DNA of 64,000 nucleotides from Lachnospiraceae bacterium AC2031 (GTDB lineage Bacteria > Bacillota > Clostridia > Lachnospirales > Lachnospiraceae). This document shows, piece after piece, positions 1 to 64,000 of the stretch. A program made the position numbers and the translations under genes. The stretch's first letter is position 1. Each line of letters opens with the position of its first letter. The notes beneath the pieces are model-generated. The model saw only the letters and a program-made list of their open reading frames with translations, was not told the DNA's origin and did not search any database. The stretch lies in contig JIAB01000001.1 of NCBI GenBank assembly GCA_000687975.1, positions 868,001-932,000 on the forward strand, read 5' to 3'.

Positions 1-412
1 AAGCCTCAGCCATAGCAGCACCTACTGCCTGATAAGTATAGGCCTTCATCATATCGCGAACTTCAGCCTTTCTTACCAGCATATCCGGTACAGGCCCAAG
101 AGTTATAGCCAACATTACTATCTCAGCACATCCATCAAGATTCTTCAGCAGATTACCTGAATCCACCTTGATACCCGAAAACTCACAAGTAACATTTTTC
201 TCCTTCTTGTTACCTGTGCCATCCTCATTTGGAACCAGCTTAAAACTGAACTTCCACTCAAGTGGGAAAGTCTTATATGTGTACTTAGGACTCACCTGAG
301 CCTGCATCTCTTCGATACATTCATCGATCAGTTTGCTGGTACTTTCATCAATTTCTTTAACACCGTGGTAGCCAAGATATCTCTCAACTTCCTTTTTGTT
401 TACCTCTATCAT
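1..412 (-). CDS. Vitamin B12-dependent methionine synthase activation-domain protein (partial)
   Basis: The C-terminal part runs off the left edge; about 137 residues are visible. The start is the ATG at 412-410. The N-terminus (MIEVNKKEVERYLGYHG) and the stretch LGPVPDMLVRKAEVRDMMKA resemble stand-alone activation-domain proteins of Firmicutes, which contain the reductive-activation (SAM-binding) module of MetH as a separate chain. Its role would be to help re-methylate inactive cob(II)alamin in methionine synthase, in the cytoplasm. It lies 25 nt downstream of the PNPOx-like gene and may be cotranscribed with it. The link fits the cobalamin genes at the other end of the window. No diagnostic C-terminal motif is visible because the gene is cut. 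Confidence 0.7.
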   Translation of the reverse strand, partial: MIEVNKKEVERYLGYHGVKEIDESTSKLIDECIEEMQAQVSPKYTYKTFPLEWKFSFKLVPNEDGTGNKKEKNVTCEFSGIKVDSGNLLKNLDGCAEIVMLAITLGPVPDMLVRKAEVRDMMKAYTYQAVGAAMAEA

Positions 413-437
413 TATCTACCTCATAGATTTTTTCACA

Positions 438-839
438 TTAAAATGTAATCGTTTCTGGTGCAGCTGTAAAAGAACTGAATACAGCTGTAGCATTCTGGAA
501 GTAGAATACCTCTGTATTTCCATCATCCTCTGAATACATATTTCTAAGCTGTGGATATGCATCCAGCATAGATGTAAGTGCCTCACGTCTGTCATCAGCT
601 ATAAGCTCACCTGTGATACGAAGCCACACACCATCCTTAAATACGCAAGCCTCAGCCTTAGGATTTGCATGAAGCTGCTTTGACACGTTCTTAACCTTAC
701 CAGTCTGCATATAAAGCTTACCTTCAAATATATGTGCTGTTCCGAAAGGTCTTACTCTCGCCTGATCACCATCAACTGTTGCAAGGTAATATGTACCTGC
801 ACTATTTAAAAACTCTGCGACTTTTTCTATTCCGCTCAT
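438..839 (-). CDS. Pyridoxamine 5'-phosphate oxidase-like FMN-binding protein
   Basis: This 133-residue protein has the layout of a small PNPOx-like split barrel. The N-terminal helix (residues ~3-14) is followed by YYLATVDGDQARVRPFG (strand pair that contacts flavin), then KLYMQTGKVKNVSKQLHANP, the usual phosphate-binding and dimer segment. Members bind FMN or F420 or act as general flavin reductases; the substrate cannot be told from sequence. The start has a strong site (GGGAGG, 9 nt upstream). It is probably monocistronic or coupled to the activation-domain gene downstream. A second member of the superfamily, more NimA-like, lies at 33867-34334. Confidence 0.8.
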   Translation of the reverse strand: MSGIEKVAEFLNSAGTYYLATVDGDQARVRPFGTAHIFEGKLYMQTGKVKNVSKQLHANPKAEACVFKDGVWLRITGELIADDRREALTSMLDAYPQLRNMYSEDDGNTEVFYFQNATAVFSSFTAAPETITF

Positions 840-931
840 TTTGAAATCCTCCCTTTTATTCTTTTAACCATTCATGACTCCTGATCATGATAAGTGCTTT
901 TCTATTTTACCACAGTTATCTTTAAAATAAC

Positions 932-973
932 AAAAAAATGTGGCAAACAACTTTGTGCAGTTTGCCACATTTT
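932..973 (-). terminator. Intrinsic terminator of the 4737-1002 ABC operon
   Basis: A perfect 14-bp stem (arms 935-948 and 960-973, AAAATGTGGCAAAC and its complement) with an 11-nt loop is followed on the minus strand by seven T residues. It begins 28 nt after the ATPase stop codon and separates that gene from the PNPOx gene. Confidence 0.9.
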
Positions 974-1001
974 ATGTAAACCAGTTTGCAATCGGATTAT
1001 T

Positions 1002-1760
1002 CTACCAACCAAGATCCATGAGCCAGTTATTCAGAGCTCTTTCTCTATCCTTATCATTCTTTGAAGGATCATTATAGTACTCACCCTTAATGTTACCATC
1101 TACAATGTAGAGAACTCTTGAACATCTTGCTGCAACCTTTGAGTCATGAGTTACCATCATGATAGTTGTTCCTTCTTTGTTGATCTTTGTAAGCTCATCC
1201 ATAACCTCGTTAGAGTTTGCTCGGTTAAGAGCTCCTGTTGGCTCGTCTGCAAAAACCACGCTCGGCTTATTGATAAGACTTCTGCAGATGCAGGCACGCT
1301 GAAGCTGTCCACCAGACACTTCATTTATATCATTGTCTGCAGCTTCGATGATACCCAGTTTTCTCATAAGATCCTCACCAAACTGAGTTACTTCTTTACG
1401 AGATCTCTTAAGCTTCTTACTCTGAAGTCCTGGAAGAAGGATGTTATCTAAGATAGTCAGGTTCTTCATCATGAACATCTGCTGGAAGATAAATCCCATC
1501 TCATCAAGTCTTACATCCGATAACTCATTCTTCTTAAGCTTAGTGATATCCTTTCCTTTAAAAAGAACTGTACCACTTGTTGCGTTGTCCATGCCAGATA
1601 CACTGTAGAGAAGTGTTGACTTTCCTGATGCGGACGGTCCCATGATAGCAACCATCTCGCCCTCCTCTACTGTAAAGTTTACATTCTTAAGTACGTTGTT
1701 CTGCCTTTTATCTGTTACATATGTTTTGCATAAATCCTTAACTTCAATTACTGCTCCCAT
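1002..1760 (-). CDS. ABC transporter ATP-binding protein, MacB/BceA type
   Basis: A 252-residue ATPase with Walker A GPSASGKST (41-49), signature VSGGQLQR (148-155), Walker B VVFADEP (168-174) and the switch His in MMVTHD. The family energises FtsX/MacB-type permeases that export or remove peptides and lipids at the membrane. The partner is the permease encoded upstream (2290-4737). Unusually, the two are separated by a 530-bp tandem repeat array. The C-terminus ends NNWLMDLGW, like the MGW ends of the ATPases at 14532 and 60544, so these are close paralogues. The start has an AAGGAG site 10 nt upstream, formed where the last repeat linker meets the gene. A strong terminator follows. Confidence 0.92.
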   Translation of the reverse strand: MGAVIEVKDLCKTYVTDKRQNNVLKNVNFTVEEGEMVAIMGPSASGKSTLLYSVSGMDNATSGTVLFKGKDITKLKKNELSDVRLDEMGFIFQQMFMMKNLTILDNILLPGLQSKKLKRSRKEVTQFGEDLMRKLGIIEAADNDINEVSGGQLQRACICRSLINKPSVVFADEPTGALNRANSNEVMDELTKINKEGTTIMMVTHDSKVAARCSRVLYIVDGNIKGEYYNDPSKNDKDRERALNNWLMDLGW

Positions 1761-1785
1761 TTTCTTATTCTCCTTTTATTCTTTT

Positions 1786-2225
1786 GTGTTGCTTTTTTGT
1801 GTGTCGCTTTTTTGTGTGTCGCTTTTTTGTGTGTCGCTTTTTTGTGTGTCGCTTTTCGCCCTTCAAACCGCCTTAATCCATCCCTGTCGGCAACACTTTT
1901 CATCTTTTTCTTTTATTTGTGTTGCTTTTCACCCTTCAAAACGCCTTAATTCATCCCTGTCGGCAACACTTTTCATCTTTTTCTTTTATTTGTGTTGCTT
2001 TTCACTCTTCAAACCGCCTTAATTCAATCCAGTCGGCAACACTTTTCATCTTTTTCTTTTATTTGTGTTGCTTTTCACTCTTCAAACCGCCTTAATTCAA
2101 TCCAGTTGGCAACACTTTTCATCTTTTTCTTTTATTTGTGTTGCTTTTCACCCTTCAAACCGCCTTAATTCAATCCAGTCGGCAACACTTTTCATCTTTT
2201 TCTTTTATTTGTGTCGCTTTTCACT
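1786..2225. repeat. Tandem array of 73-bp repeats with a 15-bp satellite (locus 1)
   Basis: This fills nearly all of the 529-bp gap between permease and ATPase. A 15-bp unit (GCTTTTTTGTGTGTC) repeats at 1791, 1806, 1821, 1836 and partly at 1851. Then units of exactly 73 bp follow: left arms GTGTTGC start at 1919, 1992, 2065 and 2138, with degenerate copies at about 1846 and 2211. Right arms GCAACAC lie at 1890, 1963, 2036, 2109 and 2182. Within a unit GTTGC and GCAAC start 42 bp apart, giving 7-bp inverted arms around a 37-nt interior. The rest of the gap, 2226-2289, has degenerate pieces of the same unit. Units differ by only a few substitutions. On the minus strand each full unit contains a 16-codon ATG-to-TGA frame. 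No real plus-strand gene is present. Confidence 0.95.
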
Positions 2226-2289
2226 CTTCAAACTGTCCTTCAAGCCGCCCTTCAAGTCGCCTAAATCTAATTCAACTTCAAGCTGAATA

Positions 2290-4737
2290 CTACTCAATGC
2301 TTGCTGTGTCTCTTGCCTTTACGGTTCCTGTGTAGAGGGCTGCCAGCCAAGAGATTAATACTGTTACTGCTACAAGGATCACTGGATACTTCGCCATGCT
2401 TGACAGGTTGTGTACCCATTTGATTCCTGTTACTCCAAATGTTGCTGAGAAGATTGAACCACCTACAAAATCTGTTACAGGAATTGAGATTGCCATTGCG
2501 ATAACTACTGCGATAACTGCAAGTGCTGCAAATCTTATAACCTGCCACTTGATCACTTCGCCGTCTCTGAATCCCATTGCCTTAAGTATTGCAATCTGCT
2601 TTGTTTCTTTCGAGATAAAGCTTCTTTCCATCATTACTGTTACAAGAATGATTACTATTACTGTGATGGCCATAAACAGGATTTCAGCTGCCTTAAAGGA
2701 ATCAAGCGCACCCATGTTATTTACTGTTTCTTCAACCTGATCAAGAACCTTATCTGTGTCAAATATCTCTTTAATCCTTTCCTTACGAGATTCAATCTCT
2801 TCCTGAGAAGGATTATCCGTAAAGGAAATAAGCGTGCACATAGAACCTGTATAGTTTTCCAGCTTTGTAGGTGCATCATCGTATATACGCATTGTTGTAC
2901 CCATATTATTCATACAGTTATAAAGTGCAGTAACGGTACATTTTTCCTTCTTACCATTAAAATCAATTTCGATAGTATCTCCAATTTCAAGGCCAAATTC
3001 TTCAGCAGCAGTATTGGTTATCGCTATTTCATTCTTATTCTGAGGAGCACTGCCTTCAAGCACCGGATAATCTCCGTATCTATCGCCTACAACCTGCTGA
3101 AAAGTATAGTTATATTTATTTCCATTAAATGTAAAGTCATATCTATATAGAACATCATCATAAACCTTTGCTGGCATTCCTTCTTCTTCCAGCTTTTCCT
3201 GAACCAGCTTTAGATAGTCCTTATATATTTCCTTTCCATTTTCAAACTGAGCATAGTACTGAGCCGAAACAACTTTTTTATCTAAAATATCTGTACTTTC
3301 AAGCTCCGGATACTTATCAATCAGCTTCTGGATATCAACAGTACTTATATCTTCTTTATCCATATAGAGATCAGCTCTTAAGCTAAATGTATCAATAAAC
3401 GCCGGACTATCTAGGGTTGCTGTAAAGTTTGCTAGAACCAGAAGAAACAGTGTGCATACTCCAAAGGATACGATGATATTTATATATCTCTTTGGACTGC
3501 TTACTATATCATTCCATGAGAGGTATGAATGGTTCTTTGCATGCACTCTACTGATACGGAGTCCTCTCTTCTTTCTGAATCTTTCTCCTGTCTCACCACT
3601 TCTTATAGCATCTACTGGTGTCATCTTCTTAACTCTTCCAGTTGAAACAAATGCGAGCCATACGATAACTGCGAATACCATAACCGCACCAAATATATTG
3701 ATCATATTTCCGTAAGAATTACCAAGCAGCATTCCATCTGAAACGCTTTTAATAAGAAGATTCCCAAATGGATAGCTAATTCCAAGACCAACTACCGCAC
3801 CAACTACTGCAAGAGCAAAATACTTAACCATATAAAGGGTTCTGATTTTAAAATTTCTGATACCAATTGCCTTCATAACACCAATCTCACGGAAATCATC
3901 CTGAATTGTGAAACCGATGGAGAATCGGAGGATTACAAAGGATACAATGATAAGACATACACTGAGGATTACTACGATAAATGCAAGAAGGAGTTCAACT
4001 ATTCTTGACACTACCATCATAGAAGCAGGAAATTCCTGATAAGAGCAATCAAGATCAATTATCTCATTCTTAATATTTGAAACATCATCAGATTCGATAT
4101 AACAGATTTCCATCAGCGCATTATCTGCATCTTTTTGATCAAAATACTCATTTGCATCTGCATCATTCATAAGGAATCTATATCCACTAGCCATACTCGC
4201 TCCGAATATCGCATCCTTAAGTCCACCATCAATTACATAAGTTTTATCTTTATTTCCAAGCTTCAGAGTAATCTTTTCTCCAGGTTCTACATCAAATCTG
4301 TTAAAGAACTTGCTTGATACATATATATGACCCTTCTCAACCTTTTCAATAACACTATTATCTTTATCATAGAGTTTTATATAATTCTTTTCTGGAGATC
4401 CAATCATGATTAATCCTTGCCAATCAAGCTTCTTTCCAGATTCATTTTTTACAGTATCACTGTAACCATAAAGTAAGTCTGCATCATACGACTTTACTGA
4501 CTTTGCTTTGTCTAGAACGTTTCTTGACTCATCGTTTAACTCTCCTTCAATAACGAGGAAATCATCATTTTTATCACCACACGCTTCGTCAATGAAGTAG
4601 TTCATTCCATTTACGACTGACACCAGATTATTCAGTCCACTTGCTACAAAAACCGTTGCCAGGATTACAAAGAGAAAGAGGATTATATTCATAGTCTTAC
4701 TTCTCTTCAAATCCTTTTTTAGAATTTTGAAAAACAT
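2290..4737 (-). CDS. FtsX/MacB-type ABC transporter permease, two FtsX domains
   Basis: An 815-residue membrane protein with an N-terminal membrane segment (about 17-38), a large extracytoplasmic domain (about 40-240), three membrane segments (about 245-365), a second N-terminal-like membrane segment (about 410-430), a second extracytoplasmic domain, and three C-terminal membrane segments. EIGVMKAIGIRN and QIAILKAMGFRD are the paired cytoplasmic coupling-helix motifs of FtsX domains, so this is a fused double permease. It pairs with the ATPase at 1002-1760. No substrate-binding signature is visible. The start has GGAAAGG upstream. It is the first gene of its operon, after the terminator at 4841-4881. 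Confidence 0.9.
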   Translation of the reverse strand: MFFKILKKDLKRSKTMNIILFLFVILATVFVASGLNNLVSVVNGMNYFIDEACGDKNDDFLVIEGELNDESRNVLDKAKSVKSYDADLLYGYSDTVKNESGKKLDWQGLIMIGSPEKNYIKLYDKDNSVIEKVEKGHIYVSSKFFNRFDVEPGEKITLKLGNKDKTYVIDGGLKDAIFGASMASGYRFLMNDADANEYFDQKDADNALMEICYIESDDVSNIKNEIIDLDCSYQEFPASMMVVSRIVELLLAFIVVILSVCLIIVSFVILRFSIGFTIQDDFREIGVMKAIGIRNFKIRTLYMVKYFALAVVGAVVGLGISYPFGNLLIKSVSDGMLLGNSYGNMINIFGAVMVFAVIVWLAFVSTGRVKKMTPVDAIRSGETGERFRKKRGLRISRVHAKNHSYLSWNDIVSSPKRYINIIVSFGVCTLFLLVLANFTATLDSPAFIDTFSLRADLYMDKEDISTVDIQKLIDKYPELESTDILDKKVVSAQYYAQFENGKEIYKDYLKLVQEKLEEEGMPAKVYDDVLYRYDFTFNGNKYNYTFQQVVGDRYGDYPVLEGSAPQNKNEIAITNTAAEEFGLEIGDTIEIDFNGKKEKCTVTALYNCMNNMGTTMRIYDDAPTKLENYTGSMCTLISFTDNPSQEEIESRKERIKEIFDTDKVLDQVEETVNNMGALDSFKAAEILFMAITVIVIILVTVMMERSFISKETKQIAILKAMGFRDGEVIKWQVIRFAALAVIAVVIAMAISIPVTDFVGGSIFSATFGVTGIKWVHNLSSMAKYPVILVAVTVLISWLAALYTGTVKARDTASIE

Positions 4738-4840
4738 ACTTTCTTTTCCTTTCCTGTAAATTTCTAAACTAATTATTTTGTATAGTTCGGTACCTTGATT
4801 CAGAGTATACAGGACAAATTATTAAACAATCATTAAATAC

Positions 4841-4881
4841 AAAAAAAGAAGCAACCGCCACGCCAAAGGTTAGTTGCTTCT
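4841..4881 (-). terminator. Intrinsic terminator of the 16287-4934 operon
   Basis: Arms AGAAGCAAC (4847-4855) and GTTGCTTCT (4873-4881) are followed on the minus strand by a run of seven T. It lies about 50 nt after the stop of the last ABC-2 permease gene. The plus side also has a T-rich end, so it may act in both directions. Confidence 0.88.
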
Positions 4882-4933
4882 TTTCTTATATAATAACATA
4901 CGTTAAATTAATGGCAAGCAATATCAAATGGCA

Positions 4934-5737
4934 TTAATTCCCAGAACTTTTATAGAAGCGGATAGAATATCTCCAGAAGAGATATGCAATCAGGTACATT
5001 GCTACTCCGACCACAGGAGTCATGTACATATATACAGATGGATATGCCATATCTTCCTTTCGAAGAAGGTACTGTGCTGGGAAGTAGTTTACGAAGGCAA
5101 ATGGCATCACATAAATCATAAGTATCTGAATGACTTTGCCAAATATACTTATTGGATAACCTGCGAACTTACGCATATCCCAGTATAACATTTCCTTCAG
5201 ACTGTCTGTCTGGAGCAGATATATATTTAGAGCTGCTATAAACAGGAACACTGCTCCCTGAATTAGAACTCCACCAGCCACTGTCACAAGATAGTAGCAA
5301 ACCCGTACTAAGTTCCAGCTAATTCCAACCTTTCCGGCCGATAGAACAAAGAGGGCTATTCCAAGTCCACCGTGGCCTAGAGCCGCGAACCAGTCTGCAT
5401 TAGCGAAAAGGATCTGGAACAGAAGTCCACGAGGACGAAGCATAAATCTGTCAAAGCTTCCATCTCTAACTGTTTTACCAAAATCTCTGAGTCCAGTGAA
5501 GAATATTATCATTATTCCGTAGGTCAGGAAAAGTAAACTGAAGAGGAATAACATTTCATATATATTCCAGCCACTAAGGGTATCAAACTTAAGCAGGGTG
5601 AAATATATTACAATAATGCCTGTTGCTTCTCGAAGGAATACCGCCAAAGATTTAAGAAATGCATCTACTCTATATTGGAACCAGGCTTTTGCAGTGGTCT
5701 TGCTATAAACTGCCATTAAATGTACTGTATCTCTCAT
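4934..5737 (-). CDS. ABC-2 type permease (COG3694-like)
   Basis: A 267-residue, six-helix integral membrane protein without a signal peptide. The N-terminus (WFQYRVDAFLKSLAVFLREATG) and the stretch TVRDGSFDRFMLRPRG are typical of the DUF990/COG3694 half of a two-permease ABC-2 exporter. It follows its partner permease by 3 nt and is the last gene of the long operon, ended by the terminator at 4841-4881. Such heterodimeric permeases pair with COG4586 ATPases, and the substrate is generally unknown. The neighbouring kinases and other exporters suggest a role in response to peptides or membrane-active compounds, which is inference. Confidence 0.88.
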   Translation of the reverse strand: MRDTVHLMAVYSKTTAKAWFQYRVDAFLKSLAVFLREATGIIVIYFTLLKFDTLSGWNIYEMLFLFSLLFLTYGIMIIFFTGLRDFGKTVRDGSFDRFMLRPRGLLFQILFANADWFAALGHGGLGIALFVLSAGKVGISWNLVRVCYYLVTVAGGVLIQGAVFLFIAALNIYLLQTDSLKEMLYWDMRKFAGYPISIFGKVIQILMIYVMPFAFVNYFPAQYLLRKEDMAYPSVYMYMTPVVGVAMYLIAYLFWRYSIRFYKSSGN

Positions 5738-5740
5738 AGC

Positions 5741-6535
5741 TTAACCTCCCTGCACAACTAGCTTTTTCTGTCCCTTATTCCAGAGGACATTTCCAAGAAA
5801 ATATATAACCACTATCCAGATTATCTGTACCAGACATTTGAAGAGCATTTCCTTTGCCCCAAGCTGTCCAAGATAAATCTGTACTGGTGTAAAGTAAATG
5901 GATTCAAATGGAGTAAACTTTAGGAAGCCAGTCATCCAGACAGGCATAAACCATAGCGGTATCATTTTGCCTGATAGAACATTTACAAAGACATCCTTGA
6001 TAGTTATAAGACTCCATATATTGATAAGCCAGAAGGCTGTCATCTGAACCAGGAAGCTGATGCTGAAAAGTACTCCGTATCCAAGTACAGCACTGAATAT
6101 GAAGAGAATCATATTGCCGACGCCTGCTGGTTTCTCCATTCCCGTTGTAAATATTGCAATGAGAAGAACCGGCACAAACTTGAATATAAGGTTAAAGAAG
6201 GACTCTCCCACATTTTCGGCGATCATCCTTCCTTTAAAGCTCATTGGTCGGAGCAGTTCTGTGGAAATGCTGCCATCCCATATTCTTCCCGGAAGAAAAT
6301 AATCATTAGGCGTAAAGATTGCACTGAGCCCAAGAGAGAGAACAAAGTTTGTGGTCACCATAGACATAGTTACTCCATCCACACTACTTCCTGTTCCATA
6401 AAGAGCTCTGTATATTTCATAAAAGATAAAAAACTGAAGCACCGTAGACAGAATACTCATAAGGTGATCGAATCTATATGCGCTTTTACCAAGAAATGTT
6501 TTCTTAGCGTAAGCTATGTAAGCACCTAGTTTCAT
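5741..6535 (-). CDS. ABC-2 type permease (COG4587-like)
   Basis: A 264-residue membrane protein with about six helices and the segment FFLPGRIWDGSISTELLRPMSF. That motif mirrors TVRDGSFDRFMLRPRG of its partner at 4934, as expected for the heterodimer. The chosen ATG (6535-6533) overlaps the TGA of the upstream ATPase by one base (TGATG), so translation is coupled; a GTG one codon earlier is also possible. Export substrate unknown. Confidence 0.88.
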   Translation of the reverse strand: MKLGAYIAYAKKTFLGKSAYRFDHLMSILSTVLQFFIFYEIYRALYGTGSSVDGVTMSMVTTNFVLSLGLSAIFTPNDYFLPGRIWDGSISTELLRPMSFKGRMIAENVGESFFNLIFKFVPVLLIAIFTTGMEKPAGVGNMILFIFSAVLGYGVLFSISFLVQMTAFWLINIWSLITIKDVFVNVLSGKMIPLWFMPVWMTGFLKFTPFESIYFTPVQIYLGQLGAKEMLFKCLVQIIWIVVIYFLGNVLWNKGQKKLVVQGG

Positions 6536-7521
6536 CACGCCACCTTCTCTCTACTGTATATCTTACGAATGATGCTGTCGATATCCGGCTCAGCTATATT
6601 TATATCTTTAACATTGTAAGTTGAAATGAGATGGCTCATAAGATCATTGATATGAACCTTCTTGCCATCAAAGATCAGCTGACTGTGACGCTTATCCACT
6701 TCTTCGATCTCTACACCAGGAATTGACTTTACAGTTTCATCATTCATAAAGAATACATCCAGCTGGCGGGAGGATCCATGAAGCTGTCTGATTCCCTCCA
6801 GAGAACCATCATATATTTTTGAACCTTTATTTATAATAATTAGTCGCTTACAGGTTTTCTCAATATCCTGCATATCATGAGTTGTAAAGAGCATGGTCAC
6901 TCCATCCTCTGCGTTAAGATCCCTAATGAAGCTTCTTATGCTTTCCTTACCTACAACATCAACACCGATGGTTGGCTCATCGAAAAATACTATATCTGGA
7001 GAATGGAGAAGCGCAGCAGCGATATCTGCTCTCATACGCTGTCCCAAGGAAAGCTGTCTTACGGGCTGTTTAAGGAACTTGCTCATATCCAGCATTTCTG
7101 TATATCTATCAAGATTCTTTTTATATACATCATCAGGAACACTGTATATTGCCTTCAGGAGTTCAAAGCTGTCGATCACCGGAAGATCCCACTGGAGCTG
7201 AGACTTCTGACCGAATACTACTCCGATTCTGCCAACATATTTCTTTCTCTCTTTATAAGGTACTATTCCTGATACTGAGATAGAACCTGAATCAGGATAG
7301 AGTATTCCAGAGAGCATCTTGATAGTAGTAGATTTGCCGGCTCCATTTGGCCCTACAAATCCTACCATCTCCCCCTTCTCTATGGAGAAGCTGACGTCCT
7401 TCACGGCCTGCTTGTCCTCGTACTTTGGCACAAATAGATTAGCGATCATCCCTGGGATTCCGCTAGATCTTTTACTCACCTTATACTTCTTGCTGATGTT
7501 TTCAACCTCAATAAAACTCAT
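6535..7521 (-). CDS. ABC-2 transporter ATP-binding protein (COG4586-like)
   Basis: A 328-residue ATPase: Walker A GPNGAGKST, signature LSLGQR, Walker B IVFFDEP and the switch His in FTTHD. A C-terminal ~100-residue extension (from about residue 230) is typical of COG4586 proteins. It should energise the permeases at 5741 and 4934. The start chosen is the ATG at 7521. A GGAGG 5 nt before it overlaps an earlier in-frame ATG at 7533, so the earlier ATG is unlikely to be used. It follows the other ATPase by 15 nt. Confidence 0.9.
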   Translation of the reverse strand: MSFIEVENISKKYKVSKRSSGIPGMIANLFVPKYEDKQAVKDVSFSIEKGEMVGFVGPNGAGKSTTIKMLSGILYPDSGSISVSGIVPYKERKKYVGRIGVVFGQKSQLQWDLPVIDSFELLKAIYSVPDDVYKKNLDRYTEMLDMSKFLKQPVRQLSLGQRMRADIAAALLHSPDIVFFDEPTIGVDVVGKESIRSFIRDLNAEDGVTMLFTTHDMQDIEKTCKRLIIINKGSKIYDGSLEGIRQLHGSSRQLDVFFMNDETVKSIPGVEIEEVDKRHSQLIFDGKKVHINDLMSHLISTYNVKDINIAEPDIDSIIRKIYSREKVA

Positions 7522-7536
7522 CGTGTCCTCCAAAAT

Positions 7537-8418
7537 CTAATGCAGATCCATTATTATTTTTTCGAGGTCAGGTTTCTTAATCTTGATATCTGTAATCTTC
7601 GTCTGCTTCATCAATACTTCCAGCAGTTCTGACGCCGCAATATACTTCGAATTGTAGTCATAGGCTATTCGATTCCCATCCAATGAGTATCTCACGATCG
7701 GAAGGTCATCGATATTCGGTATATCACCTTCATATGTAACTGTCATGGTGTTGATCGGAAGATACTGACTCCTAAGACTCGTCTCACTTCCATAGAAGAT
7801 AAGCTTTCCTTCCGAAAGAATCGCTAATCTATCACACATATGGGAAATCCCCGTAAGATTATGAGAAGTAATAAGAAATGTCACTCCCCGCGATGCATCT
7901 TTCTGCACCCGCTCCTCCAGTATACGCTTTCCCTCTTCATCCAGTCCCACATCCGGCTCATCCAGGATTACAAGGTCAGGATTAATGATAAAGACGCTTG
8001 CCAGTTCTACTCTTCTTCGCTGTCCAACAGAAAGATCTTTTACTCTCTCATTTTCATAGGATTCAAAGTCAAACTCTGAAGACAGTTCCTTGTACCGTGC
8101 GTCATATTCCGTCTTTGATATCCCGTATTGATAACGAAGCATTTCGAGTCCAACCTTTGGAGTATCCCCATCTTCCAGAATTGGTACTCCCGTAATAAGT
8201 ACACTGAGTTTTTCTCCAAACTTACCACGATTTGAGGATGGTTCCTTTCCCATAAGGATCACTCTTCCACTATCCGGAGCTAGAAGGCCTGACGCAAGAC
8301 GAACAAGAGTGGTTTTACCAGAACCTGTATCGCCGATAAGCCCAGTCACCTGTCCTCTCTCTATATGAAGAGTGAGATCAGAAAGTATGAACTTAGATAC
8401 ATCATCAAAATTGATCAT
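7537..8418 (-). CDS. ABC transporter ATP-binding protein, second ATPase of the ABC-2 system
   Basis: A 293-residue ATPase with Walker A GDTGSGKTT, signature LSVGQRRR, Walker B LVILDEPDVGLD and the switch His in ITSHN. The C-terminal extension resembles that of the ATPase at 6535 (both end in a DI.I..PD.. segment), so the two probably form a heterodimeric motor for the two permeases. Two ATPases with two permeases make a full four-gene exporter. The aspartate after DEP (DEPDVG rather than DEPTVG) is a mild change in the D-loop region. A 102-nt gap with a hairpin separates it from the kinase gene upstream. Confidence 0.88.
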   Translation of the reverse strand: MINFDDVSKFILSDLTLHIERGQVTGLIGDTGSGKTTLVRLASGLLAPDSGRVILMGKEPSSNRGKFGEKLSVLITGVPILEDGDTPKVGLEMLRYQYGISKTEYDARYKELSSEFDFESYENERVKDLSVGQRRRVELASVFIINPDLVILDEPDVGLDEEGKRILEERVQKDASRGVTFLITSHNLTGISHMCDRLAILSEGKLIFYGSETSLRSQYLPINTMTVTYEGDIPNIDDLPIVRYSLDGNRIAYDYNSKYIAASELLEVLMKQTKITDIKIKKPDLEKIIMDLH

Positions 8419-8438
8419 ATTAACCTCGAATAAACAAT

Positions 8439-8467
8439 ATCCCTTGTAAGACTCATATACAAGGGAT
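8439..8467 (-). promoter_or_regulatory. Hairpin between signalling genes and ABC-2 genes
   Basis: A perfect 10-bp inverted repeat (ATCCCTTGTA / TACAAGGGAT, 9-nt loop) lies in the gap between the GHKL kinase stop and the first ABC-2 ATPase. On the minus strand it is followed by ATATTGTTTATT, a poor U tract. It may be an attenuator or RNA-processing hairpin that lowers expression of the exporter genes relative to the regulators. This is inferred from position only. Confidence 0.5.
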
Positions 8468-8520
8468 GTGGGACAAATGGTATCTATATTGGGATAAACT
8501 GCACGAAGCAGCTATAAACA

Positions 8521-9258
8521 TCACGACGGAATAAATGCACAGGCTATGAAGAAGCCTTCTTCTTCATAAAAGTCTGAAAGGCCTTCGTACTTTTCTACTA
8601 TACTTTTAATCTGCGGAATACCTCTGCCATGATTAAGATCATCATCTTTAGTAGTAGTTAGTTCCGAATTACTACTAAGCACAGACTTTGATATCTTATT
8701 CTTTACTACTATCATGTCATAACCTTTATTCTGATAGATCTTTACAATCATCTCTGGAGCAAATGAAGCATCTTCCTCCGCTTCCTTCTGGCATGCCTCT
8801 ATGGCATTATCCAACATGTTCGAAAAAAGAGCTGAGAAATCCATACTTTCCATCTTACCAAAGGATAGATTCTCCACCTCAGCTTTTATATCAATTCCAA
8901 AACTTCGAGCCTTGGACAGTTTATCATTAAGGACATGATTAAGCAGCGAGTTGCCAGTCTCAATATAACTGTGAATAGCATTTAACTTGCTGACTATCTG
9001 AGATATATAAGTACGGGCCGCCTCCTCGTCGCCATCGTTAAGATAGGAAAGAGTCACCATCAGATGATTCTTCATATCATGTTTGAGGCTTCTCATACTT
9101 TCATGAAGATTCCTGATTTCTTCATCCTGCTTCTCGATATTATCAGCATTTATCTTCATTTCACTAAGCTGAAATTCCAGTTCTGAATAATCCGAAAAAA
9201 GCTTGTTATACTTTTCAAGCAGTTCCTCATATTTTTTATCAGTCTTTTTTCCTATCAC
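8521..9258 (-). CDS. Soluble GHKL-type sensor histidine kinase
   Basis: A 245-residue protein with an N-terminal coiled coil (about 8-65), a phospho-acceptor region LKHDMKNHLM with the conserved His, and a GHKL ATPase domain with an N-box FSNMLDNAIEAC and a G-box HGRGIPQIK. These are features of AgrC/VirS-type kinases, but the multi-helix N-terminal sensor is missing, so the protein is predicted to be cytosolic. It starts at a GTG that overlaps the stop of the LytTR regulator by four bases (GTGA), so the two are coupled and form a pair. The signal could be intracellular, or the kinase may rely on another membrane sensor. Confidence 0.85.
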   Translation of the reverse strand: MIGKKTDKKYEELLEKYNKLFSDYSELEFQLSEMKINADNIEKQDEEIRNLHESMRSLKHDMKNHLMVTLSYLNDGDEEAARTYISQIVSKLNAIHSYIETGNSLLNHVLNDKLSKARSFGIDIKAEVENLSFGKMESMDFSALFSNMLDNAIEACQKEAEEDASFAPEMIVKIYQNKGYDMIVVKNKISKSVLSSNSELTTTKDDDLNHGRGIPQIKSIVEKYEGLSDFYEEEGFFIACAFIPS

Positions 9259-9953
9259 CTTAACATTCCCCTCATAAGACTTCGTTTCGCCGCTTCCTGA
9301 TAGCTTCTTCCCACAGGAATTTCAGTCTTATCATCTAGTATCAGTTTATCTGAATTTATTATCTTTACTGCTTCGCTATTTACAAGGAAACCTTTATGAG
9401 TCCTTACAAAACCATCAGTACTAAGAGCCATTTCCAGTGCCTGCATAGTTTCTCTGAATCTGTACTCCTCACTACCAGTTACTACCCTGATATAATTTCC
9501 CTGTGCTTCAAAATACAGGATATCTTTAAGACTAAGTCTGATATCACCTTCTGCTGTATGAAAGTAGAAATTCTTTTCCTTGGAAGATATCTCACGAATT
9601 GCATCCTCCAGAACTCTGGACAGTTCCTTATCCAGATAGCTTTTCCTCACAAATCCGAAGGGGTGAAGCTGCAAGCTGTCATACACCAGTTCATCATGAC
9701 TGGTAACAAAAATGATCAGAGGTTTCTTATCTGAATGCTGAATCGTTTCAGCAATCTCCAGCCCACTTATTTCCGGCATATCAATATCAAGAAGGAGGAT
9801 ATCAAAGCCTTCTTCCTTACGCTTTATATCCTCCAAAAGTGTCATTCCATTACTGTATAAAGATACCTCTGCCCCGTCGATAGCCGTGCGTACCTTACGA
9901 GACATATCTTCCAGTATCTTCTTTTCGTCATCACATATTGCTAGTCGTATCAT
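9255..9953 (-). CDS. LytTR-family response regulator
   Basis: A 232-residue regulator. The receiver domain begins IRLAICDDEKK, with the phosphorylation Asp in ILLLDIDMPEISG (about residue 58). A C-terminal LytTR DNA-binding domain (about 130-232) has the family-typical stretch ILYFEAQGNYIRVV and a RTHKGFLVN motif. The ATG at 9953 is preferred over an upstream in-frame codon because AAAGGA lies 7 nt before it. It pairs with the GHKL kinase encoded next. Targets of LytTR regulators are usually direct repeats upstream of exporter or peptide genes. Confidence 0.9.
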   Translation of the reverse strand: MIRLAICDDEKKILEDMSRKVRTAIDGAEVSLYSNGMTLLEDIKRKEEGFDILLLDIDMPEISGLEIAETIQHSDKKPLIIFVTSHDELVYDSLQLHPFGFVRKSYLDKELSRVLEDAIREISSKEKNFYFHTAEGDIRLSLKDILYFEAQGNYIRVVTGSEEYRFRETMQALEMALSTDGFVRTHKGFLVNSEAVKIINSDKLILDDKTEIPVGRSYQEAAKRSLMRGMLR

Positions 9954-9981
9954 GTCTATATCCTTTAAACGTAAAATCATT

Positions 9982-11214
9982 TTAAACTTTACGTACTACA
10001 AGGGTTACGTTGAAGTTTTCACCCTCTTTGGAAGCAAAGACATCGCCATCCATCTTGGTCATGAGCTGCTTTACTATATAGAGACCCAGACCATTTCCCT
10101 GAATATTTGTTGTGTTACTTCCACGATAGAAGGAGTCGAAGATGTTATTAATCTCGCTATCCTCCAGAGTACAGCCTGTATTGGAAACCGTAATAAGCTT
10201 ACAGTCTTCTTCCTCACTGAAGGAGATACTAATCTTTCGACCATCACCATACTTGATAGCATTTTCCATCAGATTCTGAAGTGATTCGATAAGTCTGTCC
10301 TTATCCGCACTAAGAAGCGCGTTATCGAACTCTTCAACCTCAAACTCAGTATGGAGTACGCTCAGCTTATCCTTATAATATGCCACAACGCCATCCATTA
10401 CATCCTTCATATAGACTTCGCCTGGCTTTACTTCCAGTTCCATGAAGTCCTCTCTGGAGAGCTTGTATATCTCATCCACATATCCGCGGATCTCATCTGT
10501 CTTTGACTGTATACCAGCAAGTGCTTCCTGCTTTTTCTCTTCTGTATCATAGAGCCCCTCTGAAAGTGCCTTTGAATAAAGCTGAATTGCAGATAGTGGT
10601 GTCTTGATATCATGAGACAGAGAAAGAAGCATGGTCTTCTTTTCTTTCTGATACTCCAGATTCTTCATCTTGCTGTCTTCAAGATTCTCCCTGAGCATAT
10701 CCATTCCCCAAAGGAACTTGCCAAAGAAACGGCTTTTCTCTTCCTTTATAGGAGTAGACAGATTCCCCTTCGCCAGCTGTTCTGTAAGAGATGACATTTT
10801 ATCAAATGGCTTTATTACCTTGTAGCCAATATAAAGCAGCACGCCTATGGTAAGAAGAAGCGCTGAGGCCATACCTACATTCATCAGTATGAAGGTACTT
10901 CTATCCTCTAATACTCTATATTCAATTCTATAAAGTGTTCCTTCAACTTCCTCTACTACGTAATCATTGTTGCAGAGTTCTGACGGATCATATACGCTCA
11001 CTCTGATAATTGTTTTGTATTTCTCAAGATCTATACTATCAGGGTTTTTCCTAAAAGTTTCATCCGCTTCCAGAACACGAACGATTCTTTCAGCTTCAAC
11101 TCTATAGTATCTTCCAGTGACACGGATATTAGTCAGATAGAAAACATTAAGAGCTATAATGATCAGAACCTCTGCTATTACGATTAAAGTAGCAGCCTTC
11201 TTAAATCTATTCAA
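9982..11214 (-). CDS. Membrane sensor histidine kinase
   Basis: A 410-residue kinase: membrane segment about 10-30, a short extracytoplasmic loop (31-108), second segment about 110-133, a HAMP-like linker, dimerisation helix LLSLSHDIKTPLSA with the phospho-His, then HATPase_c with N-box NLMENAIKYG and G-box GNGLGLYIVKQ. The short loop suits kinases that sense through a partner transporter, as in Bce-like systems. It overlaps the response regulator gene by 8 nt and belongs to the operon with the ATPase/FtsX exporter at 14532/11895. Confidence 0.92.
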   Translation of the reverse strand: MNRFKKAATLIVIAEVLIIIALNVFYLTNIRVTGRYYRVEAERIVRVLEADETFRKNPDSIDLEKYKTIIRVSVYDPSELCNNDYVVEEVEGTLYRIEYRVLEDRSTFILMNVGMASALLLTIGVLLYIGYKVIKPFDKMSSLTEQLAKGNLSTPIKEEKSRFFGKFLWGMDMLRENLEDSKMKNLEYQKEKKTMLLSLSHDIKTPLSAIQLYSKALSEGLYDTEEKKQEALAGIQSKTDEIRGYVDEIYKLSREDFMELEVKPGEVYMKDVMDGVVAYYKDKLSVLHTEFEVEEFDNALLSADKDRLIESLQNLMENAIKYGDGRKISISFSEEEDCKLITVSNTGCTLEDSEINNIFDSFYRGSNTTNIQGNGLGLYIVKQLMTKMDGDVFASKEGENFNVTLVVRKV

Positions 11215-11869
11215 AGCGGTATCCCACTCCCCATACTGTAATTATATGCTTAGGCTTCTTTGGATCCTCTTCAATCTTATCACGAAGAGTCTTGATATGA
11301 ACCGTAAGCGTCTGAAGCTCTGACTCGCTGTCACTTCCCCAAATGGTACTAAACAGATATTCTTTCTTAAGAGTAACTCCCTTATTCTCAATAAGAAGCT
11401 TCAGTAGTTCAAACTCCTTAGAAGTTACCACCACATCTGTGCCATCTACCTGAAGGCTTTCAGTAACAGAGTTCAACGTAAGATTTCCTTCTGTCATGAT
11501 ATCTTGAGCAAACTTACGTTTAAAGATGCCATTTATCTTTGCAATAAGAATATCGATATCATATGGCTTTTCTATATAATCATCTGCTCCAAGATTCAGA
11601 CCTTTAAGCTTATCCTCCTTCTCAGTCTTTGCACTGGCAATAAGGATATGAGCATTTGAGGTTTCTCTGATTTTAGAGCAAACAGCGAAGCCGTCAACTC
11701 CTGGTAACATCAGATCCAGGATGACAAGCTTCGCTCCGTACATCTCAAAGAGCCGCATAGCCTTTTCTCCGCTATCTGCAATAGACACTACGTAGTTCTC
11801 CTTGCGGAGAAAAGTCTCTAGCAGCCCACCTATTTCTTTATTATCTTCAACTATAAGTATATCTAACAT
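11207..11869 (-). CDS. OmpR-family response regulator
   Basis: A 220-residue regulator with receiver domain (IVEDNKEIG acidic pair, phospho-Asp in LVILDLMLPGVDG) and a winged-helix output domain (about 125-220; GADDYIEKPYD linker and VHIKTLRDKIE recognition region). It sits 25 nt after the FtsX permease gene and overlaps its kinase gene, so the exporter and its regulator are one unit. GGGG lies 7 nt before the ATG. Its own promoter target is unknown; the operon promoter region at 16288-16424 is a candidate. Confidence 0.93.
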   Translation of the reverse strand: MLDILIVEDNKEIGGLLETFLRKENYVVSIADSGEKAMRLFEMYGAKLVILDLMLPGVDGFAVCSKIRETSNAHILIASAKTEKEDKLKGLNLGADDYIEKPYDIDILIAKINGIFKRKFAQDIMTEGNLTLNSVTESLQVDGTDVVVTSKEFELLKLLIENKGVTLKKEYLFSTIWGSDSESELQTLTVHIKTLRDKIEEDPKKPKHIITVWGVGYRFE

Positions 11870-11894
11870 ATTGTACCCCTTTATTACACTATAG

Positions 11895-14288
11895 TTATTC
11901 AGTGATAAGGGAGTAAGCAGATATTCGCTTAATCCTTCCTGATAATAACCATATTATAATAAATGAGACTACAAGTGCAAATACTATTGATAAAAATCCC
12001 ATCCAAGGGAAGATTTCCATATTTGATCTCATGATTCCCATGGTTGAAAGAAGTACCGCAAGAATCTTATTAGAGGTCAGGCATCCAACCACTGCTCCAG
12101 CAGCAGCTCCGATACCTATCTGTGGAAGCATAGAAAGCACAAGCTCTATTCTAAGCTGGTTGCTTGAAAAACCAAGCGCCTTCTTGATACCTATCTCACG
12201 CTGCTTCTTGATGATCATTGTCTTAACCAGGAGATTCATGGAAAGAATAATAACCACTACGGATATAAGCACCATAGCAAAAACTATAATAGCAGCAACC
12301 TGAATTACCACATTATCACCATTCATAAGGGTCTCAATGGTATTTCCATAAGAACTGAGCTTATCTCCATACATCTCCTCAACCTTATCAACAACTCTTA
12401 TAGAATTCTCCAGCGAATGTCCCTTAACAAACACTCCAATATTGGTCTTTTCAGATTTAAAATCCAGATGTTCAGCGCCTTCAGCAGTTAGCGATATATC
12501 CATGCCGTAATTACCGGCTGCCTGTTCGAAACCTGTCACCAGATATTTATAATCCTTCTGGCCATAGGATATTCTTATCTCATCGCCTATGGAAGCGCCT
12601 ATTGTATCAGCCAGATTACCACCTATCGCAACCTCGTTATCGTACTTTGGACTTCTACCCTCGTAGATATTTACCTCTGCCACATCTGACCAGTCGTCAG
12701 TCACCGCCGTCGAAACAGTATAACCTTCCACTGTCATTTCTGTATAATTGATCCAATATACGCTTTCAACCTCTGGCATTTCAGCAATCTCTGCGATCTG
12801 ATTGTCCGGTTCTTCAAAGCTCAGATCCACATCCGCCAGTACCAGATTCAGCATTCTCGCAAGATGCGATGCATCGTATACACAGTTATATGAAAGAAAT
12901 GCAGCCAGTGTAGATACTGCTCCTATAAACAGCATTACGACAAATAGAATAGCGTTCTGCTTCGCGTTACCCAGCACTGACTTAAGAGCCATGATCCACA
13001 CAAGGGGACCATTGGTCTTTTCAATAGGTGCACGGTTTTTCTTAAAGCTGTGATCACTCACTCCAAATCTGAGAGCAATAACCGGATCAAGCTTTGATAT
13101 CATTCTGGTACTTGCCGTAGCTACAACAACAACCGTACCAATGATAATGACAAATGTTATAATAAACGACACTATATCGAATGGATGATTCCAGGCTACA
13201 CCGCTAAAGCTTCTAAGCTTTACCTCGAATACAGGAATAACCATATAGGAGGCTACAACACCGCAAATAAGAGAAATGGTTGTGGTAAGCGCAAATTCAA
13301 GCACCATTCCAAGTCTTATCTGTCTCGACGTATAACCAAGTGCCTTAAGTGCTCCGATGTTAACTATATTCTGCTCAATAGAGTTAGATATTCTGAAATA
13401 TATAATGATCATTGAGATCACTGTAATAATGATTGCAAATGCTGCTATAAAAGCTGCCAGCATATTCTGCATATAAGTAAAATCATTTATCGTATTATCT
13501 ACTGACTGTGCATATGCTGGTATATCATGGTCAATAAACGCTTTAGTGATCTGTCCGGATGCTTCATTTGCATCTACTCCATCAGCCAGCTTTATGACAA
13601 ACATTACTCTTGTGAAACCAGGTTCACCCGATTCACTTCCATAATCTCCACCTTTCTCTTTCCAGCCGTCTGAATTTTCATTCTTCCATTCATGATATAG
13701 AGAAGGAGATACGTAGCCAACTCCCATCTCACTTGAGATAAGACTTTCAAAGAAACCCGCCACCTGAAATGTGTAATACTTATCTCCAACCTTCAGATCT
13801 ATACTATCTCCTAGCTTTGCCTTAAAGAGATTCGCATTGTAATAATATGATATATAGATTGGATTATCGTATTCTTCTTCTGATAGCTCAACGAAATGTG
13901 GTGCTTCCATCTCACCCCACTCGCCATAAGGCAGAAGGTTCATAGCATTTGAAGACGTGTCATACATATCCTTAGAATCTTCATCAGCTCCATTTTTTGT
14001 GATAGAGAATCGTTTTTGAATCGGATACAGTTTCTCATAAGATTCTATATAATCCGCATTTGATATAATCTCCTCGATCTTCTGGTTTTCCTCTGGCCGA
14101 AGTATACTGTGCACCATAAGGTCTGCAAAGTTGTACTGCTCCTGCTTTTCCTTATGTAGGGTGCTGTAGCCAAGGAGGATTGCCAGACCTGTATGCAGCA
14201 TGAATACTGCCAGGACCATGATGAGGAAAAATGTTATCATATGCGAGAAATCATTCTTAAAATTCGACTTTAATAATTTTCCTAACAT
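11895..14288 (-). CDS. FtsX/MacB-type ABC permease, two FtsX domains
   Basis: A 797-residue double FtsX permease: N-terminal membrane segment, extracytoplasmic domain (about 40-260), three helices with NIGALKALGYTS coupling motif, a second membrane segment, second extracytoplasmic domain and three C-terminal helices with EIGIKKALGFSS. The ATG at 14288 is chosen because GAGG precedes it; the open frame extends 27 codons further into an inverted-repeat element with unlikely residues. It is a close paralogue of the permease at 58116 (shared GALKA.GYT and KREIGIKKALGF-type motifs). The partner ATPase at 14532 lies upstream, beyond a 243-nt spacer holding an inserted element and a conserved hairpin. 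Confidence 0.9.
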   Translation of the reverse strand: MLGKLLKSNFKNDFSHMITFFLIMVLAVFMLHTGLAILLGYSTLHKEKQEQYNFADLMVHSILRPEENQKIEEIISNADYIESYEKLYPIQKRFSITKNGADEDSKDMYDTSSNAMNLLPYGEWGEMEAPHFVELSEEEYDNPIYISYYYNANLFKAKLGDSIDLKVGDKYYTFQVAGFFESLISSEMGVGYVSPSLYHEWKNENSDGWKEKGGDYGSESGEPGFTRVMFVIKLADGVDANEASGQITKAFIDHDIPAYAQSVDNTINDFTYMQNMLAAFIAAFAIIITVISMIIIYFRISNSIEQNIVNIGALKALGYTSRQIRLGMVLEFALTTTISLICGVVASYMVIPVFEVKLRSFSGVAWNHPFDIVSFIITFVIIIGTVVVVATASTRMISKLDPVIALRFGVSDHSFKKNRAPIEKTNGPLVWIMALKSVLGNAKQNAILFVVMLFIGAVSTLAAFLSYNCVYDASHLARMLNLVLADVDLSFEEPDNQIAEIAEMPEVESVYWINYTEMTVEGYTVSTAVTDDWSDVAEVNIYEGRSPKYDNEVAIGGNLADTIGASIGDEIRISYGQKDYKYLVTGFEQAAGNYGMDISLTAEGAEHLDFKSEKTNIGVFVKGHSLENSIRVVDKVEEMYGDKLSSYGNTIETLMNGDNVVIQVAAIIVFAMVLISVVVIILSMNLLVKTMIIKKQREIGIKKALGFSSNQLRIELVLSMLPQIGIGAAAGAVVGCLTSNKILAVLLSTMGIMRSNMEIFPWMGFLSIVFALVVSFIIIWLLSGRIKRISAYSLITE

Positions 14289-14304
14289 TATTTGTTCCTC
14301 TACA

Positions 14305-14478
14305 GACTCACATATGAATATACATTTCTCGACACTGCTCTCGCACAGGCGCGGCGCCCTAGCGGCCACTACGCTTCGCTTCGTTCGCTAAGTTCTCAGC
14401 CACCTCATTCTTCGGTGTCTGAATCACTAAGCGCCGAGACCGCTTATGGTCTCGAAATGTATATTCATATTGTGAGTC
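14305..14478. repeat. 174-bp inverted-repeat element (MITE-like or structured RNA)
   Basis: Terminal arms GACTCACATATGAATATA... (14305-14328) and their complement (14454-14478) match over 24-25 nt with one indel. The interior is far richer in GC than its surroundings and holds more hairpins: CGAGACC/GGTCTCG around 14436-14455, TCAGCCACC/GGTGTCTGA around 14397-14423, and a GGCGCC/GGCC region around 14351-14368. The paralogous operon at 60544/58116 lacks this segment, which suggests insertion. No target duplication is clear. It could be a non-autonomous element or a folded intra-operon RNA. Confidence 0.75.
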
Positions 14479-14504
14479 TTATGTTCTTAAAAATATTGCT
14501 CCAA

Positions 14505-14527
14505 CAAGATTTACTTCGTAAATCTTG
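14505..14527 (-). promoter_or_regulatory. Conserved intra-operon hairpin after ATPase gene
   Basis: CAAGATTTAC / GTAAATCTTG form a perfect 10-bp stem with a 3-nt loop just after the ATPase stop. The paralogous site at 60517-60539 has the same stem with one compensated pair change (A-T there is G-C). No T run follows, so it more likely stabilises or processes the ATPase mRNA than terminates it. Confidence 0.7.
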
Positions 14528-14531
14528 GCCT

Positions 14532-15296
14532 TTACCAACCCATTTCACCCAGGAATGAGCGGAGCTTTGCGTGACGTTCTGGATCACCGGAAACGTACTG
14601 TCCAAGGTGACATTCACCGCAGATAGCACCATCCTTAAGGTAAATGATTCGGTTTCCTCGACGAGCTGACTTCATGTCATGGGTTACCATGACGATACTC
14701 TGTCCGCCTCGATTGAACTCTGTAAGTATGTCCAGTACCGCATCACTGCTGGCACTGTTAAGCGCTCCAGTTGGCTCATCTGCAAATACCATGTCTGGTG
14801 TATTTATAAGGGCTCTGATGATACCAACACGCTGTGCCTCACCACCTGAAAGCTGGTTTGGGAATTTATTCCAAAGCTTCTCTTCAATACCAACCTTCAC
14901 AAGAAGCTCCTTTGATTTCTTTGTAAGTTCTCTCTTGTTCTGTCCTGTAAGAAGTCCTGCTGCGAGGACATTATCAAGGATACTCATGGTTCCGATAAGA
15001 TGAATCTGCTGGAATACGAAACCACAATGTCTTCTTCTGAAGATAGCAAGCTGATCACTAGAAAACTTTGTGATATCTTTATCGCAGAAAAGAATCTTTC
15101 CAAGGCTGGCTCTATCCATTCCAGAGAGGGCATACATAAGTGTTGATTTACCAGCTCCTGATGAACCCATGATTACTGTAAAATCACCATCATAGATATC
15201 AAGATCCATATTCTTGATTATGTGATGCTGAACACCACCAACAGAAAATGACTTACAAAGCTTTTCAGTTTTTATAATTGATTTCTTATCTTCCAT
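14532..15296 (-). CDS. ABC transporter ATP-binding protein, MacB/BceA type
   Basis: A 254-residue ATPase with Walker A GSSGAGKST, signature LSGGEAQR, Walker B MVFADEPTGALN and the switch His in MVTHD. It ends LRSFLGEMGW, nearly the same as the ATPase at 60544 (LRSFLEEMGW); the two are recent paralogues. It powers the permease at 11895-14288. The start has AAGGAAAG before the ATG, and the surface-protein gene ends 13 nt upstream, so they are cotranscribed. Confidence 0.92.
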   Translation of the reverse strand: MEDKKSIIKTEKLCKSFSVGGVQHHIIKNMDLDIYDGDFTVIMGSSGAGKSTLMYALSGMDRASLGKILFCDKDITKFSSDQLAIFRRRHCGFVFQQIHLIGTMSILDNVLAAGLLTGQNKRELTKKSKELLVKVGIEEKLWNKFPNQLSGGEAQRVGIIRALINTPDMVFADEPTGALNSASSDAVLDILTEFNRGGQSIVMVTHDMKSARRGNRIIYLKDGAICGECHLGQYVSGDPERHAKLRSFLGEMGW

Positions 15297-15309
15297 AATC
15301 TTTCCTTAA

Positions 15310-16287
15310 TTACTCATATTTTTTCTGGCTTACTTTCTTAACGATTCCTGCAACGAGAGCAATAAGAGCGATGATAGCTACTGCGCTGCCGCCAAGAACT
15401 GCTGGACTTACAGCTGGTGTATCTTCAACTTCAGCTACCTCATCTTCTGCCTCATTTACAACAAGTGCAACTGAATCTTTATAAGTGCTTTCGTTACCAG
15501 ATGCATCTTCAAATGTTACTTTAATATCTATATCATCGATACCAACCTTATCAGGTGTGATTGTCATATCAACTGTGCTGCTTGCACCAGACTCAATAGT
15601 ACCTGCATAGTAGGAAATCTCCTGTATTGTATCACCACTGAACTCAACAGTTACATTTCTAAGTGTATCAAGTCCCATGTTATTAAGCTTAAATGAAAGA
15701 CTTGTCTTTCCATCAACAGAAAGTTCTGTCTTTGTAAGTTTTACCTCAGAGATTCCAAGTCTTGCTTCCTGAAGCACTGGAACTGTTACTGCTGCAGAAC
15801 CCTCAAAGGAATTCTTTGAATTATCTTCATAATTATACTCAACATTTACAGTATAGTTCTTCTGCTCAAGATCTTCTCTCGCCTTCATCTTTACTGTAAC
15901 ATCACACTCTTCCTCTTTGTCCATACTGTCGATGTAAATGGAATCTGAACCGGAAGTTGTAATAATCTGGTTTTCTTCATTTGAAAGCTTAATGCTGATG
16001 TTACGAAGCTTTGTGCTCGTCGACTCATTCTTAAGGTGGAGTACCATTTCAAACTCATCACCAGCCTTAACATCTTTCCCCTTAATATCTCTTCCTGTTA
16101 CAACAAGTCTTGGTGTAGCATAATAAGAAACTGTCTTTTTCGCACTTCCCTCAGGAACATAGGTTGTAACAACCTCTGCATCTGTGCTTGATGCATATAC
16201 ATCACTCATGGACATAACCTGCTTCTGTCCTAAAACTGAACCAACAAGAAATACTGTTGAAACTAAAACTATTCCGACCTTTTTCAT
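15310..16287 (-). CDS. Membrane-anchored surface protein with CARDB-like domains
   Basis: A 325-residue protein: signal peptide (KKVGIVLVSTVFLVGSVLG), an extracytoplasmic region with two Ig-like stretches (about 60-165 and 170-270) of the CARDB/NEW3 type (PRLVVTGRDIKGKDVKAGDE..., LGISEVKLTKTELSVDGKTS), and a C-terminal membrane helix (PAVLGGSAVAIIALIALVAG) followed by a basic tail. It should be displayed outside the membrane. It is the first gene of an operon with an ATPase, an FtsX permease and two signalling pairs, so it may be an accessory or substrate-capturing partner of the exporter; that is inference. The ATG at 16287 has AGGAG upstream and directly precedes the signal peptide. Confidence 0.8.
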   Translation of the reverse strand: MKKVGIVLVSTVFLVGSVLGQKQVMSMSDVYASSTDAEVVTTYVPEGSAKKTVSYYATPRLVVTGRDIKGKDVKAGDEFEMVLHLKNESTSTKLRNISIKLSNEENQIITTSGSDSIYIDSMDKEEECDVTVKMKAREDLEQKNYTVNVEYNYEDNSKNSFEGSAAVTVPVLQEARLGISEVKLTKTELSVDGKTSLSFKLNNMGLDTLRNVTVEFSGDTIQEISYYAGTIESGASSTVDMTITPDKVGIDDIDIKVTFEDASGNESTYKDSVALVVNEAEDEVAEVEDTPAVSPAVLGGSAVAIIALIALVAGIVKKVSQKKYE

Positions 16288-16352
16288 AATACTTATCTCC
16301 TCTTCTTTATTCTGATTCGTTATTAACTGAATCTTTGTCATCTTATGCACCG

Positions 16353-16358
16353 AGTATA
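16353..16358 (-). promoter_or_regulatory. Candidate extended -10 promoter of the 16287-4934 operon
   Basis: On the minus strand TGC-TATACT forms an extended -10 element about 65 nt before the surface-protein start codon. No good -35 sits at 17 bp, which is common for activator-dependent promoters. It lies just after the terminator of the upstream operon. Confidence 0.45.
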
Positions 16359-16417
16359 GCAAGATAAATATTAAGCGTCTTTATAGCAACATTAATTTTT
16401 TATTAAGTTGAAAATTA

Positions 16418-16447
16418 AGAAAAAGCCTCACGAACTGATCGTGAGGC
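16418..16447 (-). terminator. Intrinsic terminator of the 23793-16454 operon
   Basis: A perfect 9-bp stem (GCCTCACGA / TCGTGAGGC, 16425-16447) with a 5-nt loop is followed on the minus strand by TTTTTCTT. It starts 7 nt after the kinase stop codon. Confidence 0.92.
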
Positions 16448-16453
16448 CGAACT

Positions 16454-17722
16454 TCAGGCAAGTCTAAAGCCAATAGTAACTTTAAACCCTCCATCTGCAT
16501 TTTCGCAAATGATAATACCATTCATATCCTGTATAAGATTACGTGTAATGTTAAGTCCTAGTCCAGAACCTTCGATACCCTCAGTGTTTGATCCACGGTA
16601 ATACATATCCATGATGTGTGGAAGATCATCTTCTGAAACTCCTCCACCCTTATCTCCTAAACTTACATAGAAGTATTCCTCATCCATATGAATTGATAAG
16701 TTGATTTCTGTATTCGCATATTTATATGAATTGTAGATTATATTTGTGAAAATCTGTCCAGCACGGAGCTTGTCCATTAAGAGGAGACAGCTTGGGATTT
16801 CAACATAATTAACCTTTGATAAATAATCTGCATTTTCAATAAGAGTTTTTATTACAGAACTTTCTGTCTCGATTGCATTTACCTCAAGCTGCTCAAGTTC
16901 TTTTAATGTTGAAGCAAAAAGGTTACTGACAAGTGCATCGATCTGATCTGCTTTTGCTTCTATGGACTTAACCTTTGTCTGTGTAAATTCGTCTGCTGAC
17001 TGCTGGGACTTAGCTTCAAGAACCTCTGACATAGCTTTTATTGATGCTACCGGAGTTTTGATATCATGAGATAGCTGAGCGATCAGCTGTCTTTTACTAA
17101 CATTTGCCTGATACTCTCTTTCACGGGCAATGGCTAGTTCGTCACGCATTATATCAAAGCTTTCAGTGAATGCACCGAACACATTCTTCCTATCCATTTC
17201 AAGGGGCTTATCTAGATCTCCTGCTGCAACAGCGCTTGCAAATTCTCGCATCTTGTAAAATGGTCGAATTACATTTAGATATAACCACACCGTATATCCG
17301 CCCCATAAAAACAGGATAGCTATATAGCTGATCATATACATCAAAGCATAATACTGATTGACCATTTCTTCCAACCTATCCATTCCATTATGGATAATGA
17401 GCCAGCCAGACAGTTCACCATTTTTATATAAATCACGAATAGTGTCGCGGTTTTTTGTAGCTCCCACAATACTGTCTGCTTCGGATGTTACGCTTGAGTA
17501 GATAACATTTTCATCTAAGTCCAGGATTGTATAATCAAAGTTATATGGTCCCGACGACTTTGATACAGCCATAACATCACTAGCCTCTATCTCAGAAATC
17601 AGTTGATTCACCTCTACAACATCCAGACTGGAAGCCTTTTTATCTGCCATATCTCCCAGGATTGGCGGGAGCAGCATAATAAGTATTGATATAATAATTA
17701 TTATAATAAGACTTTTTTTCAT
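16454..17722 (-). CDS. Membrane sensor histidine kinase
   Basis: A 422-residue kinase with membrane segments at about 5-25 and 130-155, a ~100-residue extracytoplasmic sensor region, a HAMP-like linker (FYKMREFASAVAAGDLDKP), phospho-His in QLSHDIKTPVAS, N-box IIYNSYKYAN and G-box GSGLGLNITRN. It lies 4 nt after its response regulator gene and is the last gene of the M13/FtsX operon. It likely senses the ligand handled by that exporter or peptidase. Confidence 0.92.
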   Translation of the reverse strand: MKKSLIIIIIISILIMLLPPILGDMADKKASSLDVVEVNQLISEIEASDVMAVSKSSGPYNFDYTILDLDENVIYSSVTSEADSIVGATKNRDTIRDLYKNGELSGWLIIHNGMDRLEEMVNQYYALMYMISYIAILFLWGGYTVWLYLNVIRPFYKMREFASAVAAGDLDKPLEMDRKNVFGAFTESFDIMRDELAIAREREYQANVSKRQLIAQLSHDIKTPVASIKAMSEVLEAKSQQSADEFTQTKVKSIEAKADQIDALVSNLFASTLKELEQLEVNAIETESSVIKTLIENADYLSKVNYVEIPSCLLLMDKLRAGQIFTNIIYNSYKYANTEINLSIHMDEEYFYVSLGDKGGGVSEDDLPHIMDMYYRGSNTEGIEGSGLGLNITRNLIQDMNGIIICENADGGFKVTIGFRLA

Positions 17723-17726
17723 TTTA

Positions 17727-18470
17727 TTAATTGTTCTCGGAATTATAATTTAGAATGAGACCCATGCCTCTGACTGTCTTTATGATTGTTGGTGAATTAG
17801 GATCTTCCTCAATCTTCTCTCTTAGATGTCTAAGATGAACATTAAGAGTACCTTCTGATACAAAGCTATCCTCCCACACGTTATCAAATATCTTTTGTTT
17901 AGACATGATCTTATTGGCATTCTCAAGAAGATAGGTAAGAAGCCTATACTCCATAGCTGTAAGCTCTATAAGTTCTCCATCCTTACGAACCAGCCCAGCA
18001 TCTGTATCTATCTCAATGTTTCCAATATGATATATTCCATCCTTAGGAGTCGCTTCATTCTTTGTGTCCTGGCCACTTACTGTCTGCGCAGCATTTTCTG
18101 CAGACTTTTCATATCTTTTAAGTACCACCTTTACCTTTGCATGAAGGACATTTAGAGAATAAGGCTTGGTGATATAATCATCACCACCAATATTAAGTGC
18201 GATAACCATATCATCATCACTGGACCTTGCACTGATAAAAAGAATTGGAATATCATAATCCTTTCTTAGTCGCTTACAGAGTTCAAAACCAGAAGTATTT
18301 CCCAGATTAATATCCAGCAGGATAAGTTTAGTTGTATTATTTTTAAGGAAATCTAAAGCGTCCTCCGCAGTATAAACTGCGAAGGACTTGATATCAAACA
18401 TGTTAAAATATTCTGCGGTAGAGTCAGCAAGCTCTATCTCATCATCTATTATAAGTACGCTATAATCCAT
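17727..18470 (-). CDS. OmpR-family response regulator
   Basis: A 247-residue regulator: receiver domain (IIDDEIELA, phospho-Asp in LILLDINLGNTSG), a longer than usual linker of about 20 residues (AQTVSGQDTKNEATPKDG), and a winged-helix output domain (about 150-247; VHLRHLREKIEEDPN). It pairs with the kinase at 16454. The 83-nt gap upstream holds an inverted repeat TAACATATAT/ATATATGTTA (18484-18493 and 18516-18525) that could be a regulator site or a secondary promoter element. Confidence 0.92.
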   Translation of the reverse strand: MDYSVLIIDDEIELADSTAEYFNMFDIKSFAVYTAEDALDFLKNNTTKLILLDINLGNTSGFELCKRLRKDYDIPILFISARSSDDDMVIALNIGGDDYITKPYSLNVLHAKVKVVLKRYEKSAENAAQTVSGQDTKNEATPKDGIYHIGNIEIDTDAGLVRKDGELIELTAMEYRLLTYLLENANKIMSKQKIFDNVWEDSFVSEGTLNVHLRHLREKIEEDPNSPTIIKTVRGMGLILNYNSENN

Positions 18471-18483
18471 AATCCATATCCCT

Positions 18484-18525
18484 TAACATATATTTTATCC
18501 CTACTTTGTTTTACCATATATGTTA
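18484..18525. promoter_or_regulatory. Inverted repeat upstream of the response regulator
   Basis: Ten-bp arms TAACATATAT and ATATATGTTA with a 22-nt spacer lie between the ATPase stop and the regulator start. The arms are AT-rich, so chance is not excluded. It may be an operator for an internal promoter that lets the two-component genes be expressed separately from the exporter. Confidence 0.35.
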
Positions 18526-18553
18526 GTTTTCAGCAAGTCGGCGTACCTTAACT

Positions 18554-19294
18554 TTAGCTTACTTTTCTTTGAGACAGATTCTCAGCTTTTCCATTTTCGA
18601 GGTAAACTGTTCTGTCACCATATGCTGCACATTTTTCTGAGTGGGTTACCTGAAGGATTGAGATTCCCTTCTCTTTATTAATCTTTTTGAACAGATCCAT
18701 TATTTCTTCACCTGATTTTTTATCCAGATTTCCAGTTGCCTCATCAGCAAGAAGAAGCTTTGGATTTCCCATAACAGCTCTGGCTATAGCAACTCTCTGC
18801 TGCTGTCCACCAGAAAGTCTTGAAGGATACTCCTTTCTCTTTTCTTTAAGACCTGTTATCTCCAGAATTTCCTCAAGATCCTTTTTTAGAGAAGCTCTGG
18901 ATTTTCCAGCCACAAGTGATGGAAGAAGTATATTATCTTCAACATTCAGATTCTGCACCAGATTATAAAACTGGAAGATAAATCCGATATTCTCAAGTCT
19001 CACCTGAGACAGTTCCTTTTCCTTTATCTTTCCAATATTCTTTCCGCACACCACTATATCACCTTTATACTCTCGGTCCAGTCCACCTATAAGATAAAGG
19101 AGAGTTGACTTTCCAGTTCCTGATGGACCCATAAGAGAGACGAACTCTCCCTTTCGAACATTCATACTTGCTCCATCAAGAACCTTTGTGATTGCATCCT
19201 TCCCTTTTCCAAATTCCTTATGAACATCTCTTACTTCGATGATATATTCATTTCTGTTATCCAACATTTTATCCATTTTATTTTCACTTCTCAT
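18554..19294 (-). CDS. ABC transporter ATP-binding protein, LolD/MacB type
   Basis: A 246-residue ATPase with Walker A GPSGTGKST, Q-loop FIFQFYNL, signature LSGGQQQR, Walker B LLLADEATGNLD and switch His in QVTHS. The DEATGNLD sequence places it nearer the LolD/FtsE-like branch than the three other exporter ATPases here (DEPTGALN). It pairs with the permease at 19310, encoded 15 nt upstream. AGGGAG precedes the chosen ATG. Confidence 0.92.
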   Translation of the reverse strand: MRSENKMDKMLDNRNEYIIEVRDVHKEFGKGKDAITKVLDGASMNVRKGEFVSLMGPSGTGKSTLLYLIGGLDREYKGDIVVCGKNIGKIKEKELSQVRLENIGFIFQFYNLVQNLNVEDNILLPSLVAGKSRASLKKDLEEILEITGLKEKRKEYPSRLSGGQQQRVAIARAVMGNPKLLLADEATGNLDKKSGEEIMDLFKKINKEKGISILQVTHSEKCAAYGDRTVYLENGKAENLSQRKVS

Positions 19295-19309
19295 AGTTTT
19301 TCTCCCTTT

Positions 19310-21835
19310 TTATTCGTACTTCAGCTGCTCTGATATCTTCATCTTCCTGATGCTTGTTATAGTCTTTACGATTGTTATACTGAATGTAAAGAATATAACC
19401 ACAAGGAATCCTATAGATTTTCCTATGTTGATATCATTTCCAAAGATGACGTATGAACTCATTAGCTTATACATAAGTACAGTTTCGATTGCTCCAACGA
19501 TCACTGCCAAACTGATTGAGATTCCGCTGGATATGAAATTCTCATTAGCAAAAAGCTTTATCAGACCTGTTCTGCTCATAGCTGTAGAGATAAGGACTGC
19601 ACTCTCACGTTTTCTACTTTCAAAACCAACTATCTGATTACAGAAAACTCCAATAAGTGTAAGTGACACGCCCATGATAATGATCATATATAGGAGTGTT
19701 AAGATTCCCGCACTGGTGGTCTTCGATTCTTCGATATATTCATCCATAGTTCTAACCTGATCTACTGTTCCAGATGAATAGCTTCTGATCAGATCTCGGG
19801 TGATTTCCGCATCATTCGTCTTTATATATGCAAATGCTGGGGAATCCATATACACTTCCTTATAAAGGTTCAGGCTTATTGCCGCAGTAGTATTAGAAGA
19901 ATCTGCGTTACTTGAATCAATAATTCCTGCAACCGTAAGAGTTACTCTTTTTGGCACTACACCTTCAGAATTAAGAAGAAACTCTGTAGTATCTCCAACC
20001 TTAAGATTTAACTTATTAGCTTGTTTCTTTGTAAGATATATCTCATCATCCTTTATCTTTTCTGGAAGTCCTATATACTCCTTATCAAGTTCATACTGAC
20101 CTTCTGTTCCTATAATGCTTATATCTTCAAAATAGTCGTCACATTTTTTTATATATTTATTTTCTAAATACTCATCTATATTTTCTTTTCCAACAACAAG
20201 CTTGTCTCCATACTTGTAGTACTTAAACTCTACAGCTTCTACTCCGTAAAGATCCTCAAAATAATCATAGAAGGAAGTTGTCTCGCTAAGACCAGTTACG
20301 ATCACATCTGCATCAGCAGGTGGTGCAACAATAAATGCCTGAAATGCTGTAATACATACGAAGAGCACTAATGAAAGTGTTGTGGCAATAAAGGTAAGCT
20401 TTGAACTACCAATACATGTTTTCTTAGTTCTAAGACTTGTTGCCGCAAGGCCGAAGATTGGCTTATTGATCTTAATGCTGATCTTCTCAAGTACTTCCGA
20501 AATCTTCTTCAGGATAAATGGATATCCACTGAAAACAGATACAATAACTAATAAAAATCCCAGGAGAGCTGTTATCGTCATATCCTTCTTCGCCGCAAAT
20601 GTAATCACGATCAGTATTGCAGCGAGGATACCTGATACAATAGAAAGAACCAGATATTTCTTTCTGTACTTATACTCTGTATCTCTATTATCAAAGATAA
20701 TATCTCTGATAGGTTTTCCAGTTGCCTTAAGAAGTTCTCTAAGCGGACATATCATTTCAACGATCATCGCTCCAAGTATTACTCCAATAATTACTGGAAC
20801 AGAAACCTTTCCAAGTTCAACTCCCACCTCCAGATCGGAATCGGTGTGGATAGTGAACAGACTACTAAACATAGAATCTCTTGAAGCAAGATAAAGAACT
20901 GTACCAAGCACGCCACCGAAAAGACCATAGAACATATTTTCAACAAGAATCACTCTCGCTGTAAGACCTGGTGATATTCCCAGACTTCTAAGAGTTCCTA
21001 TAGTAGAGAGTCTGTCGATCATGATCCTTTCAGAAAGTGTAACTGTTACAAAAATTACCAGGAGAAGAGTTATGATAAAGAGAAACATAAATATTCCACT
21101 TATCTGTGAGATCTGTTCCTTTACCATCTTTCCATTCACAAGATTCTCAATATAGGCTGTCGGCATCTTGTCTTCAAGCTTATCGCAGAACTCTGCAGCC
21201 TCATTTTCATTCTCAACTTTGACAAATGCCATGGTGTATTTACATTTTCCATCGTAGCTTAGTTTTGCTATGCCCTCTTCAGTAACAAGAGCGTTATAAT
21301 CATTACTCAGCAAACCACCAAGAGATGCGATCTCCTTAACCTTAAAATCTACCTTCTTGTTATTATCTCCATAGATTGTAAATGTATCGCCCTTTTCAAG
21401 TCCCATGTCTTTAGCAATAGTTTTAGTGATCACACACTCATCATCTTCCAAAGAAAGCTTCTTTGATACAAGATTCATGGAGGCTGCTTCATCTATATCC
21501 ACACCCTGGGTTACAAGTTTTTTTTCATTGTAATATGCATACATGTCATCACTTCTAACACAAAGCTTGGAATCCTTCGTTGCTACAAAGCATGCCTCAT
21601 GTTCAGGAAGATCTTCAAAATCTGCCTCGTTTATTTCGGAAGTTGCTTCAATCTCCACATTTGCTTTTCCGAACATTGATGCAAATGCATTTTTAAGAAT
21701 CCCCTCAAGAGAATTTGACATATCAAATGCCATCATTCCAGCAAACGCGCACACCGTGATACTAATAACCAGGAAGATCATTATCAGCGGCTTCGCAAAT
21801 ATATTTCGTAAAGTATGTTTTAATATAACGCCCAT
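19310..21835 (-). CDS. FtsX-type ABC permease, two FtsX domains
   Basis: An 841-residue double FtsX permease. Coupling motifs are RLSTIGTLRSLGISP in the first half and SRKRESAVLISTAMSR in the second. Membrane segments are at about 17-38, 265-290, 320-340, 360-385, then 405-450, 500-520 and three at the C-terminus. The extracytoplasmic domains are the MacB-like periplasmic type. The ATG at 21835 is chosen; GGTGG 5 nt upstream overlaps an earlier in-frame GTG. The gene begins 2 nt after the peptidase stop codon, so peptidase and permease are tightly coupled. Confidence 0.9.
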   Translation of the reverse strand: MGVILKHTLRNIFAKPLIMIFLVISITVCAFAGMMAFDMSNSLEGILKNAFASMFGKANVEIEATSEINEADFEDLPEHEACFVATKDSKLCVRSDDMYAYYNEKKLVTQGVDIDEAASMNLVSKKLSLEDDECVITKTIAKDMGLEKGDTFTIYGDNNKKVDFKVKEIASLGGLLSNDYNALVTEEGIAKLSYDGKCKYTMAFVKVENENEAAEFCDKLEDKMPTAYIENLVNGKMVKEQISQISGIFMFLFIITLLLVIFVTVTLSERIMIDRLSTIGTLRSLGISPGLTARVILVENMFYGLFGGVLGTVLYLASRDSMFSSLFTIHTDSDLEVGVELGKVSVPVIIGVILGAMIVEMICPLRELLKATGKPIRDIIFDNRDTEYKYRKKYLVLSIVSGILAAILIVITFAAKKDMTITALLGFLLVIVSVFSGYPFILKKISEVLEKISIKINKPIFGLAATSLRTKKTCIGSSKLTFIATTLSLVLFVCITAFQAFIVAPPADADVIVTGLSETTSFYDYFEDLYGVEAVEFKYYKYGDKLVVGKENIDEYLENKYIKKCDDYFEDISIIGTEGQYELDKEYIGLPEKIKDDEIYLTKKQANKLNLKVGDTTEFLLNSEGVVPKRVTLTVAGIIDSSNADSSNTTAAISLNLYKEVYMDSPAFAYIKTNDAEITRDLIRSYSSGTVDQVRTMDEYIEESKTTSAGILTLLYMIIIMGVSLTLIGVFCNQIVGFESRKRESAVLISTAMSRTGLIKLFANENFISSGISISLAVIVGAIETVLMYKLMSSYVIFGNDINIGKSIGFLVVIFFTFSITIVKTITSIRKMKISEQLKYE

Positions 21836-21837
21836 AT

Positions 21838-23793
21838 CTACCACCTTTTCACTCTAGATTCTGGAGCGACATACATATCGTCGCCTTCCTTCACATCGTA
21901 TACTTCATAAAACTTATCGCAGGAACTAAGAGGCGCATTTACTCTTATAGGTCCCGGACTATGTTCATCCCTGCTTAACTGCTTAACTGCCATCACATCA
22001 CTCTGTAACTCACACCATATAGAGGCAAAGCCTTCATACATTATCTTTAGATCCTCTTTTTTCTCAGCGATATTAGATATGCACTCAATTGCACCTATAT
22101 CAGCGTAGTTTTCTCCAAGAGTTGCTTCTCCATTATCATGATAAACTTCCATGATCGTGTATTCGTTGTAATAATCTATACACATATCCGCTCTTTCCTG
22201 TAGAGCCTTTCTATCCTCTTCACTGAGCCACTCAGGATTATACTTACCTTCATCATCCCAGTTCATGCAGTTGGAATCGAAGGCATGACCAACCTCATGT
22301 GCGATTATCATTCCAAGCTTTCCAAGATTCGCATACTCATTATCATCTTCATTGAAGAATGGTTCTTCAGTAATCGCCGCTGTCATTACAACCACGTTGT
22401 CTGTCCAATAGCAGGCGTTCACTGTCTGAGGCTGCATTGTCTGCCCCTGCTTCGAACGTTCTTTCTTAACCTTTTCCTCAAAGTTGTCATACTTATATCT
22501 ATTGATGTTCTTAACTGTGTCATATGAATCTTTTCCGATAATTCCATCTGTACTTACAAGTTCCGTGTCAAAGCTTCCACCAGTTTTAAACTCTATCTTT
22601 TCTAGCTTGCTAAGAAGCTTTGTTCTTGCATCCTGAGTAAGCCAGTCCGCATCTCCTATTAATTCTCTATAAGAATCTCGGATATTCTCACACATCTCCA
22701 GGACCTTCTCATCTCTATCAGCAGGATAACAGTTTTCCTTATAGAGTCTTCCCAGCTGATCAGGCAGGTACTTCTTGATCATTTCCTTAGCTATGATGTC
22801 TTTTTCCTCTGTGTTCTCACCATATATATCCTTAACGCCTTTATATTCATCAGATAGATAGTCATGATATCCATCCAGATATTCCAGCAGTAACCATGTT
22901 TTGAAGGTTTCCAGGTTTTCCTCATCCGAAAGATTCTCAGCTACACATTCAAACTGCTCTGGATAAGTGATGACCCATTTGTCATAAGGGTTATCCACCG
23001 TAAGACCTTTCTCGAAGCTATCTATATCAAAGCTGTAATCCCTTTCCAGTTCATCAGTCGTTAATTCCTTTAGATTATTAAAGTCGAATCTGCAGTCCAA
23101 ACTGTCAAATGCAATCTCAACCGCCATACTTGCGAAGTCGTCTGCTTTCCTCTCCGCCGTCTTTTTCTCTGTTCCAAGGGATACCAGCACATCCCTTGCT
23201 TTATTCCTTATGCTTTCTCTTCCACTCTCAGTATTTGCTATATCCTCTTTTGAAATACCAAGTATTGAATCACGACCGTTAAATCCAAAGCTGTATTCCT
23301 TTGAATCAAATATTCCATCACCTATATCAAAATCAAAAAGTGGACATACGTTGTAGTCATATTCAAGTTCTCCGCAAAGTTCCATATAATCCGCTACTGT
23401 CTTAACCTCTGAAATCTTCTTCTGCACATCCTCAAAATCTTTATCTGCATCAGAGGATTTCGGATCATAACTCACAACCTGCTGATAAAAGTCGGAAATG
23501 TATTCAGCATCAGTCGAAGAGCTGATAGCACCAGCGCTCGCCTCATCGATTATGGAATACAGCTTTCCATCAACGTTCATATAACAGCTTTCGAAAGCGC
23601 CATATCCATACTTGGGATCCAGTTCTGCTTCCCTTAGTTCTTCTGCATTAACGTATCCGTAGAAATCATCTTGAGGTCTTATGTCTGTATCGCCATCTGA
23701 ACTCTCTGCCCATACACTCGCCCCTCCATAGGTGGATGTTAGAACTGTACAAAGTGCAACCCCTAACGCAATTCCCCTTATTCCTTTCTTCAT
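21838..23793 (-). CDS. M13-family (neprilysin/PepO-like) zinc metallopeptidase, secreted
   Basis: A 651-residue protein with a signal peptide (MKKGIRGIALGVALCTVLTS...), the N-terminal M13 domain and the catalytic domain: HEVGHAFD supplies two zinc His and the catalytic Glu (about residue 512), and ENYADIGAIE supplies the third ligand. NACYW matches the family's NAxY substrate-binding motif, and the C-terminal W is also typical. It should cleave peptides outside the membrane. As the first gene of an operon with an exporter and a two-component pair, it may degrade the peptide that the system senses or pumps; this is inference. GGAGG lies just before the ATG. Confidence 0.93.
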   Translation of the reverse strand: MKKGIRGIALGVALCTVLTSTYGGASVWAESSDGDTDIRPQDDFYGYVNAEELREAELDPKYGYGAFESCYMNVDGKLYSIIDEASAGAISSSTDAEYISDFYQQVVSYDPKSSDADKDFEDVQKKISEVKTVADYMELCGELEYDYNVCPLFDFDIGDGIFDSKEYSFGFNGRDSILGISKEDIANTESGRESIRNKARDVLVSLGTEKKTAERKADDFASMAVEIAFDSLDCRFDFNNLKELTTDELERDYSFDIDSFEKGLTVDNPYDKWVITYPEQFECVAENLSDEENLETFKTWLLLEYLDGYHDYLSDEYKGVKDIYGENTEEKDIIAKEMIKKYLPDQLGRLYKENCYPADRDEKVLEMCENIRDSYRELIGDADWLTQDARTKLLSKLEKIEFKTGGSFDTELVSTDGIIGKDSYDTVKNINRYKYDNFEEKVKKERSKQGQTMQPQTVNACYWTDNVVVMTAAITEEPFFNEDDNEYANLGKLGMIIAHEVGHAFDSNCMNWDDEGKYNPEWLSEEDRKALQERADMCIDYYNEYTIMEVYHDNGEATLGENYADIGAIECISNIAEKKEDLKIMYEGFASIWCELQSDVMAVKQLSRDEHSPGPIRVNAPLSSCDKFYEVYDVKEGDDMYVAPESRVKRW

Positions 23794-23819
23794 TGCTTCC
23801 TCCTTTTTATTCGCTTTAT

Positions 23820-23884
23820 AATACTATACGTCGTATAGTATTGCTTGTGATGCATATTATATGCCGTATAATATTGTATGTCAA
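23820..23884 (-). promoter_or_regulatory. Promoter with two palindromic operators for the M13/FtsX operon
   Basis: On the minus strand TTGACA (23879-23884) and TATAAT (23856-23861) are 17 bp apart, a perfect consensus promoter. Two 23-bp palindromes of the form AATAYTATACGNCRTATART (20 nt shown) lie at 23853-23875, over the spacer and -10, and at 23820-23842, just downstream. Their centres are 33 bp apart, about three helical turns. This is the layout of a strong promoter held by a dimeric repressor. No repressor with an assigned match is adjacent. Confidence 0.85.
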
Positions 23885-23885
23885 G

Positions 23886-23927
23886 ACAAAAAAAATACGC
23901 TTCGGTCTTTTTCGACCAAAGCGTATT
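23886..23927 (-). terminator. Intrinsic terminator after HD hydrolase
   Basis: A 14-bp stem with one mismatch (AATACGCTTCGGTC / GACCAAAGCGTATT, 23894-23927) is followed on the minus strand by eight T. It lies 10 nt after the HD-domain gene stop and directly before the -35 of the peptidase operon. Confidence 0.92.
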
Positions 23928-23936
23928 GATTCGTTA

Positions 23937-24509
23937 TTACATTTCTTCTTCTAGTTCTTTAATATATTCTTTTATGAAACGATGCCGCTCCTCGGCTATT
24001 TTTAGAGCTTCCGGTGTATTCATCTGATCTTTAAGAAGCAGTAGTTTCTCATAAAAATGCTTTGAAGAATCCTCTATACTGCGCCCATGCTTTCCACCAT
24101 AAGAAAAGGTTCTTGCTATTCCTATAGCTCCCAGAGCATCAAGTCTGTCTGCATCCTGAACAATACATCCCTCCAAGGTACTAGGTTTCTTCCCTTTATT
24201 TTTACTAAATGATACGGAGTTTATCACTTCACATATTAGGTCAACTTTCTCTCTGTTCACTCCCTGGCTCTCGAGGAAGAATCGGGCATTTGCATTATTC
24301 TCGGTATTAAATAGTTTATGATCATCTGCATCATGAAGCAGTGCTGCAAGTTCTACTACCTGTTTATCTGCTTCATGGTAAGCTTCAGCTAGTCTCACTG
24401 CTATCTTATACACTCTCATGGTATGACTGAGATCATGTCCATCAGCATTTCCTTTAAACAGCTCCGTGATATATTCGATTGCTTTTTCTTCCAAAATTTC
24501 TTCTCTCAT
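23937..24509 (-). CDS. HD-domain phosphohydrolase
   Basis: A 190-residue HD-superfamily protein. DLSHTMRVYK supplies the first His, LLHDADDHKL the HD pair, and QDADRLDALGAIGIARTF the last Asp. The layout (H...HD...D, with the VQDADRLDA signature) matches the YedJ/YfbR-like HD hydrolases that act on nucleotides or phosphate esters; the substrate is unknown. It is encoded 23 nt after the radical SAM gene, so it may belong to that operon, and a strong terminator follows. Confidence 0.85.
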   Translation of the reverse strand: MREEILEEKAIEYITELFKGNADGHDLSHTMRVYKIAVRLAEAYHEADKQVVELAALLHDADDHKLFNTENNANARFFLESQGVNREKVDLICEVINSVSFSKNKGKKPSTLEGCIVQDADRLDALGAIGIARTFSYGGKHGRSIEDSSKHFYEKLLLLKDQMNTPEALKIAEERHRFIKEYIKELEEEM

Positions 24510-24532
24510 GTCACTAATCTATTATCTATAAT

Positions 24533-25420
24533 TTAACAATTTCCTGTATATACAAACTCAAGGTTTTCTCTGGCGACATCAGCAAGTCTATAAACTTTAC
24601 TCACATCCGTTGCAGCTCTATCTGTCATATGAAACCGTGGGAAAAATCTCGAAATATGTAGTGGTATGTTCTTACCTATGACATTTCCTTTACCATCAGT
24701 AAGCGAAGAAACCCACTTCGACAGTTCACGCATTTCTTCCTCAGAATCATTCTCACCTGGAATGATAAGTGTGGTAAGTTCAACATGGGCATCCTTCACC
24801 GCACGTTCTATAAAGTTCATTACCATTCTTCTATCGCCACCCAGTAGGTCGCGGTAATATGAATCTGTAAAGCCTTTAAGGTCAATGTTCATTGCGTCAA
24901 TGTATGGAAGGATTTCTTCGAGAACAGAAAGCTCTGCAGTCCCATTTGACACCAGTACATTCTTCATGCCCCGCTCCTTAATAAGCTTTGCTGTGTCTCT
25001 CACAAATTCATAACCTATCATAGGTTCATTATAGGTAAATGCAACTCCTATATTTCCAGCAGACACGTATCTCTCTGCAATATTCGCAATCTGCTCAGGA
25101 GTAAAACACTCTATCCCGTGAACCTCAAGTTCTTCTTCATTCATTTGACTATATGAAAGCGACAGCTCTGACCAGGATATATCTGAGTTCTGACAGAAAG
25201 GACAACGAAGATTACAGCCGTAGCTGCCCACCGAAAGAATCCGGCTGCCAGGACAAAATCTCGACAACGGTTTCTTTTCTATTGGGTCCAGAGCAAGAGC
25301 TGAAACCTGTCCATAGTTCTGGGCAACAACTACACCGTCCCTGCAGGTTCTTGCCCCACAGAAACCTATTCCGCCTTCCTTTATCTCACAGTGCCTGAAG
25401 CACACCTCGCATCTGCCCAT
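24533..25420 (-). CDS. amrS: AmmeMemoRadiSam system radical SAM enzyme
   Basis: A 295-residue radical SAM protein. A short N-terminal Cys-rich segment (CEVCFRHCEIKEGGIGFCGAR) precedes the iron-sulfur motif GCNLRCPFCQ (CxxxCxxC, about residue 75). AFTYNEPMIGYEF and LVSNGTA are typical of PflA-like activases in the AmmeMemoRadiSam group. Its product is not established; the group is defined by constant linkage with Memo and AMMECR1 domains, found here as a fusion in the next gene upstream. GGAGG precedes the ATG. Confidence 0.92.
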   Translation of the reverse strand: MGRCEVCFRHCEIKEGGIGFCGARTCRDGVVVAQNYGQVSALALDPIEKKPLSRFCPGSRILSVGSYGCNLRCPFCQNSDISWSELSLSYSQMNEEELEVHGIECFTPEQIANIAERYVSAGNIGVAFTYNEPMIGYEFVRDTAKLIKERGMKNVLVSNGTAELSVLEEILPYIDAMNIDLKGFTDSYYRDLLGGDRRMVMNFIERAVKDAHVELTTLIIPGENDSEEEMRELSKWVSSLTDGKGNVIGKNIPLHISRFFPRFHMTDRAATDVSKVYRLADVARENLEFVYTGNC

Positions 25421-25463
25421 ACCACGCCTCCAAAATCACGACGTACTCTACTCACATACTGTA

Positions 25464-26891
25464 TTATTTGTGACGGATTACTTCGAAGCGCTGAAGGCTG
25501 TAGTTATCCGTTGGCTTGATTCCACCCTTACGCATGGCAATAGACACCTGGGTATCCACATCATCAACCCCTTCAAGGTCAGGAAGAAGAAGCCCTCTTC
25601 TATATCCGCTGGATACAATAACTCCGTACCTTTTTACATCCAGCTGATCTTTGCTATCTATATCCTCAGGTTCTCCTAAAATATCTACATTTATCTCAAG
25701 CCATTTGAGCTCGTTTTCAGTAATAGGATCAAATCTTGGATCTCTAGTCGATGCACTTATTGCATTATTAACTATCTCCTGGGCAATGTTTGTTGCTGTC
25801 GGTCCAATAGTACCAATGCATCCCCTAAGCTCTCCATTCTTATGAATGGACACGAAGGCTCCCGCCTTCTTTTCAAAGATTTCTTTAGGAAGCTCCTTCA
25901 GTATTTCATCAGGAATATCTCTTGGCACATTTAATTTCTTTCCATCAACTATATAACTTTCAAGGGAAGCACGGGCAAGTTTAACGTACCCATCAGACTT
26001 TGCGGCCTCAGCATCCAGCTTTTCTATCACTTTATCCAGAAAACATCTGTCAGGATTCTTCTCAATCTCTCCTGCTATCACTTTAGGTTCTTCCTTTGGA
26101 TAGAATGTCACCACTCCATAACCAACACCAGTCACATCCTGATGGGACAGGACCTTTGCCTCCACGTCAATTCCATCAAGCGCTCCAGCCATAATAACAA
26201 ATGACCTGTGACCACACTCTGCTGCCTTGTCGCAGAAGTCTTCATCGAAGTCCAGCATTTCACCGAAAGCTGTTCTTCCAGCCACATCCATGATCCTCTC
26301 ATCATAAACTGGTCCCTCCGGTGCGAAACCATAAGGGCCATAATCCTGGAGCTTATGCGACAAATCTCCTGAAGCCACAAATACAACTTTTCGGTCAATC
26401 TCCTCTACCGCTTCCTGTATGTACATTCCAAGCTGATAGTGATCAACAAGCGGAAGACCCGAAAGACCAATTCGCACAATCTGACCTTCCTTATAATACT
26501 TTCGAATAAAGTAAAGTGGGACCATGGTACCATGATCCAGTTTGCTTTCCTTTTCCCCTTCAATTCCTGCAGGAAAATCCTCATCGAATACGATATCAAG
26601 AAGACTATTAACCAGATCATAGTCATAGATTTCTTCGAACTTAACATTTGGTGCCCTGAAAGCACCAAAATCTCCGATAGCATTTCTGCCCGGAGATATA
26701 TGGAAATAATTAGAATACATAGTCGCATGAGGGCTCGTGATGATGATAGTATCAGGTTTTATCTCTGCTATCTCACGTCCCACCTGCTCATATGCTTCTA
26801 TAGTCTCTTTAATTTTCGCTTCACTTCCGCGACCGATATCTGGAACGATCATCGGTGGATGCGGTACCATAAATGCTGCAACAATCCCCAT
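25464..26891 (-). CDS. AmmeMemoRadiSam system protein: Memo-like domain fused to AMMECR1
   Basis: A 475-residue fusion. Residues 1-265 form a Memo-like dioxygenase-fold domain (MVPHPPMIVPDIG, ITSPHATMY, LDHGTMVPL, VASGDLSHKL; the conserved His residues are present). Residues about 285-475 are an AMMECR1 domain with the hallmark LRGCIGTI followed by ASTRDPRFDP. The two are often separate genes (AmrB and AmrA); here they are one chain next to the radical SAM partner. The domains point to a metal-dependent oxidoreductase or modification step, but the reaction is unknown. Confidence 0.92.
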   Translation of the reverse strand: MGIVAAFMVPHPPMIVPDIGRGSEAKIKETIEAYEQVGREIAEIKPDTIIITSPHATMYSNYFHISPGRNAIGDFGAFRAPNVKFEEIYDYDLVNSLLDIVFDEDFPAGIEGEKESKLDHGTMVPLYFIRKYYKEGQIVRIGLSGLPLVDHYQLGMYIQEAVEEIDRKVVFVASGDLSHKLQDYGPYGFAPEGPVYDERIMDVAGRTAFGEMLDFDEDFCDKAAECGHRSFVIMAGALDGIDVEAKVLSHQDVTGVGYGVVTFYPKEEPKVIAGEIEKNPDRCFLDKVIEKLDAEAAKSDGYVKLARASLESYIVDGKKLNVPRDIPDEILKELPKEIFEKKAGAFVSIHKNGELRGCIGTIGPTATNIAQEIVNNAISASTRDPRFDPITENELKWLEINVDILGEPEDIDSKDQLDVKRYGVIVSSGYRRGLLLPDLEGVDDVDTQVSIAMRKGGIKPTDNYSLQRFEVIRHK

Positions 26892-26994
26892 GTTATACCC
26901 CCATCAGCTTTTAACCAAACACAAAACACCAAAAGCATCTAGTCAAAATATAACATATTCCAGGTACTATTTCACTAGGTTTATCACAGCAAGC

Positions 26995-27414
26995 TTATTT
27001 CATTTTTTTAACTACATCAGCCAGTTTCAGGAAATCCTTAGCTTTGATGATCGCAAGCCCCTGTCCTTCGTCACCAAGAACAATCAGATGATCCCCCGAC
27101 TCAATCTTAAAAAGCTTTCTCGCTTTTGCCGGGATAACAATCTGTCCCTTCTCTCCAACCGTCACCAAACCAAATATATGTTTGCCCTTTGGAGCAACAC
27201 CCATACCCATGTTGTCATCAGGATCATATTTAGCAAGATCATCAAGGGACACACCAAATACATCTGCTATAGCTTTACATCTTTCGAGATCAGGTACACT
27301 ATCTCCTGCCTCCCACTTCGCTATTGCCTGGCGAGTAACTCCCACCGCCTCAGCCAGTTCCTCCTGAGTCATATCATTTAACTTTCTAAGCTGAACCAAA
27401 TTATCACTAAACAT
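26995..27414 (-). CDS. XRE-family regulator with C-terminal AbrB-like domain
   Basis: A 139-residue protein: helix-turn-helix (residues 7-62; MTQEELAEAVGVTRQAIAKWEA), then a SpoVT/AbrB swapped-hairpin domain (about 80-125; GLVTVGEKGQIVIPAKARK). Two different DNA-binding folds in one short chain are a known but uncommon arrangement in Firmicutes; the AbrB part usually gives oligomerisation. GGAGG lies just before the start. It follows a REP-like palindrome and may be expressed alone; its target is unknown. Confidence 0.88.
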   Translation of the reverse strand: MFSDNLVQLRKLNDMTQEELAEAVGVTRQAIAKWEAGDSVPDLERCKAIADVFGVSLDDLAKYDPDDNMGMGVAPKGKHIFGLVTVGEKGQIVIPAKARKLFKIESGDHLIVLGDEGQGLAIIKAKDFLKLADVVKKMK

Positions 27415-27427
27415 TACTTTACCTCCC

Positions 27428-27494
27428 TACTTGCACCTTTTTGGTGCAGTGGGGTCCGTCCCCACTGCACCAAGGTCTGTCCCTACTTGCACTT
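27428..27494. repeat. REP-like palindrome flanked by direct repeats
   Basis: A perfect 14-bp inverted repeat (27441-27454 and 27460-27473, TTGGTGCAGTGGGG and its complement, loop TCCGT) is flanked by direct copies of TCCCTACTTGCAC. It resembles extragenic palindromes (GTGGGGAC...GTCCCCAC) that are scattered in many genomes. The left flank on the minus strand provides the last codons and stop (TGC AAG TAG) of the acyltransferase. It could also act as a terminator stem, although no long T run follows it on either strand. Confidence 0.8.
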
Positions 27495-28607
27495 TTTTAC
27501 ACCAAGAACTGCCCATCTGTAGAATGGAATTCTTGAGATTATTTCATATAATCCGAAACCGAATACAAAGCCAGCCACTAAACTAAGCATATATACTAAT
27601 GCAGCTGGAAGCATTCCAGTCTTTCCAAAAACAAGCGCTACTGTTGAGATTCCAAGATAATGGAATACGTATAAGCCAAAGCTTTTCTTGCTCATCCACT
27701 TTGTAAGTCCATTACTGAAGTCAAAGAACTTAGCAAAACCTGCTACCATAGCAAGTGAACCGAAATATGCAGAAGCTGCATAGAGAAGCGTCCTGTTAAC
27801 TGGCTTATCTGCATAGTTTGCCATATCCTTCACAGCAAAGTAATAGATGCTAAATGCAATCGATATCACCACACCTATAATAACTGCTGGAATAGCAACC
27901 TTCTTTACTCTCTCTATTACTTCGTCATTTGAAAATACGTAGTAACCCAGCATAAAGAACACAAAATAGAAACTAATTCTATAAACTGTGACCACAGGAG
28001 TATTCATTATCAGTCCCGATGCCCATACAGGAATATAGAAAAGAATCATCATCCATATAGGAGTCTTGGATCCTGTTTCGAGAAGCTTACCCTTCTCTAT
28101 CTTTCTTACCAGAACTAATAAAAGTGAATAAACCCAAAGAAGCATTGCGAACCAGAGAACGCCCTGTCCAGACAAAACCATAATAAAATATTTTATAACG
28201 CCTGGAACCTCTTTCATGCTATCAAATGCACCGCCTAAAGCCATATTCACATAGCCTTGAATAAACTGGAAGAAAAAGAGACCAATAGTTGAAGGAACCA
28301 GAAGCTTTGTGGTTCTGCTCTTTATGAATTCCTTATTCGTGTGACTATCCAGATAGTACCTTGAGCTCATACCTGCTACTAGGAACAAAACTGGCATAAA
28401 CCATGGATAAACAAGATACATATATATATCATAGTGCTGAACTTCGAGATTCGTAATCTTCTGCAGACCTCCACCGATTCCCTCAGCATTATACATATAG
28501 AACACATGATATATCAGTACAAGGATCACAGTCACCCAGCGGATATTATCAACAAAGTATTTTCTTTTATTTGATACTTCAGATGTATTACTAACCATAT
28601 TATTCAT
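27483..28607 (-). CDS. Membrane acyltransferase, acyltransferase-3 family
   Basis: A 374-residue protein with about ten membrane helices. The N-terminal KRKYFVDNIRWVTVILVLIYHVF has the conserved R and H of the OafA/WecH-like acyltransferase-3 family; AGMSSRYYL and SKKSFGLYVFHYLGI are further family motifs. It would transfer an acyl group to a surface or secreted carbohydrate or lipid. The ATG at 28607 is preferred because AAGG lies upstream; ATGs at 28643 and 28625 are possible. Its last codons lie in a REP-like sequence, so the C-terminus may have been altered by that insertion. Confidence 0.85.
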   Translation of the reverse strand: MNNMVSNTSEVSNKRKYFVDNIRWVTVILVLIYHVFYMYNAEGIGGGLQKITNLEVQHYDIYMYLVYPWFMPVLFLVAGMSSRYYLDSHTNKEFIKSRTTKLLVPSTIGLFFFQFIQGYVNMALGGAFDSMKEVPGVIKYFIMVLSGQGVLWFAMLLWVYSLLLVLVRKIEKGKLLETGSKTPIWMMILFYIPVWASGLIMNTPVVTVYRISFYFVFFMLGYYVFSNDEVIERVKKVAIPAVIIGVVISIAFSIYYFAVKDMANYADKPVNRTLLYAASAYFGSLAMVAGFAKFFDFSNGLTKWMSKKSFGLYVFHYLGISTVALVFGKTGMLPAALVYMLSLVAGFVFGFGLYEIISRIPFYRWAVLGVKKCK

Positions 28608-28667
28608 ACACTGCCTACCTTTCATATTATCTATACGTTTCATACATTTGCAACTCTTTTTAACATT

Positions 28668-28695
28668 ATTATAAATGTTTTAGCGGAACTGTCTA
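28668..28695 (-). promoter_or_regulatory. Candidate promoter of the acyltransferase gene
   Basis: On the minus strand TAGACA (28690-28695) and TATAAT (28668-28673) are separated by 16 bp, ending about 60 nt before the preferred ATG. This is a good match to the housekeeping consensus. Confidence 0.6.
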
Positions 28696-28760
28696 TCAAG
28701 CAGAGTTAACATTTCAAGTATCAAAATGTACGAATTCGTTGCATAAATCTTTTTTTACAC

Positions 28761-28788
28761 TAAAAAAGGACCGGATGTATCCGATCCT
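28761..28788 (-). terminator. Intrinsic terminator after the HAD gene
   Basis: The arms AGGACCGGAT (28767-28776) and ATCCGATCCT (28779-28788) form a 10-bp stem with one wobble on minus-strand RNA, followed by six T. It starts 9 nt after the HAD hydrolase stop codon. Confidence 0.88.
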
Positions 28789-28796
28789 CAGTATTT

Positions 28797-29480
28797 TTAT
28801 CTTTCAATAATCTGTATCAATTCTTTAAGTGTAGATATGATATAGTCAGGCTTTATATCTGAATCCGGTTCATACTGATTCTTTCTGTCTAATAAAACCG
28901 CCTTCATTCCAACCCCTTTAGGTCCTGCCACGTCATCGATCAGGTTGTCGCCTACAAATAATGTCTCTGTCACATCCCATCCTTCCTGATCAAGGATTGT
29001 CTGATAAAACCCAGCAGCAGGTTTATATACCCTCATATCCTCTGATGTATGTATCCTAGCGAACGTGAGATTATTACTATCCAAAAAATGCATAAGAGAA
29101 TCCGTATCAGTAGTCGAACCTATAGCATATTTTATTCCCATGTCATCTAACATGTTAAGAGTCTCAACCACATCAGGAAAAACATTTCGAACACCGAAAA
29201 GAATATCGATCATTGGCTTTACTTCTACATCAGCGTCCGCATTTATACCATATGCATCAAACATTTTTCCAAGACTGATTTTAAATAAATCCTTTTCCGA
29301 GAAAAATGGAGCCTCCAGCATAAGCTTTTTCTTAAGTGACTTCCATTCGGAATAGAAAGCCTTTGCATCAGCGTCACAGCCAACGCTATCTAGTATCTTC
29401 TTTACAGCCTCAACAGAACCCGAACCAGTATCGATCAAAGTTCCAAAACAATCAAATATTATATTTTTATACATCACCAT
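28797..29480 (-). CDS. HAD-superfamily hydrolase
   Basis: A 227-residue haloacid-dehalogenase-like phosphatase. Motif I is IIFDCFGTLIDTGSG (nucleophile Asp at about residue 10), motif II IGSTTD, motif III is the Lys in YKPAAGFY, and motif IV GDNLIDDVAGPKG. The helical cap between motifs I and II places it with YjjG/dehalogenase-type members that act on small phosphates; the substrate cannot be named. It has its own terminator and is divergent from the cupin gene, sharing the 111-bp region 29481-29591. Confidence 0.9.
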   Translation of the reverse strand: MVMYKNIIFDCFGTLIDTGSGSVEAVKKILDSVGCDADAKAFYSEWKSLKKKLMLEAPFFSEKDLFKISLGKMFDAYGINADADVEVKPMIDILFGVRNVFPDVVETLNMLDDMGIKYAIGSTTDTDSLMHFLDSNNLTFARIHTSEDMRVYKPAAGFYQTILDQEGWDVTETLFVGDNLIDDVAGPKGVGMKAVLLDRKNQYEPDSDIKPDYIISTLKELIQIIER

Positions 29481-29591
29481 TATTCCTTATAACAAAAGGT
29501 TATCCATTACCTGTGGATATCGCAATTTTATACAATTCACTTTTCATTCCTTTTGCTATGATTCAATCACAAACAAAAGGAGGAAAACAAA

Positions 29592-29981
29592 ATGAGCAAA
29601 GAAACATTTGAAGCATTTAATCACGGAGAAATGAGACTCCCAGATCAAACCGTAGCATTCGAGCAGATTCCTTGGTCGAAGCACCCAGTATTCGAAGGAG
29701 TAGAATTAAAGCATATCATCACATCCAAGGATACTAATGGCGAGTACAGTTTTCATTTGGTACGAATCGCTCCGAATAAGAGCATCCTGGATCACATCCA
29801 TGATCCCCAGCTTGAAACTCACGAAGTAATTGCAGGAAAAGGGATATGTATTAACAACGGCTCAGAACTGATCTATGAACCAGGTGTAATATCAATTATG
29901 CCTACAAAGGTTCATCACGAAGTTCATGCCGGCGAAGAAGGATTATATCTCTTCGCAAAATTCTTCCCTGCACTCTGCTAA
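29592..29981 (+). CDS. Small cupin-domain protein
   Basis: The only convincing plus-strand gene here. A 129-residue single cupin barrel with metal-binding residues in DHIHDPQLETHEV (H-H-E type motif 1) and the second motif region around GVISIMPTKVHHEVHAGE. The start has AGGAGG 8 nt upstream. Its stop overlaps the stop of the convergent AraC-type gene by four bases. Its function is unknown; small cupins are isomerases, dioxygenases or sensors. Confidence 0.88.
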   Translation: MSKETFEAFNHGEMRLPDQTVAFEQIPWSKHPVFEGVELKHIITSKDTNGEYSFHLVRIAPNKSILDHIHDPQLETHEVIAGKGICINNGSELIYEPGVISIMPTKVHHEVHAGEEGLYLFAKFFPALC

Positions 29982-30577
29982 TTCTTATTAATTATTTCCT
30001 GATACTCTTTAGGTGTCATACCTACAATTTTTTGAAAGCATCTGTCCAAGTGGCTCTGGTCATAAAATCCCGCCTCACACGCCACTTCGGAGATGCTTTT
30101 ATTCTGTTCTAAAAGCTTCTGCGCTTTTCTAACTTTACTCTGTATCTGAAACTGATGAGGTGTAAGTCCAAATGCTTTCTTAAACTTACGGATCATATGA
30201 TACGGACTTATTTGCGTATCCCTTGCCATTTCCTCTATCAGATATATATTCTCTGGATTATCAAGAATCGTATTCTGCAGACTCTTTAGATATTCATCAT
30301 CAATCTCTGTTTCTGTTTCAACACAGAGGACCATCATGGAATATGTATCATCTTCGACAGTCTTTATTTCATGGATGACATTTGGCTCGATCTTAAACTC
30401 ATCGCCCTCTTGAAATATAACACTATCGCCATCAATAACAATACAGACCCTACCCGACTCGACATATCCAACCATAAGATGATTAGCGTGAGTGTGGGGC
30501 TTATATTCCTTGCGACTGCTCCGATAATGAACACATTCTATCTCATTATTCTTTTTACTATATGTCACTTCATCCAT
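29978..30577 (-). CDS. AraC-family regulator with N-terminal cupin
   Basis: A 199-residue regulator: a short cupin sensor (residues ~15-95; YKPHTHANHLMVGYVESGRV) and an AraC DNA-binding domain with two helix-turn-helix units (about 105-195; ISEVACEAGFYDQSHLDRCFQKIVGMTPKEYQ). It is shorter than most AraC proteins because of the small sensor. It ends against the cupin gene, which is a plausible target, though no site was identified. Confidence 0.9.
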   Translation of the reverse strand: MDEVTYSKKNNEIECVHYRSSRKEYKPHTHANHLMVGYVESGRVCIVIDGDSVIFQEGDEFKIEPNVIHEIKTVEDDTYSMMVLCVETETEIDDEYLKSLQNTILDNPENIYLIEEMARDTQISPYHMIRKFKKAFGLTPHQFQIQSKVRKAQKLLEQNKSISEVACEAGFYDQSHLDRCFQKIVGMTPKEYQEIINKN

Positions 30578-30585
30578 AAATATAG

Positions 30586-31500
30586 CTATTTCTCCATGTG
30601 CAGCCAGGTATGAACTCCCTGATATCCAATCTTTTCATAGAATTCATTGCCGCCACCTGTCATAACTTCAGCACCAAGCTCTTTCATTGTTCTATAATGC
30701 ATAGAAAGTGCCGCCGCAGCAAGTCCTTTATGCTGATGCGCAGGCACTGTACAAAGTGGTTCCATATAAGCAAGCTTATTTTCTGGTACCCACCACATGC
30801 CTGAAAAGCAAACATATTCTTCATTTTCATCCGCTATGGTCACTGTGTAATCATATGTTGCGTGAGGAGATGGAGATATGCTGGCACCTAAGACATTCTG
30901 ATATAACTCATGGGCACTTATGCCACCATTCTTTGTAGGTACATCCCAATCCTTAAACTCACCAAATTCATAGCTGTTAAATCCATCCCATAAACATTTA
31001 GCAGTTTTAAGGGGATCAGAATCCTTTGCATCAACAAAATGATATCCCTCTGGCAACGGATAATCTAAGCAACCTTTTCTAAAGTCAAAAATACGATCAG
31101 GCTCCTCGTATTCAACATGATAGCCTCGTTTTTTTGCCTCTTCAATAAGTGCAGTTTGTCCACTTAACAGATTAAGTTCTATAGGATCCTCAAACTTTGG
31201 ATATGCAGTCTCTGCATACTCAATCATCTCTTCTGCCAAAAACTCATAACCTGGTCGAAGCACAAAAAAAATTGCCGTAACAGGATTCTCATAAAAGACA
31301 AATGCAACTGGCAGATCACCGTCCAGCCAGAATCTGTTTAATCTAAAATAATCCCTGTCAATCCACGAACTAATTACTGCATACTCAAAGAAAGGAGCTG
31401 CAGGACCGTTCGTTTCATCATGATTATAAACATCTGTCATGAGCTTCCAAGCAAGCTCTATATCTGTTAATATCTGAAATTGTTTTGTTCTTATATTCAT
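30586..31500 (-). CDS. Two-domain GNAT-family acetyltransferase
   Basis: A 304-residue protein. The C-terminal half carries the acetyl-CoA-binding motif LCTVPAHQHKGLAAAALSMHYRTMKELGAE (usual V.P..rg.Gla) and ends NEFYEKIGYQGVHTWLHMEK, typical of GNAT strand 7. The N-terminal half is a diverged, likely non-catalytic GNAT-like domain. The acceptor substrate is unknown. The ATG at 31500 is preferred to a TTG at 31518 that would overlap the small gene upstream. Confidence 0.85.
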   Translation of the reverse strand: MNIRTKQFQILTDIELAWKLMTDVYNHDETNGPAAPFFEYAVISSWIDRDYFRLNRFWLDGDLPVAFVFYENPVTAIFFVLRPGYEFLAEEMIEYAETAYPKFEDPIELNLLSGQTALIEEAKKRGYHVEYEEPDRIFDFRKGCLDYPLPEGYHFVDAKDSDPLKTAKCLWDGFNSYEFGEFKDWDVPTKNGGISAHELYQNVLGASISPSPHATYDYTVTIADENEEYVCFSGMWWVPENKLAYMEPLCTVPAHQHKGLAAAALSMHYRTMKELGAEVMTGGGNEFYEKIGYQGVHTWLHMEK

Positions 31501-31514
31501 CTCTTTTCTCACTT

Positions 31515-31628
31515 TCAATGAACTTTCTTATAGAAGCCTCCGTCAGAGAATCCCCATAATCTGTAGATATACTCATCCGTCCCTTTGATCAAGAATTCCT
31601 TAATACACTTATTTACCTGTTCAATCAT
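31515..31628 (-). CDS. Small ORF, 37 residues, unknown
   Basis: A 37-codon frame starting at ATG 31628 with AGGAG six nt upstream, the same ACACAA spacer as the Nudix-fusion start at 49082. The product begins MIEQVNKCIKEFLIKG and ends GGFYKKVH. It fills most of the 159-nt gap before the GNAT gene and ends close to its start, so it may be a small protein, a leader, or the remnant of a lost gene. No family recognised. Confidence 0.45.
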   Translation of the reverse strand: MIEQVNKCIKEFLIKGTDEYIYRLWGFSDGGFYKKVH

Positions 31629-31659
31629 TTGTGTCTCCTAAGCCAATCTATCAATTCAA

Positions 31660-32199
31660 TTAGTTTTCATTAATCCCAACATAATCCATAAACAATGCGG
31701 CGTTCACAGTCAGATACTCTTCTTTTCCATAATCTTTCATATAAACTGGCTTAGAAAAGCTTTCTTCCATCTCATAATAAGATAAACGTTCGTATCCCTC
31801 TGTATTCATATATCGTGCAATCATTTCATCCATTTTAAACTGTCTTTTAGTATACGCTTCATCTCTAAAGCCATCTAAAACAGGATCGATTCTTTCATCA
31901 TCCGGATTATCTATAGAAAACTCATGTTGCAAATAATAGTATTTGGCAATCTTACAAATATTTAAGACTGATTCATAACGGATATGAATATCTCCTATCT
32001 CTTTCTCATTTATAGAAATATATATCCTTTCTGCAGGTTCATTCTCCGACTCACATCTTGTAATTTTATCTACAAAAGAATCAATACTATGAATCAAATC
32101 ATCAAGAAAGCCAATCGGCTTACTACATCCCCGAGTGAATAATTCAGTCCTATGATCAATATATATTGAATTAATTAATTGCTTTATTTCTTCTTTCAT
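31660..32199 (-). CDS. Uncharacterised acidic protein
   Basis: A 179-residue soluble protein with no signal peptide or membrane helix, rich in Asp/Glu and Tyr. The visible stretches (YISINEKEIGDIHIRYESVL, EYLTVNAALFMDYVGINEN) do not identify a family. Size, acidity and position among immunity-like genes suggest a possible immunity protein, with low confidence. Its upstream region is a 73-bp repeat array, which reaches to within about 16 nt of the start codon. Confidence 0.6.
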   Translation of the reverse strand: MKEEIKQLINSIYIDHRTELFTRGCSKPIGFLDDLIHSIDSFVDKITRCESENEPAERIYISINEKEIGDIHIRYESVLNICKIAKYYYLQHEFSIDNPDDERIDPVLDGFRDEAYTKRQFKMDEMIARYMNTEGYERLSYYEMEESFSKPVYMKDYGKEEYLTVNAALFMDYVGINEN

Positions 32200-32214
32200 A
32201 TCATTTCTCTAAAA

Positions 32215-32396
32215 ACAACATTTTGAGTTCTTTTACTTACTTTTTGTTGCCTTTTTTCCTTTTAGCCATACGATTTCAGCCTCTCCAACAACATTTATTT
32301 CTTTTTGAACTAATTTGTGTTGTTTTTTCTCCTTTTAGCCATACGATTTCAGCCTCTTCGACAACATTTTTCTGATAATTCAGCCATTTGTGTTGC
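32215..32396. repeat. 73-bp tandem repeat array (locus 3)
   Basis: This occupies the gap between the Nudix stop (32421) and the start of the 179-residue gene (32199). Left arms start at 32246 (GTTGC), 32319 (GTTGT) and 32392 (GTTGC), exactly 73 bp apart. Right arms ACAAC lie at 32215, 32288 and 32361, also 73 bp apart and 42 bp from the left arms. The core differs from locus 1 but keeps arm spacing. In the middle unit the GTTGT/ACAAC pairing is restored by a matching change. Confidence 0.9.
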
Positions 32397-32420
32397 TTAC
32401 TCTCATCCAGCTTAGGCAGA

Positions 32421-32939
32421 TCAAAAAATCATATCTTTATCATTAAAAAAGTACGATAAATCCTTTATTCCTGTTACCACTTTTCCCTCACGGAATAGTT
32501 CTATTATTTCATCCTTTGTCATCCACTTGAAATCTGCCACTTCATCTGTTGTAGCAAGTTCAAGATTTACATCACCATCGTATTTAAATAAGTAAATGTC
32601 GTTAATATCATTTACCCTTGTCTCTCCATCCATGTCACGAACCTGTGTCATTACAAGACCGCCATCTTTCGTACTCAAGTTTATCCCAACTTCTTCATAA
32701 ACTTCTCGAAGTGCAGCATATAAACTTGATTCTCCTTTTAATACAGATCCCCCAACACACTCCCACTTCAAAGGGCAGGTTTTCTTATTACTACTTCTCT
32801 GAGTAAAAAGATATTGTCCATCTGTATTTCTTATCCATATATGAACAACCAAATGATAGGCATCTACAGGCATTGCATTACCTCTTATATGCTCTCCTAC
32901 CACTTCTCTGTCTAAATTATATAAATCCCAAATTTCCAT
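32421..32939 (-). CDS. Nudix hydrolase
   Basis: A 172-residue protein with the Nudix box GGSVLKGESSLYAALREVYEEVGI (about residues 61-84), matching Gx5Ex7REUXEEXG. WECVGG and FKYDGDVNLE with EVADFKWMT match the IPP-isomerase-like/YfcD branch that hydrolyses nucleoside or sugar diphosphates. The substrate is unknown. It begins 8 nt after the carbon-nitrogen hydrolase gene, so they are likely cotranscribed. Confidence 0.9.
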   Translation of the reverse strand: MEIWDLYNLDREVVGEHIRGNAMPVDAYHLVVHIWIRNTDGQYLFTQRSSNKKTCPLKWECVGGSVLKGESSLYAALREVYEEVGINLSTKDGGLVMTQVRDMDGETRVNDINDIYLFKYDGDVNLELATTDEVADFKWMTKDEIIELFREGKVVTGIKDLSYFFNDKDMIF

Positions 32940-32947
32940 TACTTATC

Positions 32948-33823
32948 CTACCAATGAACAAATTCTCCCCCAATAACATCTCGAACGTCAGCATCTGATA
33001 GTATGCCGTATTTTTCGGGATGTCTGTACTTATCTCCCATAATATCATTACTTCGATGAGTCCTGAGTCTGTCGATATCAAGCTCAGCTATATATACCCC
33101 TGGTTCTCCAGGTGCTTCAAATACGCACATATCTCTCGAACCCGGTTCTTCACGAAGCCAAGGTACACCATCAAAAAGAGTGGATCGCCCATTGCAATCA
33201 GGATGCCCTTCAGGATAATTACATGTCGCTACTGCAACCATATTCTCGTATGCCCTCGTTCTAAGTGCAGATAATCTATTGATTTCCATTGGGCAAGCGT
33301 TTGGCGCCAGAATCAGTTCTGCACCTTTCAGCATCAGGATTCTTGCACTTTCAGGGAACTCTCTATCAAAACAGATCATGGATCCAATCTTAATAGTACC
33401 CTCTCCGAAATCTAAATCAGTAACATAAAAATCATTGCCACCTGATAATACTTTTTCATCAGCAAATGCGCATGTATGTAGCTTTGAATAGTGCAGGATT
33501 TCTTTGCCATGTCTATCGAAAAAGATTACAGAATTAAGTGGTCGCGGAACATTCGCTTCCAAGAATGTAATACCGATAGCCATCTGCAACTCTGCCGAAA
33601 GTTTTTGGAATTCATTTACAAATGTACTATCCTTTCGAACTGCAAGTTTATTTAATTCCGCTTCATCTTGTGGTAAAGAATAACCATCACACCACATCTC
33701 AGGGAACAAAGCTATATCCGCCCCTTTTTCTTTAGCTTCGATACATGCTTTTTTTCCTATCTCAAGATTTGCTTCGAGATCATTTCCCGGAAGCATCTGA
33801 ATAAATGCTATCTTTAATTTCAT
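32948..33823 (-). CDS. Carbon-nitrogen hydrolase (nitrilase superfamily)
   Basis: A 291-residue amidase/nitrilase-fold protein with the Glu-Lys-Cys triad: Glu in FPEMWCDGY (about 42), Lys in HYSKLHTC, and Cys in SMICFDREFPESAR (about 152). This layout fits amidases such as omega-amidase or N-carbamoyl-putrescine-type enzymes; the substrate is not set by these motifs. Cytoplasmic. Cotranscribed with the Nudix gene. Confidence 0.9.
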   Translation of the reverse strand: MKLKIAFIQMLPGNDLEANLEIGKKACIEAKEKGADIALFPEMWCDGYSLPQDEAELNKLAVRKDSTFVNEFQKLSAELQMAIGITFLEANVPRPLNSVIFFDRHGKEILHYSKLHTCAFADEKVLSGGNDFYVTDLDFGEGTIKIGSMICFDREFPESARILMLKGAELILAPNACPMEINRLSALRTRAYENMVAVATCNYPEGHPDCNGRSTLFDGVPWLREEPGSRDMCVFEAPGEPGVYIAELDIDRLRTHRSNDIMGDKYRHPEKYGILSDADVRDVIGGEFVHW

Positions 33824-33866
33824 TGTTTCGTTATACCTTTCTTAGTCGATTATCCTAAATATAAAT

Positions 33867-34334
33867 TTACTTTGCCTTACAAGATAGTTTCTCAACCTCT
33901 AGGCGAAAAACCGCAACTGCATCAAGCATTTCTTTAGAATAACTCCATTCTGTTTTTCCAGAAATATGGTTCATTAGAACATTTAATCCTTTTATCTTTT
34001 CTTCATAATCTTCTACAATTGACAATCTGCCAGTACCAATAACGCTTTGGAACTTTGCTGAATAATCACATGCAACATCTGCTTCTAATAATTCATATGC
34101 ACCATCTATTTCAAATCCAACTTGGGGCGAGGATTTACTAAGTTCATATTTTCGTCCTGCCTTAGCTCCATGAAAATAGAATACATATTTGTCATTATCA
34201 TATATATATCCGTAATTCAGCGGAACTATATACAAATCACCATTATCATAGAATGCAATTCTTATTATCTGTTCTTTTGCAATAAAATGTTCAATCAAAG
34301 TTTTGTCTGTTATTTCTCTATCATTACGTCTCAT
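33867..34334 (-). CDS. PNPOx-like FMN-binding protein, NimA type
   Basis: A 155-residue split-barrel flavoprotein. The start MRRNDREITD matches NimA-like proteins closely, so the ATG at 34334 is chosen over one at 34361; GGAG lies before it. RIAFYDNGDLYIVPLNYGY and FYFHGAKAGRKYELSK are the flavin-site strands. Family members include nitroimidazole reductases linked to drug resistance, but most are general flavin enzymes, and no resistance can be claimed. Confidence 0.85.
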   Translation of the reverse strand: MRRNDREITDKTLIEHFIAKEQIIRIAFYDNGDLYIVPLNYGYIYDNDKYVFYFHGAKAGRKYELSKSSPQVGFEIDGAYELLEADVACDYSAKFQSVIGTGRLSIVEDYEEKIKGLNVLMNHISGKTEWSYSKEMLDAVAVFRLEVEKLSCKAK

Positions 34335-34365
34335 TTCATCTTTCTCCATATACTGGTACATTCAT

Positions 34366-35028
34366 TTATTCATTTTTCAATTCTTCGGGAGAATAATATC
34401 TCATAGCTATTATCCACGACACCATAAAAACCGCTGTATAAATCATACCTAAAACCAGAAACGTATACGCAACACCAAGTCCCATTAATGTATTATCAAC
34501 TACACCATAAATAAGTGCAGCTGACATACTGATTGAGCATATTATTCCGGCTATATCAGTCACCTTAGAGAGCTTTGGTGCCTCTTTACGAATAAGCTTC
34601 TTCTTACCTAGTGTTAAAAAAAATGTAATTAGTAAAACAACCGTTATGGCAATCACATGATATCCAAAGTTATTGTTGCAACGTTTTAGAAATCTCCCCG
34701 CAAAGGTCGTCGTTTCATAGAGATCCTTAGAATCCTTCGGTGTCTTATAATACTCTCCATTCCTTAGAATGACCGTAATTGTATCCCCGGTTTTAGCCGT
34801 AACTGGCGCATGCACCCCCCGTTCTTTACCATTAATATTTGTTTTGAAACAAAGATACTCATCAGGATAGCCACTATATGTTTCCTCCTGAAGAACGACA
34901 TCTTGTGTACTAAAAGTAGCACTAAATTCATTAACAAGTATAGGTACAAACATAAGTACAAACGGAATAAGCATCCAAGTGGCAATCAGCTTAATTCCAT
35001 AAGCCAAAAATATAGGTTTTTTAATCAT
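34366..35028 (-). CDS. Uncharacterised membrane protein with an extracytoplasmic domain
   Basis: A 220-residue protein with an N-terminal membrane helix (about 8-30), a soluble loop of ~85 residues (including CFKTNINGKERGVHAPV), and three helices (about 120-140, 152-172, 178-205). The layout resembles DUF3592-like proteins. No catalytic motif seen. It ends 5 nt before the reading frame of the next gene. Confidence 0.65.
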   Translation of the reverse strand: MIKKPIFLAYGIKLIATWMLIPFVLMFVPILVNEFSATFSTQDVVLQEETYSGYPDEYLCFKTNINGKERGVHAPVTAKTGDTITVILRNGEYYKTPKDSKDLYETTTFAGRFLKRCNNNFGYHVIAITVVLLITFFLTLGKKKLIRKEAPKLSKVTDIAGIICSISMSAALIYGVVDNTLMGLGVAYTFLVLGMIYTAVFMVSWIIAMRYYSPEELKNE

Positions 35029-35098
35029 ATAACCCCTCCAGTAAAATGAAAGTTACATCTTTCCATCTTCCACTCTAACCTTATACGATTGCTGGTTT

Positions 35099-35722
35099 TT
35101 AATTTTTCATACATTTCTTTGGCAACTTGAACGTGACAATATTGCTACTAATTATATCCGAATAATCTTCTTCTCTATCTATTGCATCTAACCAGGCTTG
35201 CTGGATATCAGATAGCCTACCACCATAACTCTTTCGTTTTTGTTCTTCTTTTAACAATTCCATTTTAAGAACTTCTTTGTGTTCTCTTTCTTCAAACCAC
35301 GGCAATAAGAAATCATTAATCGCATCCATGACATTTTGAAAACTCACTTTTGCAATTTCCTCATTTGAGTAATCCCACCAAACATCTCTGGCACATATCA
35401 ATTTTCCTAATCTATCGCCTAAATCGTAAGACAAAAAAGAATGAGGCACACATAGTGCAATCAATGCAAAGTTTACTGTAAATGTCTTGGATCCGTACTG
35501 TTCCTTTTGCAGGTTAATATATTCCAATACATCAGCCTTGTTCCTTCTGACATAAGAATTAGTTTTATACTTTACAAACCCTTTTTGTTGTAAGAACAAA
35601 TCTAAATTTCTTTTTTGATCTTTGAAAGAATTATCTGCAACCTCTTTATCAATAGATACCATATCATCATCTGATCGAATAGCTCCAGAAACGTTCCCTT
35701 GCAATTTAAAATTCTTAAGCAT
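35099..35722 (-). CDS. DUF4304-like protein
   Basis: A 207-residue soluble protein. The middle part (FLQQKGFVKYKTNSYVRRN, then LEYINLQKEQYGSKTFTVN) matches the DUF4304 pattern of a Gly-Phe-rich N-terminal helix followed by an LQK..YG...FTVN strand. DUF4304 proteins occur often beside polymorphic toxin loci and are suspected immunity proteins. Here no toxin gene is adjacent. Confidence 0.65.
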   Translation of the reverse strand: MLKNFKLQGNVSGAIRSDDDMVSIDKEVADNSFKDQKRNLDLFLQQKGFVKYKTNSYVRRNKADVLEYINLQKEQYGSKTFTVNFALIALCVPHSFLSYDLGDRLGKLICARDVWWDYSNEEIAKVSFQNVMDAINDFLLPWFEEREHKEVLKMELLKEEQKRKSYGGRLSDIQQAWLDAIDREEDYSDIISSNIVTFKLPKKCMKN

Positions 35723-35778
35723 ACTCTCCTCCGATAATAATGATTTCCTCCTGAGGTAATATATTCAGAGATAACTTA

Positions 35779-36240
35779 CTATAACATCATCTCGTTGGCA
35801 TAAGGGTTCTGGTTATTCTTAGCGATCTTATCCTTCCAGGCAGTAAAAACCTCATAAGGCCCCTTCTTCGACTTCTCAAGATCATCGAAACTATAATCAG
35901 CATCAAATGAATGAGTCGCATTTCCATATACAAATCTATACTGGTGCGGTGGCTTCCGGTCATTCTTCACATAGAGATCTGCAATCTCACGAATATCATC
36001 CTTCCCATGATTGAAAACCTGAAGCACCAAATCATCCGCTACACCAAGCTTCCCATATCCTATTACAGAATTCCCAACCGTGAAAAACACATTAAAGAAA
36101 ACCGTCGACTTGGTCCAATACCCATAGATATAGGTTGTATCAACAGACGCATCTATACCCTCCAATGCCTCCAAACAAGTAGATACAATTCTTTCCTGCA
36201 GATTCATAAGCTTATCTTCGAATACTTCTGCCATATTCAT
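35779..36240 (-). CDS. DUF600/YezG-like protein (possible immunity protein)
   Basis: A 153-residue acidic protein. The pattern of an N-terminal helix with ALEGIDASVDTTYIYGYW followed by FFNVFFTVGN resembles the YezG/DUF600 immunity fold, but the match is by eye only. It is followed 33 nt upstream by a 98-residue unknown gene. No signal peptide or membrane helix. Confidence 0.5.
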   Translation of the reverse strand: MNMAEVFEDKLMNLQERIVSTCLEALEGIDASVDTTYIYGYWTKSTVFFNVFFTVGNSVIGYGKLGVADDLVLQVFNHGKDDIREIADLYVKNDRKPPHQYRFVYGNATHSFDADYSFDDLEKSKKGPYEVFTAWKDKIAKNNQNPYANEMML

Positions 36241-36272
36241 ACCTCCAAAACGCCATTTATTCTGAAAGGTAA

Positions 36273-36569
36273 CTATTCAGAATCGTCTTCATCCCATGTA
36301 TAGAAAATTGCTGATACACCATATTCACAAGCCTCATCATATGCGTTTAACAGCTCAATATCATCTACATATTCTTCTCGCAATACCGAAGCAGTTTCTT
36401 CCACGCTTTTCACTATCCATTTTTGTTCTTCTATATATTTTTCTCCAGTAATGATGGCAATGTCTATCGAAGGAGCCTTAACAAAACAATTTGCATATGC
36501 TCCAACACAATCATCTACATCATTATCCTTAGAAGGTGTTATTTCCATCATTATCAAATAAATATTCAT
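36273..36569 (-). CDS. Small uncharacterised acidic protein
   Basis: A 98-residue protein with 3' end rich in Glu and Asp (AIFYTWDEDDSE). Not recognised. It overlaps the GrpB-like gene by four bases (ATGA), so the two are translationally coupled. Size and charge fit an immunity-type or regulatory protein, but no motif supports a function. Confidence 0.55.
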   Translation of the reverse strand: MNIYLIMMEITPSKDNDVDDCVGAYANCFVKAPSIDIAIITGEKYIEEQKWIVKSVEETASVLREEYVDDIELLNAYDEACEYGVSAIFYTWDEDDSE

Positions 36570-37090
36570 TTATTTTCCTCTATACCAAATATTCTCTTAT
36601 ATATACTTTCGATAAATGGAGATTTATGCTCAATATATTTATCAATATCCCAGGGATATAGCTCTGCACCCTCTTCCTTGATTCTGCTGTACTCAGCAAC
36701 GGCGTCAGGATGACTGCGGAGATAGTCACGAAAAGCAATGTGTCTTCTCAGTTCTTCCGAATCCTGTGCGCACACATAAAGATGGTGTTTTCTAAGATGC
36801 TCTTTACCCTCATACTTAAAAGCTTCTCGTCCCGGAATCCCCTGATCCCCTTCATGTGAATAACCAAGCTTTTGAAGAGCAGCTATTACTTCTGGCAGTT
36901 TTTCCCTATTCTGAATTACAACATCAATATCAATGATAGGTTTAGCTGATAGACCTTCCACCGATGTGCTTCCAACATGTTCAATCCGTAACACCAGATC
37001 TTTAAGCACAGTATTCAATTCGTCTCTGATTGCCACAAAATCATCAGCCCATGTTTTTTCATATGAATGTACAACAACATGTTTTTTCAT
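36566..37090 (-). CDS. GrpB-family nucleotidyltransferase-like protein
   Basis: A 174-residue protein of the GrpB/UPF0157 family. The core RIEHVGSTSVEGLSAKPIIDIDVVI has the HxGSTxVxGLxAKPxIDxxV signature and acidic residues of a nucleotidyltransferase fold. HLRKHHLYVCAQDS is the second conserved block. The ATG at 37090 has AGGAAG upstream and gives the usual family length. The reaction is unknown. Confidence 0.9.
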   Translation of the reverse strand: MKKHVVVHSYEKTWADDFVAIRDELNTVLKDLVLRIEHVGSTSVEGLSAKPIIDIDVVIQNREKLPEVIAALQKLGYSHEGDQGIPGREAFKYEGKEHLRKHHLYVCAQDSEELRRHIAFRDYLRSHPDAVAEYSRIKEEGAELYPWDIDKYIEHKSPFIESIYKRIFGIEENK

Positions 37091-37117
37091 AATACTACTT
37101 CCTGTTACTCTATCCAT

Positions 37118-37612
37118 TTACAGTTCTTTTTCATAACAAAGAAAATCTTGTTCAAACATATGGGTTTCACCCACAACATGAAATCCAAAGACTTCATAAC
37201 AACGTATAGCTTTTAGATTATATTTGTTTACCAAAAAATGAATTCCCTTATAGCCTCGTCTTTTCAACTCCTCCATACCATGTCGGAGCATTATCTTTCC
37301 ATAGCCCTTGCTTTGCTCATCTGGATGAACCGCCAGTCTCGCAAGTTCTCCTTCAGGTCTGAGGTTATCATCCCAAAAAGAAATGCTATCAACGTCCTCA
37401 TCTTCCTCGAGCGAGATCGCAGCCAAGATTTTTCCGTCCCTTTTCAAAACATAAAGTGCATCCCTCGACAAGTCGAAGTCTATTGTTTCATTTGATGGAT
37501 AATCATCTGACCAAGGACAGAACTCACGACCTTTCTGCATATTGTATAAAGAAAGAATATCTGTTCTGTCTTCCTCATTTGCTAAAACAATCTCATAATC
37601 CAACTTACTCAT
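37118..37612 (-). CDS. GNAT-family acetyltransferase
   Basis: A 164-residue GNAT. The acetyl-CoA motif LAVHPDEQSKGYGKIMLRHGMEELKRRGYKGIHFLVNKYN (Q/RxxGxG/A as QSKGYG) and the final FGFHVVGETH are clear. The ATG at 37612 is preferred over an upstream codon. The substrate is unknown. Confidence 0.88.
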   Translation of the reverse strand: MSKLDYEIVLANEEDRTDILSLYNMQKGREFCPWSDDYPSNETIDFDLSRDALYVLKRDGKILAAISLEEDEDVDSISFWDDNLRPEGELARLAVHPDEQSKGYGKIMLRHGMEELKRRGYKGIHFLVNKYNLKAIRCYEVFGFHVVGETHMFEQDFLCYEKEL

Positions 37613-37632
37613 ATAACCGCTTCCCAAATCTT

Positions 37633-38379
37633 TTATACTGTTTCCAAGGTGTCACGAAAAATCACCTGCTGATAATATTCATACTTTGCGTATGTTCCAC
37701 TTTTCACATAATACTCCTGCCCCCAGGAAGATACCCGAACCAGTCCATTCTCACTTACACCTACAACACTCATCGTATGGCCGCCCTCTGTTTCATTCGT
37801 AATATTCCCTTTTATGTCATATAAAATTGTAGGACGAACGCTTACAATAATCGGCCCCTTCTCCATCCTTTTTTTAATATCCTGAACTCCTACAATTATA
37901 GGATTTAACTTTGCATGAATACCATGTTTTTTCATGTATAGTTCAAATCTCCATTTGCTTGTTTCTATTGTTGTTCCAAATCCAGGTTTATTTGGCTTAT
38001 CTTCATAAAGATCAACATAGTCAAAAAACAGAAACCCTTTATGATTATCCGTCGCACAATAGAAATCCAGCGCGAGCTGGCTAAAATTCATGTTCCCTGC
38101 TTCATCATACATCGCATAGCCAAACGTTTTGTAGAATGTGTCTTCATAACCGAAAAAATACAGAAAGATCGAATTCACCAGAGCAACATACCCGCACCCT
38201 TCAGAGCAAAAATGCTTAAGGAAATCGACCGTTTGCTCATCAGAAATATATTTATCATATTTTTTCAAAATATCTGTATATTTTAAAGGGTCCTTTTCAG
38301 GAAGACGTTGATCGCCACCAAAAAATCCCTTTTCATTAAACACGCATTGATAGTTTTTCAAATCGACTTTTTTATCCAT
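37633..38379 (-). CDS. Putative papain-like cysteine peptidase domain protein (C39-like)
   Basis: A 248-residue protein with a possible catalytic Cys in SEGCGYVALVNSIF (about residue 57), a His in EGGHTMSVVGV and the sequence SSWGQEYYV, where a C39-like peptidase usually has an Asn or Asp near WG. The order Cys-His-(x)WG is right for a papain fold, but the third residue looks like Ser, so activity is uncertain. No signal peptide, so it would be cytosolic. It could also be a transglutaminase-like or inactive relative. GGAGG lies before the ATG at 38379. Confidence 0.5.
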   Translation of the reverse strand: MDKKVDLKNYQCVFNEKGFFGGDQRLPEKDPLKYTDILKKYDKYISDEQTVDFLKHFCSEGCGYVALVNSIFLYFFGYEDTFYKTFGYAMYDEAGNMNFSQLALDFYCATDNHKGFLFFDYVDLYEDKPNKPGFGTTIETSKWRFELYMKKHGIHAKLNPIIVGVQDIKKRMEKGPIIVSVRPTILYDIKGNITNETEGGHTMSVVGVSENGLVRVSSWGQEYYVKSGTYAKYEYYQQVIFRDTLETV

Positions 38380-38438
38380 AACCCTATCCTCCGAAACAAT
38401 TGACGAAGTCAAGTTCGGTCAGCTCCACATCAAAGTAT

Positions 38439-39408
38439 TTAAACCAAACGTATTCCATTCTCCACTTCAAAGTCTGGTACATAGTCAGCAATATATTCCT
38501 CATAAACACTTATGTATTTTTTTAGTAACTCCTCTTTCGGAAAATACATTTTTTTCTCCTTTTGCACCAAATCTTTTAAACTCTTCTTTAACCTTATTAA
38601 GCCTATAATTAATGATGTTATCAAATGAATCTGTTTCCATCATGAATCGAACAAATCTTGTTCCAAGATAATAACCAACATCTATATGTCCATGGAAATC
38701 AACCCAGTCACCAAAATATGTTTGATTCTCACGAGTCATAGTTTTCATATCGTCACAAAATGATTTTGTTATTAATTCAAGATGGGTCTCACACCAAGCT
38801 TTCCATCCATTTCTATCCTGGTGAAAATAATCTGAACTACCTATTATCTCCTGCTCAAATGTCATAGCAACCCCTTCTGTAAATAGTTGCCATAAGAAAC
38901 TATCTGATAAAGACTCTGTTGCTATCTTCAATATGCCATATTGATTCTGATAAGCATGCCCCAATTCATGAATTATCAAACCATTCATAGAATCCACATC
39001 ACACCAATCAAGTTCAATAATCTTCTCTATTCCAAGAAGGATTGTAGTTTTACCCAATACAGAGGTAACCCAGCCCGCCCCATTACAGAGGCCAAGATAT
39101 AAGTAAACATCTACATCTACTGTTCTATGGAATACTTCATATATTCTATCATCCAGATTACTGGTAACTTGGGCAAATGATTCGATTGCTTTATCACGTC
39201 TATTAATATCGCTATATACAGAATCTAATATGGGAAGGTAATCCTTTTCCCAAGTATATCCTGCATTTCTACAGTCCATCATATCGTTAAGACATATATC
39301 TTTTGCCCCAGGAACAAATTTTTCAATGTACTCTTCCCATTTTGACAGATCAAAATGGCCATCGATAAAAATATCCTGAATGCCCGATGTTGTATCTATA
39401 ATAGTCAT
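38439..39408 (-). pseudogene. HExxH zinc metallopeptidase-like gene, frameshifted near the 3' end
   Basis: From ATG 39408 (one base after the TfoX-like stop) the frame encodes about 300 residues with HELGHAYQ (zinc motif) and EGVAMTFEQE (likely third ligand). At about 38565-38595 this frame runs into KNVFSERGVTKKIHKCL and stops at 38500. A second frame overlapping the same DNA reads EKKMYFPKEELLKKYI and continues coherently to 38439. A one-base shift in the A-rich stretch joins them. It is probably a recent frameshift or an assembly error; the catalytic part is intact, so activity may remain. No signal peptide, so an intracellular peptidase-like protein of unknown role. Confidence 0.65.
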
Positions 39409-39409
39409 G

Positions 39410-39730
39410 TCAGCTTCCTTTGGCTTTCTTTGGTTTCTTCTCGGGCAGTTCTGCATACATACCCTCCAGTAATTCAGCAATCAGATCTGTATCCTCAAAT
39501 CTGTCAAATACATGCATCAGCGTTTTTGAACCTTCATACGGATATCGCAACTCTGAGTCCGCAAGAAGTCTGTCCGATGTCGGCGTTCTCTTCAAAAACA
39601 GTTCACTATCACAAATATCGCCTATCAATTTACCATTAAGGTACACAAGGTAGCCGCCCATCATTGATCTTATGACAATTTCACCGAATGTAGAAAAACT
39701 CTCGCGTACATATTCATTAAATTCATTCAC
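39410..39730 (-). CDS. TfoX N-terminal domain protein
   Basis: A 106-residue protein matching the TfoX N-terminal domain (SFSTFGEIVIRSMMGGYLVYLNGKLIG..., with the conserved RxMMGG and the ...LRYPYEG turn). It lacks the C-terminal TfoX domain. Such short proteins are widespread in Firmicutes and their role in competence is not shown. Its tail is very basic (KKPKKAKGS). Coupled to the metallopeptidase-like gene downstream. Confidence 0.85.
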   Translation of the reverse strand: MNEFNEYVRESFSTFGEIVIRSMMGGYLVYLNGKLIGDICDSELFLKRTPTSDRLLADSELRYPYEGSKTLMHVFDRFEDTDLIAELLEGMYAELPEKKPKKAKGS

Positions 39731-39916
39731 CTTACTTATCCCCCATCTTATAAAACTGATGATTATCTAAACCAAGAAAAACAAAACTCTGCTACGTTTA
39801 ATTCCGGTTTTGTGTTCCAGCATTCATCACAACAAACAGGAAGTTGCAATTGCATTTACCTTAGAAAAGAACTCTACAACTCACGATTTGCTTATTTCAT
39901 TATCCTGAAATTAATC
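39731..39916. other. 186-bp intergenic region with a boundary-like element
   Basis: On the minus strand at 39844-39800 the sequence reads CTTCCTGTTTGTTGTGATGA followed by ATGCTGGAACA. It aligns with sequences after the stop codons at 44122, 46496 and 47892. A further copy of the CAGTTTTATA piece lies at 39745-39760, just before the TfoX-like start. No gene seen. Confidence 0.45.
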
Positions 39917-40429
39917 TTACACAGGGCACATCATCTGAAGGTCAAATGGTTCTTCTTCAGCAATTTCTTTTATTGGGTTAACTGTCAAATCACACCCCAT
40001 CACTCTGTAAAACGCAATCGTCTCCTCTGAAGAGCAAGCAGATATGTACAAAGCTTCCGCACCATTTTTTCTTACTTCATCTTTTCCTACTTCAAATAAT
40101 CGTCTGCCGATGCCTAGACCTCTACATTCAGAAGATACCTGCATCATATCAAGAATCATATATCGACCTTTTAGCTGTTTTAATAGTCCTATAAAACCAA
40201 CAACTCTATCATTTTCTAATGCAATGTATGTAATATATTCATCACTTCTTATTTGCTTGGCTACTGAACGTTTTTTATTTAGATCCCAATCTTCGGTATA
40301 TTTGCATTCAATCAATATATATTCCCCGTCAATTCTGCGATATACCTTATTTACATCCTGTTTTCTGTTATATGAATCCAATGAATTTATAGAGAAATTC
40401 TTTTCTGATAATAATTCTATTTTAATCAA
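39917..40429 (-). CDS. GNAT-family acetyltransferase
   Basis: A 170-residue GNAT with acetyl-CoA motif MQVSSECRGLGIGRRLFEVGKDEVRKNGAE and C-terminal FYRVMGCDLT. A TTG at 40429 is chosen because AAGGAG lies 9 nt before it and the first residues then match the usual IKIELLSE start of GNATs; an in-frame ATG at 40456 overlaps that site. Substrate unknown. Confidence 0.82.
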   Translation of the reverse strand: MIKIELLSEKNFSINSLDSYNRKQDVNKVYRRIDGEYILIECKYTEDWDLNKKRSVAKQIRSDEYITYIALENDRVVGFIGLLKQLKGRYMILDMMQVSSECRGLGIGRRLFEVGKDEVRKNGAEALYISACSSEETIAFYRVMGCDLTVNPIKEIAEEEPFDLQMMCPV

Positions 40430-40491
40430 ATAATAAATCTCCTTGCTTCTAGACATTTATACGATTGAAAAAAATATTAACTTTTTTCGAA

Positions 40492-40677
40492 TTAAAGTTT
40501 TTTTCTTGCAACCACACCATTAGGAATTTCAATGATATCGAATCCCTGATCTGTATACATCTCTACAGAACCACCACAGTCACTAATAGAAAACTTCCCC
40601 CTTGAAAGATACCCTTCAATAATATCGTATCCATTTTCTTTTGCATACTGACATGCATATTCCAGCATAGCTTTCAT
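40492..40677 (-). pseudogene. Truncated GNAT acetyltransferase (C-terminal remnant)
   Basis: A 61-residue frame with MLEYACQYAKENGYDIIEGY (end of the acetyl-CoA helix and strand) and MYTDQGFDIIEI (final strand pair). It has only the last third of a GNAT; the acetyl-CoA loop is missing. No upstream in-frame extension is open. It is likely a remnant, and could not bind acetyl-CoA. Confidence 0.7.
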
Positions 40678-40717
40678 AATATTTCCCCACCATCAATAAA
40701 ACTGAAATTGAATTTCT

Positions 40718-40735
40718 CAACAAATTCGAATTTAT
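40718..40735 (-). repeat. Stop-codon boundary element, copy 1
   Basis: The minus strand reads ATAAATTCGAATTTGTTG over and after the stop codon of the AAA gene. It aligns with ATAAATTYYRRTTTGYYG copies at the stops of the genes ending at 44122, 46496 and 47892, and partly at 42092. Confidence 0.6.
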
Positions 40736-41922
40736 CTCATTAACCAATTAGTTAAATCTAGTACTTTTATTCCTTCAATGTCATAGTCATCATGCTTTGT
40801 ATTCGCTATCAAAATCTTAGGATATGCATCTTTTATCGCTTTTAGTGGAGACAACTCTCTTTCCAATGTAGCTGAATCAGAAATATTATCTGATACTTGG
40901 ATATATAGCTTCTCATTTTGTTTCATAACTACAAAATCTATCTCCTTCTGATACAACTTGCCAACATAAATCTCGTAACCCCTCCTGAGTAATTCTAATG
41001 CAACTATATTTTCATATGCTCGACCATAATCCATATTTCTTGTTCCAAGCATTGCATATCTAAATCCTAAATCACTAAGATAGTATTTATCTGATGTTTC
41101 TAAATACTTTTTTCCACGAATGTCGTATCGCTTTACTTTATAGAACATAAATGCGCTGCAGAGATATTTCATATAATTTCCTATTGTTATATGATTCGTC
41201 TCAACTTTATTTTGCTTAAAAACATTACTAATCTTACTAGCAGATGTCAGATTGGAAATATTGTCCATCATATAATCTGTTAAAGAATCCAAAAGTGCCT
41301 CTTCTTTAATACCATACTTGTCTACAAGATCACGTTTTATAATTGAAGTGTAAACATCTTTTATATATGATGCCTGATCCTCTTTTTCGCTGTATACATA
41401 TGCTCCCGCCAAACCGCCATTCATAACATATGAATCCAATACATTTGCTGTATTAGAATCATATCCATAGTACTCACAATATTCAGCAAAACTAAATGGG
41501 TAAACTGGTATTTCTATAAATCTCCCAGTAAATAACGTCGATAAATCTGAACTTAACAAAAATGCATTGGAACCTGTAATATAGATATCGTATTTTCGGC
41601 GGTTATATAAACTATTGATAGCAAGCTCAAATTTTTCACACATTTGAACTTCATCTACAATAATGACATTTGTTTTACCATCAATGTATTGTCCTTCGCA
41701 GAAATTATAGAGTTCCTTATATGTTTTTAAATCATCGAATTTTAAATCTGCAAAATCAACGTATATTATATTTGTATCTTCGTTTGTGCGAATCCATTCC
41801 ATATATGCTCGCACCAACTCAGACTTTCCAGAACGTCTCAACCCTGTTATTATCTTTATATCAGGAGTATCCTTTAATCGAATGAGTCTATCCAAATAAT
41901 CTTTTCTTTCAATGATCTTCAT
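40732..41922 (-). CDS. AAA ATPase with DUF4143 domain
   Basis: A 396-residue ATPase of the AAA_14/DUF4143 group: Walker A GLRRSGKSE (about 26-34), Walker B NVIIVDEVQMC (about 95), sensor ITGSNAF, and a C-terminal DUF4143 domain ending with the nuclease-like stretch GKLYQKEIDFVVM. The family is common, of unclear role, and linked to mobile or defence gene regions. It sits at the start of its own transcript with a promoter carrying direct repeats (41930-41992). A stop-element follows. Confidence 0.9.
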   Translation of the reverse strand: MKIIERKDYLDRLIRLKDTPDIKIITGLRRSGKSELVRAYMEWIRTNEDTNIIYVDFADLKFDDLKTYKELYNFCEGQYIDGKTNVIIVDEVQMCEKFELAINSLYNRRKYDIYITGSNAFLLSSDLSTLFTGRFIEIPVYPFSFAEYCEYYGYDSNTANVLDSYVMNGGLAGAYVYSEKEDQASYIKDVYTSIIKRDLVDKYGIKEEALLDSLTDYMMDNISNLTSASKISNVFKQNKVETNHITIGNYMKYLCSAFMFYKVKRYDIRGKKYLETSDKYYLSDLGFRYAMLGTRNMDYGRAYENIVALELLRRGYEIYVGKLYQKEIDFVVMKQNEKLYIQVSDNISDSATLERELSPLKAIKDAYPKILIANTKHDDYDIEGIKVLDLTNWLMR

Positions 41923-41929
41923 ATGAGTC

Positions 41930-41996
41930 CCACTTTCAAAACTTTAATTTTTTTCACTTTTGGAAATATAATATCATCCACTTTCAAAACTTACAA
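41930..41996 (-). promoter_or_regulatory. Promoter with direct repeat operators for the AAA/DUF4143 gene
   Basis: Minus-strand TTGTAA (41991-41996) and TATTAT (41968-41973) are 17 bp apart. A 15-bp direct repeat CCACTTTCAAAACTT (plus strand) lies at 41978-41992, over the spacer, and at 41930-41944, just before the start codon, 48 bp apart. This layout fits repressor binding or self-regulation. Confidence 0.55.
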
Positions 41997-42019
41997 TATT
42001 TTTCTTTTTTGAAAACAAG

Positions 42020-42053
42020 CAAAAAGCAGTTGTCTCGATTCGAGATAACTGCT
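42020..42053 (-). terminator. Intrinsic terminator after the methyltransferase gene
   Basis: Arms AGCAGTTGTCTCG (42025-42037) and CGAGATAACTGCT (42041-42053) form a 13-bp stem with one G-T pair and a 3-nt loop, followed on the minus strand by TTTTTG. It lies 38 nt after the stop. Confidence 0.85.
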
Positions 42054-42091
42054 ATGTAACGTTCAATAATCAATCAGGTCGAAACTTGAAT

Positions 42092-42739
42092 TTACTTCCT
42101 GCATAAGCAATGAAGGATCGTTCCGTCTTCCGGTTTATAAATGCTTCCCTTTTCAAAAACAAGAACATCCATTCCGGCCTGATCTGCAAACATCTTCAAA
42201 TCATCTTCTTCAAATGCTTCCCAATATATTTCGGCATTAGCATAAGGATAAAACTTCTGATCAACCAAACAATTCGGATAATTCTCTTTTAAATAATTAT
42301 AGTCATGCGTTGAGAAGCTGAGTAATCCATCCTTTTTCAGAACTCTCTTGCATTCTCCCAAAAACATCTGCTTACGTTCATTTTCATAAATCAAACCAAG
42401 TGTCTGAGACCAAATCAATACGACATCAAAAGAATCTGCAGAAAAATCCAGATGTTCACCATCATATTCATAAAACGGAATCTTGTATCCTTTGTCAGCA
42501 GACAACTTCTTTACTTGTAGTATTACTTCTTTTGAAATATCTATCCCAATCACATTAAATCCAAGATCAGACAATGCAAATGCTTCCCGTCCTAAACCAC
42601 AACCAATGTCTAGTATTCTGGCACCTGAAGGAAAATGCTTAATTACAGACTTTTCCCAATCTTTAAGTTCAGAATTCCAATTAAACATTTCGTCAACATT
42701 ATTTTTATCTTCATACCATTTTTCTACAACATTACTCAT
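42092..42739 (-). CDS. Class I SAM-dependent methyltransferase
   Basis: A 215-residue methyltransferase. Motif I is ARILDIGCGLGREAFALS (SAM glycine loop, about 39-56), motif II GIDISKEVI, then DSFDVVLIWSQTLG as motif IV. The acceptor is unknown. A 34-nt sequence almost identical to one upstream of the GNAT at 47089 lies about 50-80 nt before the start. A terminator follows. Confidence 0.9.
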   Translation of the reverse strand: MSNVVEKWYEDKNNVDEMFNWNSELKDWEKSVIKHFPSGARILDIGCGLGREAFALSDLGFNVIGIDISKEVILQVKKLSADKGYKIPFYEYDGEHLDFSADSFDVVLIWSQTLGLIYENERKQMFLGECKRVLKKDGLLSFSTHDYNYLKENYPNCLVDQKFYPYANAEIYWEAFEEDDLKMFADQAGMDVLVFEKGSIYKPEDGTILHCLCRK

Positions 42740-42786
42740 ATCAATTCCTTAATTCGTAGATGTCCATATTTCATACACGCTCAGAC

Positions 42787-42820
42787 AAACTCCGATCTGT
42801 CATCGTCTATAAAACTGGAA
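42787..42820 (-). repeat. Start-side repeat, copy A
   Basis: 34 nt; 32 of 34 match the copy at 47677-47710. On the minus strand it begins TTCCAGTTTTATAGACGATG and ends ATCGGAGTTT. It lies about 50-80 nt before the methyltransferase start. It shares TTCCAGTTT with the stop-side element. Confidence 0.85.
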
Positions 42821-42902
42821 TAAACATTTACAAACTACTATTGTTTTACTATACCATATAACTCCACAAATCCTCCATAATTAAATAATAAAGCTGCCGC
42901 GA

Positions 42903-42938
42903 ATGGAAAAACCGCCATGAACTAATTCTCATAGCGGT
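42903..42938 (-). terminator. Terminator after the AraC-GyrI gene
   Basis: ACCGC.ATGA / TCAT.GCGGT (42911-42938) form a stem of 10 bp with one wobble; TTTTT follows on the minus strand. It is about 80 nt after the regulator stop codon. Confidence 0.75.
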
Positions 42939-43018
42939 CGTAAAAAATCATTTATTATTTATTAGCTTTGGTAAGGTTAATCAGCTTACTGCCCTCCTGA
43001 TGTTCTTCCATTAACCAC

Positions 43019-43909
43019 TTACTTCTTTTTGATTGGAATCCATAACTCACAGAACACGTTAGGTCGAGTACCATCGAAGTAAAGTTCATAGTCTGTCTCT
43101 TCTGACGCTTCGTATCCCATTTGAGGTAAAAACTCCTTATAGAACATCGTCCAAGTCTTAGCAATGCAGTCGCCATCCTCACCCACACAATCAAATACCA
43201 CATATGTACCCGGATTGACATCCCAGATTCGGAAGCCCTTCTTTTCCAGGTCTTCCTGATCAAACTCAGCGGTATCCTCATCGATAATGATACCTATGCC
43301 ATATTCGAAAGTATCCTTTCCTTCTATCGTTGGACTACAAAGTCCATAAAGATCGCGCTTTCCATCCTCTCTTAACATCCAGATTGGAGAAAGCATCTGT
43401 TTACTGTTGCATTCTCCCCAGAAATCAGCCACATCATGATTTGCTTCGTCATTAATTATACCGTTGCTGAATTCTCTTACCAATGCTATAAATTTCTTTT
43501 CTTTTGTTTGAACAATACGATAATCCATATTCTTACCGCCTTTCACAGATATAGTAATCGTAAGCGGATTAAAAAGCTTCAGCTTGCAGACTTCTGTTCT
43601 GGCTTTTTTTGGAGCTATACCATGAAACCTTGTGAACGCTTTAGTAAAGCTTTCCGGTGTATCGTAGCCATACTTCATTGCAAGATCAGTGATTTTTGCA
43701 TCTGTCTCCACAATTTCTTTTCCCGCCAAAGAAAGGCGGCGATTTCGAATATACGCGTTGGCAGTTAATCCAGTCACGAAACTGAAAGCCCTGTGAAACT
43801 CGTAGCTCGACGTGTGCACCTGCTTCGCTACATCTTCATAGTTAATCTCCTCGAGTAGATGTTCTTCCATATACGTGATGGCTTTTTGTAATGCTTCAAT
43901 CCATTCCAT
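43019..43909 (-). CDS. AraC-family regulator with GyrI-like effector domain
   Basis: A 296-residue regulator. Residues 1-110: two helix-turn-helix units of the AraC/MarA/Rob type (VTGLTANAYIRNRRLSLAGKEIVETDAKITDLAMKYGYDTPESFTKAFTRFHGIAPKKAR). Residues ~130-295: GyrI-like/effector-binding domain (ENFAEFDQEDLEKKGFRIWDVNPGTYVVFDC region and a C-terminal YELYFDGTRPNVFCELWIPIKKK). This is the architecture of Rob/BmrR-type multidrug-responsive activators. The likely target is unknown. Confidence 0.9.
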   Translation of the reverse strand: MEWIEALQKAITYMEEHLLEEINYEDVAKQVHTSSYEFHRAFSFVTGLTANAYIRNRRLSLAGKEIVETDAKITDLAMKYGYDTPESFTKAFTRFHGIAPKKARTEVCKLKLFNPLTITISVKGGKNMDYRIVQTKEKKFIALVREFSNGIINDEANHDVADFWGECNSKQMLSPIWMLREDGKRDLYGLCSPTIEGKDTFEYGIGIIIDEDTAEFDQEDLEKKGFRIWDVNPGTYVVFDCVGEDGDCIAKTWTMFYKEFLPQMGYEASEETDYELYFDGTRPNVFCELWIPIKKK

Positions 43910-44065
43910 GCTTTCGTCCTCCTGCTTACATGTCCATTATGGATGATATCTGAAAAAGAAACATTTCCCCGTTTGCGAAATTTTGTCAGATCATACCATT
44001 TTGTTCTCTAGGATACCCTAAATCACCTCGCGATATATTTCGGCAATCCGTATTTTTTCACTTTT

Positions 44066-44125
44066 CTTTGTTAGTTTTATTCAATTATTATGTTCCAGCA
44101 GTCAACGCGGCAAATCAGAATTTAT
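44066..44125 (-). repeat. Stop-codon boundary element, copy 2 (long form)
   Basis: Beginning at the stop codon of the adenosine deaminase gene, the minus strand reads ATAAATTCTGATTTGCCG, then TGCTGGAACATAATAA and GAATAAAACTAAC. The second part aligns with the sequence at 39844-39800. It continues the ATAAATT.. consensus seen at 46496 and 47892. Confidence 0.6.
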
Positions 44126-45108
44126 CTTTCTGTTTTTCTTTTACCATTCAATCCTCTGAGTCTTATCTCTTCCAACTGATCCACCGTTAATGCTCCTGCC
44201 TTGAAGAGCATAAGATATTCATTTTCAATAGAACTATTAAATATCAGAAGGTCATCGGTATTGATAGTCACTTCGACGCCATTCTCGACTAATGTTTTTA
44301 TAGGATGATGCTCATAGTCCTTTGCATAGCCCAACATTACATTGCTCGAAGGACAAACATTGAGCTGTATGTGATTATCAGCCAGGAATCGCATGACATC
44401 CCTTGATGTAGCAGCAGCAATCCCATGATGAACTTCATCCAGCCCCAACACATCAACTGATTTCCTTATATCATCTGCAGATCCTGATTCACCGACATGC
44501 ATTATCTTGGTAAGACCGTAATGTTCCGCTTTTCGATACAGAGGAATAAAAGCATCAAACGGTCGAATGTTTTCACCGCCACAAACATCAATTGACTTGA
44601 AAAAACCAGTCTTTATATACTCATCAATTGACTCCGCCGCCGAATCAATATCGCACGCTGAAATATAGGTTAGTTCAGGCTCAAACACTGTCTACGGACA
44701 GTATTTCATATGATAGGTCTCTATCAATTGTCTAAATTCATCCATTCCTCCTGCAAGTTCAATCTCTGCAGTCCCGAAATTCATTGCAAGTCTTCTTATA
44801 TTGTTACGTCCTGCTTCTGCAAATGCCCCTTCCCATCTAAAAACAATACCTTCATATCCCGAACAAAAAGGTTTGAGATTCGAAGTGAACCATTTCTGCA
44901 TACCTTCAAGTCCATCAAATTTTTTCGGAGGGCGAGGTAAAGAATGCCCCGTTCTATCTTCCACCCATCCCAGAGTGCATCCCTTAGTTGAATGATTATG
45001 TAAATCACTCTTAGGCGCCTCTAAAAGCTTGCCTATATTGTTCTCTCTCAATCCTTCAACAAATAAACTATTTTCTATCATCCCTACGAACTCCGATTTA
45101 TAATTCAA
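44122..45108 (-). pseudogene. Adenosine deaminase-like gene with an in-frame amber stop
   Basis: Two frames lie in one reading register and are joined across a TAG at 44694-44692. Upstream part: LHNHSTKG (first metal-site His pair), the rest of the N-terminus. Downstream: HVGESG (His-Gly-Glu), SSNVMLG and NTDDLL (a variant of the catalytic DD). Apart from the single nonsense codon, the gene is intact to 329 codons including stop. It is a recent nonsense mutation or a sequencing error. The first start is a TTG; an ATG lies nine codons later. Confidence 0.85.
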
Positions 45109-45114
45109 TCATTT

Positions 45115-45945
45115 CTAAATTTCTTCTGCAGTTGTATCCGCTGTTTTTCTATCTTTGTTACTATTCATATATTCAAAGACTTCATATGATTCCCTCAGAT
45201 ATGAAAGATTAATAAAAAACAGAATGAAGTCGATCACATATATAAGCATCTGGAGTCTAAAAAAATCAGCATGAGCCTTGAAATGGATGAGAGAGATAAT
45301 ATATACGATCGAACATATAAATACAAAAATATAAGATAATCTGTAAAACTTAAGATATGAAGGCTTCTTTAGAAGTATCAGTCCATCTATAATAAAGTGA
45401 TGAAGAACAACCATTATACAGCATATGATACTTACTATCATAAGATTTTTATTATTTAAATAGTAACCATGATACTTCGTAGAGAATCGGTATAAATGCT
45501 CTATATCATCTTTCAGGATAAGTGAATTCACAACAAGAATAGCAATCTGTCCGATACCTATGATCATATATAAAATCACGAAATACTTAAAGAATCCATG
45601 AAGTCGTCCGGAGGAACTTGTGCCCGTACTATAATCATCTGACGGATCGAAGAGATATACCAGCGGAATTATGATGAACAGTCTTACAAAGAACATAATG
45701 ATGAATGTAATAGGATTGAAGAAGACATGTGAAGACACACCACCGCCCGGATCATCGGAAGTAGTAAGAGGATAATATGTTTCATGGATAAATCCTCCGA
45801 GAGTCAGCTTTACATCTATCTCTCCGCCGCTTCCCAATGGAATCAGTCCTATTCCTGCCCCCAAAATCCCTTCGAAAAGAAATAGAACAAGAGTCGAAAT
45901 AATAGCAATCAGCCATATTTTTTTAGTTCTGCTTAGTTTTTTCAT
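45115..45945 (-). CDS. Uncharacterised membrane protein
   Basis: A 276-residue protein with an N-terminal helix (KKIWLIAIISTLVLFLFEGIL), an outer loop of ~40 residues with a Gly-Gly-Gly stretch, and about five further helices. The ATG at 45945 follows GGAAAA and begins the typical KKLSRTKK cytoplasmic head; an ATG further up (about 46002) has a poor site. No functional motif seen. Confidence 0.65.
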   Translation of the reverse strand: MKKLSRTKKIWLIAIISTLVLFLFEGILGAGIGLIPLGSGGEIDVKLTLGGFIHETYYPLTTSDDPGGGVSSHVFFNPITFIIMFFVRLFIIIPLVYLFDPSDDYSTGTSSSGRLHGFFKYFVILYMIIGIGQIAILVVNSLILKDDIEHLYRFSTKYHGYYLNNKNLMIVSIICCIMVVLHHFIIDGLILLKKPSYLKFYRLSYIFVFICSIVYIISLIHFKAHADFFRLQMLIYVIDFILFFINLSYLRESYEVFEYMNSNKDRKTADTTAEEI

Positions 45946-46048
45946 AGTGTTTTTTCCTGTTAGGCCTAGTCTGAAATAAATACCGGAATAAACTACCATC
46001 AATTCTTATGATTTCTAAATTCATTTTATTCAGTATTTTCCTCACAGC

Positions 46049-46411
46049 TTAATCAAAGATCACATCCCTGTTTGCTTCAACATATTCCTCAAGTAAGGTA
46101 GTAAGCGACGGTTCTAATCCGTAGAAGGCCATATCGGTCTTCTCCCAGTCATCGTCTTCGCCTTCATTGATTGCCTTGCACAGATTATCGGCAAAATCAT
46201 CATTTGCAATTTCTCTTAATGCATCTTCAAGTTCTTTAAGATCAGTATCTGGATAGACATCTGAATAACCGCTGAACCCGCCGTTATTCATCTCGGCATC
46301 GTACCAGAAAACCAAGACTGCTTTTCTCTGAATAATAGAAAGTGTAGATTCATCTCTGAAGCACACATCGGTTATAAATCTATTCCAGCGTTCATCTTTT
46401 TCGCTAAGCAT
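46049..46411 (-). CDS. DUF4375-like protein (possible immunity protein)
   Basis: A 120-residue acidic protein with the DUF4375 pattern VLVFWYDAEMNNGGFSGYSD. These proteins occur near polymorphic toxin systems or as orphans. AAGGAG precedes the start. No toxin found nearby. Confidence 0.7.
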   Translation of the reverse strand: MLSEKDERWNRFITDVCFRDESTLSIIQRKAVLVFWYDAEMNNGGFSGYSDVYPDTDLKELEDALREIANDDFADNLCKAINEGEDDDWEKTDMAFYGLEPSLTTLLEEYVEANRDVIFD

Positions 46412-46480
46412 GGTCTTTCTCCTTATTGATCTACAGGTAAGCCAAAGTATACTATTATATTATTCGTACCGGCGTTCATC

Positions 46481-46499
46481 CCGACAAACTGGAATTTAT
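46481..46499 (-). repeat. Stop-codon boundary element, copy 3
   Basis: The minus strand reads ATAAATTCCAGTTTGTCGG across the GNAT stop codon, identical in 18 of 19 positions to the copy at 47877-47895 after an unrelated Nudix-fusion gene. Confidence 0.65.
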
Positions 46500-47026
46500 A
46501 CGACAGTAGCCTCTCCACGAAAGATTACAGATACATGAGTAATCTTGTTTTCCGGATCCGGGTATTCCTTCTCAAAATGCATCCCTATAGATTCTGCAGT
46601 CTTATAAGAACCGACATTTGTATATTTGCAATATGAATAGAGTGCAGGATAATCCGTGTTAGCAAATGCCCAGTCTCGTACAGCAGCTGCTGCCTCCTTA
46701 GCATAGCCTTTACGCTGATGATCTGCGCGAATGTGATAACCGATCTCAGGGAGCATCTCACCCTCAATATTCTGAAGTGTCAATCCACAGTCACCAATCA
46801 TCTCTCCAGTATCTTTCAAACATACAGCCCACAGCCCAAATCCGTTCTCACGATATCGGTTCATATTTCTTTCAATCCAATCGCTGACTCTTTTCTCGTC
46901 AAAAGTATATGGATAATGCTGCATGATATCACTATCTGAGAGAACTTTGTATAAAGCATCAAAATCATCCATATTCATTTCCCTAAGTAACAATCTGTCT
47001 GTTTCCAATATGATTCTTTTTCCCAT
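46496..47026 (-). CDS. GNAT-family acetyltransferase (RimJ/RimL-like)
   Basis: A 176-residue GNAT of the RimJ type: starts KRIILETDRLLLREMNMDDFDAL, CoA motif GYHIRADHQRKGYAKEAAAAVRDWAF. RimJ-like proteins usually acetylate protein N-termini or small amines; this one cannot be assigned. The stop codon lies in a boundary element. GGAGGG is upstream of the ATG. Confidence 0.9.
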   Translation of the reverse strand: MGKRIILETDRLLLREMNMDDFDALYKVLSDSDIMQHYPYTFDEKRVSDWIERNMNRYRENGFGLWAVCLKDTGEMIGDCGLTLQNIEGEMLPEIGYHIRADHQRKGYAKEAAAAVRDWAFANTDYPALYSYCKYTNVGSYKTAESIGMHFEKEYPDPENKITHVSVIFRGEATVV

Positions 47027-47088
47027 TTTATGTCCCTCCTATTGTAGCTAAATGATTCTTCAAACACCGATTTATCTCTGCTGACATG

Positions 47089-47643
47089 CTAACCAAACTG
47101 TTCCCATTCATTTTTCAGAAGTCTGTATTCCAAACGCGTTTTCATATGACCATCATGCCATTCATAATCAACATGTTCTGCTTCTTTTATCATTCTGTTC
47201 TTCTGCATAACTCTTTCAGAGCCGAAATTTTCTTTAAGACAACCTGTTGTAACTCTGTACACACTGTCCTTTGTAAATGCAAATTCCAAAACCTTACTAA
47301 GAGCCTCAGAGGTATATCCATTCCCCCAGAATTTAGGATAAGTGAAGTATCCAAGATGAACTATTTTCCCTACAGGTGTATCATCTACTACTGTATACCC
47401 TATGCTTCCAACCTGTTCGTGAGTGTCTTTTAATTCCATATGAAAAAAATAATACTTACGATGGATATTTTTCATGTCAGAAAGCAAATCCTCAAACTCG
47501 ACTCGAGCCGTTTCGCGATCATCCAGCTTGATGTCCTGCATATAGTACATCGTCCGATCATCTGTTTTTAATTTATAATATGCCTCAAAGTCCGCTTCTA
47601 CATAGTCACGCAGGCATAATCGTTCTGTTTCAAGTTTTATCAT
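47089..47643 (-). CDS. GNAT-family acetyltransferase (RimJ/RimL-like)
   Basis: A 184-residue RimJ-like GNAT: IKLETERLCLRDYVEADFEAYYKL, CoA site region GYFTYPKFWGNGYTSEALSKVLEFAFT, then TGCLKENFGSERVM. The residues EQFG before the stop are encoded by DNA (CAGTTTGG) resembling the boundary element, so the end may be a junction. A 34-nt repeat lies upstream (47677-47710). Confidence 0.88.
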   Translation of the reverse strand: MIKLETERLCLRDYVEADFEAYYKLKTDDRTMYYMQDIKLDDRETARVEFEDLLSDMKNIHRKYYFFHMELKDTHEQVGSIGYTVVDDTPVGKIVHLGYFTYPKFWGNGYTSEALSKVLEFAFTKDSVYRVTTGCLKENFGSERVMQKNRMIKEAEHVDYEWHDGHMKTRLEYRLLKNEWEQFG

Positions 47644-47676
47644 CTATTTACAAAAGCCTCCATTCTCTCCACCAAT

Positions 47677-47710
47677 AAACTCCGATTTGTCATCGTCTAT
47701 AAAACTGTAA
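47677..47710 (-). repeat. Start-side repeat, copy B
   Basis: 32 of 34 positions match the copy at 42787-42820, upstream of an unrelated methyltransferase. It ends 33 nt before the GNAT start. It could encode a short open frame (SFIDDDKSEFIGGENGG then stop) running into the GNAT start. Confidence 0.85.
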
Positions 47711-47791
47711 GTTATCATACTAAGTTTTCTTTAATTATTTTTGCTTCTAAATTAAAATATATCATAAGACTTATATTCTGAATAGATGAAA

Positions 47792-47829
47792 TAAGACGCC
47801 TATAAGTACTTCTACTCATAGACGCCTTA
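47792..47829 (-). terminator. Probable terminator after the Nudix-ASCH-pyrophosphatase gene
   Basis: TAAGACGCCTAT / ATAGACGCCTTA form a 12-bp stem with two G-T pairs and a 14-nt loop (47792-47829). It lies about 60 nt after the stop. The following T run is short (ATTTC), so confidence is moderate. Confidence 0.6.
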
Positions 47830-47876
47830 TCGCTGTATATAAACTATTAAGTTTTATTCCGATATAACCTACTATT

Positions 47877-47895
47877 CCGACAAACTGAAATTTAT
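47877..47895 (-). repeat. Stop-codon boundary element, copy 4
   Basis: The minus strand reads ATAAATTTCAGTTTGTCGG over the stop codon of the Nudix fusion gene. Continuation GAATAGTAGGTTATATCGG then GAATAAAACTTAAT (to 47844) also resembles the copy at 44066-44125. Confidence 0.65.
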
Positions 47896-49082
47896 CTTAA
47901 TAGTCTCCCCTTAAAATACTGTTCCTGAAAATCGATCATTTTTAGGATTTCCTCATCAGTATAGTTTCTTCCATCGAGTGAAACTATCCATTTATCCTCA
48001 ACATCATTTAGTCGATGATAAACAGCAATAACTTTTCCTTCAAAGTTACTTAGTGGTTCATCAGTACCAAGCACGTATACATCCTGTTCATCGCCATCAG
48101 GAGCCATGATTCCTTCTACAAATCCATAATTGATCGGATATATCATATCTGGATGTCTTGGATGAGGACTTCCTGCTGGACGATCTATTATCCCTTTGAC
48201 ATCCTTTCCAATGATCAACGAAACCTTGATACCAACAACGCCATACTGCTCCTGTTCTTCTCGTGAATAATATAGTTCCATATCCTTTGGAGATGCCGAT
48301 GCAATATCTTCTTCTGTGTATCCGCACTCATTTAACGGAAGATTTTTATATAACTCATCAAAAGAATCAAATTTATATAGCTCATCAACCATCACAAACA
48401 AAGAATCATTCTCATCTTCAGTGTTCACGAACATGATAGTATCTCCAATAGAAATGCTTTCTCTCTTTTCATCTAGCAAACGAAGTTCGATTGTTTTCGT
48501 ACCTTCCCGTATCATATTTAATGGAGAAGGAGTTAATCTCATAATATGTCTTTTCGTAAATGACAACCCTAATTCATCTTTTCTGGAAACGATATATTCT
48601 GATTTTCTCAAAGCTTTTAACGCCAGAAATTCTCTTCTATAAAGTCCATAATCTGCGATATTTATATTATGGAACTCTTCATATCTTCCAAAAGTTCCAA
48701 CTGCATCTTCGAATCGAAGCCACCTTGGAACATCCCCATTTTTAATTTCAGCATCTGTTAAACTTTGTTTGCCTGTATCTTCAACAAATTCACAGAGAAA
48801 ATAATGCTGGATATGCTGCCAGTTCAGAAAGAGTTCCTCTATCTCGAGATATTCCTCAATAGGTTTAACTATTATTCCTGTCTCTTCTTTTAATTCTCTG
48901 GCACAGCATTCGGCAAGCGTTTCGCCTTCTTCCACACCGCCTCCAGGAATAATGTATTTGTCCTCATTAGATTCATAACCAAGTAGAATCTTTCCATCCT
49001 TAATGACAATTCCCCTGCAGGCATGCCTGCAAATATCTATATGACCTTGGTAGTCATCATTAATAATCTGAAGCTTTTTCAT
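47892..49082 (-). CDS. Triple fusion: Nudix hydrolase - ASCH domain - inorganic pyrophosphatase-like domain
   Basis: A 396-residue fusion. Residues ~1-160: Nudix (GGGVEEGETLAECCARELKEETGI at about 46-69). Residues ~170-290: ASCH-type domain (HIMRLTPSPLNMIREGTKTIELRLLDEKRESISIGDTIMF). Residues ~295-395: small pyrophosphatase-like domain (GIIDRPAGSPHPRHPDMIYPINYGFVEG.MAPDGDEQDVYVLG, plus AVYHRLNDVEDKW). ATG at 49082 has GGAG six nt upstream. Nudix activity releases pyrophosphate or a monophosphate; a pyrophosphatase domain could pull the reaction. ASCH suggests RNA or nucleotide binding. The combined function is unknown. It lies in the accessory array, between a cassette-like boundary and an epimerase-like gene. 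Confidence 0.85.
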   Translation of the reverse strand: MKKLQIINDDYQGHIDICRHACRGIVIKDGKILLGYESNEDKYIIPGGGVEEGETLAECCARELKEETGIIVKPIEEYLEIEELFLNWQHIQHYFLCEFVEDTGKQSLTDAEIKNGDVPRWLRFEDAVGTFGRYEEFHNINIADYGLYRREFLALKALRKSEYIVSRKDELGLSFTKRHIMRLTPSPLNMIREGTKTIELRLLDEKRESISIGDTIMFVNTEDENDSLFVMVDELYKFDSFDELYKNLPLNECGYTEEDIASASPKDMELYYSREEQEQYGVVGIKVSLIIGKDVKGIIDRPAGSPHPRHPDMIYPINYGFVEGIMAPDGDEQDVYVLGTDEPLSNFEGKVIAVYHRLNDVEDKWIVSLDGRNYTDEEILKMIDFQEQYFKGRLLR

Positions 49083-49125
49083 TTGTGTCTCCAATAATTT
49101 GCTACAAACAAATAACTAGTATCTA

Positions 49126-49698
49126 TTACTTACCAAAAGAATCTTTCAAATCCTTGAGTGTCGGAGCCTTTGAATCCTTTTCAGAAATCTGATTTAGATT
49201 ATTGATATCAATAGCTATCGGCCACTCGATACCAAGTTCAGGATCTAATGGGCATAATGCTGTTCCAGGCATACCTGGAGCCCATTCATTATCAAAGAAA
49301 TATAGATACTCTGTATCTTCTAATGCCTGAAAACCATTACATACACCTTGAGGAACAAACACCTGTACACCAGGTGTCACATAAACAGTCTCAACAGCTC
49401 CAAATGTTTCACTATCAGGTCGTGTATCGACATACGCCCCAAAGACAGAACCATAAGCAACAGTTATAAGCTTTGACATAGCTTCACCATGCAGACCTCT
49501 AACCGCTCCTTTTTCAGTTCTGGTCAGATTGATTTGTTTCCATGCACTAACAGTTTCTGGAAGAACAGGAGAATATACACTATCTCGAAAAAGTTCTCGA
49601 ACTGTTCCCCTATCATCTGTCGCCATTTTGGCATTGATTATCTTTAGTCCTGCAATCTTTGTTTCCTTAACTGTAAATGGATCAATGTGTAAACTCAT
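49126..49698 (-). CDS. dTDP-4-dehydrorhamnose 3,5-epimerase-like protein
   Basis: A 190-residue RmlC-type cupin: GAVRGLHGEAMSKLITVAYGSVFGAYVDTRP and VPQGVCNGFQALEDTEYLYFF contain the catalytic His and the family signature blocks. It begins with TIKETKIAGL-like KETKIAGLKII. It is an orphan: no other rhamnose genes are nearby. Members of such orphan sets epimerise dTDP-sugars for surface polysaccharide. It could also act in another sugar-nucleotide route. Confidence 0.85.
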   Translation of the reverse strand: MSLHIDPFTVKETKIAGLKIINAKMATDDRGTVRELFRDSVYSPVLPETVSAWKQINLTRTEKGAVRGLHGEAMSKLITVAYGSVFGAYVDTRPDSETFGAVETVYVTPGVQVFVPQGVCNGFQALEDTEYLYFFDNEWAPGMPGTALCPLDPELGIEWPIAIDINNLNQISEKDSKAPTLKDLKDSFGK

Positions 49699-49740
49699 TT
49701 TTTCTTTCTCCTTTATCTTCTGCGTATGTTATCCAAACTA

Positions 49741-50274
49741 TTATTTCGTTTGCTTTATTCTTCGAATCAAAAATACTATCCCTGCACCAAGTGCGACACC
49801 ACACGTATTTAGAATCAAGTCATCAACATCGGTATGTCTCCCGATACAAAACAGTTGTGTCACTTCAATAAACAGCGTAAATCCAGCACCAGCTAGCACT
49901 GTTTTTTTAATCGTATCAAGTCGACAAAAACAAATCGGCCATACGATTCCGACAGGAATAAACATCGTGATATTCCCAATTATGTTCATTTTCCAACCAT
50001 CATACCGGTCTACCAAGAAATAAAATGGGATGATACTGATCATATCATCGATATCTTCTCCAAAGCCTACCTTTAATGTTTGAATCCTTCCATTTTCAAG
50101 ATGAAATCCAAAATATACGAATCTTGAAATAACAACGATACACACATAAACCAATAGAAGTTGAAGTTCACGCTTTACCGAAAAAGTCTTCGATTTAATT
50201 GCAGCTGCAAGGCGTGCAATAATCCATATTAACGTTATAAATATAAATAGCTGGGCATACGTAATCTCAATCAT
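49741..50274 (-). CDS. VanZ-like membrane protein
   Basis: A 177-residue protein with five membrane helices and the VanZ signature region: NIIGNITMFIPVGIVWPI followed by GAGFTLFIEVTQLFCIGRHTDVDDLILNTCG. Those residues (IE.TQ...R..DVDDLILN) are conserved across VanZ. VanZ-type proteins are linked to teicoplanin and lipoglycopeptide tolerance, but most are of unknown function. A repeat-like AAAACTGAGTTTAC sequence lies just upstream of the start. Confidence 0.9.
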   Translation of the reverse strand: MIEITYAQLFIFITLIWIIARLAAAIKSKTFSVKRELQLLLVYVCIVVISRFVYFGFHLENGRIQTLKVGFGEDIDDMISIIPFYFLVDRYDGWKMNIIGNITMFIPVGIVWPICFCRLDTIKKTVLAGAGFTLFIEVTQLFCIGRHTDVDDLILNTCGVALGAGIVFLIRRIKQTK

Positions 50275-50331
50275 TATTCACTTACCCCATGTAAACTCAG
50301 TTTTGTCATTCTTAATTATCCTTAAATATTA

Positions 50332-51054
50332 TTACTTATAAAAATCATCAGCTGAACCATTAAAAGCATTCATATCTATGAAGCGTTCAGAACCGTTATA
50401 GCCCTTAAGATGATGTCTGTTTGAATACTGCCAAAAGGTCCAATCTACATTTTGTGGAATGCTTGAATAAACACTTCTATACCACAATTTGCAATCATCA
50501 AAGTTTCCTTGAACTATGGTTTTATAGGTTTCTTCACTTACATATATGATTGGTTTCATACCATATGCCTCAGTCAATGTATCCACCATATTTCTTAGTT
50601 CCTTAACAATATCTGAAACAACTATATCCTCCTCTGTATGAAAATTTCCATAGTATTCAACATCTATTACTGGAGGAAGCATATCATCTACAGCTGTAAC
50701 TGTATTAATGAAATGCTTGGCTTGTGCTTCACCAGAAGATTCAAAACTAAAAAAATGGTATGCACCTATCCTTAGACTACACTCTGACGCATTTTTCCAA
50801 TTATAATCGAATCTGTCATCTTTATAAGAAGACCCTTCCGTTGCTTTAATATAAGCAAAGCTGATATTCTGCTCTGACAACGTGTCCCAATCAACTTCGC
50901 CCTGATAGCTTGAAACATCCACACCTCTTATAGGATATTCTTTTGCGGACGCATTATTAATGTGTAACACTCCAAAAAATAACAGTAGTGCCAGCACCAA
51001 AGGAACAAACAATATAATAAAACCGCATATAATTATTTTCTTTCGGAGTGTCAT
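50332..51054 (-). CDS. GH25-family lysozyme (muramidase)
   Basis: A 240-residue protein with a membrane anchor at the N-terminus (IIICGFIILFVPLVLALLLFFG) and a GH25 catalytic domain: IRGVDVSSYQGEVDWDTL, FAYIKATEGSSYKDDRF, GAYHFFSFESSGEAQAKHF and the catalytic DVEYYG (usually DxE). This would hydrolyse peptidoglycan at the cell surface. It lacks repeats for wall binding. The ATG at 51054 follows AGGAAAG. Confidence 0.92.
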   Translation of the reverse strand: MTLRKKIIICGFIILFVPLVLALLLFFGVLHINNASAKEYPIRGVDVSSYQGEVDWDTLSEQNISFAYIKATEGSSYKDDRFDYNWKNASECSLRIGAYHFFSFESSGEAQAKHFINTVTAVDDMLPPVIDVEYYGNFHTEEDIVVSDIVKELRNMVDTLTEAYGMKPIIYVSEETYKTIVQGNFDDCKLWYRSVYSSIPQNVDWTFWQYSNRHHLKGYNGSERFIDMNAFNGSADDFYK

Positions 51055-51093
51055 ATCTTTCCTCACTTTTATAATCCAGAAGAAACTGGTATT

Positions 51094-51315
51094 TTAAAAC
51101 ACAACTTTATCCTTGATTAATTCTTGAAGTGCCTTCATTTCACCAGCTGTGATAGTAACTCCTTTTCCGTATTCAGTATGATCAACGGACCAAGTACGAA
51201 TATCATATACAGGTTCTCTATCATCCCAACTGATATAATTCAGTTCTTTCGTCCATCCGTTGTTTGGTTTCGAAATATTACCAATATGCTTATATATCTT
51301 GAATTTAAGTTTCAT
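51094..51315 (-). CDS. YdbC-family PC4-like ssDNA-binding protein
   Basis: A 73-residue protein matching the YdbC/PC4-like family: FKIYKHIGNISKPNNGWTKELNYISWDDREPVYDIRTWSVDH, then GKGVTITAGEMKALQELI. Family members bind single-stranded nucleic acid as dimers. It fills the expected full length. Confidence 0.85.
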   Translation of the reverse strand: MKLKFKIYKHIGNISKPNNGWTKELNYISWDDREPVYDIRTWSVDHTEYGKGVTITAGEMKALQELIKDKVVF

Positions 51316-51352
51316 AACGATACCCTCATATCCAAACTCACGTTACTAAAAA

Positions 51353-51859
51353 TCAAAAAGCAATATATTTGTAACCTACTTCCGTTACTTCTCCATTCTC
51401 AATCAATACGGCAACACCGTTATCCTCCAAATCTTCTCCACCCCAATCACGATTAAACAAAATATATACAGGGTTTTCACCCTTAGATTCCATAACATAC
51501 TCTGTATCTATAACGATAGAATCCAAGTGGATTTTCTTCATTAATTCATCTTCACTATTTATTTCTGGCCACCATAATTTAAATTCTTCCTCTTCATTAG
51601 GGCCATAAGAGCCTTTTTCCTCATAGTTGTAATACTTTAGTATTGCAGTTGCTATCTTATGCTGAATCTCATCCCAGTCATTAATTAAGGCTTCAAATGC
51701 ATCGCGTTGAAACTGCGAAATGCCTTCCTCTTCATCTTCATCTCCACACATTATCATTACCTCTACAGATGTTTCGTTGCCACCAAAGTTAAAATTCTTA
51801 TGGGCTATATATGCATAGTCCTCGCTATATTCTAATTCTCCAAATGTCTCATCAATCAT
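51353..51859 (-). CDS. Acidic uncharacterised protein (DUF6985-like)
   Basis: A 168-residue strongly acidic protein (FGGNETSVEVMIMCGDEDEEEGISQFQRDAFEAL) followed by LFNRDWGGEDLEDNGVAVLIENGEVTEVG. The pattern of a C-terminal W-containing hairpin and acidic loop resembles DUF6985/DUF2262 immunity-like proteins. AGGAGG precedes the ATG. No paired toxin. Confidence 0.55.
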   Translation of the reverse strand: MIDETFGELEYSEDYAYIAHKNFNFGGNETSVEVMIMCGDEDEEEGISQFQRDAFEALINDWDEIQHKIATAILKYYNYEEKGSYGPNEEEEFKLWWPEINSEDELMKKIHLDSIVIDTEYVMESKGENPVYILFNRDWGGEDLEDNGVAVLIENGEVTEVGYKYIAF

Positions 51860-51903
51860 TTCTTTATCCTCCTAAGTCAATATATTCTGATATAATTTAT
51901 TAT

Positions 51904-52512
51904 TTACAATACGTATGACATATCATTAATATGCCTTACCCGATGTTTTCCATCATCACTTATTATCATGTGGGATACACCTCCAGCAGGACCATGAATA
52001 TCCACTTCATAATATGATTCAACCGGAAGTCCTAAATACATTGCATTCCAAATACTTAGTAGATCACCATGAGATACAATGATAATATTCTCATCATCAC
52101 CTTCAATCACTTCATCATAAAATGGCTTGAGACGATTCCATGCATCCCTCCGACTTTCTCCATCAGAGAACAACCTATCATCGACTGTATTCTCAGGACT
52201 CTCTATATTTTCACGAAGCCACTGAACAGACTTTCCGCAACATTTCCCAAGATTTCTTTCTCTCAGTTCTTGTCTTAATATAGGCTCTACCCCCAGATAC
52301 TTTGTGATTTCTTCCGCCGTCTGCTTGGCACGTTTCAAATCCGAAGAATAAACAACCACATCTTTACCAGCTAGTTCATCGCGAAGTTTTTTCCCGATGT
52401 GATCCGCCTGTATCCTTCCGAGTTCCGTCAAATCCCAATCCGTCCATGATCCAACCATCCCATTCGTATGGTGAACTGACTGTGTATGTTGAACTGTAAT
52501 AATCTTCTTCAT
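51904..52512 (-). CDS. Histidine phosphatase family protein with altered RHG motif
   Basis: A 202-residue protein of the phosphoglycerate-mutase-like superfamily. The usual RHG(E/Q)T motif is TVQHTQSVHH, so the catalytic Arg is Gln; the rest is kept (NGMVGSWTDWDLTELG, VVVYSSDLKRAKQTAEEI, DDENIIIVSHGDLLSIW with the second His). Activity is uncertain. GGAGG precedes the ATG. Cytosolic. Confidence 0.85.
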   Translation of the reverse strand: MKKIITVQHTQSVHHTNGMVGSWTDWDLTELGRIQADHIGKKLRDELAGKDVVVYSSDLKRAKQTAEEITKYLGVEPILRQELRERNLGKCCGKSVQWLRENIESPENTVDDRLFSDGESRRDAWNRLKPFYDEVIEGDDENIIIVSHGDLLSIWNAMYLGLPVESYYEVDIHGPAGGVSHMIISDDGKHRVRHINDMSYVL

Positions 52513-52539
52513 TCTTATTCCTCCACACGGATTCTTTGA

Positions 52540-53058
52540 TTACAGTATTGAGTCTATAGTTTTTTCGTAATCATCATCAATCATTACTACCTGATCATCC
52601 TTAGAATTGAAGGACTTAATAAAACTTTGATTCTCAGCCTTAATCCATTCAACTGTACAGTCTGAATCATCTAATCTTGATTCTATATCGGAACCATGCT
52701 TTATGATTTCAGAAAAATGAGATTCAATATAGTTATCTGTCATTGCTAGACAGATAAATCTAATCTGTGATAAGTATTCATCCTCGAAAGAGGAACGCCA
52801 ATCACTTGGTACATAGCATCCTTCCACAATAAGATTCTGCTTATTCTCAATTGCCGTTTTAATCATCTCACTAACAATAGGCCATAAATAGTCTGTGAGT
52901 TCATCGTCGTCACACGGGGTAAGCTTGGTATTACCACTTCTGATAAGACCCATTTTTAAATGATCGATAGATAAATATGGATATTTATACTTTTCAAGCA
53001 TCCTTTGAGCTAATACCGTCTTTCCCGTATGCGATGCTCCTGTTATGATAATAATCAT
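52540..53058 (-). CDS. P-loop kinase-like protein
   Basis: A 172-residue small P-loop protein: GASHTGKT (residues 6-13), YPYLSIDHLKMGLIRSG as the acceptor-binding region, and NLIVEGCYVPSDW as the Walker B-like strand. It resembles 2-phosphoglycerate kinase or AAA_33-type kinases; the substrate is unknown. The start lies at the edge of the 73-bp repeat array, and the sequence before it (AAAGTGAGGCAAAATG) looks like the last unit's GGAAAAAGGCAAC. Confidence 0.8.
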   Translation of the reverse strand: MIIIITGASHTGKTVLAQRMLEKYKYPYLSIDHLKMGLIRSGNTKLTPCDDDELTDYLWPIVSEMIKTAIENKQNLIVEGCYVPSDWRSSFEDEYLSQIRFICLAMTDNYIESHFSEIIKHGSDIESRLDDSDCTVEWIKAENQSFIKSFNSKDDQVVMIDDDYEKTIDSIL

Positions 53059-53660
53059 TTTGCCTCACTTTCTTATATTTGCCTTTTGACCAACTAACAA
53101 CATTTTCCGTCTATCTTCTTATTTTTGTTGCTTTTGCATCTTCCCAGCGGCCTAATTTCAAGTCATCTAACAACAATTTTTCGCTTTTTCTGTTAGTTTT
53201 GTTGCCTTTTTCCTTCTAAACCACCTTATTTCAAGCGTTCTAGCAACAATTATCCGTCTTTTCTGTTAGTTTTGTTGCCTTTTTCCTTCTAAACCACCTT
53301 ATTTCAAGCGCTCTAGCAACAATTATCCGTCTTTTCTGTTAGTTTTGTTGCCTTTTTCCTTCTATACCACCTTATTTCAAGCGCTCTAGCAACAATTTCC
53401 ACTTTTTTCTGTTAGTTTTGTTGCCTTTCAGCCTTCTATACCACCTTATTTCAAGCGCTCTAGCAACAATTATCCGTCTTTTCTGTTAGTTTTGTTGCCT
53501 TTTTTCCTTCTATACCACCTTATTTCAAGCGCTCTAGCAACAATTATCCGTCTTTTCTGTTAGTTTTGTTGCCTTTTTCCTTCTAAACCACCTTATTTCA
53601 AGTGCTCTAGCAACAATTTCCACTTTTTTCAGCTAGTTCTGTTGCCTTTTCCCTTCTTTT
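53056..53660. repeat. 73-74-bp tandem repeat array (locus 2)
   Basis: This fills the 603-bp gap between the kinase-like start (53058) and the racemase stop (53662). Left arms GTTGC start at 53127, 53201, 53274, 53347, 53420, 53494, 53568 and 53641 (spacings 74, 73, 73, 73, 74, 74, 73; mean 73.4). Right arms GCAAC or ACAAC lie 42-43 bp after each of the first seven. In full units the arms extend to TTGTTGC/GCAACAA. A degenerate eighth unit borders 53058. Core blocks are TTCAAGCGCTCTA and TTCTGTTAGTTTT. No gene seen here. Confidence 0.95.
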
Positions 53661-53661
53661 T

Positions 53662-54357
53662 CTAAAGCGACTGATTGATCAATTCCTGTATGTGTATTTC
53701 TACACTATCTAGGCAAGGAACAGGACAATTATCAGAATTAAGTAAAAGAGGAAGTTCTGTACAACCTAAAACGACCGCTTCTATATCATCTTTTTCCTGC
53801 ATCCTTTTTATAATATCCTGAAACTCTAAAAGTGTTGATTCCTTGACTATTCCAAGTTCCAGTTCTTCCAGTATTCTTTTCGCGATCAGATCTCTATCTG
53901 CTTTTTCTGGAACAATTACATCGATGCCTGCATCAATGAAATCCTTTTTCATAAATGATTGCTCCATAGTAAAGATAGTTCCAAGAAGACCAATCTTTTT
54001 ATAATTACAGTCAACGACCCTTTTGCAAACAGCCTGAGGAATACTGAGCAACTCAACTCCGGTCTGTGATATAACCTCATCAATAACCATATGCATAGTC
54101 ACAGCAGTAAGCGATATAACCTCAGCACCACTATCCTTAAGATGACTGACCTTTTCAGAAAGATAATCCGCAAGAAGATCATATCTTTCAGAAACCACAT
54201 AATCCCATGCCCTTCTGAAATTAACACTTTCAATAACTATATCAGGCATTGCTTCACCTTTTGTAAGTGTATCTATTCTTGAATTAAGTTCTTTGTAATA
54301 CATTAGGGTCGATTCTGGACCTGTACCACCCACCAGACCAATCTTTTTAATATCCAT
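53662..54357 (-). CDS. Aspartate/glutamate racemase family protein, one-Cys variant
   Basis: A 231-residue protein with the family start GLVGGTGPESTLMYYKELN and C-terminal LGCTELPLLL (second catalytic Cys). The first catalytic motif (usually CNTxH) reads AVTMH, so the first Cys is Ala. A one-Cys member may racemise poorly or act on a different amino acid. Part of the accessory array; its stop meets the repeat array. Confidence 0.88.
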   Translation of the reverse strand: MDIKKIGLVGGTGPESTLMYYKELNSRIDTLTKGEAMPDIVIESVNFRRAWDYVVSERYDLLADYLSEKVSHLKDSGAEVISLTAVTMHMVIDEVISQTGVELLSIPQAVCKRVVDCNYKKIGLLGTIFTMEQSFMKKDFIDAGIDVIVPEKADRDLIAKRILEELELGIVKESTLLEFQDIIKRMQEKDDIEAVVLGCTELPLLLNSDNCPVPCLDSVEIHIQELINQSL

Positions 54358-54371
54358 ATTTCACTATCCTT

Positions 54372-54845
54372 TCAATCTAGCGTTTGACATTCTATAGTCT
54401 TCATCATTTCACAGAATCCGTTACGTTCATAGAAGCGCATTCCGTCCACATTACCAGGGAAAACCTGTGTCCTGATAAAGTCGACATTATGCTCTTTTCC
54501 ATAGTCTTTTGATGCTCGGATTAGAGTTGCACCGATTCCCTTACTTCTCATATCCTCACGTACACAAAGGTCTTGTAAATATACGACACTTTGAGGCTTT
54601 AGACACGAAACTTTTTTCTGTTCCAGGATCATAACATGTACGAACCCTATCGCCTTTCCATCTATATCTGCCACAAGAATATCTTGATTATCGCTATCAA
54701 AAATTGACTTAAAGAACTCATCGGTTCTTTCGCCAATCACAAAATGCTCCGGCTGATATCTGACTCCATCTTCTTCTAACGCCAGATACAGTTCCCGGAG
54801 CTCTTCTAAATCATCAAATGTTGCTTTTCTTATAATATATTCCAT
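54372..54845 (-). CDS. GNAT-family acetyltransferase
   Basis: A 157-residue GNAT: YIIRKATFDDLEELRELYLAL, CoA motif LCVREDMRSKGIGATLIRASKDYGKEHNVDFIRTQV, and FYERNGF. The ATG at 54845 is chosen because AAGGAA precedes it; ATGs to 54890 are possible. Follows 14 nt upstream of the racemase gene in transcription. Confidence 0.88.
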   Translation of the reverse strand: MEYIIRKATFDDLEELRELYLALEEDGVRYQPEHFVIGERTDEFFKSIFDSDNQDILVADIDGKAIGFVHVMILEQKKVSCLKPQSVVYLQDLCVREDMRSKGIGATLIRASKDYGKEHNVDFIRTQVFPGNVDGMRFYERNGFCEMMKTIECQTLD

Positions 54846-54954
54846 AGCTAATTCCTTATTATCCATATTTGCTATATGCATTTTTTGCACATTACTTCCA
54901 TACTAATCTATATTACCTCTAGGAAGCGAAAAATATAATATACCGCAGGTATAA

Positions 54955-56061
54955 TTATCTAACACTCTCCCAATACTTCATCAGCTTATTATAAGCTTTC
55001 TTATTTATACCTGGAATATTGAAGAACTGATTCCTTAGAGTAGAATCAATACCCTCCACAGCCCTTTCTCCTATGCTATCTATTGCAATAAATGCTTTCT
55101 GATATGCATAGTAAAATCTAAAGTCTTTAGCCGCATCATTTGAACCGCATTCTTTATCAAAGCTCCTAGCTTTTTCAATTGATATATTTACACTTTTCTT
55201 CATCGCTTCATCATCATTTAGGCAGGCATACAAATAAGCCTTTAACATATGATAAGAAGCCTCCATCTTTGTATAGTATCCAACTCTATCAAAACTAAGT
55301 TTTTCTGTTATGACTAAGATAGAATCCGCAAGGGCCAGCGATGATTCCATATTTTTTTTGTTGCCTGTTATTGCAAGCGAAAGAATCATAGGCATCGAAG
55401 AATTAAACATGTTGCTAAGCGCATTTAGCATACCAAACGTGCTATAGCTTAAAGACTCTTTTATATCATCATTCTGAAGGTATACAAGCGCCAAGATACT
55501 GTTATTAATTCCACCAAAATTAATCTTTTTATATCTTTCCAAAGCTTCCTTCTCGTCAACAACTATATAATTCATGGCGATTGTTGAATCAATCGTATAC
55601 ATATTTATTTCTGGATTATCATTCTGAGATATATATAATTTCGATTCCTCCAGCAACTTTATCGCCATCTTTGACATCTCGGCATCCTGATGTTCCCACC
55701 CATAGGCGTTATACATCATTCCTGATGTGAAGAGTATTCCGAAGTCATGTGGATATCTGGTTATTGCATCTTTTGATACAGCAACAGCTTCTTCATACTT
55801 ACGTTCAACAGTAAGTGTATTAATTCTGTGCACTATATCAGTTACTCGTTTTGAAGACATATCATATCCGATCAACACATCAACAGATACATCAAAGAAG
55901 TCCGCCAGGATTCCCAGCATTATAATATCCGGAGTGTTGTTACCATTTTCCCACTTGGAAACCGCACCAACAGTAACACCAAGAGCCTCAGCCAGTTTTT
56001 CCTGGGTGAGGCCCTTCTCCTTTCTAAAGGTCTTAATATTTTCATGCAACTTTAACTTCAT
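54955..56061 (-). CDS. XRE-family regulator with TPR-like C-terminal domain
   Basis: A 368-residue regulator: XRE helix-turn-helix (LHENIKTFRKEKGLTQEKLAEALGVTVGAVSKWENGNNTPDIIMLG...), then helical repeats (about 90-350) typical of peptide-binding regulators. Its ATG overlaps the MFS stop by 20 nt, so the two are one operon. It may control that exporter; the target is unknown. Confidence 0.85.
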   Translation of the reverse strand: MKLKLHENIKTFRKEKGLTQEKLAEALGVTVGAVSKWENGNNTPDIIMLGILADFFDVSVDVLIGYDMSSKRVTDIVHRINTLTVERKYEEAVAVSKDAITRYPHDFGILFTSGMMYNAYGWEHQDAEMSKMAIKLLEESKLYISQNDNPEINMYTIDSTIAMNYIVVDEKEALERYKKINFGGINNSILALVYLQNDDIKESLSYSTFGMLNALSNMFNSSMPMILSLAITGNKKNMESSLALADSILVITEKLSFDRVGYYTKMEASYHMLKAYLYACLNDDEAMKKSVNISIEKARSFDKECGSNDAAKDFRFYYAYQKAFIAIDSIGERAVEGIDSTLRNQFFNIPGINKKAYNKLMKYWESVR

Positions 56062-57322
56062 TTGTCATTTCCTTCTTAGATTCAAGTTCAGGATTGATCA
56101 TCATTGTTATAACTAATAATACTATCACTCCTATACCACAAATTGTTATCATGGTTCCTGTTTCAATTCTGACTTTAGCCCATCCCACAAGCATCGATGC
56201 TATCGGCATAACAGCTGTTGCAGCAGACATAAATACAGAAGTTGCACGAGCCATATACTTAGGATCCACATTAGTTACGAATGTAATATTGAATATACCT
56301 ACAATAAGACTTGATGTAAATGTAAGTATTGTAAAGCAAAGTCCTGCGAATAAGTATTTGATCAGAACTATATCAGTAATCATTCCGCCAAATGGAATCA
56401 CCATAACTCCAAGTCCCATAAGCATTCCAAATATAATTAATGTTTGTTTCATTGATAACTTCTTTGATACAGCAGGTATCATTATAGAGCCAAGTATAGA
56501 GCCAATAGATCCAGCAATACCTATTACGCTAAGAAGTTCGCTTCCCAAGTTATAGCATTCACTTACAAGTGGGGCCTGAAGTGCGTTTATTGGTACAAGG
56601 ACCATATTTAGAAAAACTGCGATAACAATATAGTTAACTAAAACCTGCTTACTTCTAATGTAGTTTACACCTTCTTTTAAAGTAGTAATATATGATTCGC
56701 TTTTTATCACTTCCAGATTCTCTTCCATCTGCTCACATTTGATTGTAAAAATAATTACTCCTGCAACGAAAAATGTGATGATATCAATGATCATAATAGT
56801 CTTTAATCCAGCAGCTGCTATGATAACTCCTGCAAGTCCTGTTCCAACAAGTGTAGCTGCACTTGATAATGTAGAATTCAGACTCATACCATGAGTTATA
56901 TGCTCTTTCTTAATTACTCTTGGGAGGAATGCATTTCCTGCAGGCATATTGAAGGCTTCAATCGTAGTGATCACAAATGTAAATCCTGCCATAATCCAGC
57001 CATTTGCATATCCCATCAGATATATCAATAAGAAACCAACAAGTACAAATCCTCTAAGGAAATGTGTTATAACTATAACCTTCTTCTTTTCAAGTCTTTC
57101 AACTAATGCTCCTGTAAAAGGCTGTATGATAACATTTGGAAGTATATTGAGTGCAAATATGATTGCTGACCAGGTTCCACTATGCGTTATCTGATATACA
57201 AGCCAGGTAAAACCAACTGCATCCAGTGCATCACCAAATCTATTAATGATCGTAGAAATCAGAAGTTTTCTATACTCAGATTCCTTTAAAACTTCCTTAT
57301 AGCTTATCTTATTCTCTGCCAT
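56042..57322 (-). CDS. Major facilitator superfamily transporter
   Basis: A 426-residue 12-helix transporter of the macrolide/enterobactin-exporter-like class: FALNILPNVIIQPFTGALVERLEKKKVIV (loop 2-3 motif), NAFLPRVIKKEH. Likely exports small molecules or drugs. The start has AAAGGAGGG. It is encoded just before an XRE regulator; a long AT-rich region (57323-57450) upstream holds TTGTATAC-type repeats that may form its promoter. Confidence 0.9.
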   Translation of the reverse strand: MAENKISYKEVLKESEYRKLLISTIINRFGDALDAVGFTWLVYQITHSGTWSAIIFALNILPNVIIQPFTGALVERLEKKKVIVITHFLRGFVLVGFLLIYLMGYANGWIMAGFTFVITTIEAFNMPAGNAFLPRVIKKEHITHGMSLNSTLSSAATLVGTGLAGVIIAAAGLKTIMIIDIITFFVAGVIIFTIKCEQMEENLEVIKSESYITTLKEGVNYIRSKQVLVNYIVIAVFLNMVLVPINALQAPLVSECYNLGSELLSVIGIAGSIGSILGSIMIPAVSKKLSMKQTLIIFGMLMGLGVMVIPFGGMITDIVLIKYLFAGLCFTILTFTSSLIVGIFNITFVTNVDPKYMARATSVFMSAATAVMPIASMLVGWAKVRIETGTMITICGIGVIVLLVITMMINPELESKKEMTNEVKVA

Positions 57323-57456
57323 AAACTTTCCCTCCTTTAAGGTTTTTTCTTTTGTTTATGGCTTAATTGTAAGATCATCTATTAATTTTTTTAATACATT
57401 ATTTGTACAATTAGTATACAATTAATTTTCCAGTTTGGAAAGTTGTATTTTGAAGA

Positions 57457-57487
57457 AAAAGGATTATTCATTTCGAACAATCCTTTT
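57457..57487 (-). terminator. Intrinsic terminator of the 61308-57495 operon
   Basis: AAAAGGATT / AATCCTTTT form the base of a hairpin that extends to TTC/GAA inside, followed on the minus strand by TTTTTCTTC. It lies 8 nt after the TetR stop. Confidence 0.85.
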
Positions 57488-57494
57488 ATAATCA

Positions 57495-58067
57495 TTAACA
57501 ATCAATCCCCATGATACTCTTCAATCCATTAAGTCCCAGGTAATGATAATAAATCAAAACTTTTAGTTCTTTTTTTATACTTGCTTCATCAGAATACTTT
57601 AACAGTATATCTGTATATCCATATATCAAAAGCTTAGAAATCATTTCTTTAGCACCATCGTCATCTATAGGACAGGCTTCAACGAACTTACCGATAATGT
57701 TCTGTTCTATCATTTTTCTATCAGTTCCTTCACTGGAACGAAGAGCTATAAGTATTCCGCTACGATATTCACAAAAAATCCTGGCCAGAACCCCAGATAT
57801 TTCCTCACACTTATCAGGTGTATACTTACCAATAAAATCATCGGTAAAAAAGAAAGACATTAACTTAATTATCTCAGATCTTGCAGGACCAACAAGGGTT
57901 TCATATATTTCTTCCTTTGACTTATAGTAACGATATATATTGCTCTTGCTTATATAGCTCCTCTCAGCGATCATCTTAAGCGAGGTATTCTCATACCCAT
58001 TTTTGATGAACAGCCTCTCAGATACTGTAAGTATTTTTTTCTGAATATCATCCTTTTTTACCTGCAT
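57495..58067 (-). CDS. TetR-family regulator
   Basis: A 190-residue TetR protein: N-terminal helix-turn-helix (LTVSERLFIKNGYENTSLKMIAERSYISKSNIYRYYKSKEEIYETLV). The C-terminal domain is diverse. It is the last gene of the ATPase/FtsX operon, so likely represses or controls that exporter. AAAGGAGAGG precedes the ATG. Confidence 0.9.
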   Translation of the reverse strand: MQVKKDDIQKKILTVSERLFIKNGYENTSLKMIAERSYISKSNIYRYYKSKEEIYETLVGPARSEIIKLMSFFFTDDFIGKYTPDKCEEISGVLARIFCEYRSGILIALRSSEGTDRKMIEQNIIGKFVEACPIDDDGAKEMISKLLIYGYTDILLKYSDEASIKKELKVLIYYHYLGLNGLKSIMGIDC

Positions 58068-58083
58068 ATACCTCTCCTTTGTT

Positions 58084-58120
58084 AATGAGTCACTTTGGCT
58101 CTCTCGCCAATCGACTCATT
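58084..58120 (-). promoter_or_regulatory. Hairpin between FtsX and TetR genes
   Basis: Nested arms AATGAGTC/GACTCATT (58084-58091 and 58113-58120) and TTGGC/GCCAA (58095-58099 and 58106-58110) form one long stem spanning the permease stop codon and the gap. No T run follows, so it may weaken TetR translation or act as a partial terminator. Confidence 0.55.
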
Positions 58121-60485
58121 CCTGAATCAGTCGATAAGCTGAAACCTTCTTCATCCTTCCTGACATCACGAAGCTGAACACAAATACCATGATCACAACT
58201 GCGACGGCTGGTCCAGCAACCAGTTCCGGTTTAACTATGAGGTGTGAACTTTTGATGCCGAAACCACTTAGCACGAAACCGAATAATGGATTAATAAAGA
58301 AATATCCTACAGCCGCTCCAACAGCTGCTGCGATTGCCGTTGCTGGGATTAGTGAAAGTGAAAGCTGAACCCTTAGCTGTGTACTTGTAAATCCAAGCGC
58401 CTTCTTAATTCCAAATTCTTTTTCCCTCTTAACAAAAATACTTTTCAGAAGAAGCCTGATAACCAGCATGATTATTACCACATTCGCACCGACTAGTAGA
58501 AAAACAATAAATCCTATCGCAAAAACAGGTGCATTCTCCTTACTATGCTGATATCTGTAATTGTTTTCTGTTTCGGTAATGTTGCTGTCACCCAGCTCCT
58601 CACCTTTTCTCAGAATATCATCCACCTTATCAGTGTCAGCATCCTTGACACTGACTCTGATATACTCATAGCCTGTTTTAACCCCCAGTTCCTCTGCAGC
58701 TCCCTCTGTCACATAAAGCCTGTTATTAAATGCCGACTGCTGAAGACCAGTTATCTTAAACTCCTTTGTCTTACCGCCATACGAGGCCTTGATTGTATCA
58801 CCTATTCCTAGCCCGAGTTCATCTGCGAGATAACTGCCAAGCACAGTTTCATCGTCAGTTTCAAACATTCTTCCCTTGTATAGATCAAAGCTGAGTGCTG
58901 ACGGATCAGTGGTATAAACAAGATTTGTTTCCAGATCATCTATATAAGCATAATATAACGAGATTCCATAATACTTATTTTGTTTGTCATTCCCCTCCAG
59001 ACGCTCAATCGTTTCTTTTACCGCATCTGCAGAAGTATTCTCAACGTAGAAATATCCATCTGCAACATCGCCCAGGATCATCCTTTGAAGCTTTGAAATG
59101 TCTACCTTTGTATTATAATATAAGACCGCTGAAAATGCGGTGATAAATGCAACTGCCAGAACTATACACATAATAACGAAACTCTGTACAGGCGACTGAA
59201 GGAAGGTCTTTATCGCAAGAAGCACATCCACTTCTCCCCTGGTCTTTTCCATCGGCATATGATTCTTCATCTTTCTGACTGAACTGAAGCCAAATCTGAG
59301 CGCATTTGCAGGATGAAGATTTTTAATCCTTGCCGTCGAGAAAAATACCGTCAGCGATATCAGCGCAAGAACTCCAACCAGAATCCCCACACTAAACTCC
59401 GGAAAGAATCTGTTCTTCCAGATAAGTCCAGTAATCTCTCTTATAACTGACTGCTCTAGAATTGGATAAACCACATATGAAAGACCTATTCCAATCACAG
59501 AACCAAATGCACCAACTACGATATACTCTGCCATAAGCGACAATCTGATCTGCGCAACCGTATATCCTACAGCCTTCAGTGCTCCTATATTTGTCACATC
59601 GCGGTTAATATTATTATTGATCGTAAAAACTATGATAATTACGCAGATGATTAGTACGAGTGCTGCAAAAGCACTCATGAAAGCCGCAAGGATATTTGCG
59701 ATTGAAACATAGGACATACGTCCTTCAATATGAGCAAAGCCATCTGCTGGAATGTGAAGATCCTCAGCCAGTGTATCCTTGATCTGCTTAAGGCTCTTCT
59801 CTACCCCAAAACCATCTTTAACATTTACAGTAACTATTTTATCACATATGGAATCCGCTCCGCTTCTAAGTATCTCATCACGGTCTTCCTTGAGCATCTT
59901 AAACTCATCCTCTTCAACCATGGCTGAATAATAGGATTCAAATCCACCCATATACTGATGCTGATATATACCCGCCAGCGTATATTCATACTTTCCCTGA
60001 TTTGTATCGATATAAAGCTTATCACCAACCGAGAGATCATTACTGAGCGCTGTATGAAGATTCAGATATATCTTTTTACCAGCTACACTTTCATCCAGTT
60101 CAGAAAAGACGATGATTTTTCTGTTATCCTCATCATCCACATTCTGGATCATCAGGTCCTCTTCAGTCTCTTCCTCATCATTCTTATCAGTCTTCAGTTT
60201 GTAAGATGGAAAGCATACAACATCAGACATATGGTATGACTCAACATAGTCCGCTTCTTCAAACATATCTCTTACATCATCATCAGAATCCGGAACATAG
60301 TATGAAGCAATAAAAGATATAAAATCCGGAAGTTCTAGTTCATCCACATATTCATCAAACAGACTTTCATACTTCGAAGCCATAAGGCCGATATTCATAA
60401 GAAATGTGGAAAGAATCATAATCATAAGGAAAATGATAAGAATGGTACGATCCTTACGGATGTGCGATTTAATTAATTTAATCAT
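58116..60485 (-). CDS. FtsX/MacB-type ABC permease, two FtsX domains
   Basis: A 789-residue double FtsX permease; the coupling motifs are NIGALKAVGYTV and EFGIKKALGFTS. Helices: about 16-36, 270-295, 320-345, 370-395, 425-450 and three at the C-terminus. Close paralogue of the 11895-14288 permease. The ATG at 60485 has AAAGGAG just upstream; an in-frame ATG at 60533 would translate the hairpin region. Its ATPase is encoded just upstream. Confidence 0.9.
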   Translation of the reverse strand: MIKLIKSHIRKDRTILIIFLMIMILSTFLMNIGLMASKYESLFDEYVDELELPDFISFIASYYVPDSDDDVRDMFEEADYVESYHMSDVVCFPSYKLKTDKNDEEETEEDLMIQNVDDEDNRKIIVFSELDESVAGKKIYLNLHTALSNDLSVGDKLYIDTNQGKYEYTLAGIYQHQYMGGFESYYSAMVEEDEFKMLKEDRDEILRSGADSICDKIVTVNVKDGFGVEKSLKQIKDTLAEDLHIPADGFAHIEGRMSYVSIANILAAFMSAFAALVLIICVIIIVFTINNNINRDVTNIGALKAVGYTVAQIRLSLMAEYIVVGAFGSVIGIGLSYVVYPILEQSVIREITGLIWKNRFFPEFSVGILVGVLALISLTVFFSTARIKNLHPANALRFGFSSVRKMKNHMPMEKTRGEVDVLLAIKTFLQSPVQSFVIMCIVLAVAFITAFSAVLYYNTKVDISKLQRMILGDVADGYFYVENTSADAVKETIERLEGNDKQNKYYGISLYYAYIDDLETNLVYTTDPSALSFDLYKGRMFETDDETVLGSYLADELGLGIGDTIKASYGGKTKEFKITGLQQSAFNNRLYVTEGAAEELGVKTGYEYIRVSVKDADTDKVDDILRKGEELGDSNITETENNYRYQHSKENAPVFAIGFIVFLLVGANVVIIMLVIRLLLKSIFVKREKEFGIKKALGFTSTQLRVQLSLSLIPATAIAAAVGAAVGYFFINPLFGFVLSGFGIKSSHLIVKPELVAGPAVAVVIMVFVFSFVMSGRMKKVSAYRLIQE

Positions 60486-60516
60486 ATATTTCTCCTTTGT
60501 ATTTGGCCTGGCTCCG

Positions 60517-60539
60517 CAAGATTTGCTTAGCAAATCTTG
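60517..60539 (-). promoter_or_regulatory. Conserved intra-operon hairpin after ATPase gene
   Basis: CAAGATTTGC / GCAAATCTTG (10-bp stem, 3-nt loop) lies right after the ATPase stop. The counterpart at 14505-14527 has A-T where this has G-C. GGAGC also follows both. See the finding on these hairpins. Confidence 0.7.
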
Positions 60540-60543
60540 ACCC

Positions 60544-61308
60544 TTACCATCCCATTTCCTCTAGAAAGCTTCTAAGCTTTTGATGTCTTTCTTTATCACC
60601 ACTCACATACTTCCCAAGTCTGCACTCACCAAGGATTCCACCATCCTTCAGATAGATTATCCTGTTTCCACGTCTTGCCGACTTGATATCATGAGTAACC
60701 ATTACCACCGACTGTCCTGACTCATTAATATCTGTGAGTACATCCAGTACTGCCTTAACGCCTGCACTGTTCAGTGCTCCTGTTGGTTCATCTGCAAAAA
60801 CAACATCCGGATCATTTATAAGAGCTCTTACCATGGCACATCTCTGTGCCTCACCACCTGACATTTGAGACGAAAACTTCTCTGTCATATCCTGTGAGAT
60901 ACCAACCTTACCGAACAGGCTTCCCGCCTTCTTCTTTAGGTTTTTCTGTTTCTGACCAGTCAGCATTCCAGTGCTGATAACATTATCCATAACACTCATA
61001 CTGTCAATCAGATGTACCTGCTGGAAAACAAATCCACAATGCTTTCTTCTAAAAACAGCAAGCTTATCATCATTCATTTTCGTGATATCTTTACCACAGT
61101 AGGTTATATGTCCATCTGTAGGCTTATCCATACCCGAGAGCGAATAAAGCAATGTTGATTTTCCTGCACCAGACGAACCCATGATCACCGTAAAATCTCC
61201 CTTATATATCTCAAGATCCAGATCATCGATTATAGTCTGTTTTTTACCACCTATTGAAAAACTCTTTTCTAATTTCTCAGTTCTGATAATAACCTCATTA
61301 CTATTCAT
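60544..61308 (-). CDS. ABC transporter ATP-binding protein, MacB/BceA type
   Basis: A 254-residue ATPase: Walker A GSSGAGKST, signature MSGGEAQR, Walker B VVFADEPTGALN. It ends LRSFLEEMGW. The ATG at 61308 has AGGAG seven nt upstream; a longer frame reaches 61389. First gene of an operon with the 58116 permease and a TetR regulator. Confidence 0.92.
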   Translation of the reverse strand: MNSNEVIIRTEKLEKSFSIGGKKQTIIDDLDLEIYKGDFTVIMGSSGAGKSTLLYSLSGMDKPTDGHITYCGKDITKMNDDKLAVFRRKHCGFVFQQVHLIDSMSVMDNVISTGMLTGQKQKNLKKKAGSLFGKVGISQDMTEKFSSQMSGGEAQRCAMVRALINDPDVVFADEPTGALNSAGVKAVLDVLTDINESGQSVVMVTHDIKSARRGNRIIYLKDGGILGECRLGKYVSGDKERHQKLRSFLEEMGW

Positions 61309-61408
61309 CACGTATCTCCTATTCTGATTACCCCTAATAAAACCGTGGGCATTCCACAAAGCATCATCCAAAAGTGACCGTGTACACAATTAAAGAAATA
61401 GCATAAGG

Positions 61409-61474
61409 ATTATAGATTTTCAATAGTTTGGAGCCAAAAGCGACCACTATCTATAATTGTTATCATTTAGATAG
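61409..61474 (-). promoter_or_regulatory. Promoter of the 61308-57495 exporter operon with an upstream inverted repeat
   Basis: On the minus strand TTGGCT (61432-61437) and TATAAT (61409-61414) are 17 bp apart. Just upstream, CTATCTA (61447-61453) and TAGATAG (61468-61474) form an inverted repeat with a 14-nt spacer. The TetR protein of the same operon is a candidate ligand. Confidence 0.6.
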
Positions 61475-61501
61475 AGTAACAAACAAATCCACCGCAATCA
61501 C

Positions 61502-61535
61502 AAAAAAAGCCATCTACCCTCAAAGGATAGATGGC
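61502..61535 (-). terminator. Intrinsic terminator of the cobalamin operon
   Basis: GCCATCTA / TAGATGGC (61509-61516 and 61528-61535) form an 8-bp stem with an 11-nt loop; seven T follow on the minus strand. It starts 50 nt after the last gene's stop. Confidence 0.88.
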
Positions 61536-61585
61536 CAGAAATATTTTAAATCATCTCCTAAATACTTTTTGAAATTCAGATAAGA

Positions 61586-61825
61586 TTATCTTTGATCTTT
61601 AAGTAATGCTATTACTTTATCATAATTATCAGGATCATGCGGAAATGTACAATCTATACAGCTTTTAATCTTTTTATCACCTTTATCGATCATCTTATAA
61701 TTCCCAGGACAATCCAGGTTATAAAGCGGACAATAACAAAAAAGACAATTGATATCCCCATCAAATTTATGACACGGATAATATTTGCAGTCTATATTTG
61801 CAAAGAATCTACTTGAATTCTCCAT
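61586..61825 (-). CDS. Cysteine-rich small domain protein linked to cobalamin synthesis
   Basis: A 79-residue protein rich in Cys (CKYYPCHKFDGDINCLFCYCPLYNLDCPGNY... CIDCTFPH). It matches the Cys-rich small domain often found beside or fused to cobalamin biosynthesis enzymes. Metal or iron-sulfur binding is likely but not shown. It overlaps the CbiA stop by 17 nt (out of frame), so it is coupled. Confidence 0.85.
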   Translation of the reverse strand: MENSSRFFANIDCKYYPCHKFDGDINCLFCYCPLYNLDCPGNYKMIDKGDKKIKSCIDCTFPHDPDNYDKVIALLKDQR

Positions 61826-63236
61826 TCTTTACCTCTTTCATTCTTCTTATAAATACATAAATAAATTCAGGATTTGAATTATAATAAAAATGCGGAAATC
61901 CCCATATTCCATTATTTTTCGAAACAACACAGTTCCATTTTTTATCCACATTAGGCTTGCTGGCTACAAAGTTTTCCCCATTTGAAGAACTATCATAATA
62001 ATGGAACTCATGTCCTTTCATCCCGACAAGACTTTCAACTAATTCATCTTGTGATTCAGTATTCTCTTCCTTGCTTAGAGAAGTGTTCAAACCTTCGATA
62101 TACATATATCCAAATCTCACAAGATGTCCAGTGTAGAAACAGTGCCCGTCAATGCTTCCAACCATCTTATACGAATCACCATTTGGATCAGTTATCTCAT
62201 TATGAAGATACATAAAGCCGCCACACTCTGCAAGACTTGGAATCCCATCATCTATAGCAGTCCTTATAGACGAGAGCATAGATTTATTCTGGCTTAGCTC
62301 TGCCAGATAGTTTTCCGGATAGCCTCCACCAAGTAAAATACCGTCGCATTCATCAGGCAGTTTTTCATCCGATAAAGGCGAGAAATACTTGATCTTAACT
62401 CCGCTTTTTTCAAATAGCTCTAAGTTTTCTTTATAGTAAAAGCAGAATGCATCATCATATGCAACCGCAAGAGTCAGTTCACTCTTTTCATCTAAATCCT
62501 CTGCATGTTTGCAATCTATATCAACGTTCTCCGCTCCATCCATGATTGATAAGAGCTCCTGCATATCTATATATTTTTCAAAGGCGGCAGCTGCAACATC
62601 GATCTTTTTCTTAATGTCATCGATCTCATTTGGAAGCTTAAGACCCAGGTGTCTACTCTCTATACCAATATCAGGATTCTTAGGAAAGCAACCCAGTACT
62701 TTTACATCCCCTCGCATCTTAGAGAGTTCTAATTCCAAAACAGGTTTTAATTTTGTATAAAACCCTTCAGTCATCTTATTAAGAATAACACCTTTGATCA
62801 GCTGAAACTCATCATCAAGCAGCATTCCTTTAATCGTAGAAATAACGGTTCTTCCAACTCCCGAAGCATCAACCACCAAAACTATAGGAGTTTTTGTTAT
62901 AGCTGCAACTTCGTAGCTGGACCCTGCTGTTCCTTCTACACCCGTTCCATCATAAAGCCCCATTACACCTTCTATAACAGCATATCTATCAATGGAGTCT
63001 GATAAGATAGTCTTTACGCCATCTTCTCCAGAAAAATATGTATCAAGATTTTTGCTGTCTATCCCTAGGATTTTTTTATGAAACATGGGATCTATATAAT
63101 CAGGACCAACCTTAAAGGATATAGGGTTCAGCCCTCTTCCTTTTAATGCTTGTAGAAGTGCACAAGTAACTACTGTCTTTCCACTCTGGCTACTAGGAGC
63201 CGCAAGCATAATTCTTTTTGATATAATACTATTCAT
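61809..63236 (-). CDS. cbiA: Cobyrinic acid a,c-diamide synthase
   Basis: A 475-residue enzyme: N-terminal P-loop synthetase domain (IMLAAPSSQSGKTVVTCALLQAL; KVGPDYIDPMFHKKI), and a C-terminal class I glutamine amidotransferase domain with the nucleophile Cys in AECGGFMYLH and GGGYPENY upstream. Catalyses ATP-dependent amidation of the a and c side chains of cobyrinic acid with Gln as N donor. GGGAG precedes the ATG. Member of the anaerobic cobalamin operon with CbiET. Confidence 0.95.
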   Translation of the reverse strand: MNSIISKRIMLAAPSSQSGKTVVTCALLQALKGRGLNPISFKVGPDYIDPMFHKKILGIDSKNLDTYFSGEDGVKTILSDSIDRYAVIEGVMGLYDGTGVEGTAGSSYEVAAITKTPIVLVVDASGVGRTVISTIKGMLLDDEFQLIKGVILNKMTEGFYTKLKPVLELELSKMRGDVKVLGCFPKNPDIGIESRHLGLKLPNEIDDIKKKIDVAAAAFEKYIDMQELLSIMDGAENVDIDCKHAEDLDEKSELTLAVAYDDAFCFYYKENLELFEKSGVKIKYFSPLSDEKLPDECDGILLGGGYPENYLAELSQNKSMLSSIRTAIDDGIPSLAECGGFMYLHNEITDPNGDSYKMVGSIDGHCFYTGHLVRFGYMYIEGLNTSLSKEENTESQDELVESLVGMKGHEFHYYDSSSNGENFVASKPNVDKKWNCVVSKNNGIWGFPHFYYNSNPEFIYVFIRRMKEVKNGEFK

Positions 63237-63274
63237 ATTAAATTATTCTCCCAACTCCATCTATATACCAAAAA

Positions 63275-64000
63275 TTATAACGTAAATGATGTTATCCATA
63301 TTGGATTCTGGCCGTGAAGCATATGATATGAACCAATCTTTTGAACTTCACTTACAGACATCATAAGTGTCTCTTCATCGGCAGGCTCAAACATCTTAAT
63401 AACATTTCTTACTTCTTCTATGGTTTCAAGACTGACTGCATTTATCACAAATCTGATTCCTTCGCCCTTCGAATGGATCAGGCTTATGATTTCATTTAGC
63501 TTTCCACCACTTCCACCTATAAATACGCAGTCAGGTCTGGTCATATCTCCAAGTATATCTGCCGCATCGCCTTCTAATACTTCGACATTATCCACACCAG
63601 CCTGCTTTATATTTTCTTTTATCAATTGAACAGCTTCTTGTTTCTTTTCTATGGTGTATACACGAAGACTAGAATCCAGGGATGCAGCCTCTATGGCAAC
63701 AGAACCTGTTCCACCTCCTATATCATAGAATATATCACCCTCTCTTAATCCGAGACGAATGATACTTTCATGACGTATACATTCTTTAGTCATAGGTACT
63801 TTATCTCTTATAAAGTCACTATCTTTCTTTACACTAATAAGTGGACGTTTGCGACGTTGCATATTCTTGATCAAAGCAGTAACAACGCCATTTGCCTTAT
63901 AACTCATAGCCTCCTGTAAAGAGAGCTCGGTTATTATCTCTTCTTCATAAGAAAGATTAGCACCTGCAAAAATCCTGGCATCAATATTCATATCGGTCAG
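63275..64000 (-). CDS. cbiT: Precorrin-6B/cobalt-precorrin methyltransferase-decarboxylase, C-terminal part of a CbiET fusion (partial)
   Basis: The visible frame has 242 codons and runs open to the right edge. The first ~45 residues (FAGANLSYEEEIITELSLQEAMSYKANGV) match the C-terminal end of CbiE, and the rest is CbiT: GLREGDIFYDIGGGTGSVAIEAA (SAM loop) and PDCVFIGGSGGKLNEI. So this is likely the fused CbiET methyltransferase (C5 and C15 methylation and C12 decarboxylation). An internal ATG at 63991 would be an artefactual start. Confidence 0.9.
   Translation of the reverse strand: MTDMNIDARIFAGANLSYEEEIITELSLQEAMSYKANGVVTALIKNMQRRKRPLISVKKDSDFIRDKVPMTKECIRHESIIRLGLREGDIFYDIGGGTGSVAIEAASLDSSLRVYTIEKKQEAVQLIKENIKQAGVDNVEVLEGDAADILGDMTRPDCVFIGGSGGKLNEIISLIHSKGEGIRFVINAVSLETIEEVRNVIKMFEPADEETLMMSVSEVQKIGSYHMLHGQNPIWITSFTL

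What the first reader, a model, noticed from the sequence alone, without database searches (positions are those of the whole stretch)
53056..53660. A large 73-74 bp repeat array with helical phasing fills an entire intergenic gap
Eight left arms (GTTGC) recur at 73 or 74 bp, mean 73.4, which is seven turns of B-DNA at about 10.5 bp per turn. Each of the first seven is paired with GCAAC (or ACAAC in the outermost unit) 42-43 bp away. Equal facing of every unit fits a protein-binding array better than a simple minisatellite. The array starts at the ATG of one gene and ends at the stop of the next, as if it had replaced the whole promoter region. Seen directly: spacing, arms, borders. Inferred: function.
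Basis: partly seen in the sequence, partly recalled or inferred. Interest (0 to 1): 0.75.

Follow-up and report, generated by a model that had tools for sequence, protein, structure and literature searches.

The report
Helix-phased dyad arrays dotting bacterial chromosomes
The repeat cluster is one of at least seventeen in this bacterium's chromosome, and most units in it and in its relatives are spaced by whole turns of the DNA helix, as if each array were a scaffold for a DNA-binding protein that is still unidentified.

Summary
In detail: eight inverted-repeat units (GCAAC...GTTGC) at 73-74 bp fill nearly all of the 603-bp gap. It is not a local oddity. The design occurs at no fewer than 17 places in this chromosome, in 12 of 61 genomes of the genus with at least 3 matches, this one included, and in 10 of 397 genomes sampled across the family.
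Three results argue for phase-locked protein-binding arrays on bent DNA. (1) Distances between units fall near whole helical turns: 62-63, 72-74, 82-83 and 93 bp make up 263 of 276 spacings, and one array holds 72, 62 and 83 side by side. (2) A genome's arrays share one geometry and one arm sequence even where spacers differ: arm offset 31 in 17 of 17 arrays here, 30 in most relatives, with compensating indels that keep 73; arms GCAGC/GCTGC at 5 of 5 loci of another genus. (3) A-tracts recur every 10.43 bp within the unit.
The binding protein and the role are inferred. Flanking genes share no function. An RNA-hairpin or partly neutral origin is not excluded. Ten paper searches found no description.

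The parts
53097..53645 (-). the array: 8 dyads; A-rich (leading-strand) sense on the - strand
53610..53645 (-). dyad 1 in A-sense (GCAAC-N26-GTTGC)
53537..53572 (-). dyad 2
53463..53498 (-). dyad 3
53389..53424 (-). dyad 4
53316..53351 (-). dyad 5
53243..53278 (-). dyad 6
53170..53205 (-). dyad 7, one arm changed (+ strand reads ACAAC)
53097..53131 (-). dyad 8, one arm changed, arm offset 30 instead of 31
53662..54357 (-). gene 5' of the array in A-sense: Asp/Glu racemase family (PF01177)
52540..53058 (-). gene 3' of the array in A-sense: 172-aa protein, P-loop kinase-like by eye, no Pfam match at 1e-5
1890..2217 (-). sister array, 5 dyads, between FtsX permease and ABC ATPase genes; orthologous array in G058
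32215..32396 (-). sister array, 3 dyads, between a NUDIX gene and a gene without a Pfam match at 1e-5

Best explanation
Each array is a row of binding sites for a sequence-specific, probably dimeric or tetrameric, DNA-binding protein encoded in trans. One unit is a dyad of two inverted half-sites (here GCAAC and GTTGC) set about three helical turns apart (30-31 bp). Successive dyads are set about six or seven whole turns apart, so the sites face the same side of the DNA. A-tracts repeated once per turn bend the DNA, so the bound proteins would sit along one face of a coil and could contact each other cooperatively. The element is most likely architectural (compaction, bridging or anchoring of the chromosome, or a topological boundary between genes) rather than a regulator of particular genes. 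Arrays grow and shrink by tandem duplication, while selection holds the arms, the phase and the register to the protein. Shown: dyads, spacing quanta, genome-wide uniformity of arms and geometry, A-tract phase, dispersion, copy-number change. Inferred: protein, cooperativity, bending in vivo, selection as the cause, role.
For: Spacing survey with no period filter between 40 and 130 bp (dyads with at most 1 mismatch, offset 28-33): 276 spacings in 19 genomes or records; 62-63: 50, 72-74: 208, 82-83: 3, 93: 2; other 13. Array L270 of G087 has spacings 72, 62, 83, one of its dyads imperfect. Two arrays here hold a 20-bp insert giving 93. G443: nine loci with arrays, intervals 63 (17), 62 (12) and one of 89 at an edge, with the same 30-bp dyad offset as the 73-bp relatives. 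Arm offset is a genome-wide trait: 31 in 17 of 17 arrays of G000; 30 in 7 of 7 of G066 and 4 of 4 each in G060, G058, G057; at orthologous sites the change comes with compensation that keeps 73, clearest at 1534 kb, where a terminal unit keeps offset 30. Arms change on both sides together: GCAGC/GCTGC at 5 of 5 loci of G407, GCATC/GATGC in G352, GGCGAAC/GTTCGCC in G452. Column diversity over 17 array consensuses: arms 0.062, rest 0.488; in six orthologue comparisons, arm mismatches 3 of 60, others 86 of 368. The 10.43-bp harmonic is the strongest for A, AA, AAA and AAAA over 17 consensuses; the helical harmonic (10.35-10.57 bp) is the top one for AAA/TTT in six of nine other genomes or records, G407, G352, G060, G066, G149, G119. 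112 flanking proteins match 118 Pfam families, none matched by more than 3 proteins.
Against: No binding protein was identified and no binding was measured. Arrays share descent, so counts are not independent. My searches were seeded with these arms, 25-26 bp between them and periods near 62-75, so other geometries would be missed. True out-of-phase intervals between perfect dyads exist: 69 (G057), 66 (G440), 40 (G060). With each spacing counted once per genome (n = 49) the vector strength is only 0.57 and its optimum is broad, near 10 bp rather than sharply at 10.4. A-tract phase is weaker in G443, G232 and L058. Predicted curvature exceeds permuted-unit tandems in 17 of 17 but only with mean z 1.5 and lowest 0.01, using wedge values recalled from memory. 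In one search one genome (G101) has 7 and 5 hits to the reversed control pattern; not inspected. 46 of 61 genomes of the genus have no match, so the element is dispensable to the genus. The window's own site is not conserved in the two relatives looked at: G057 lacks the whole segment, G058 has the gene without an array.
Confidence: 0.6

Rival explanations
1. RNA element: the array is transcribed and each dyad folds into a hairpin (a chain of stem-loops that stabilises or processes mRNA, or sponges a protein). The arms co-vary because they pair.
For: Arms stay complementary when they change (GCAGC/GCTGC, GCATC/GATGC). Folding energies are below the shuffle mean in 14 of 14 dimers on both strands, z -0.87 to -5.34. 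Arrays often lie between co-directional genes (31 of 52 with both neighbours in view).
Against: No strand is preferred consistently (10 of 14 are stronger in the T-sense, 4 in the A-sense). Loops of 22-26 A-rich nt on 5-9 bp stems are weak. Whole-turn spacing and A-tract phase have no reason in RNA. 7 of 52 arrays are antisense to both neighbours. In one G443 array 5 of 9 dyads pair GCAAC with GCTGC, a broken pair. No Rfam match in the window at gathering threshold.
Confidence: 0.15
2. Neutral or selfish minisatellite: an old 73-bp unit that spread and multiplies by slippage or by a transposase (REP/BIME-like or MITE-like); conserved arms are the ends needed for movement or for slippage hairpins.
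For: Copy number varies at orthologous sites (7, 4 and 3 sites at 1487 kb; 3 and 10 at 1745 kb). Sites are gained or lost. Dispersed intergenic distribution without functional theme.
Against: Arms and spacing resist change while spacers diverge. Quantised spacing and compensating indels are not expected of slippage. In 3 of 6 comparisons the orthologous array is the best match among 17, which suggests arrays that stay put. This window's array has no match in 72,556 plasmid and 50,697 phage records, and the exact tandem patterns have none in viral contigs. A transposase was not looked for.
Confidence: 0.15
3. Local gene regulator: operator array or insulator for the next gene.
For: Arrays fill gaps between genes: in G000 16 of 17 follow, by 0 to 240 bp, the stop of a gene read in the same (A) sense.
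Against: 118 Pfam families among 112 neighbours, none in more than 3; arrays also between convergent and divergent genes; the orthologous gene lacks the array in G058.
Confidence: 0.1

Closest known systems
MIRU, mycobacterial interspersed repetitive units (recalled; listings only)
   Same: dispersed intergenic tandem arrays of similar unit length, variable copy number, biased orientation
   Different: as I recall them MIRUs have no inverted-repeat dyads, no known quantisation of spacing in helical turns and no genome-wide arm switching; not compared by sequence here
REP/BIME elements of enterobacteria (recalled)
   Same: dispersed intergenic inverted repeats in tandem, proposed to bind gyrase and other proteins
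   Different: no conserved GTAG-type head in the 74-sequence alignment; units of an array in one orientation; fixed phase; transposase not tested
RacA/ram, parS and plasmid centromere arrays (recalled; search listing only)
   Same: short inverted or repeated sites, many near the origin, bound by a segregation protein
   Different: here long arrays with a strict period; origin bias is weak (KS p 0.008 for 17 arrays, 0.06 for 12 clusters); protein unknown
Helically phased H-NS nucleation sites of proV (PMC5418058, passages read)
   Same: two high-affinity sites about 10 helical turns apart that nucleate a bridging nucleoprotein: what this may work like
   Different: two sites in one operon, not dispersed arrays of dyads; H-NS is not expected in these bacteria (own knowledge)
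CRISPR arrays (recalled)
   Same: 35-36 bp palindromic element with spacers of about 27-38 bp
   Different: here spacers are repeated along with the dyad, and the inner part of the 'repeat' varies between loci

Membership tests
helically phased protein-binding array | sites spaced by whole helical turns | tested here: met
   263 of 276 spacings at 62-63, 72-74, 82-83 or 93 bp; 3 clear exceptions between perfect dyads; counts not independent
helically phased protein-binding array | a protein binds the sites | not testable with these tools
   none; needs pull-down or DAP-seq
intrinsically curved DNA | A-tracts in phase with the helix | tested here: met
   harmonic 7 of 73 bp strongest in the mean over 17 G000 consensuses; weaker in L058, G443, G232
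CRISPR array | unique spacers between identical repeats | tested here: not met
   spacers repeat within arrays, see the units printed
REP/BIME | conserved GTAG head and REP hairpin | tested here: not met
   consensus of 74 dimers shows no such head
REP/BIME | RAYT/Y1 transposase in the genome | not tested
MIRU | homology to the mycobacterial unit | not tested
   no sequence comparison made
chromosomal centromere (parS/ram-like) | clustering round the origin | tested here: inconclusive
   KS p 0.008 (17 arrays) and 0.06 (12 clusters)
structured RNA (Rfam) | match to a known family | tested here: not met
   0 matches in the window at gathering threshold

The most novel reading that the evidence does not exclude
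A previously undescribed class of bacterial chromosome-architecture element: dispersed, replication-oriented arrays that co-evolve with a genome-specific binding protein, whose geometry (6- or 7-turn pitch, 30- or 31-bp dyad, arm sequence) is re-set across the arrays of a genome at once, a natural experiment in protein-DNA geometry and possibly a bacterial analogue of satellite/centromere or nucleosome-positioning DNA.
Probability: 0.35. Interest if true: 0.9.

Novelty: new variant of a known kind. Interest (0 to 1): 0.74.

Why it matters
If a protein reads these arrays, one bacterial family offers many natural variants of pitch, dyad spacing and half-site, each uniform within a genome, so the rule linking helical phase to nucleoprotein assembly can be read from evolution and tested directly. 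It would also name a new architectural system in a family of anaerobes (taken as Lachnospiraceae from the one named record, L058, and from the size of the family; inferred), and it warns that CRISPR and minisatellite finders may mislabel such arrays (inference).

Tried and rejected
One search used a pattern three bases too long (50 instead of 47) and is void; repeated correctly. The first idea, conserved letters of the whole 47-mer, was dropped when relatives showed other spacers. CRISPR dropped: spacers repeat. CsrA-type GGA loops were looked at by eye in several arrays and dropped: not in all. Coding: 73 is no multiple of 3; the ORFs of 60-207 aa that cross arrays were taken as chance. Terminator or promoter function: 0 terminator-like sites and 1 promoter-like site outside the array, fewer than the shuffle means of 0.5 and 1.8. 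Replication versus gene direction as the cause of orientation could not be separated: 17 of 17 arrays point with the replichore (dnaA at 1715 kb), but 30 of 33 sampled ORFs and 64 of 66 in the window are on the leading strand. Curvature against dinucleotide shuffles is inflated by tandem repetition, so I rely. L059 (Myxococcales, 2 copies) was judged a chance or local duplication and left out. Weak family hits L200-L202, L204, L206-L208 showed no tandem array of this kind. In one search, 36 of 44 matching genomes have only 1-2 hits, several alike and apparently coding by eye, and were not counted; in the control G101 has 7 and 5 hits (not inspected), other genomes at most 2. 14 of 16 listed dimers were folded (two had no coordinates). 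112 of 118 flanking ORFs were scanned (six left out when typing the list; ORFs of 700 aa or more and those with N were left out by the script).

Paper searches listed no paper that describes this repeat by title or abstract start; only passages of PMC4081817 and PMC5418058 were read, other papers only as listings.

Full report
What is there. The gap 53059-53661 holds eight inverted-repeat dyads, GCAAC-N26-GTTGC, repeated at 73-74 bp. Read in the A-rich sense (- strand, the sense of both flanking genes) a unit is GCAACAAAAnnnnnnnGAAAA...TTGTTGC followed by a spacer of about 37 bp. The flanking genes are an Asp/Glu racemase family gene and a 172-aa gene without a Pfam match at 1e-5.

It is one of many. 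The window is 868001-932000 of a 3,191,482-bp contig. The 47-bp pattern GTTGCYTTT-N20-TTCA-N9-GCAAC with up to 2 mismatches hits 37 times on + and 19 on -, against 1 and 0 for the reversed control. Together with the dyad finder this gives 17 arrays, at about 504.6 (the weakest, 3 sites), 835, 856, 870, 900, 921, 1244, 1481, 1487, 1534, 1542, 1545, 1549, 1745, 1780, 2086 and 2109 kb. Three are in the window. In one search the 17 arrays hold 89 sites. The T-rich strand is + in all 13 arrays left of dnaA (1715 kb) and - in all 4 right of it. GC skew of samples is negative from 240 to 1640 kb and positive from 1900 to 2900 kb and at 80 kb, as expected of two replichores. Because nearly all sampled genes run with replication (30 of 33 ORFs), this orientation may follow transcription or replication. 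Across 57 arrays of eleven genomes or records, 52 have both neighbours in view: 31 co-directional with both, 14 mixed, 7 against both.

Arms are kept, spacers are not. Between the 17 array consensuses of this genome the mean identity is 0.656 (136 pairs). Column diversity is 0.062 in the ten arm columns and 0.488 elsewhere; other quiet columns are mainly A-tracts beside the arms. Orthologous arrays were found by flanking matches: 1534 and 855 in G057, 870 in G058, 1487 in G060 and G076, 1745 in G066. In these six comparisons arm mismatches are 3 of 60 and other mismatches 86 of 368. The orthologue is the best match among 17 in three of six (0.865, 0.750, 0.773), and rank 2, 5 and 4 in the others. 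Site counts differ: 7, 4 and 3 at 1487; 3 and 10 at 1745. The window's own array is missing in both relatives looked at: G057 lacks window 52630-54363 and G058 has the 172-aa gene without the array.

Geometry is set genome by genome. The offset from GCAAC to GTTGC is 31 in 17 of 17 arrays of this genome (86 of 89 sites), but 30 in 7 of 7 arrays of G066, 4 of 4 of G060, G058 and G057, and in the single arrays of G020, G076 and G068; G042 has 31 in 3 of 4 with a period of mostly 74; L058 and G452 have 31. Five further G057 arrays also have 30, one site excepted. At orthologous sites 73 stays although the offset differs; at 1534 kb this is an added base inside the dyad and a lost base in the A-run before the next dyad, and the end unit there still has 30. 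The finder favoured 31 slightly and allowed 30-32; one search allowed 28-33.

Spacing comes in turns. In other genera of the family a dyad of the same size (offset 30; 31 in G440) recurs at 62-63 bp: G443 (17 intervals of 63, 12 of 62, one of 89 at an edge), G119, G232, G440. In G087 one array shows 72, 62 and 83 (one of its dyads is imperfect). In this genome the longest intervals between perfect dyads are two of 93, both from 20-bp inserts. A survey without period filter over 19 genomes or records gives 276 spacings: 50 at 62-63, 208 at 72-74, 3 at 82-83, 2 at 93, 13 others. On inspection three of the others in G066 are misplaced registers, several involve an imperfect dyad at an array edge (one of the 82s too), and 69 (G057), 66 (G440) and 40 (G060) are genuine exceptions. 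Counting each spacing once per genome (n = 49) the vector strength at 10.4 bp is 0.57, with a broad optimum near 10; over all 276 it is 0.90 with an optimum near 10.6. The counts share ancestry, and the search pattern could only see 62-75 bp.

Arms change on both sides together. G407 (another genus) has GCAGC/GCTGC at all five loci looked at; G352 has GCATC/GATGC; G452 has GCAACC/GGTTGC beside a second array with GGCGAAC/GTTCGCC; L058, the one named record with an array (uncultured Lachnospiraceae), has GCAACCGA/TCGGTTGC. This is what co-evolution with one recognising protein, or base pairing, would give.

The unit is bent on paper. Over 17 consensuses the seventh harmonic of 73 bp (10.43 bp) is the largest for A, AA, AAA and AAAA (4.64, 5.64, 5.91, 3.12; next 3.25, 3.00, 2.67, 2.09). 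In nine other genomes or records the helical harmonic is first in G407, G352, G060, G066, G149 and G119, second in G232 and L058, third in G443. Predicted curvature of each consensus in tandem exceeds the mean of permuted units in 17 of 17, mean z 1.5, lowest 0.01 (wedge values recalled).

Distribution. A sequence model of the dimer (R1) matches 15 of 61 genomes of the genus, this one included, 12 with at least 3 matches; 46 have none (with stricter filters that lose weak matches). In 397 genomes spread over the family (334 genera, this genome included), 8 have 3 or more exact pattern hits on one strand, and R1 plus TRF adds G407 and G352: 10 of 397, in 9 genera. This is a floor, since other arm types would be missed. 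The control pattern hits one genome, G101, 7 and 5 times; not inspected. Exact tandem patterns: 2 stretches in the species collection, one of them L058 (records near the window's genome may be left out there), none in viral contigs. Similarity search with the window's array: none in plasmids or phages.

Neighbours. 112 flanking proteins from 15 genomes or records match 118 Pfam families, the commonest in 3 (ABC_tran, MatE, NUDIX). Nothing suggests a regulon.

Mechanism. I favour an architectural nucleoprotein: a protein dimer or tetramer on each dyad, all on one face, on bent DNA. The H-NS nucleation sites of proV, about ten turns apart and called helically phased, are a published case of such logic (PMC5418058, passages read). 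Steps shown: sites, phase, co-variation. Steps inferred: the protein, cooperation, function. RNA hairpins explain the arms but not the turns; slippage explains the copies but neither the arms nor the turns.

Confidence. That the feature is a selected, DNA-level phased protein-binding array: about 0.6. That it organises the chromosome: lower, perhaps 0.35. Origin bias is weak.

Noticed in passing
L070 902-1090 (G452:C98): A second array type with arms GGCGAAC...GTTCGCC and period 74 (2.6 copies) lies close to the GCAACC/GGTTGC array.
   Followed up: partly
G101 (no locus): Seven forward and five reverse hits to the reversed control pattern (CGTTG, CAACG, CGTTG): perhaps a further arm type.
   Followed up: no
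window 1785-1856: A 15-bp microrepeat TGTGTCGCTTTTTTG (4.8 copies) sits at the edge of the sister array and seems derived from its arm.
   Followed up: no
L119 (G057:C20) about 5133-5135: A close relative (93-95% identity in the adjoining stretches) lacks window 52630-54363 with a single base at the junction: the 172-aa gene's start side, the array and the racemase gene are gone together.
   Followed up: partly
L222 (G407:C31) 1076-1251: A separate 62-bp repeat with 2.9 copies, different in sequence from the dyad arrays.
   Followed up: no
L049 2104-3999 (1487-kb array): The gene upstream of this array in A-sense looks like ComEC (DNA uptake channel) by eye; no Pfam scan was run on it.
   Followed up: no
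L084 (G066:C1), directly after its array (about 1045 on): A short minisatellite CAGCTCCATGTTCA follows directly on a dyad array.
   Followed up: no
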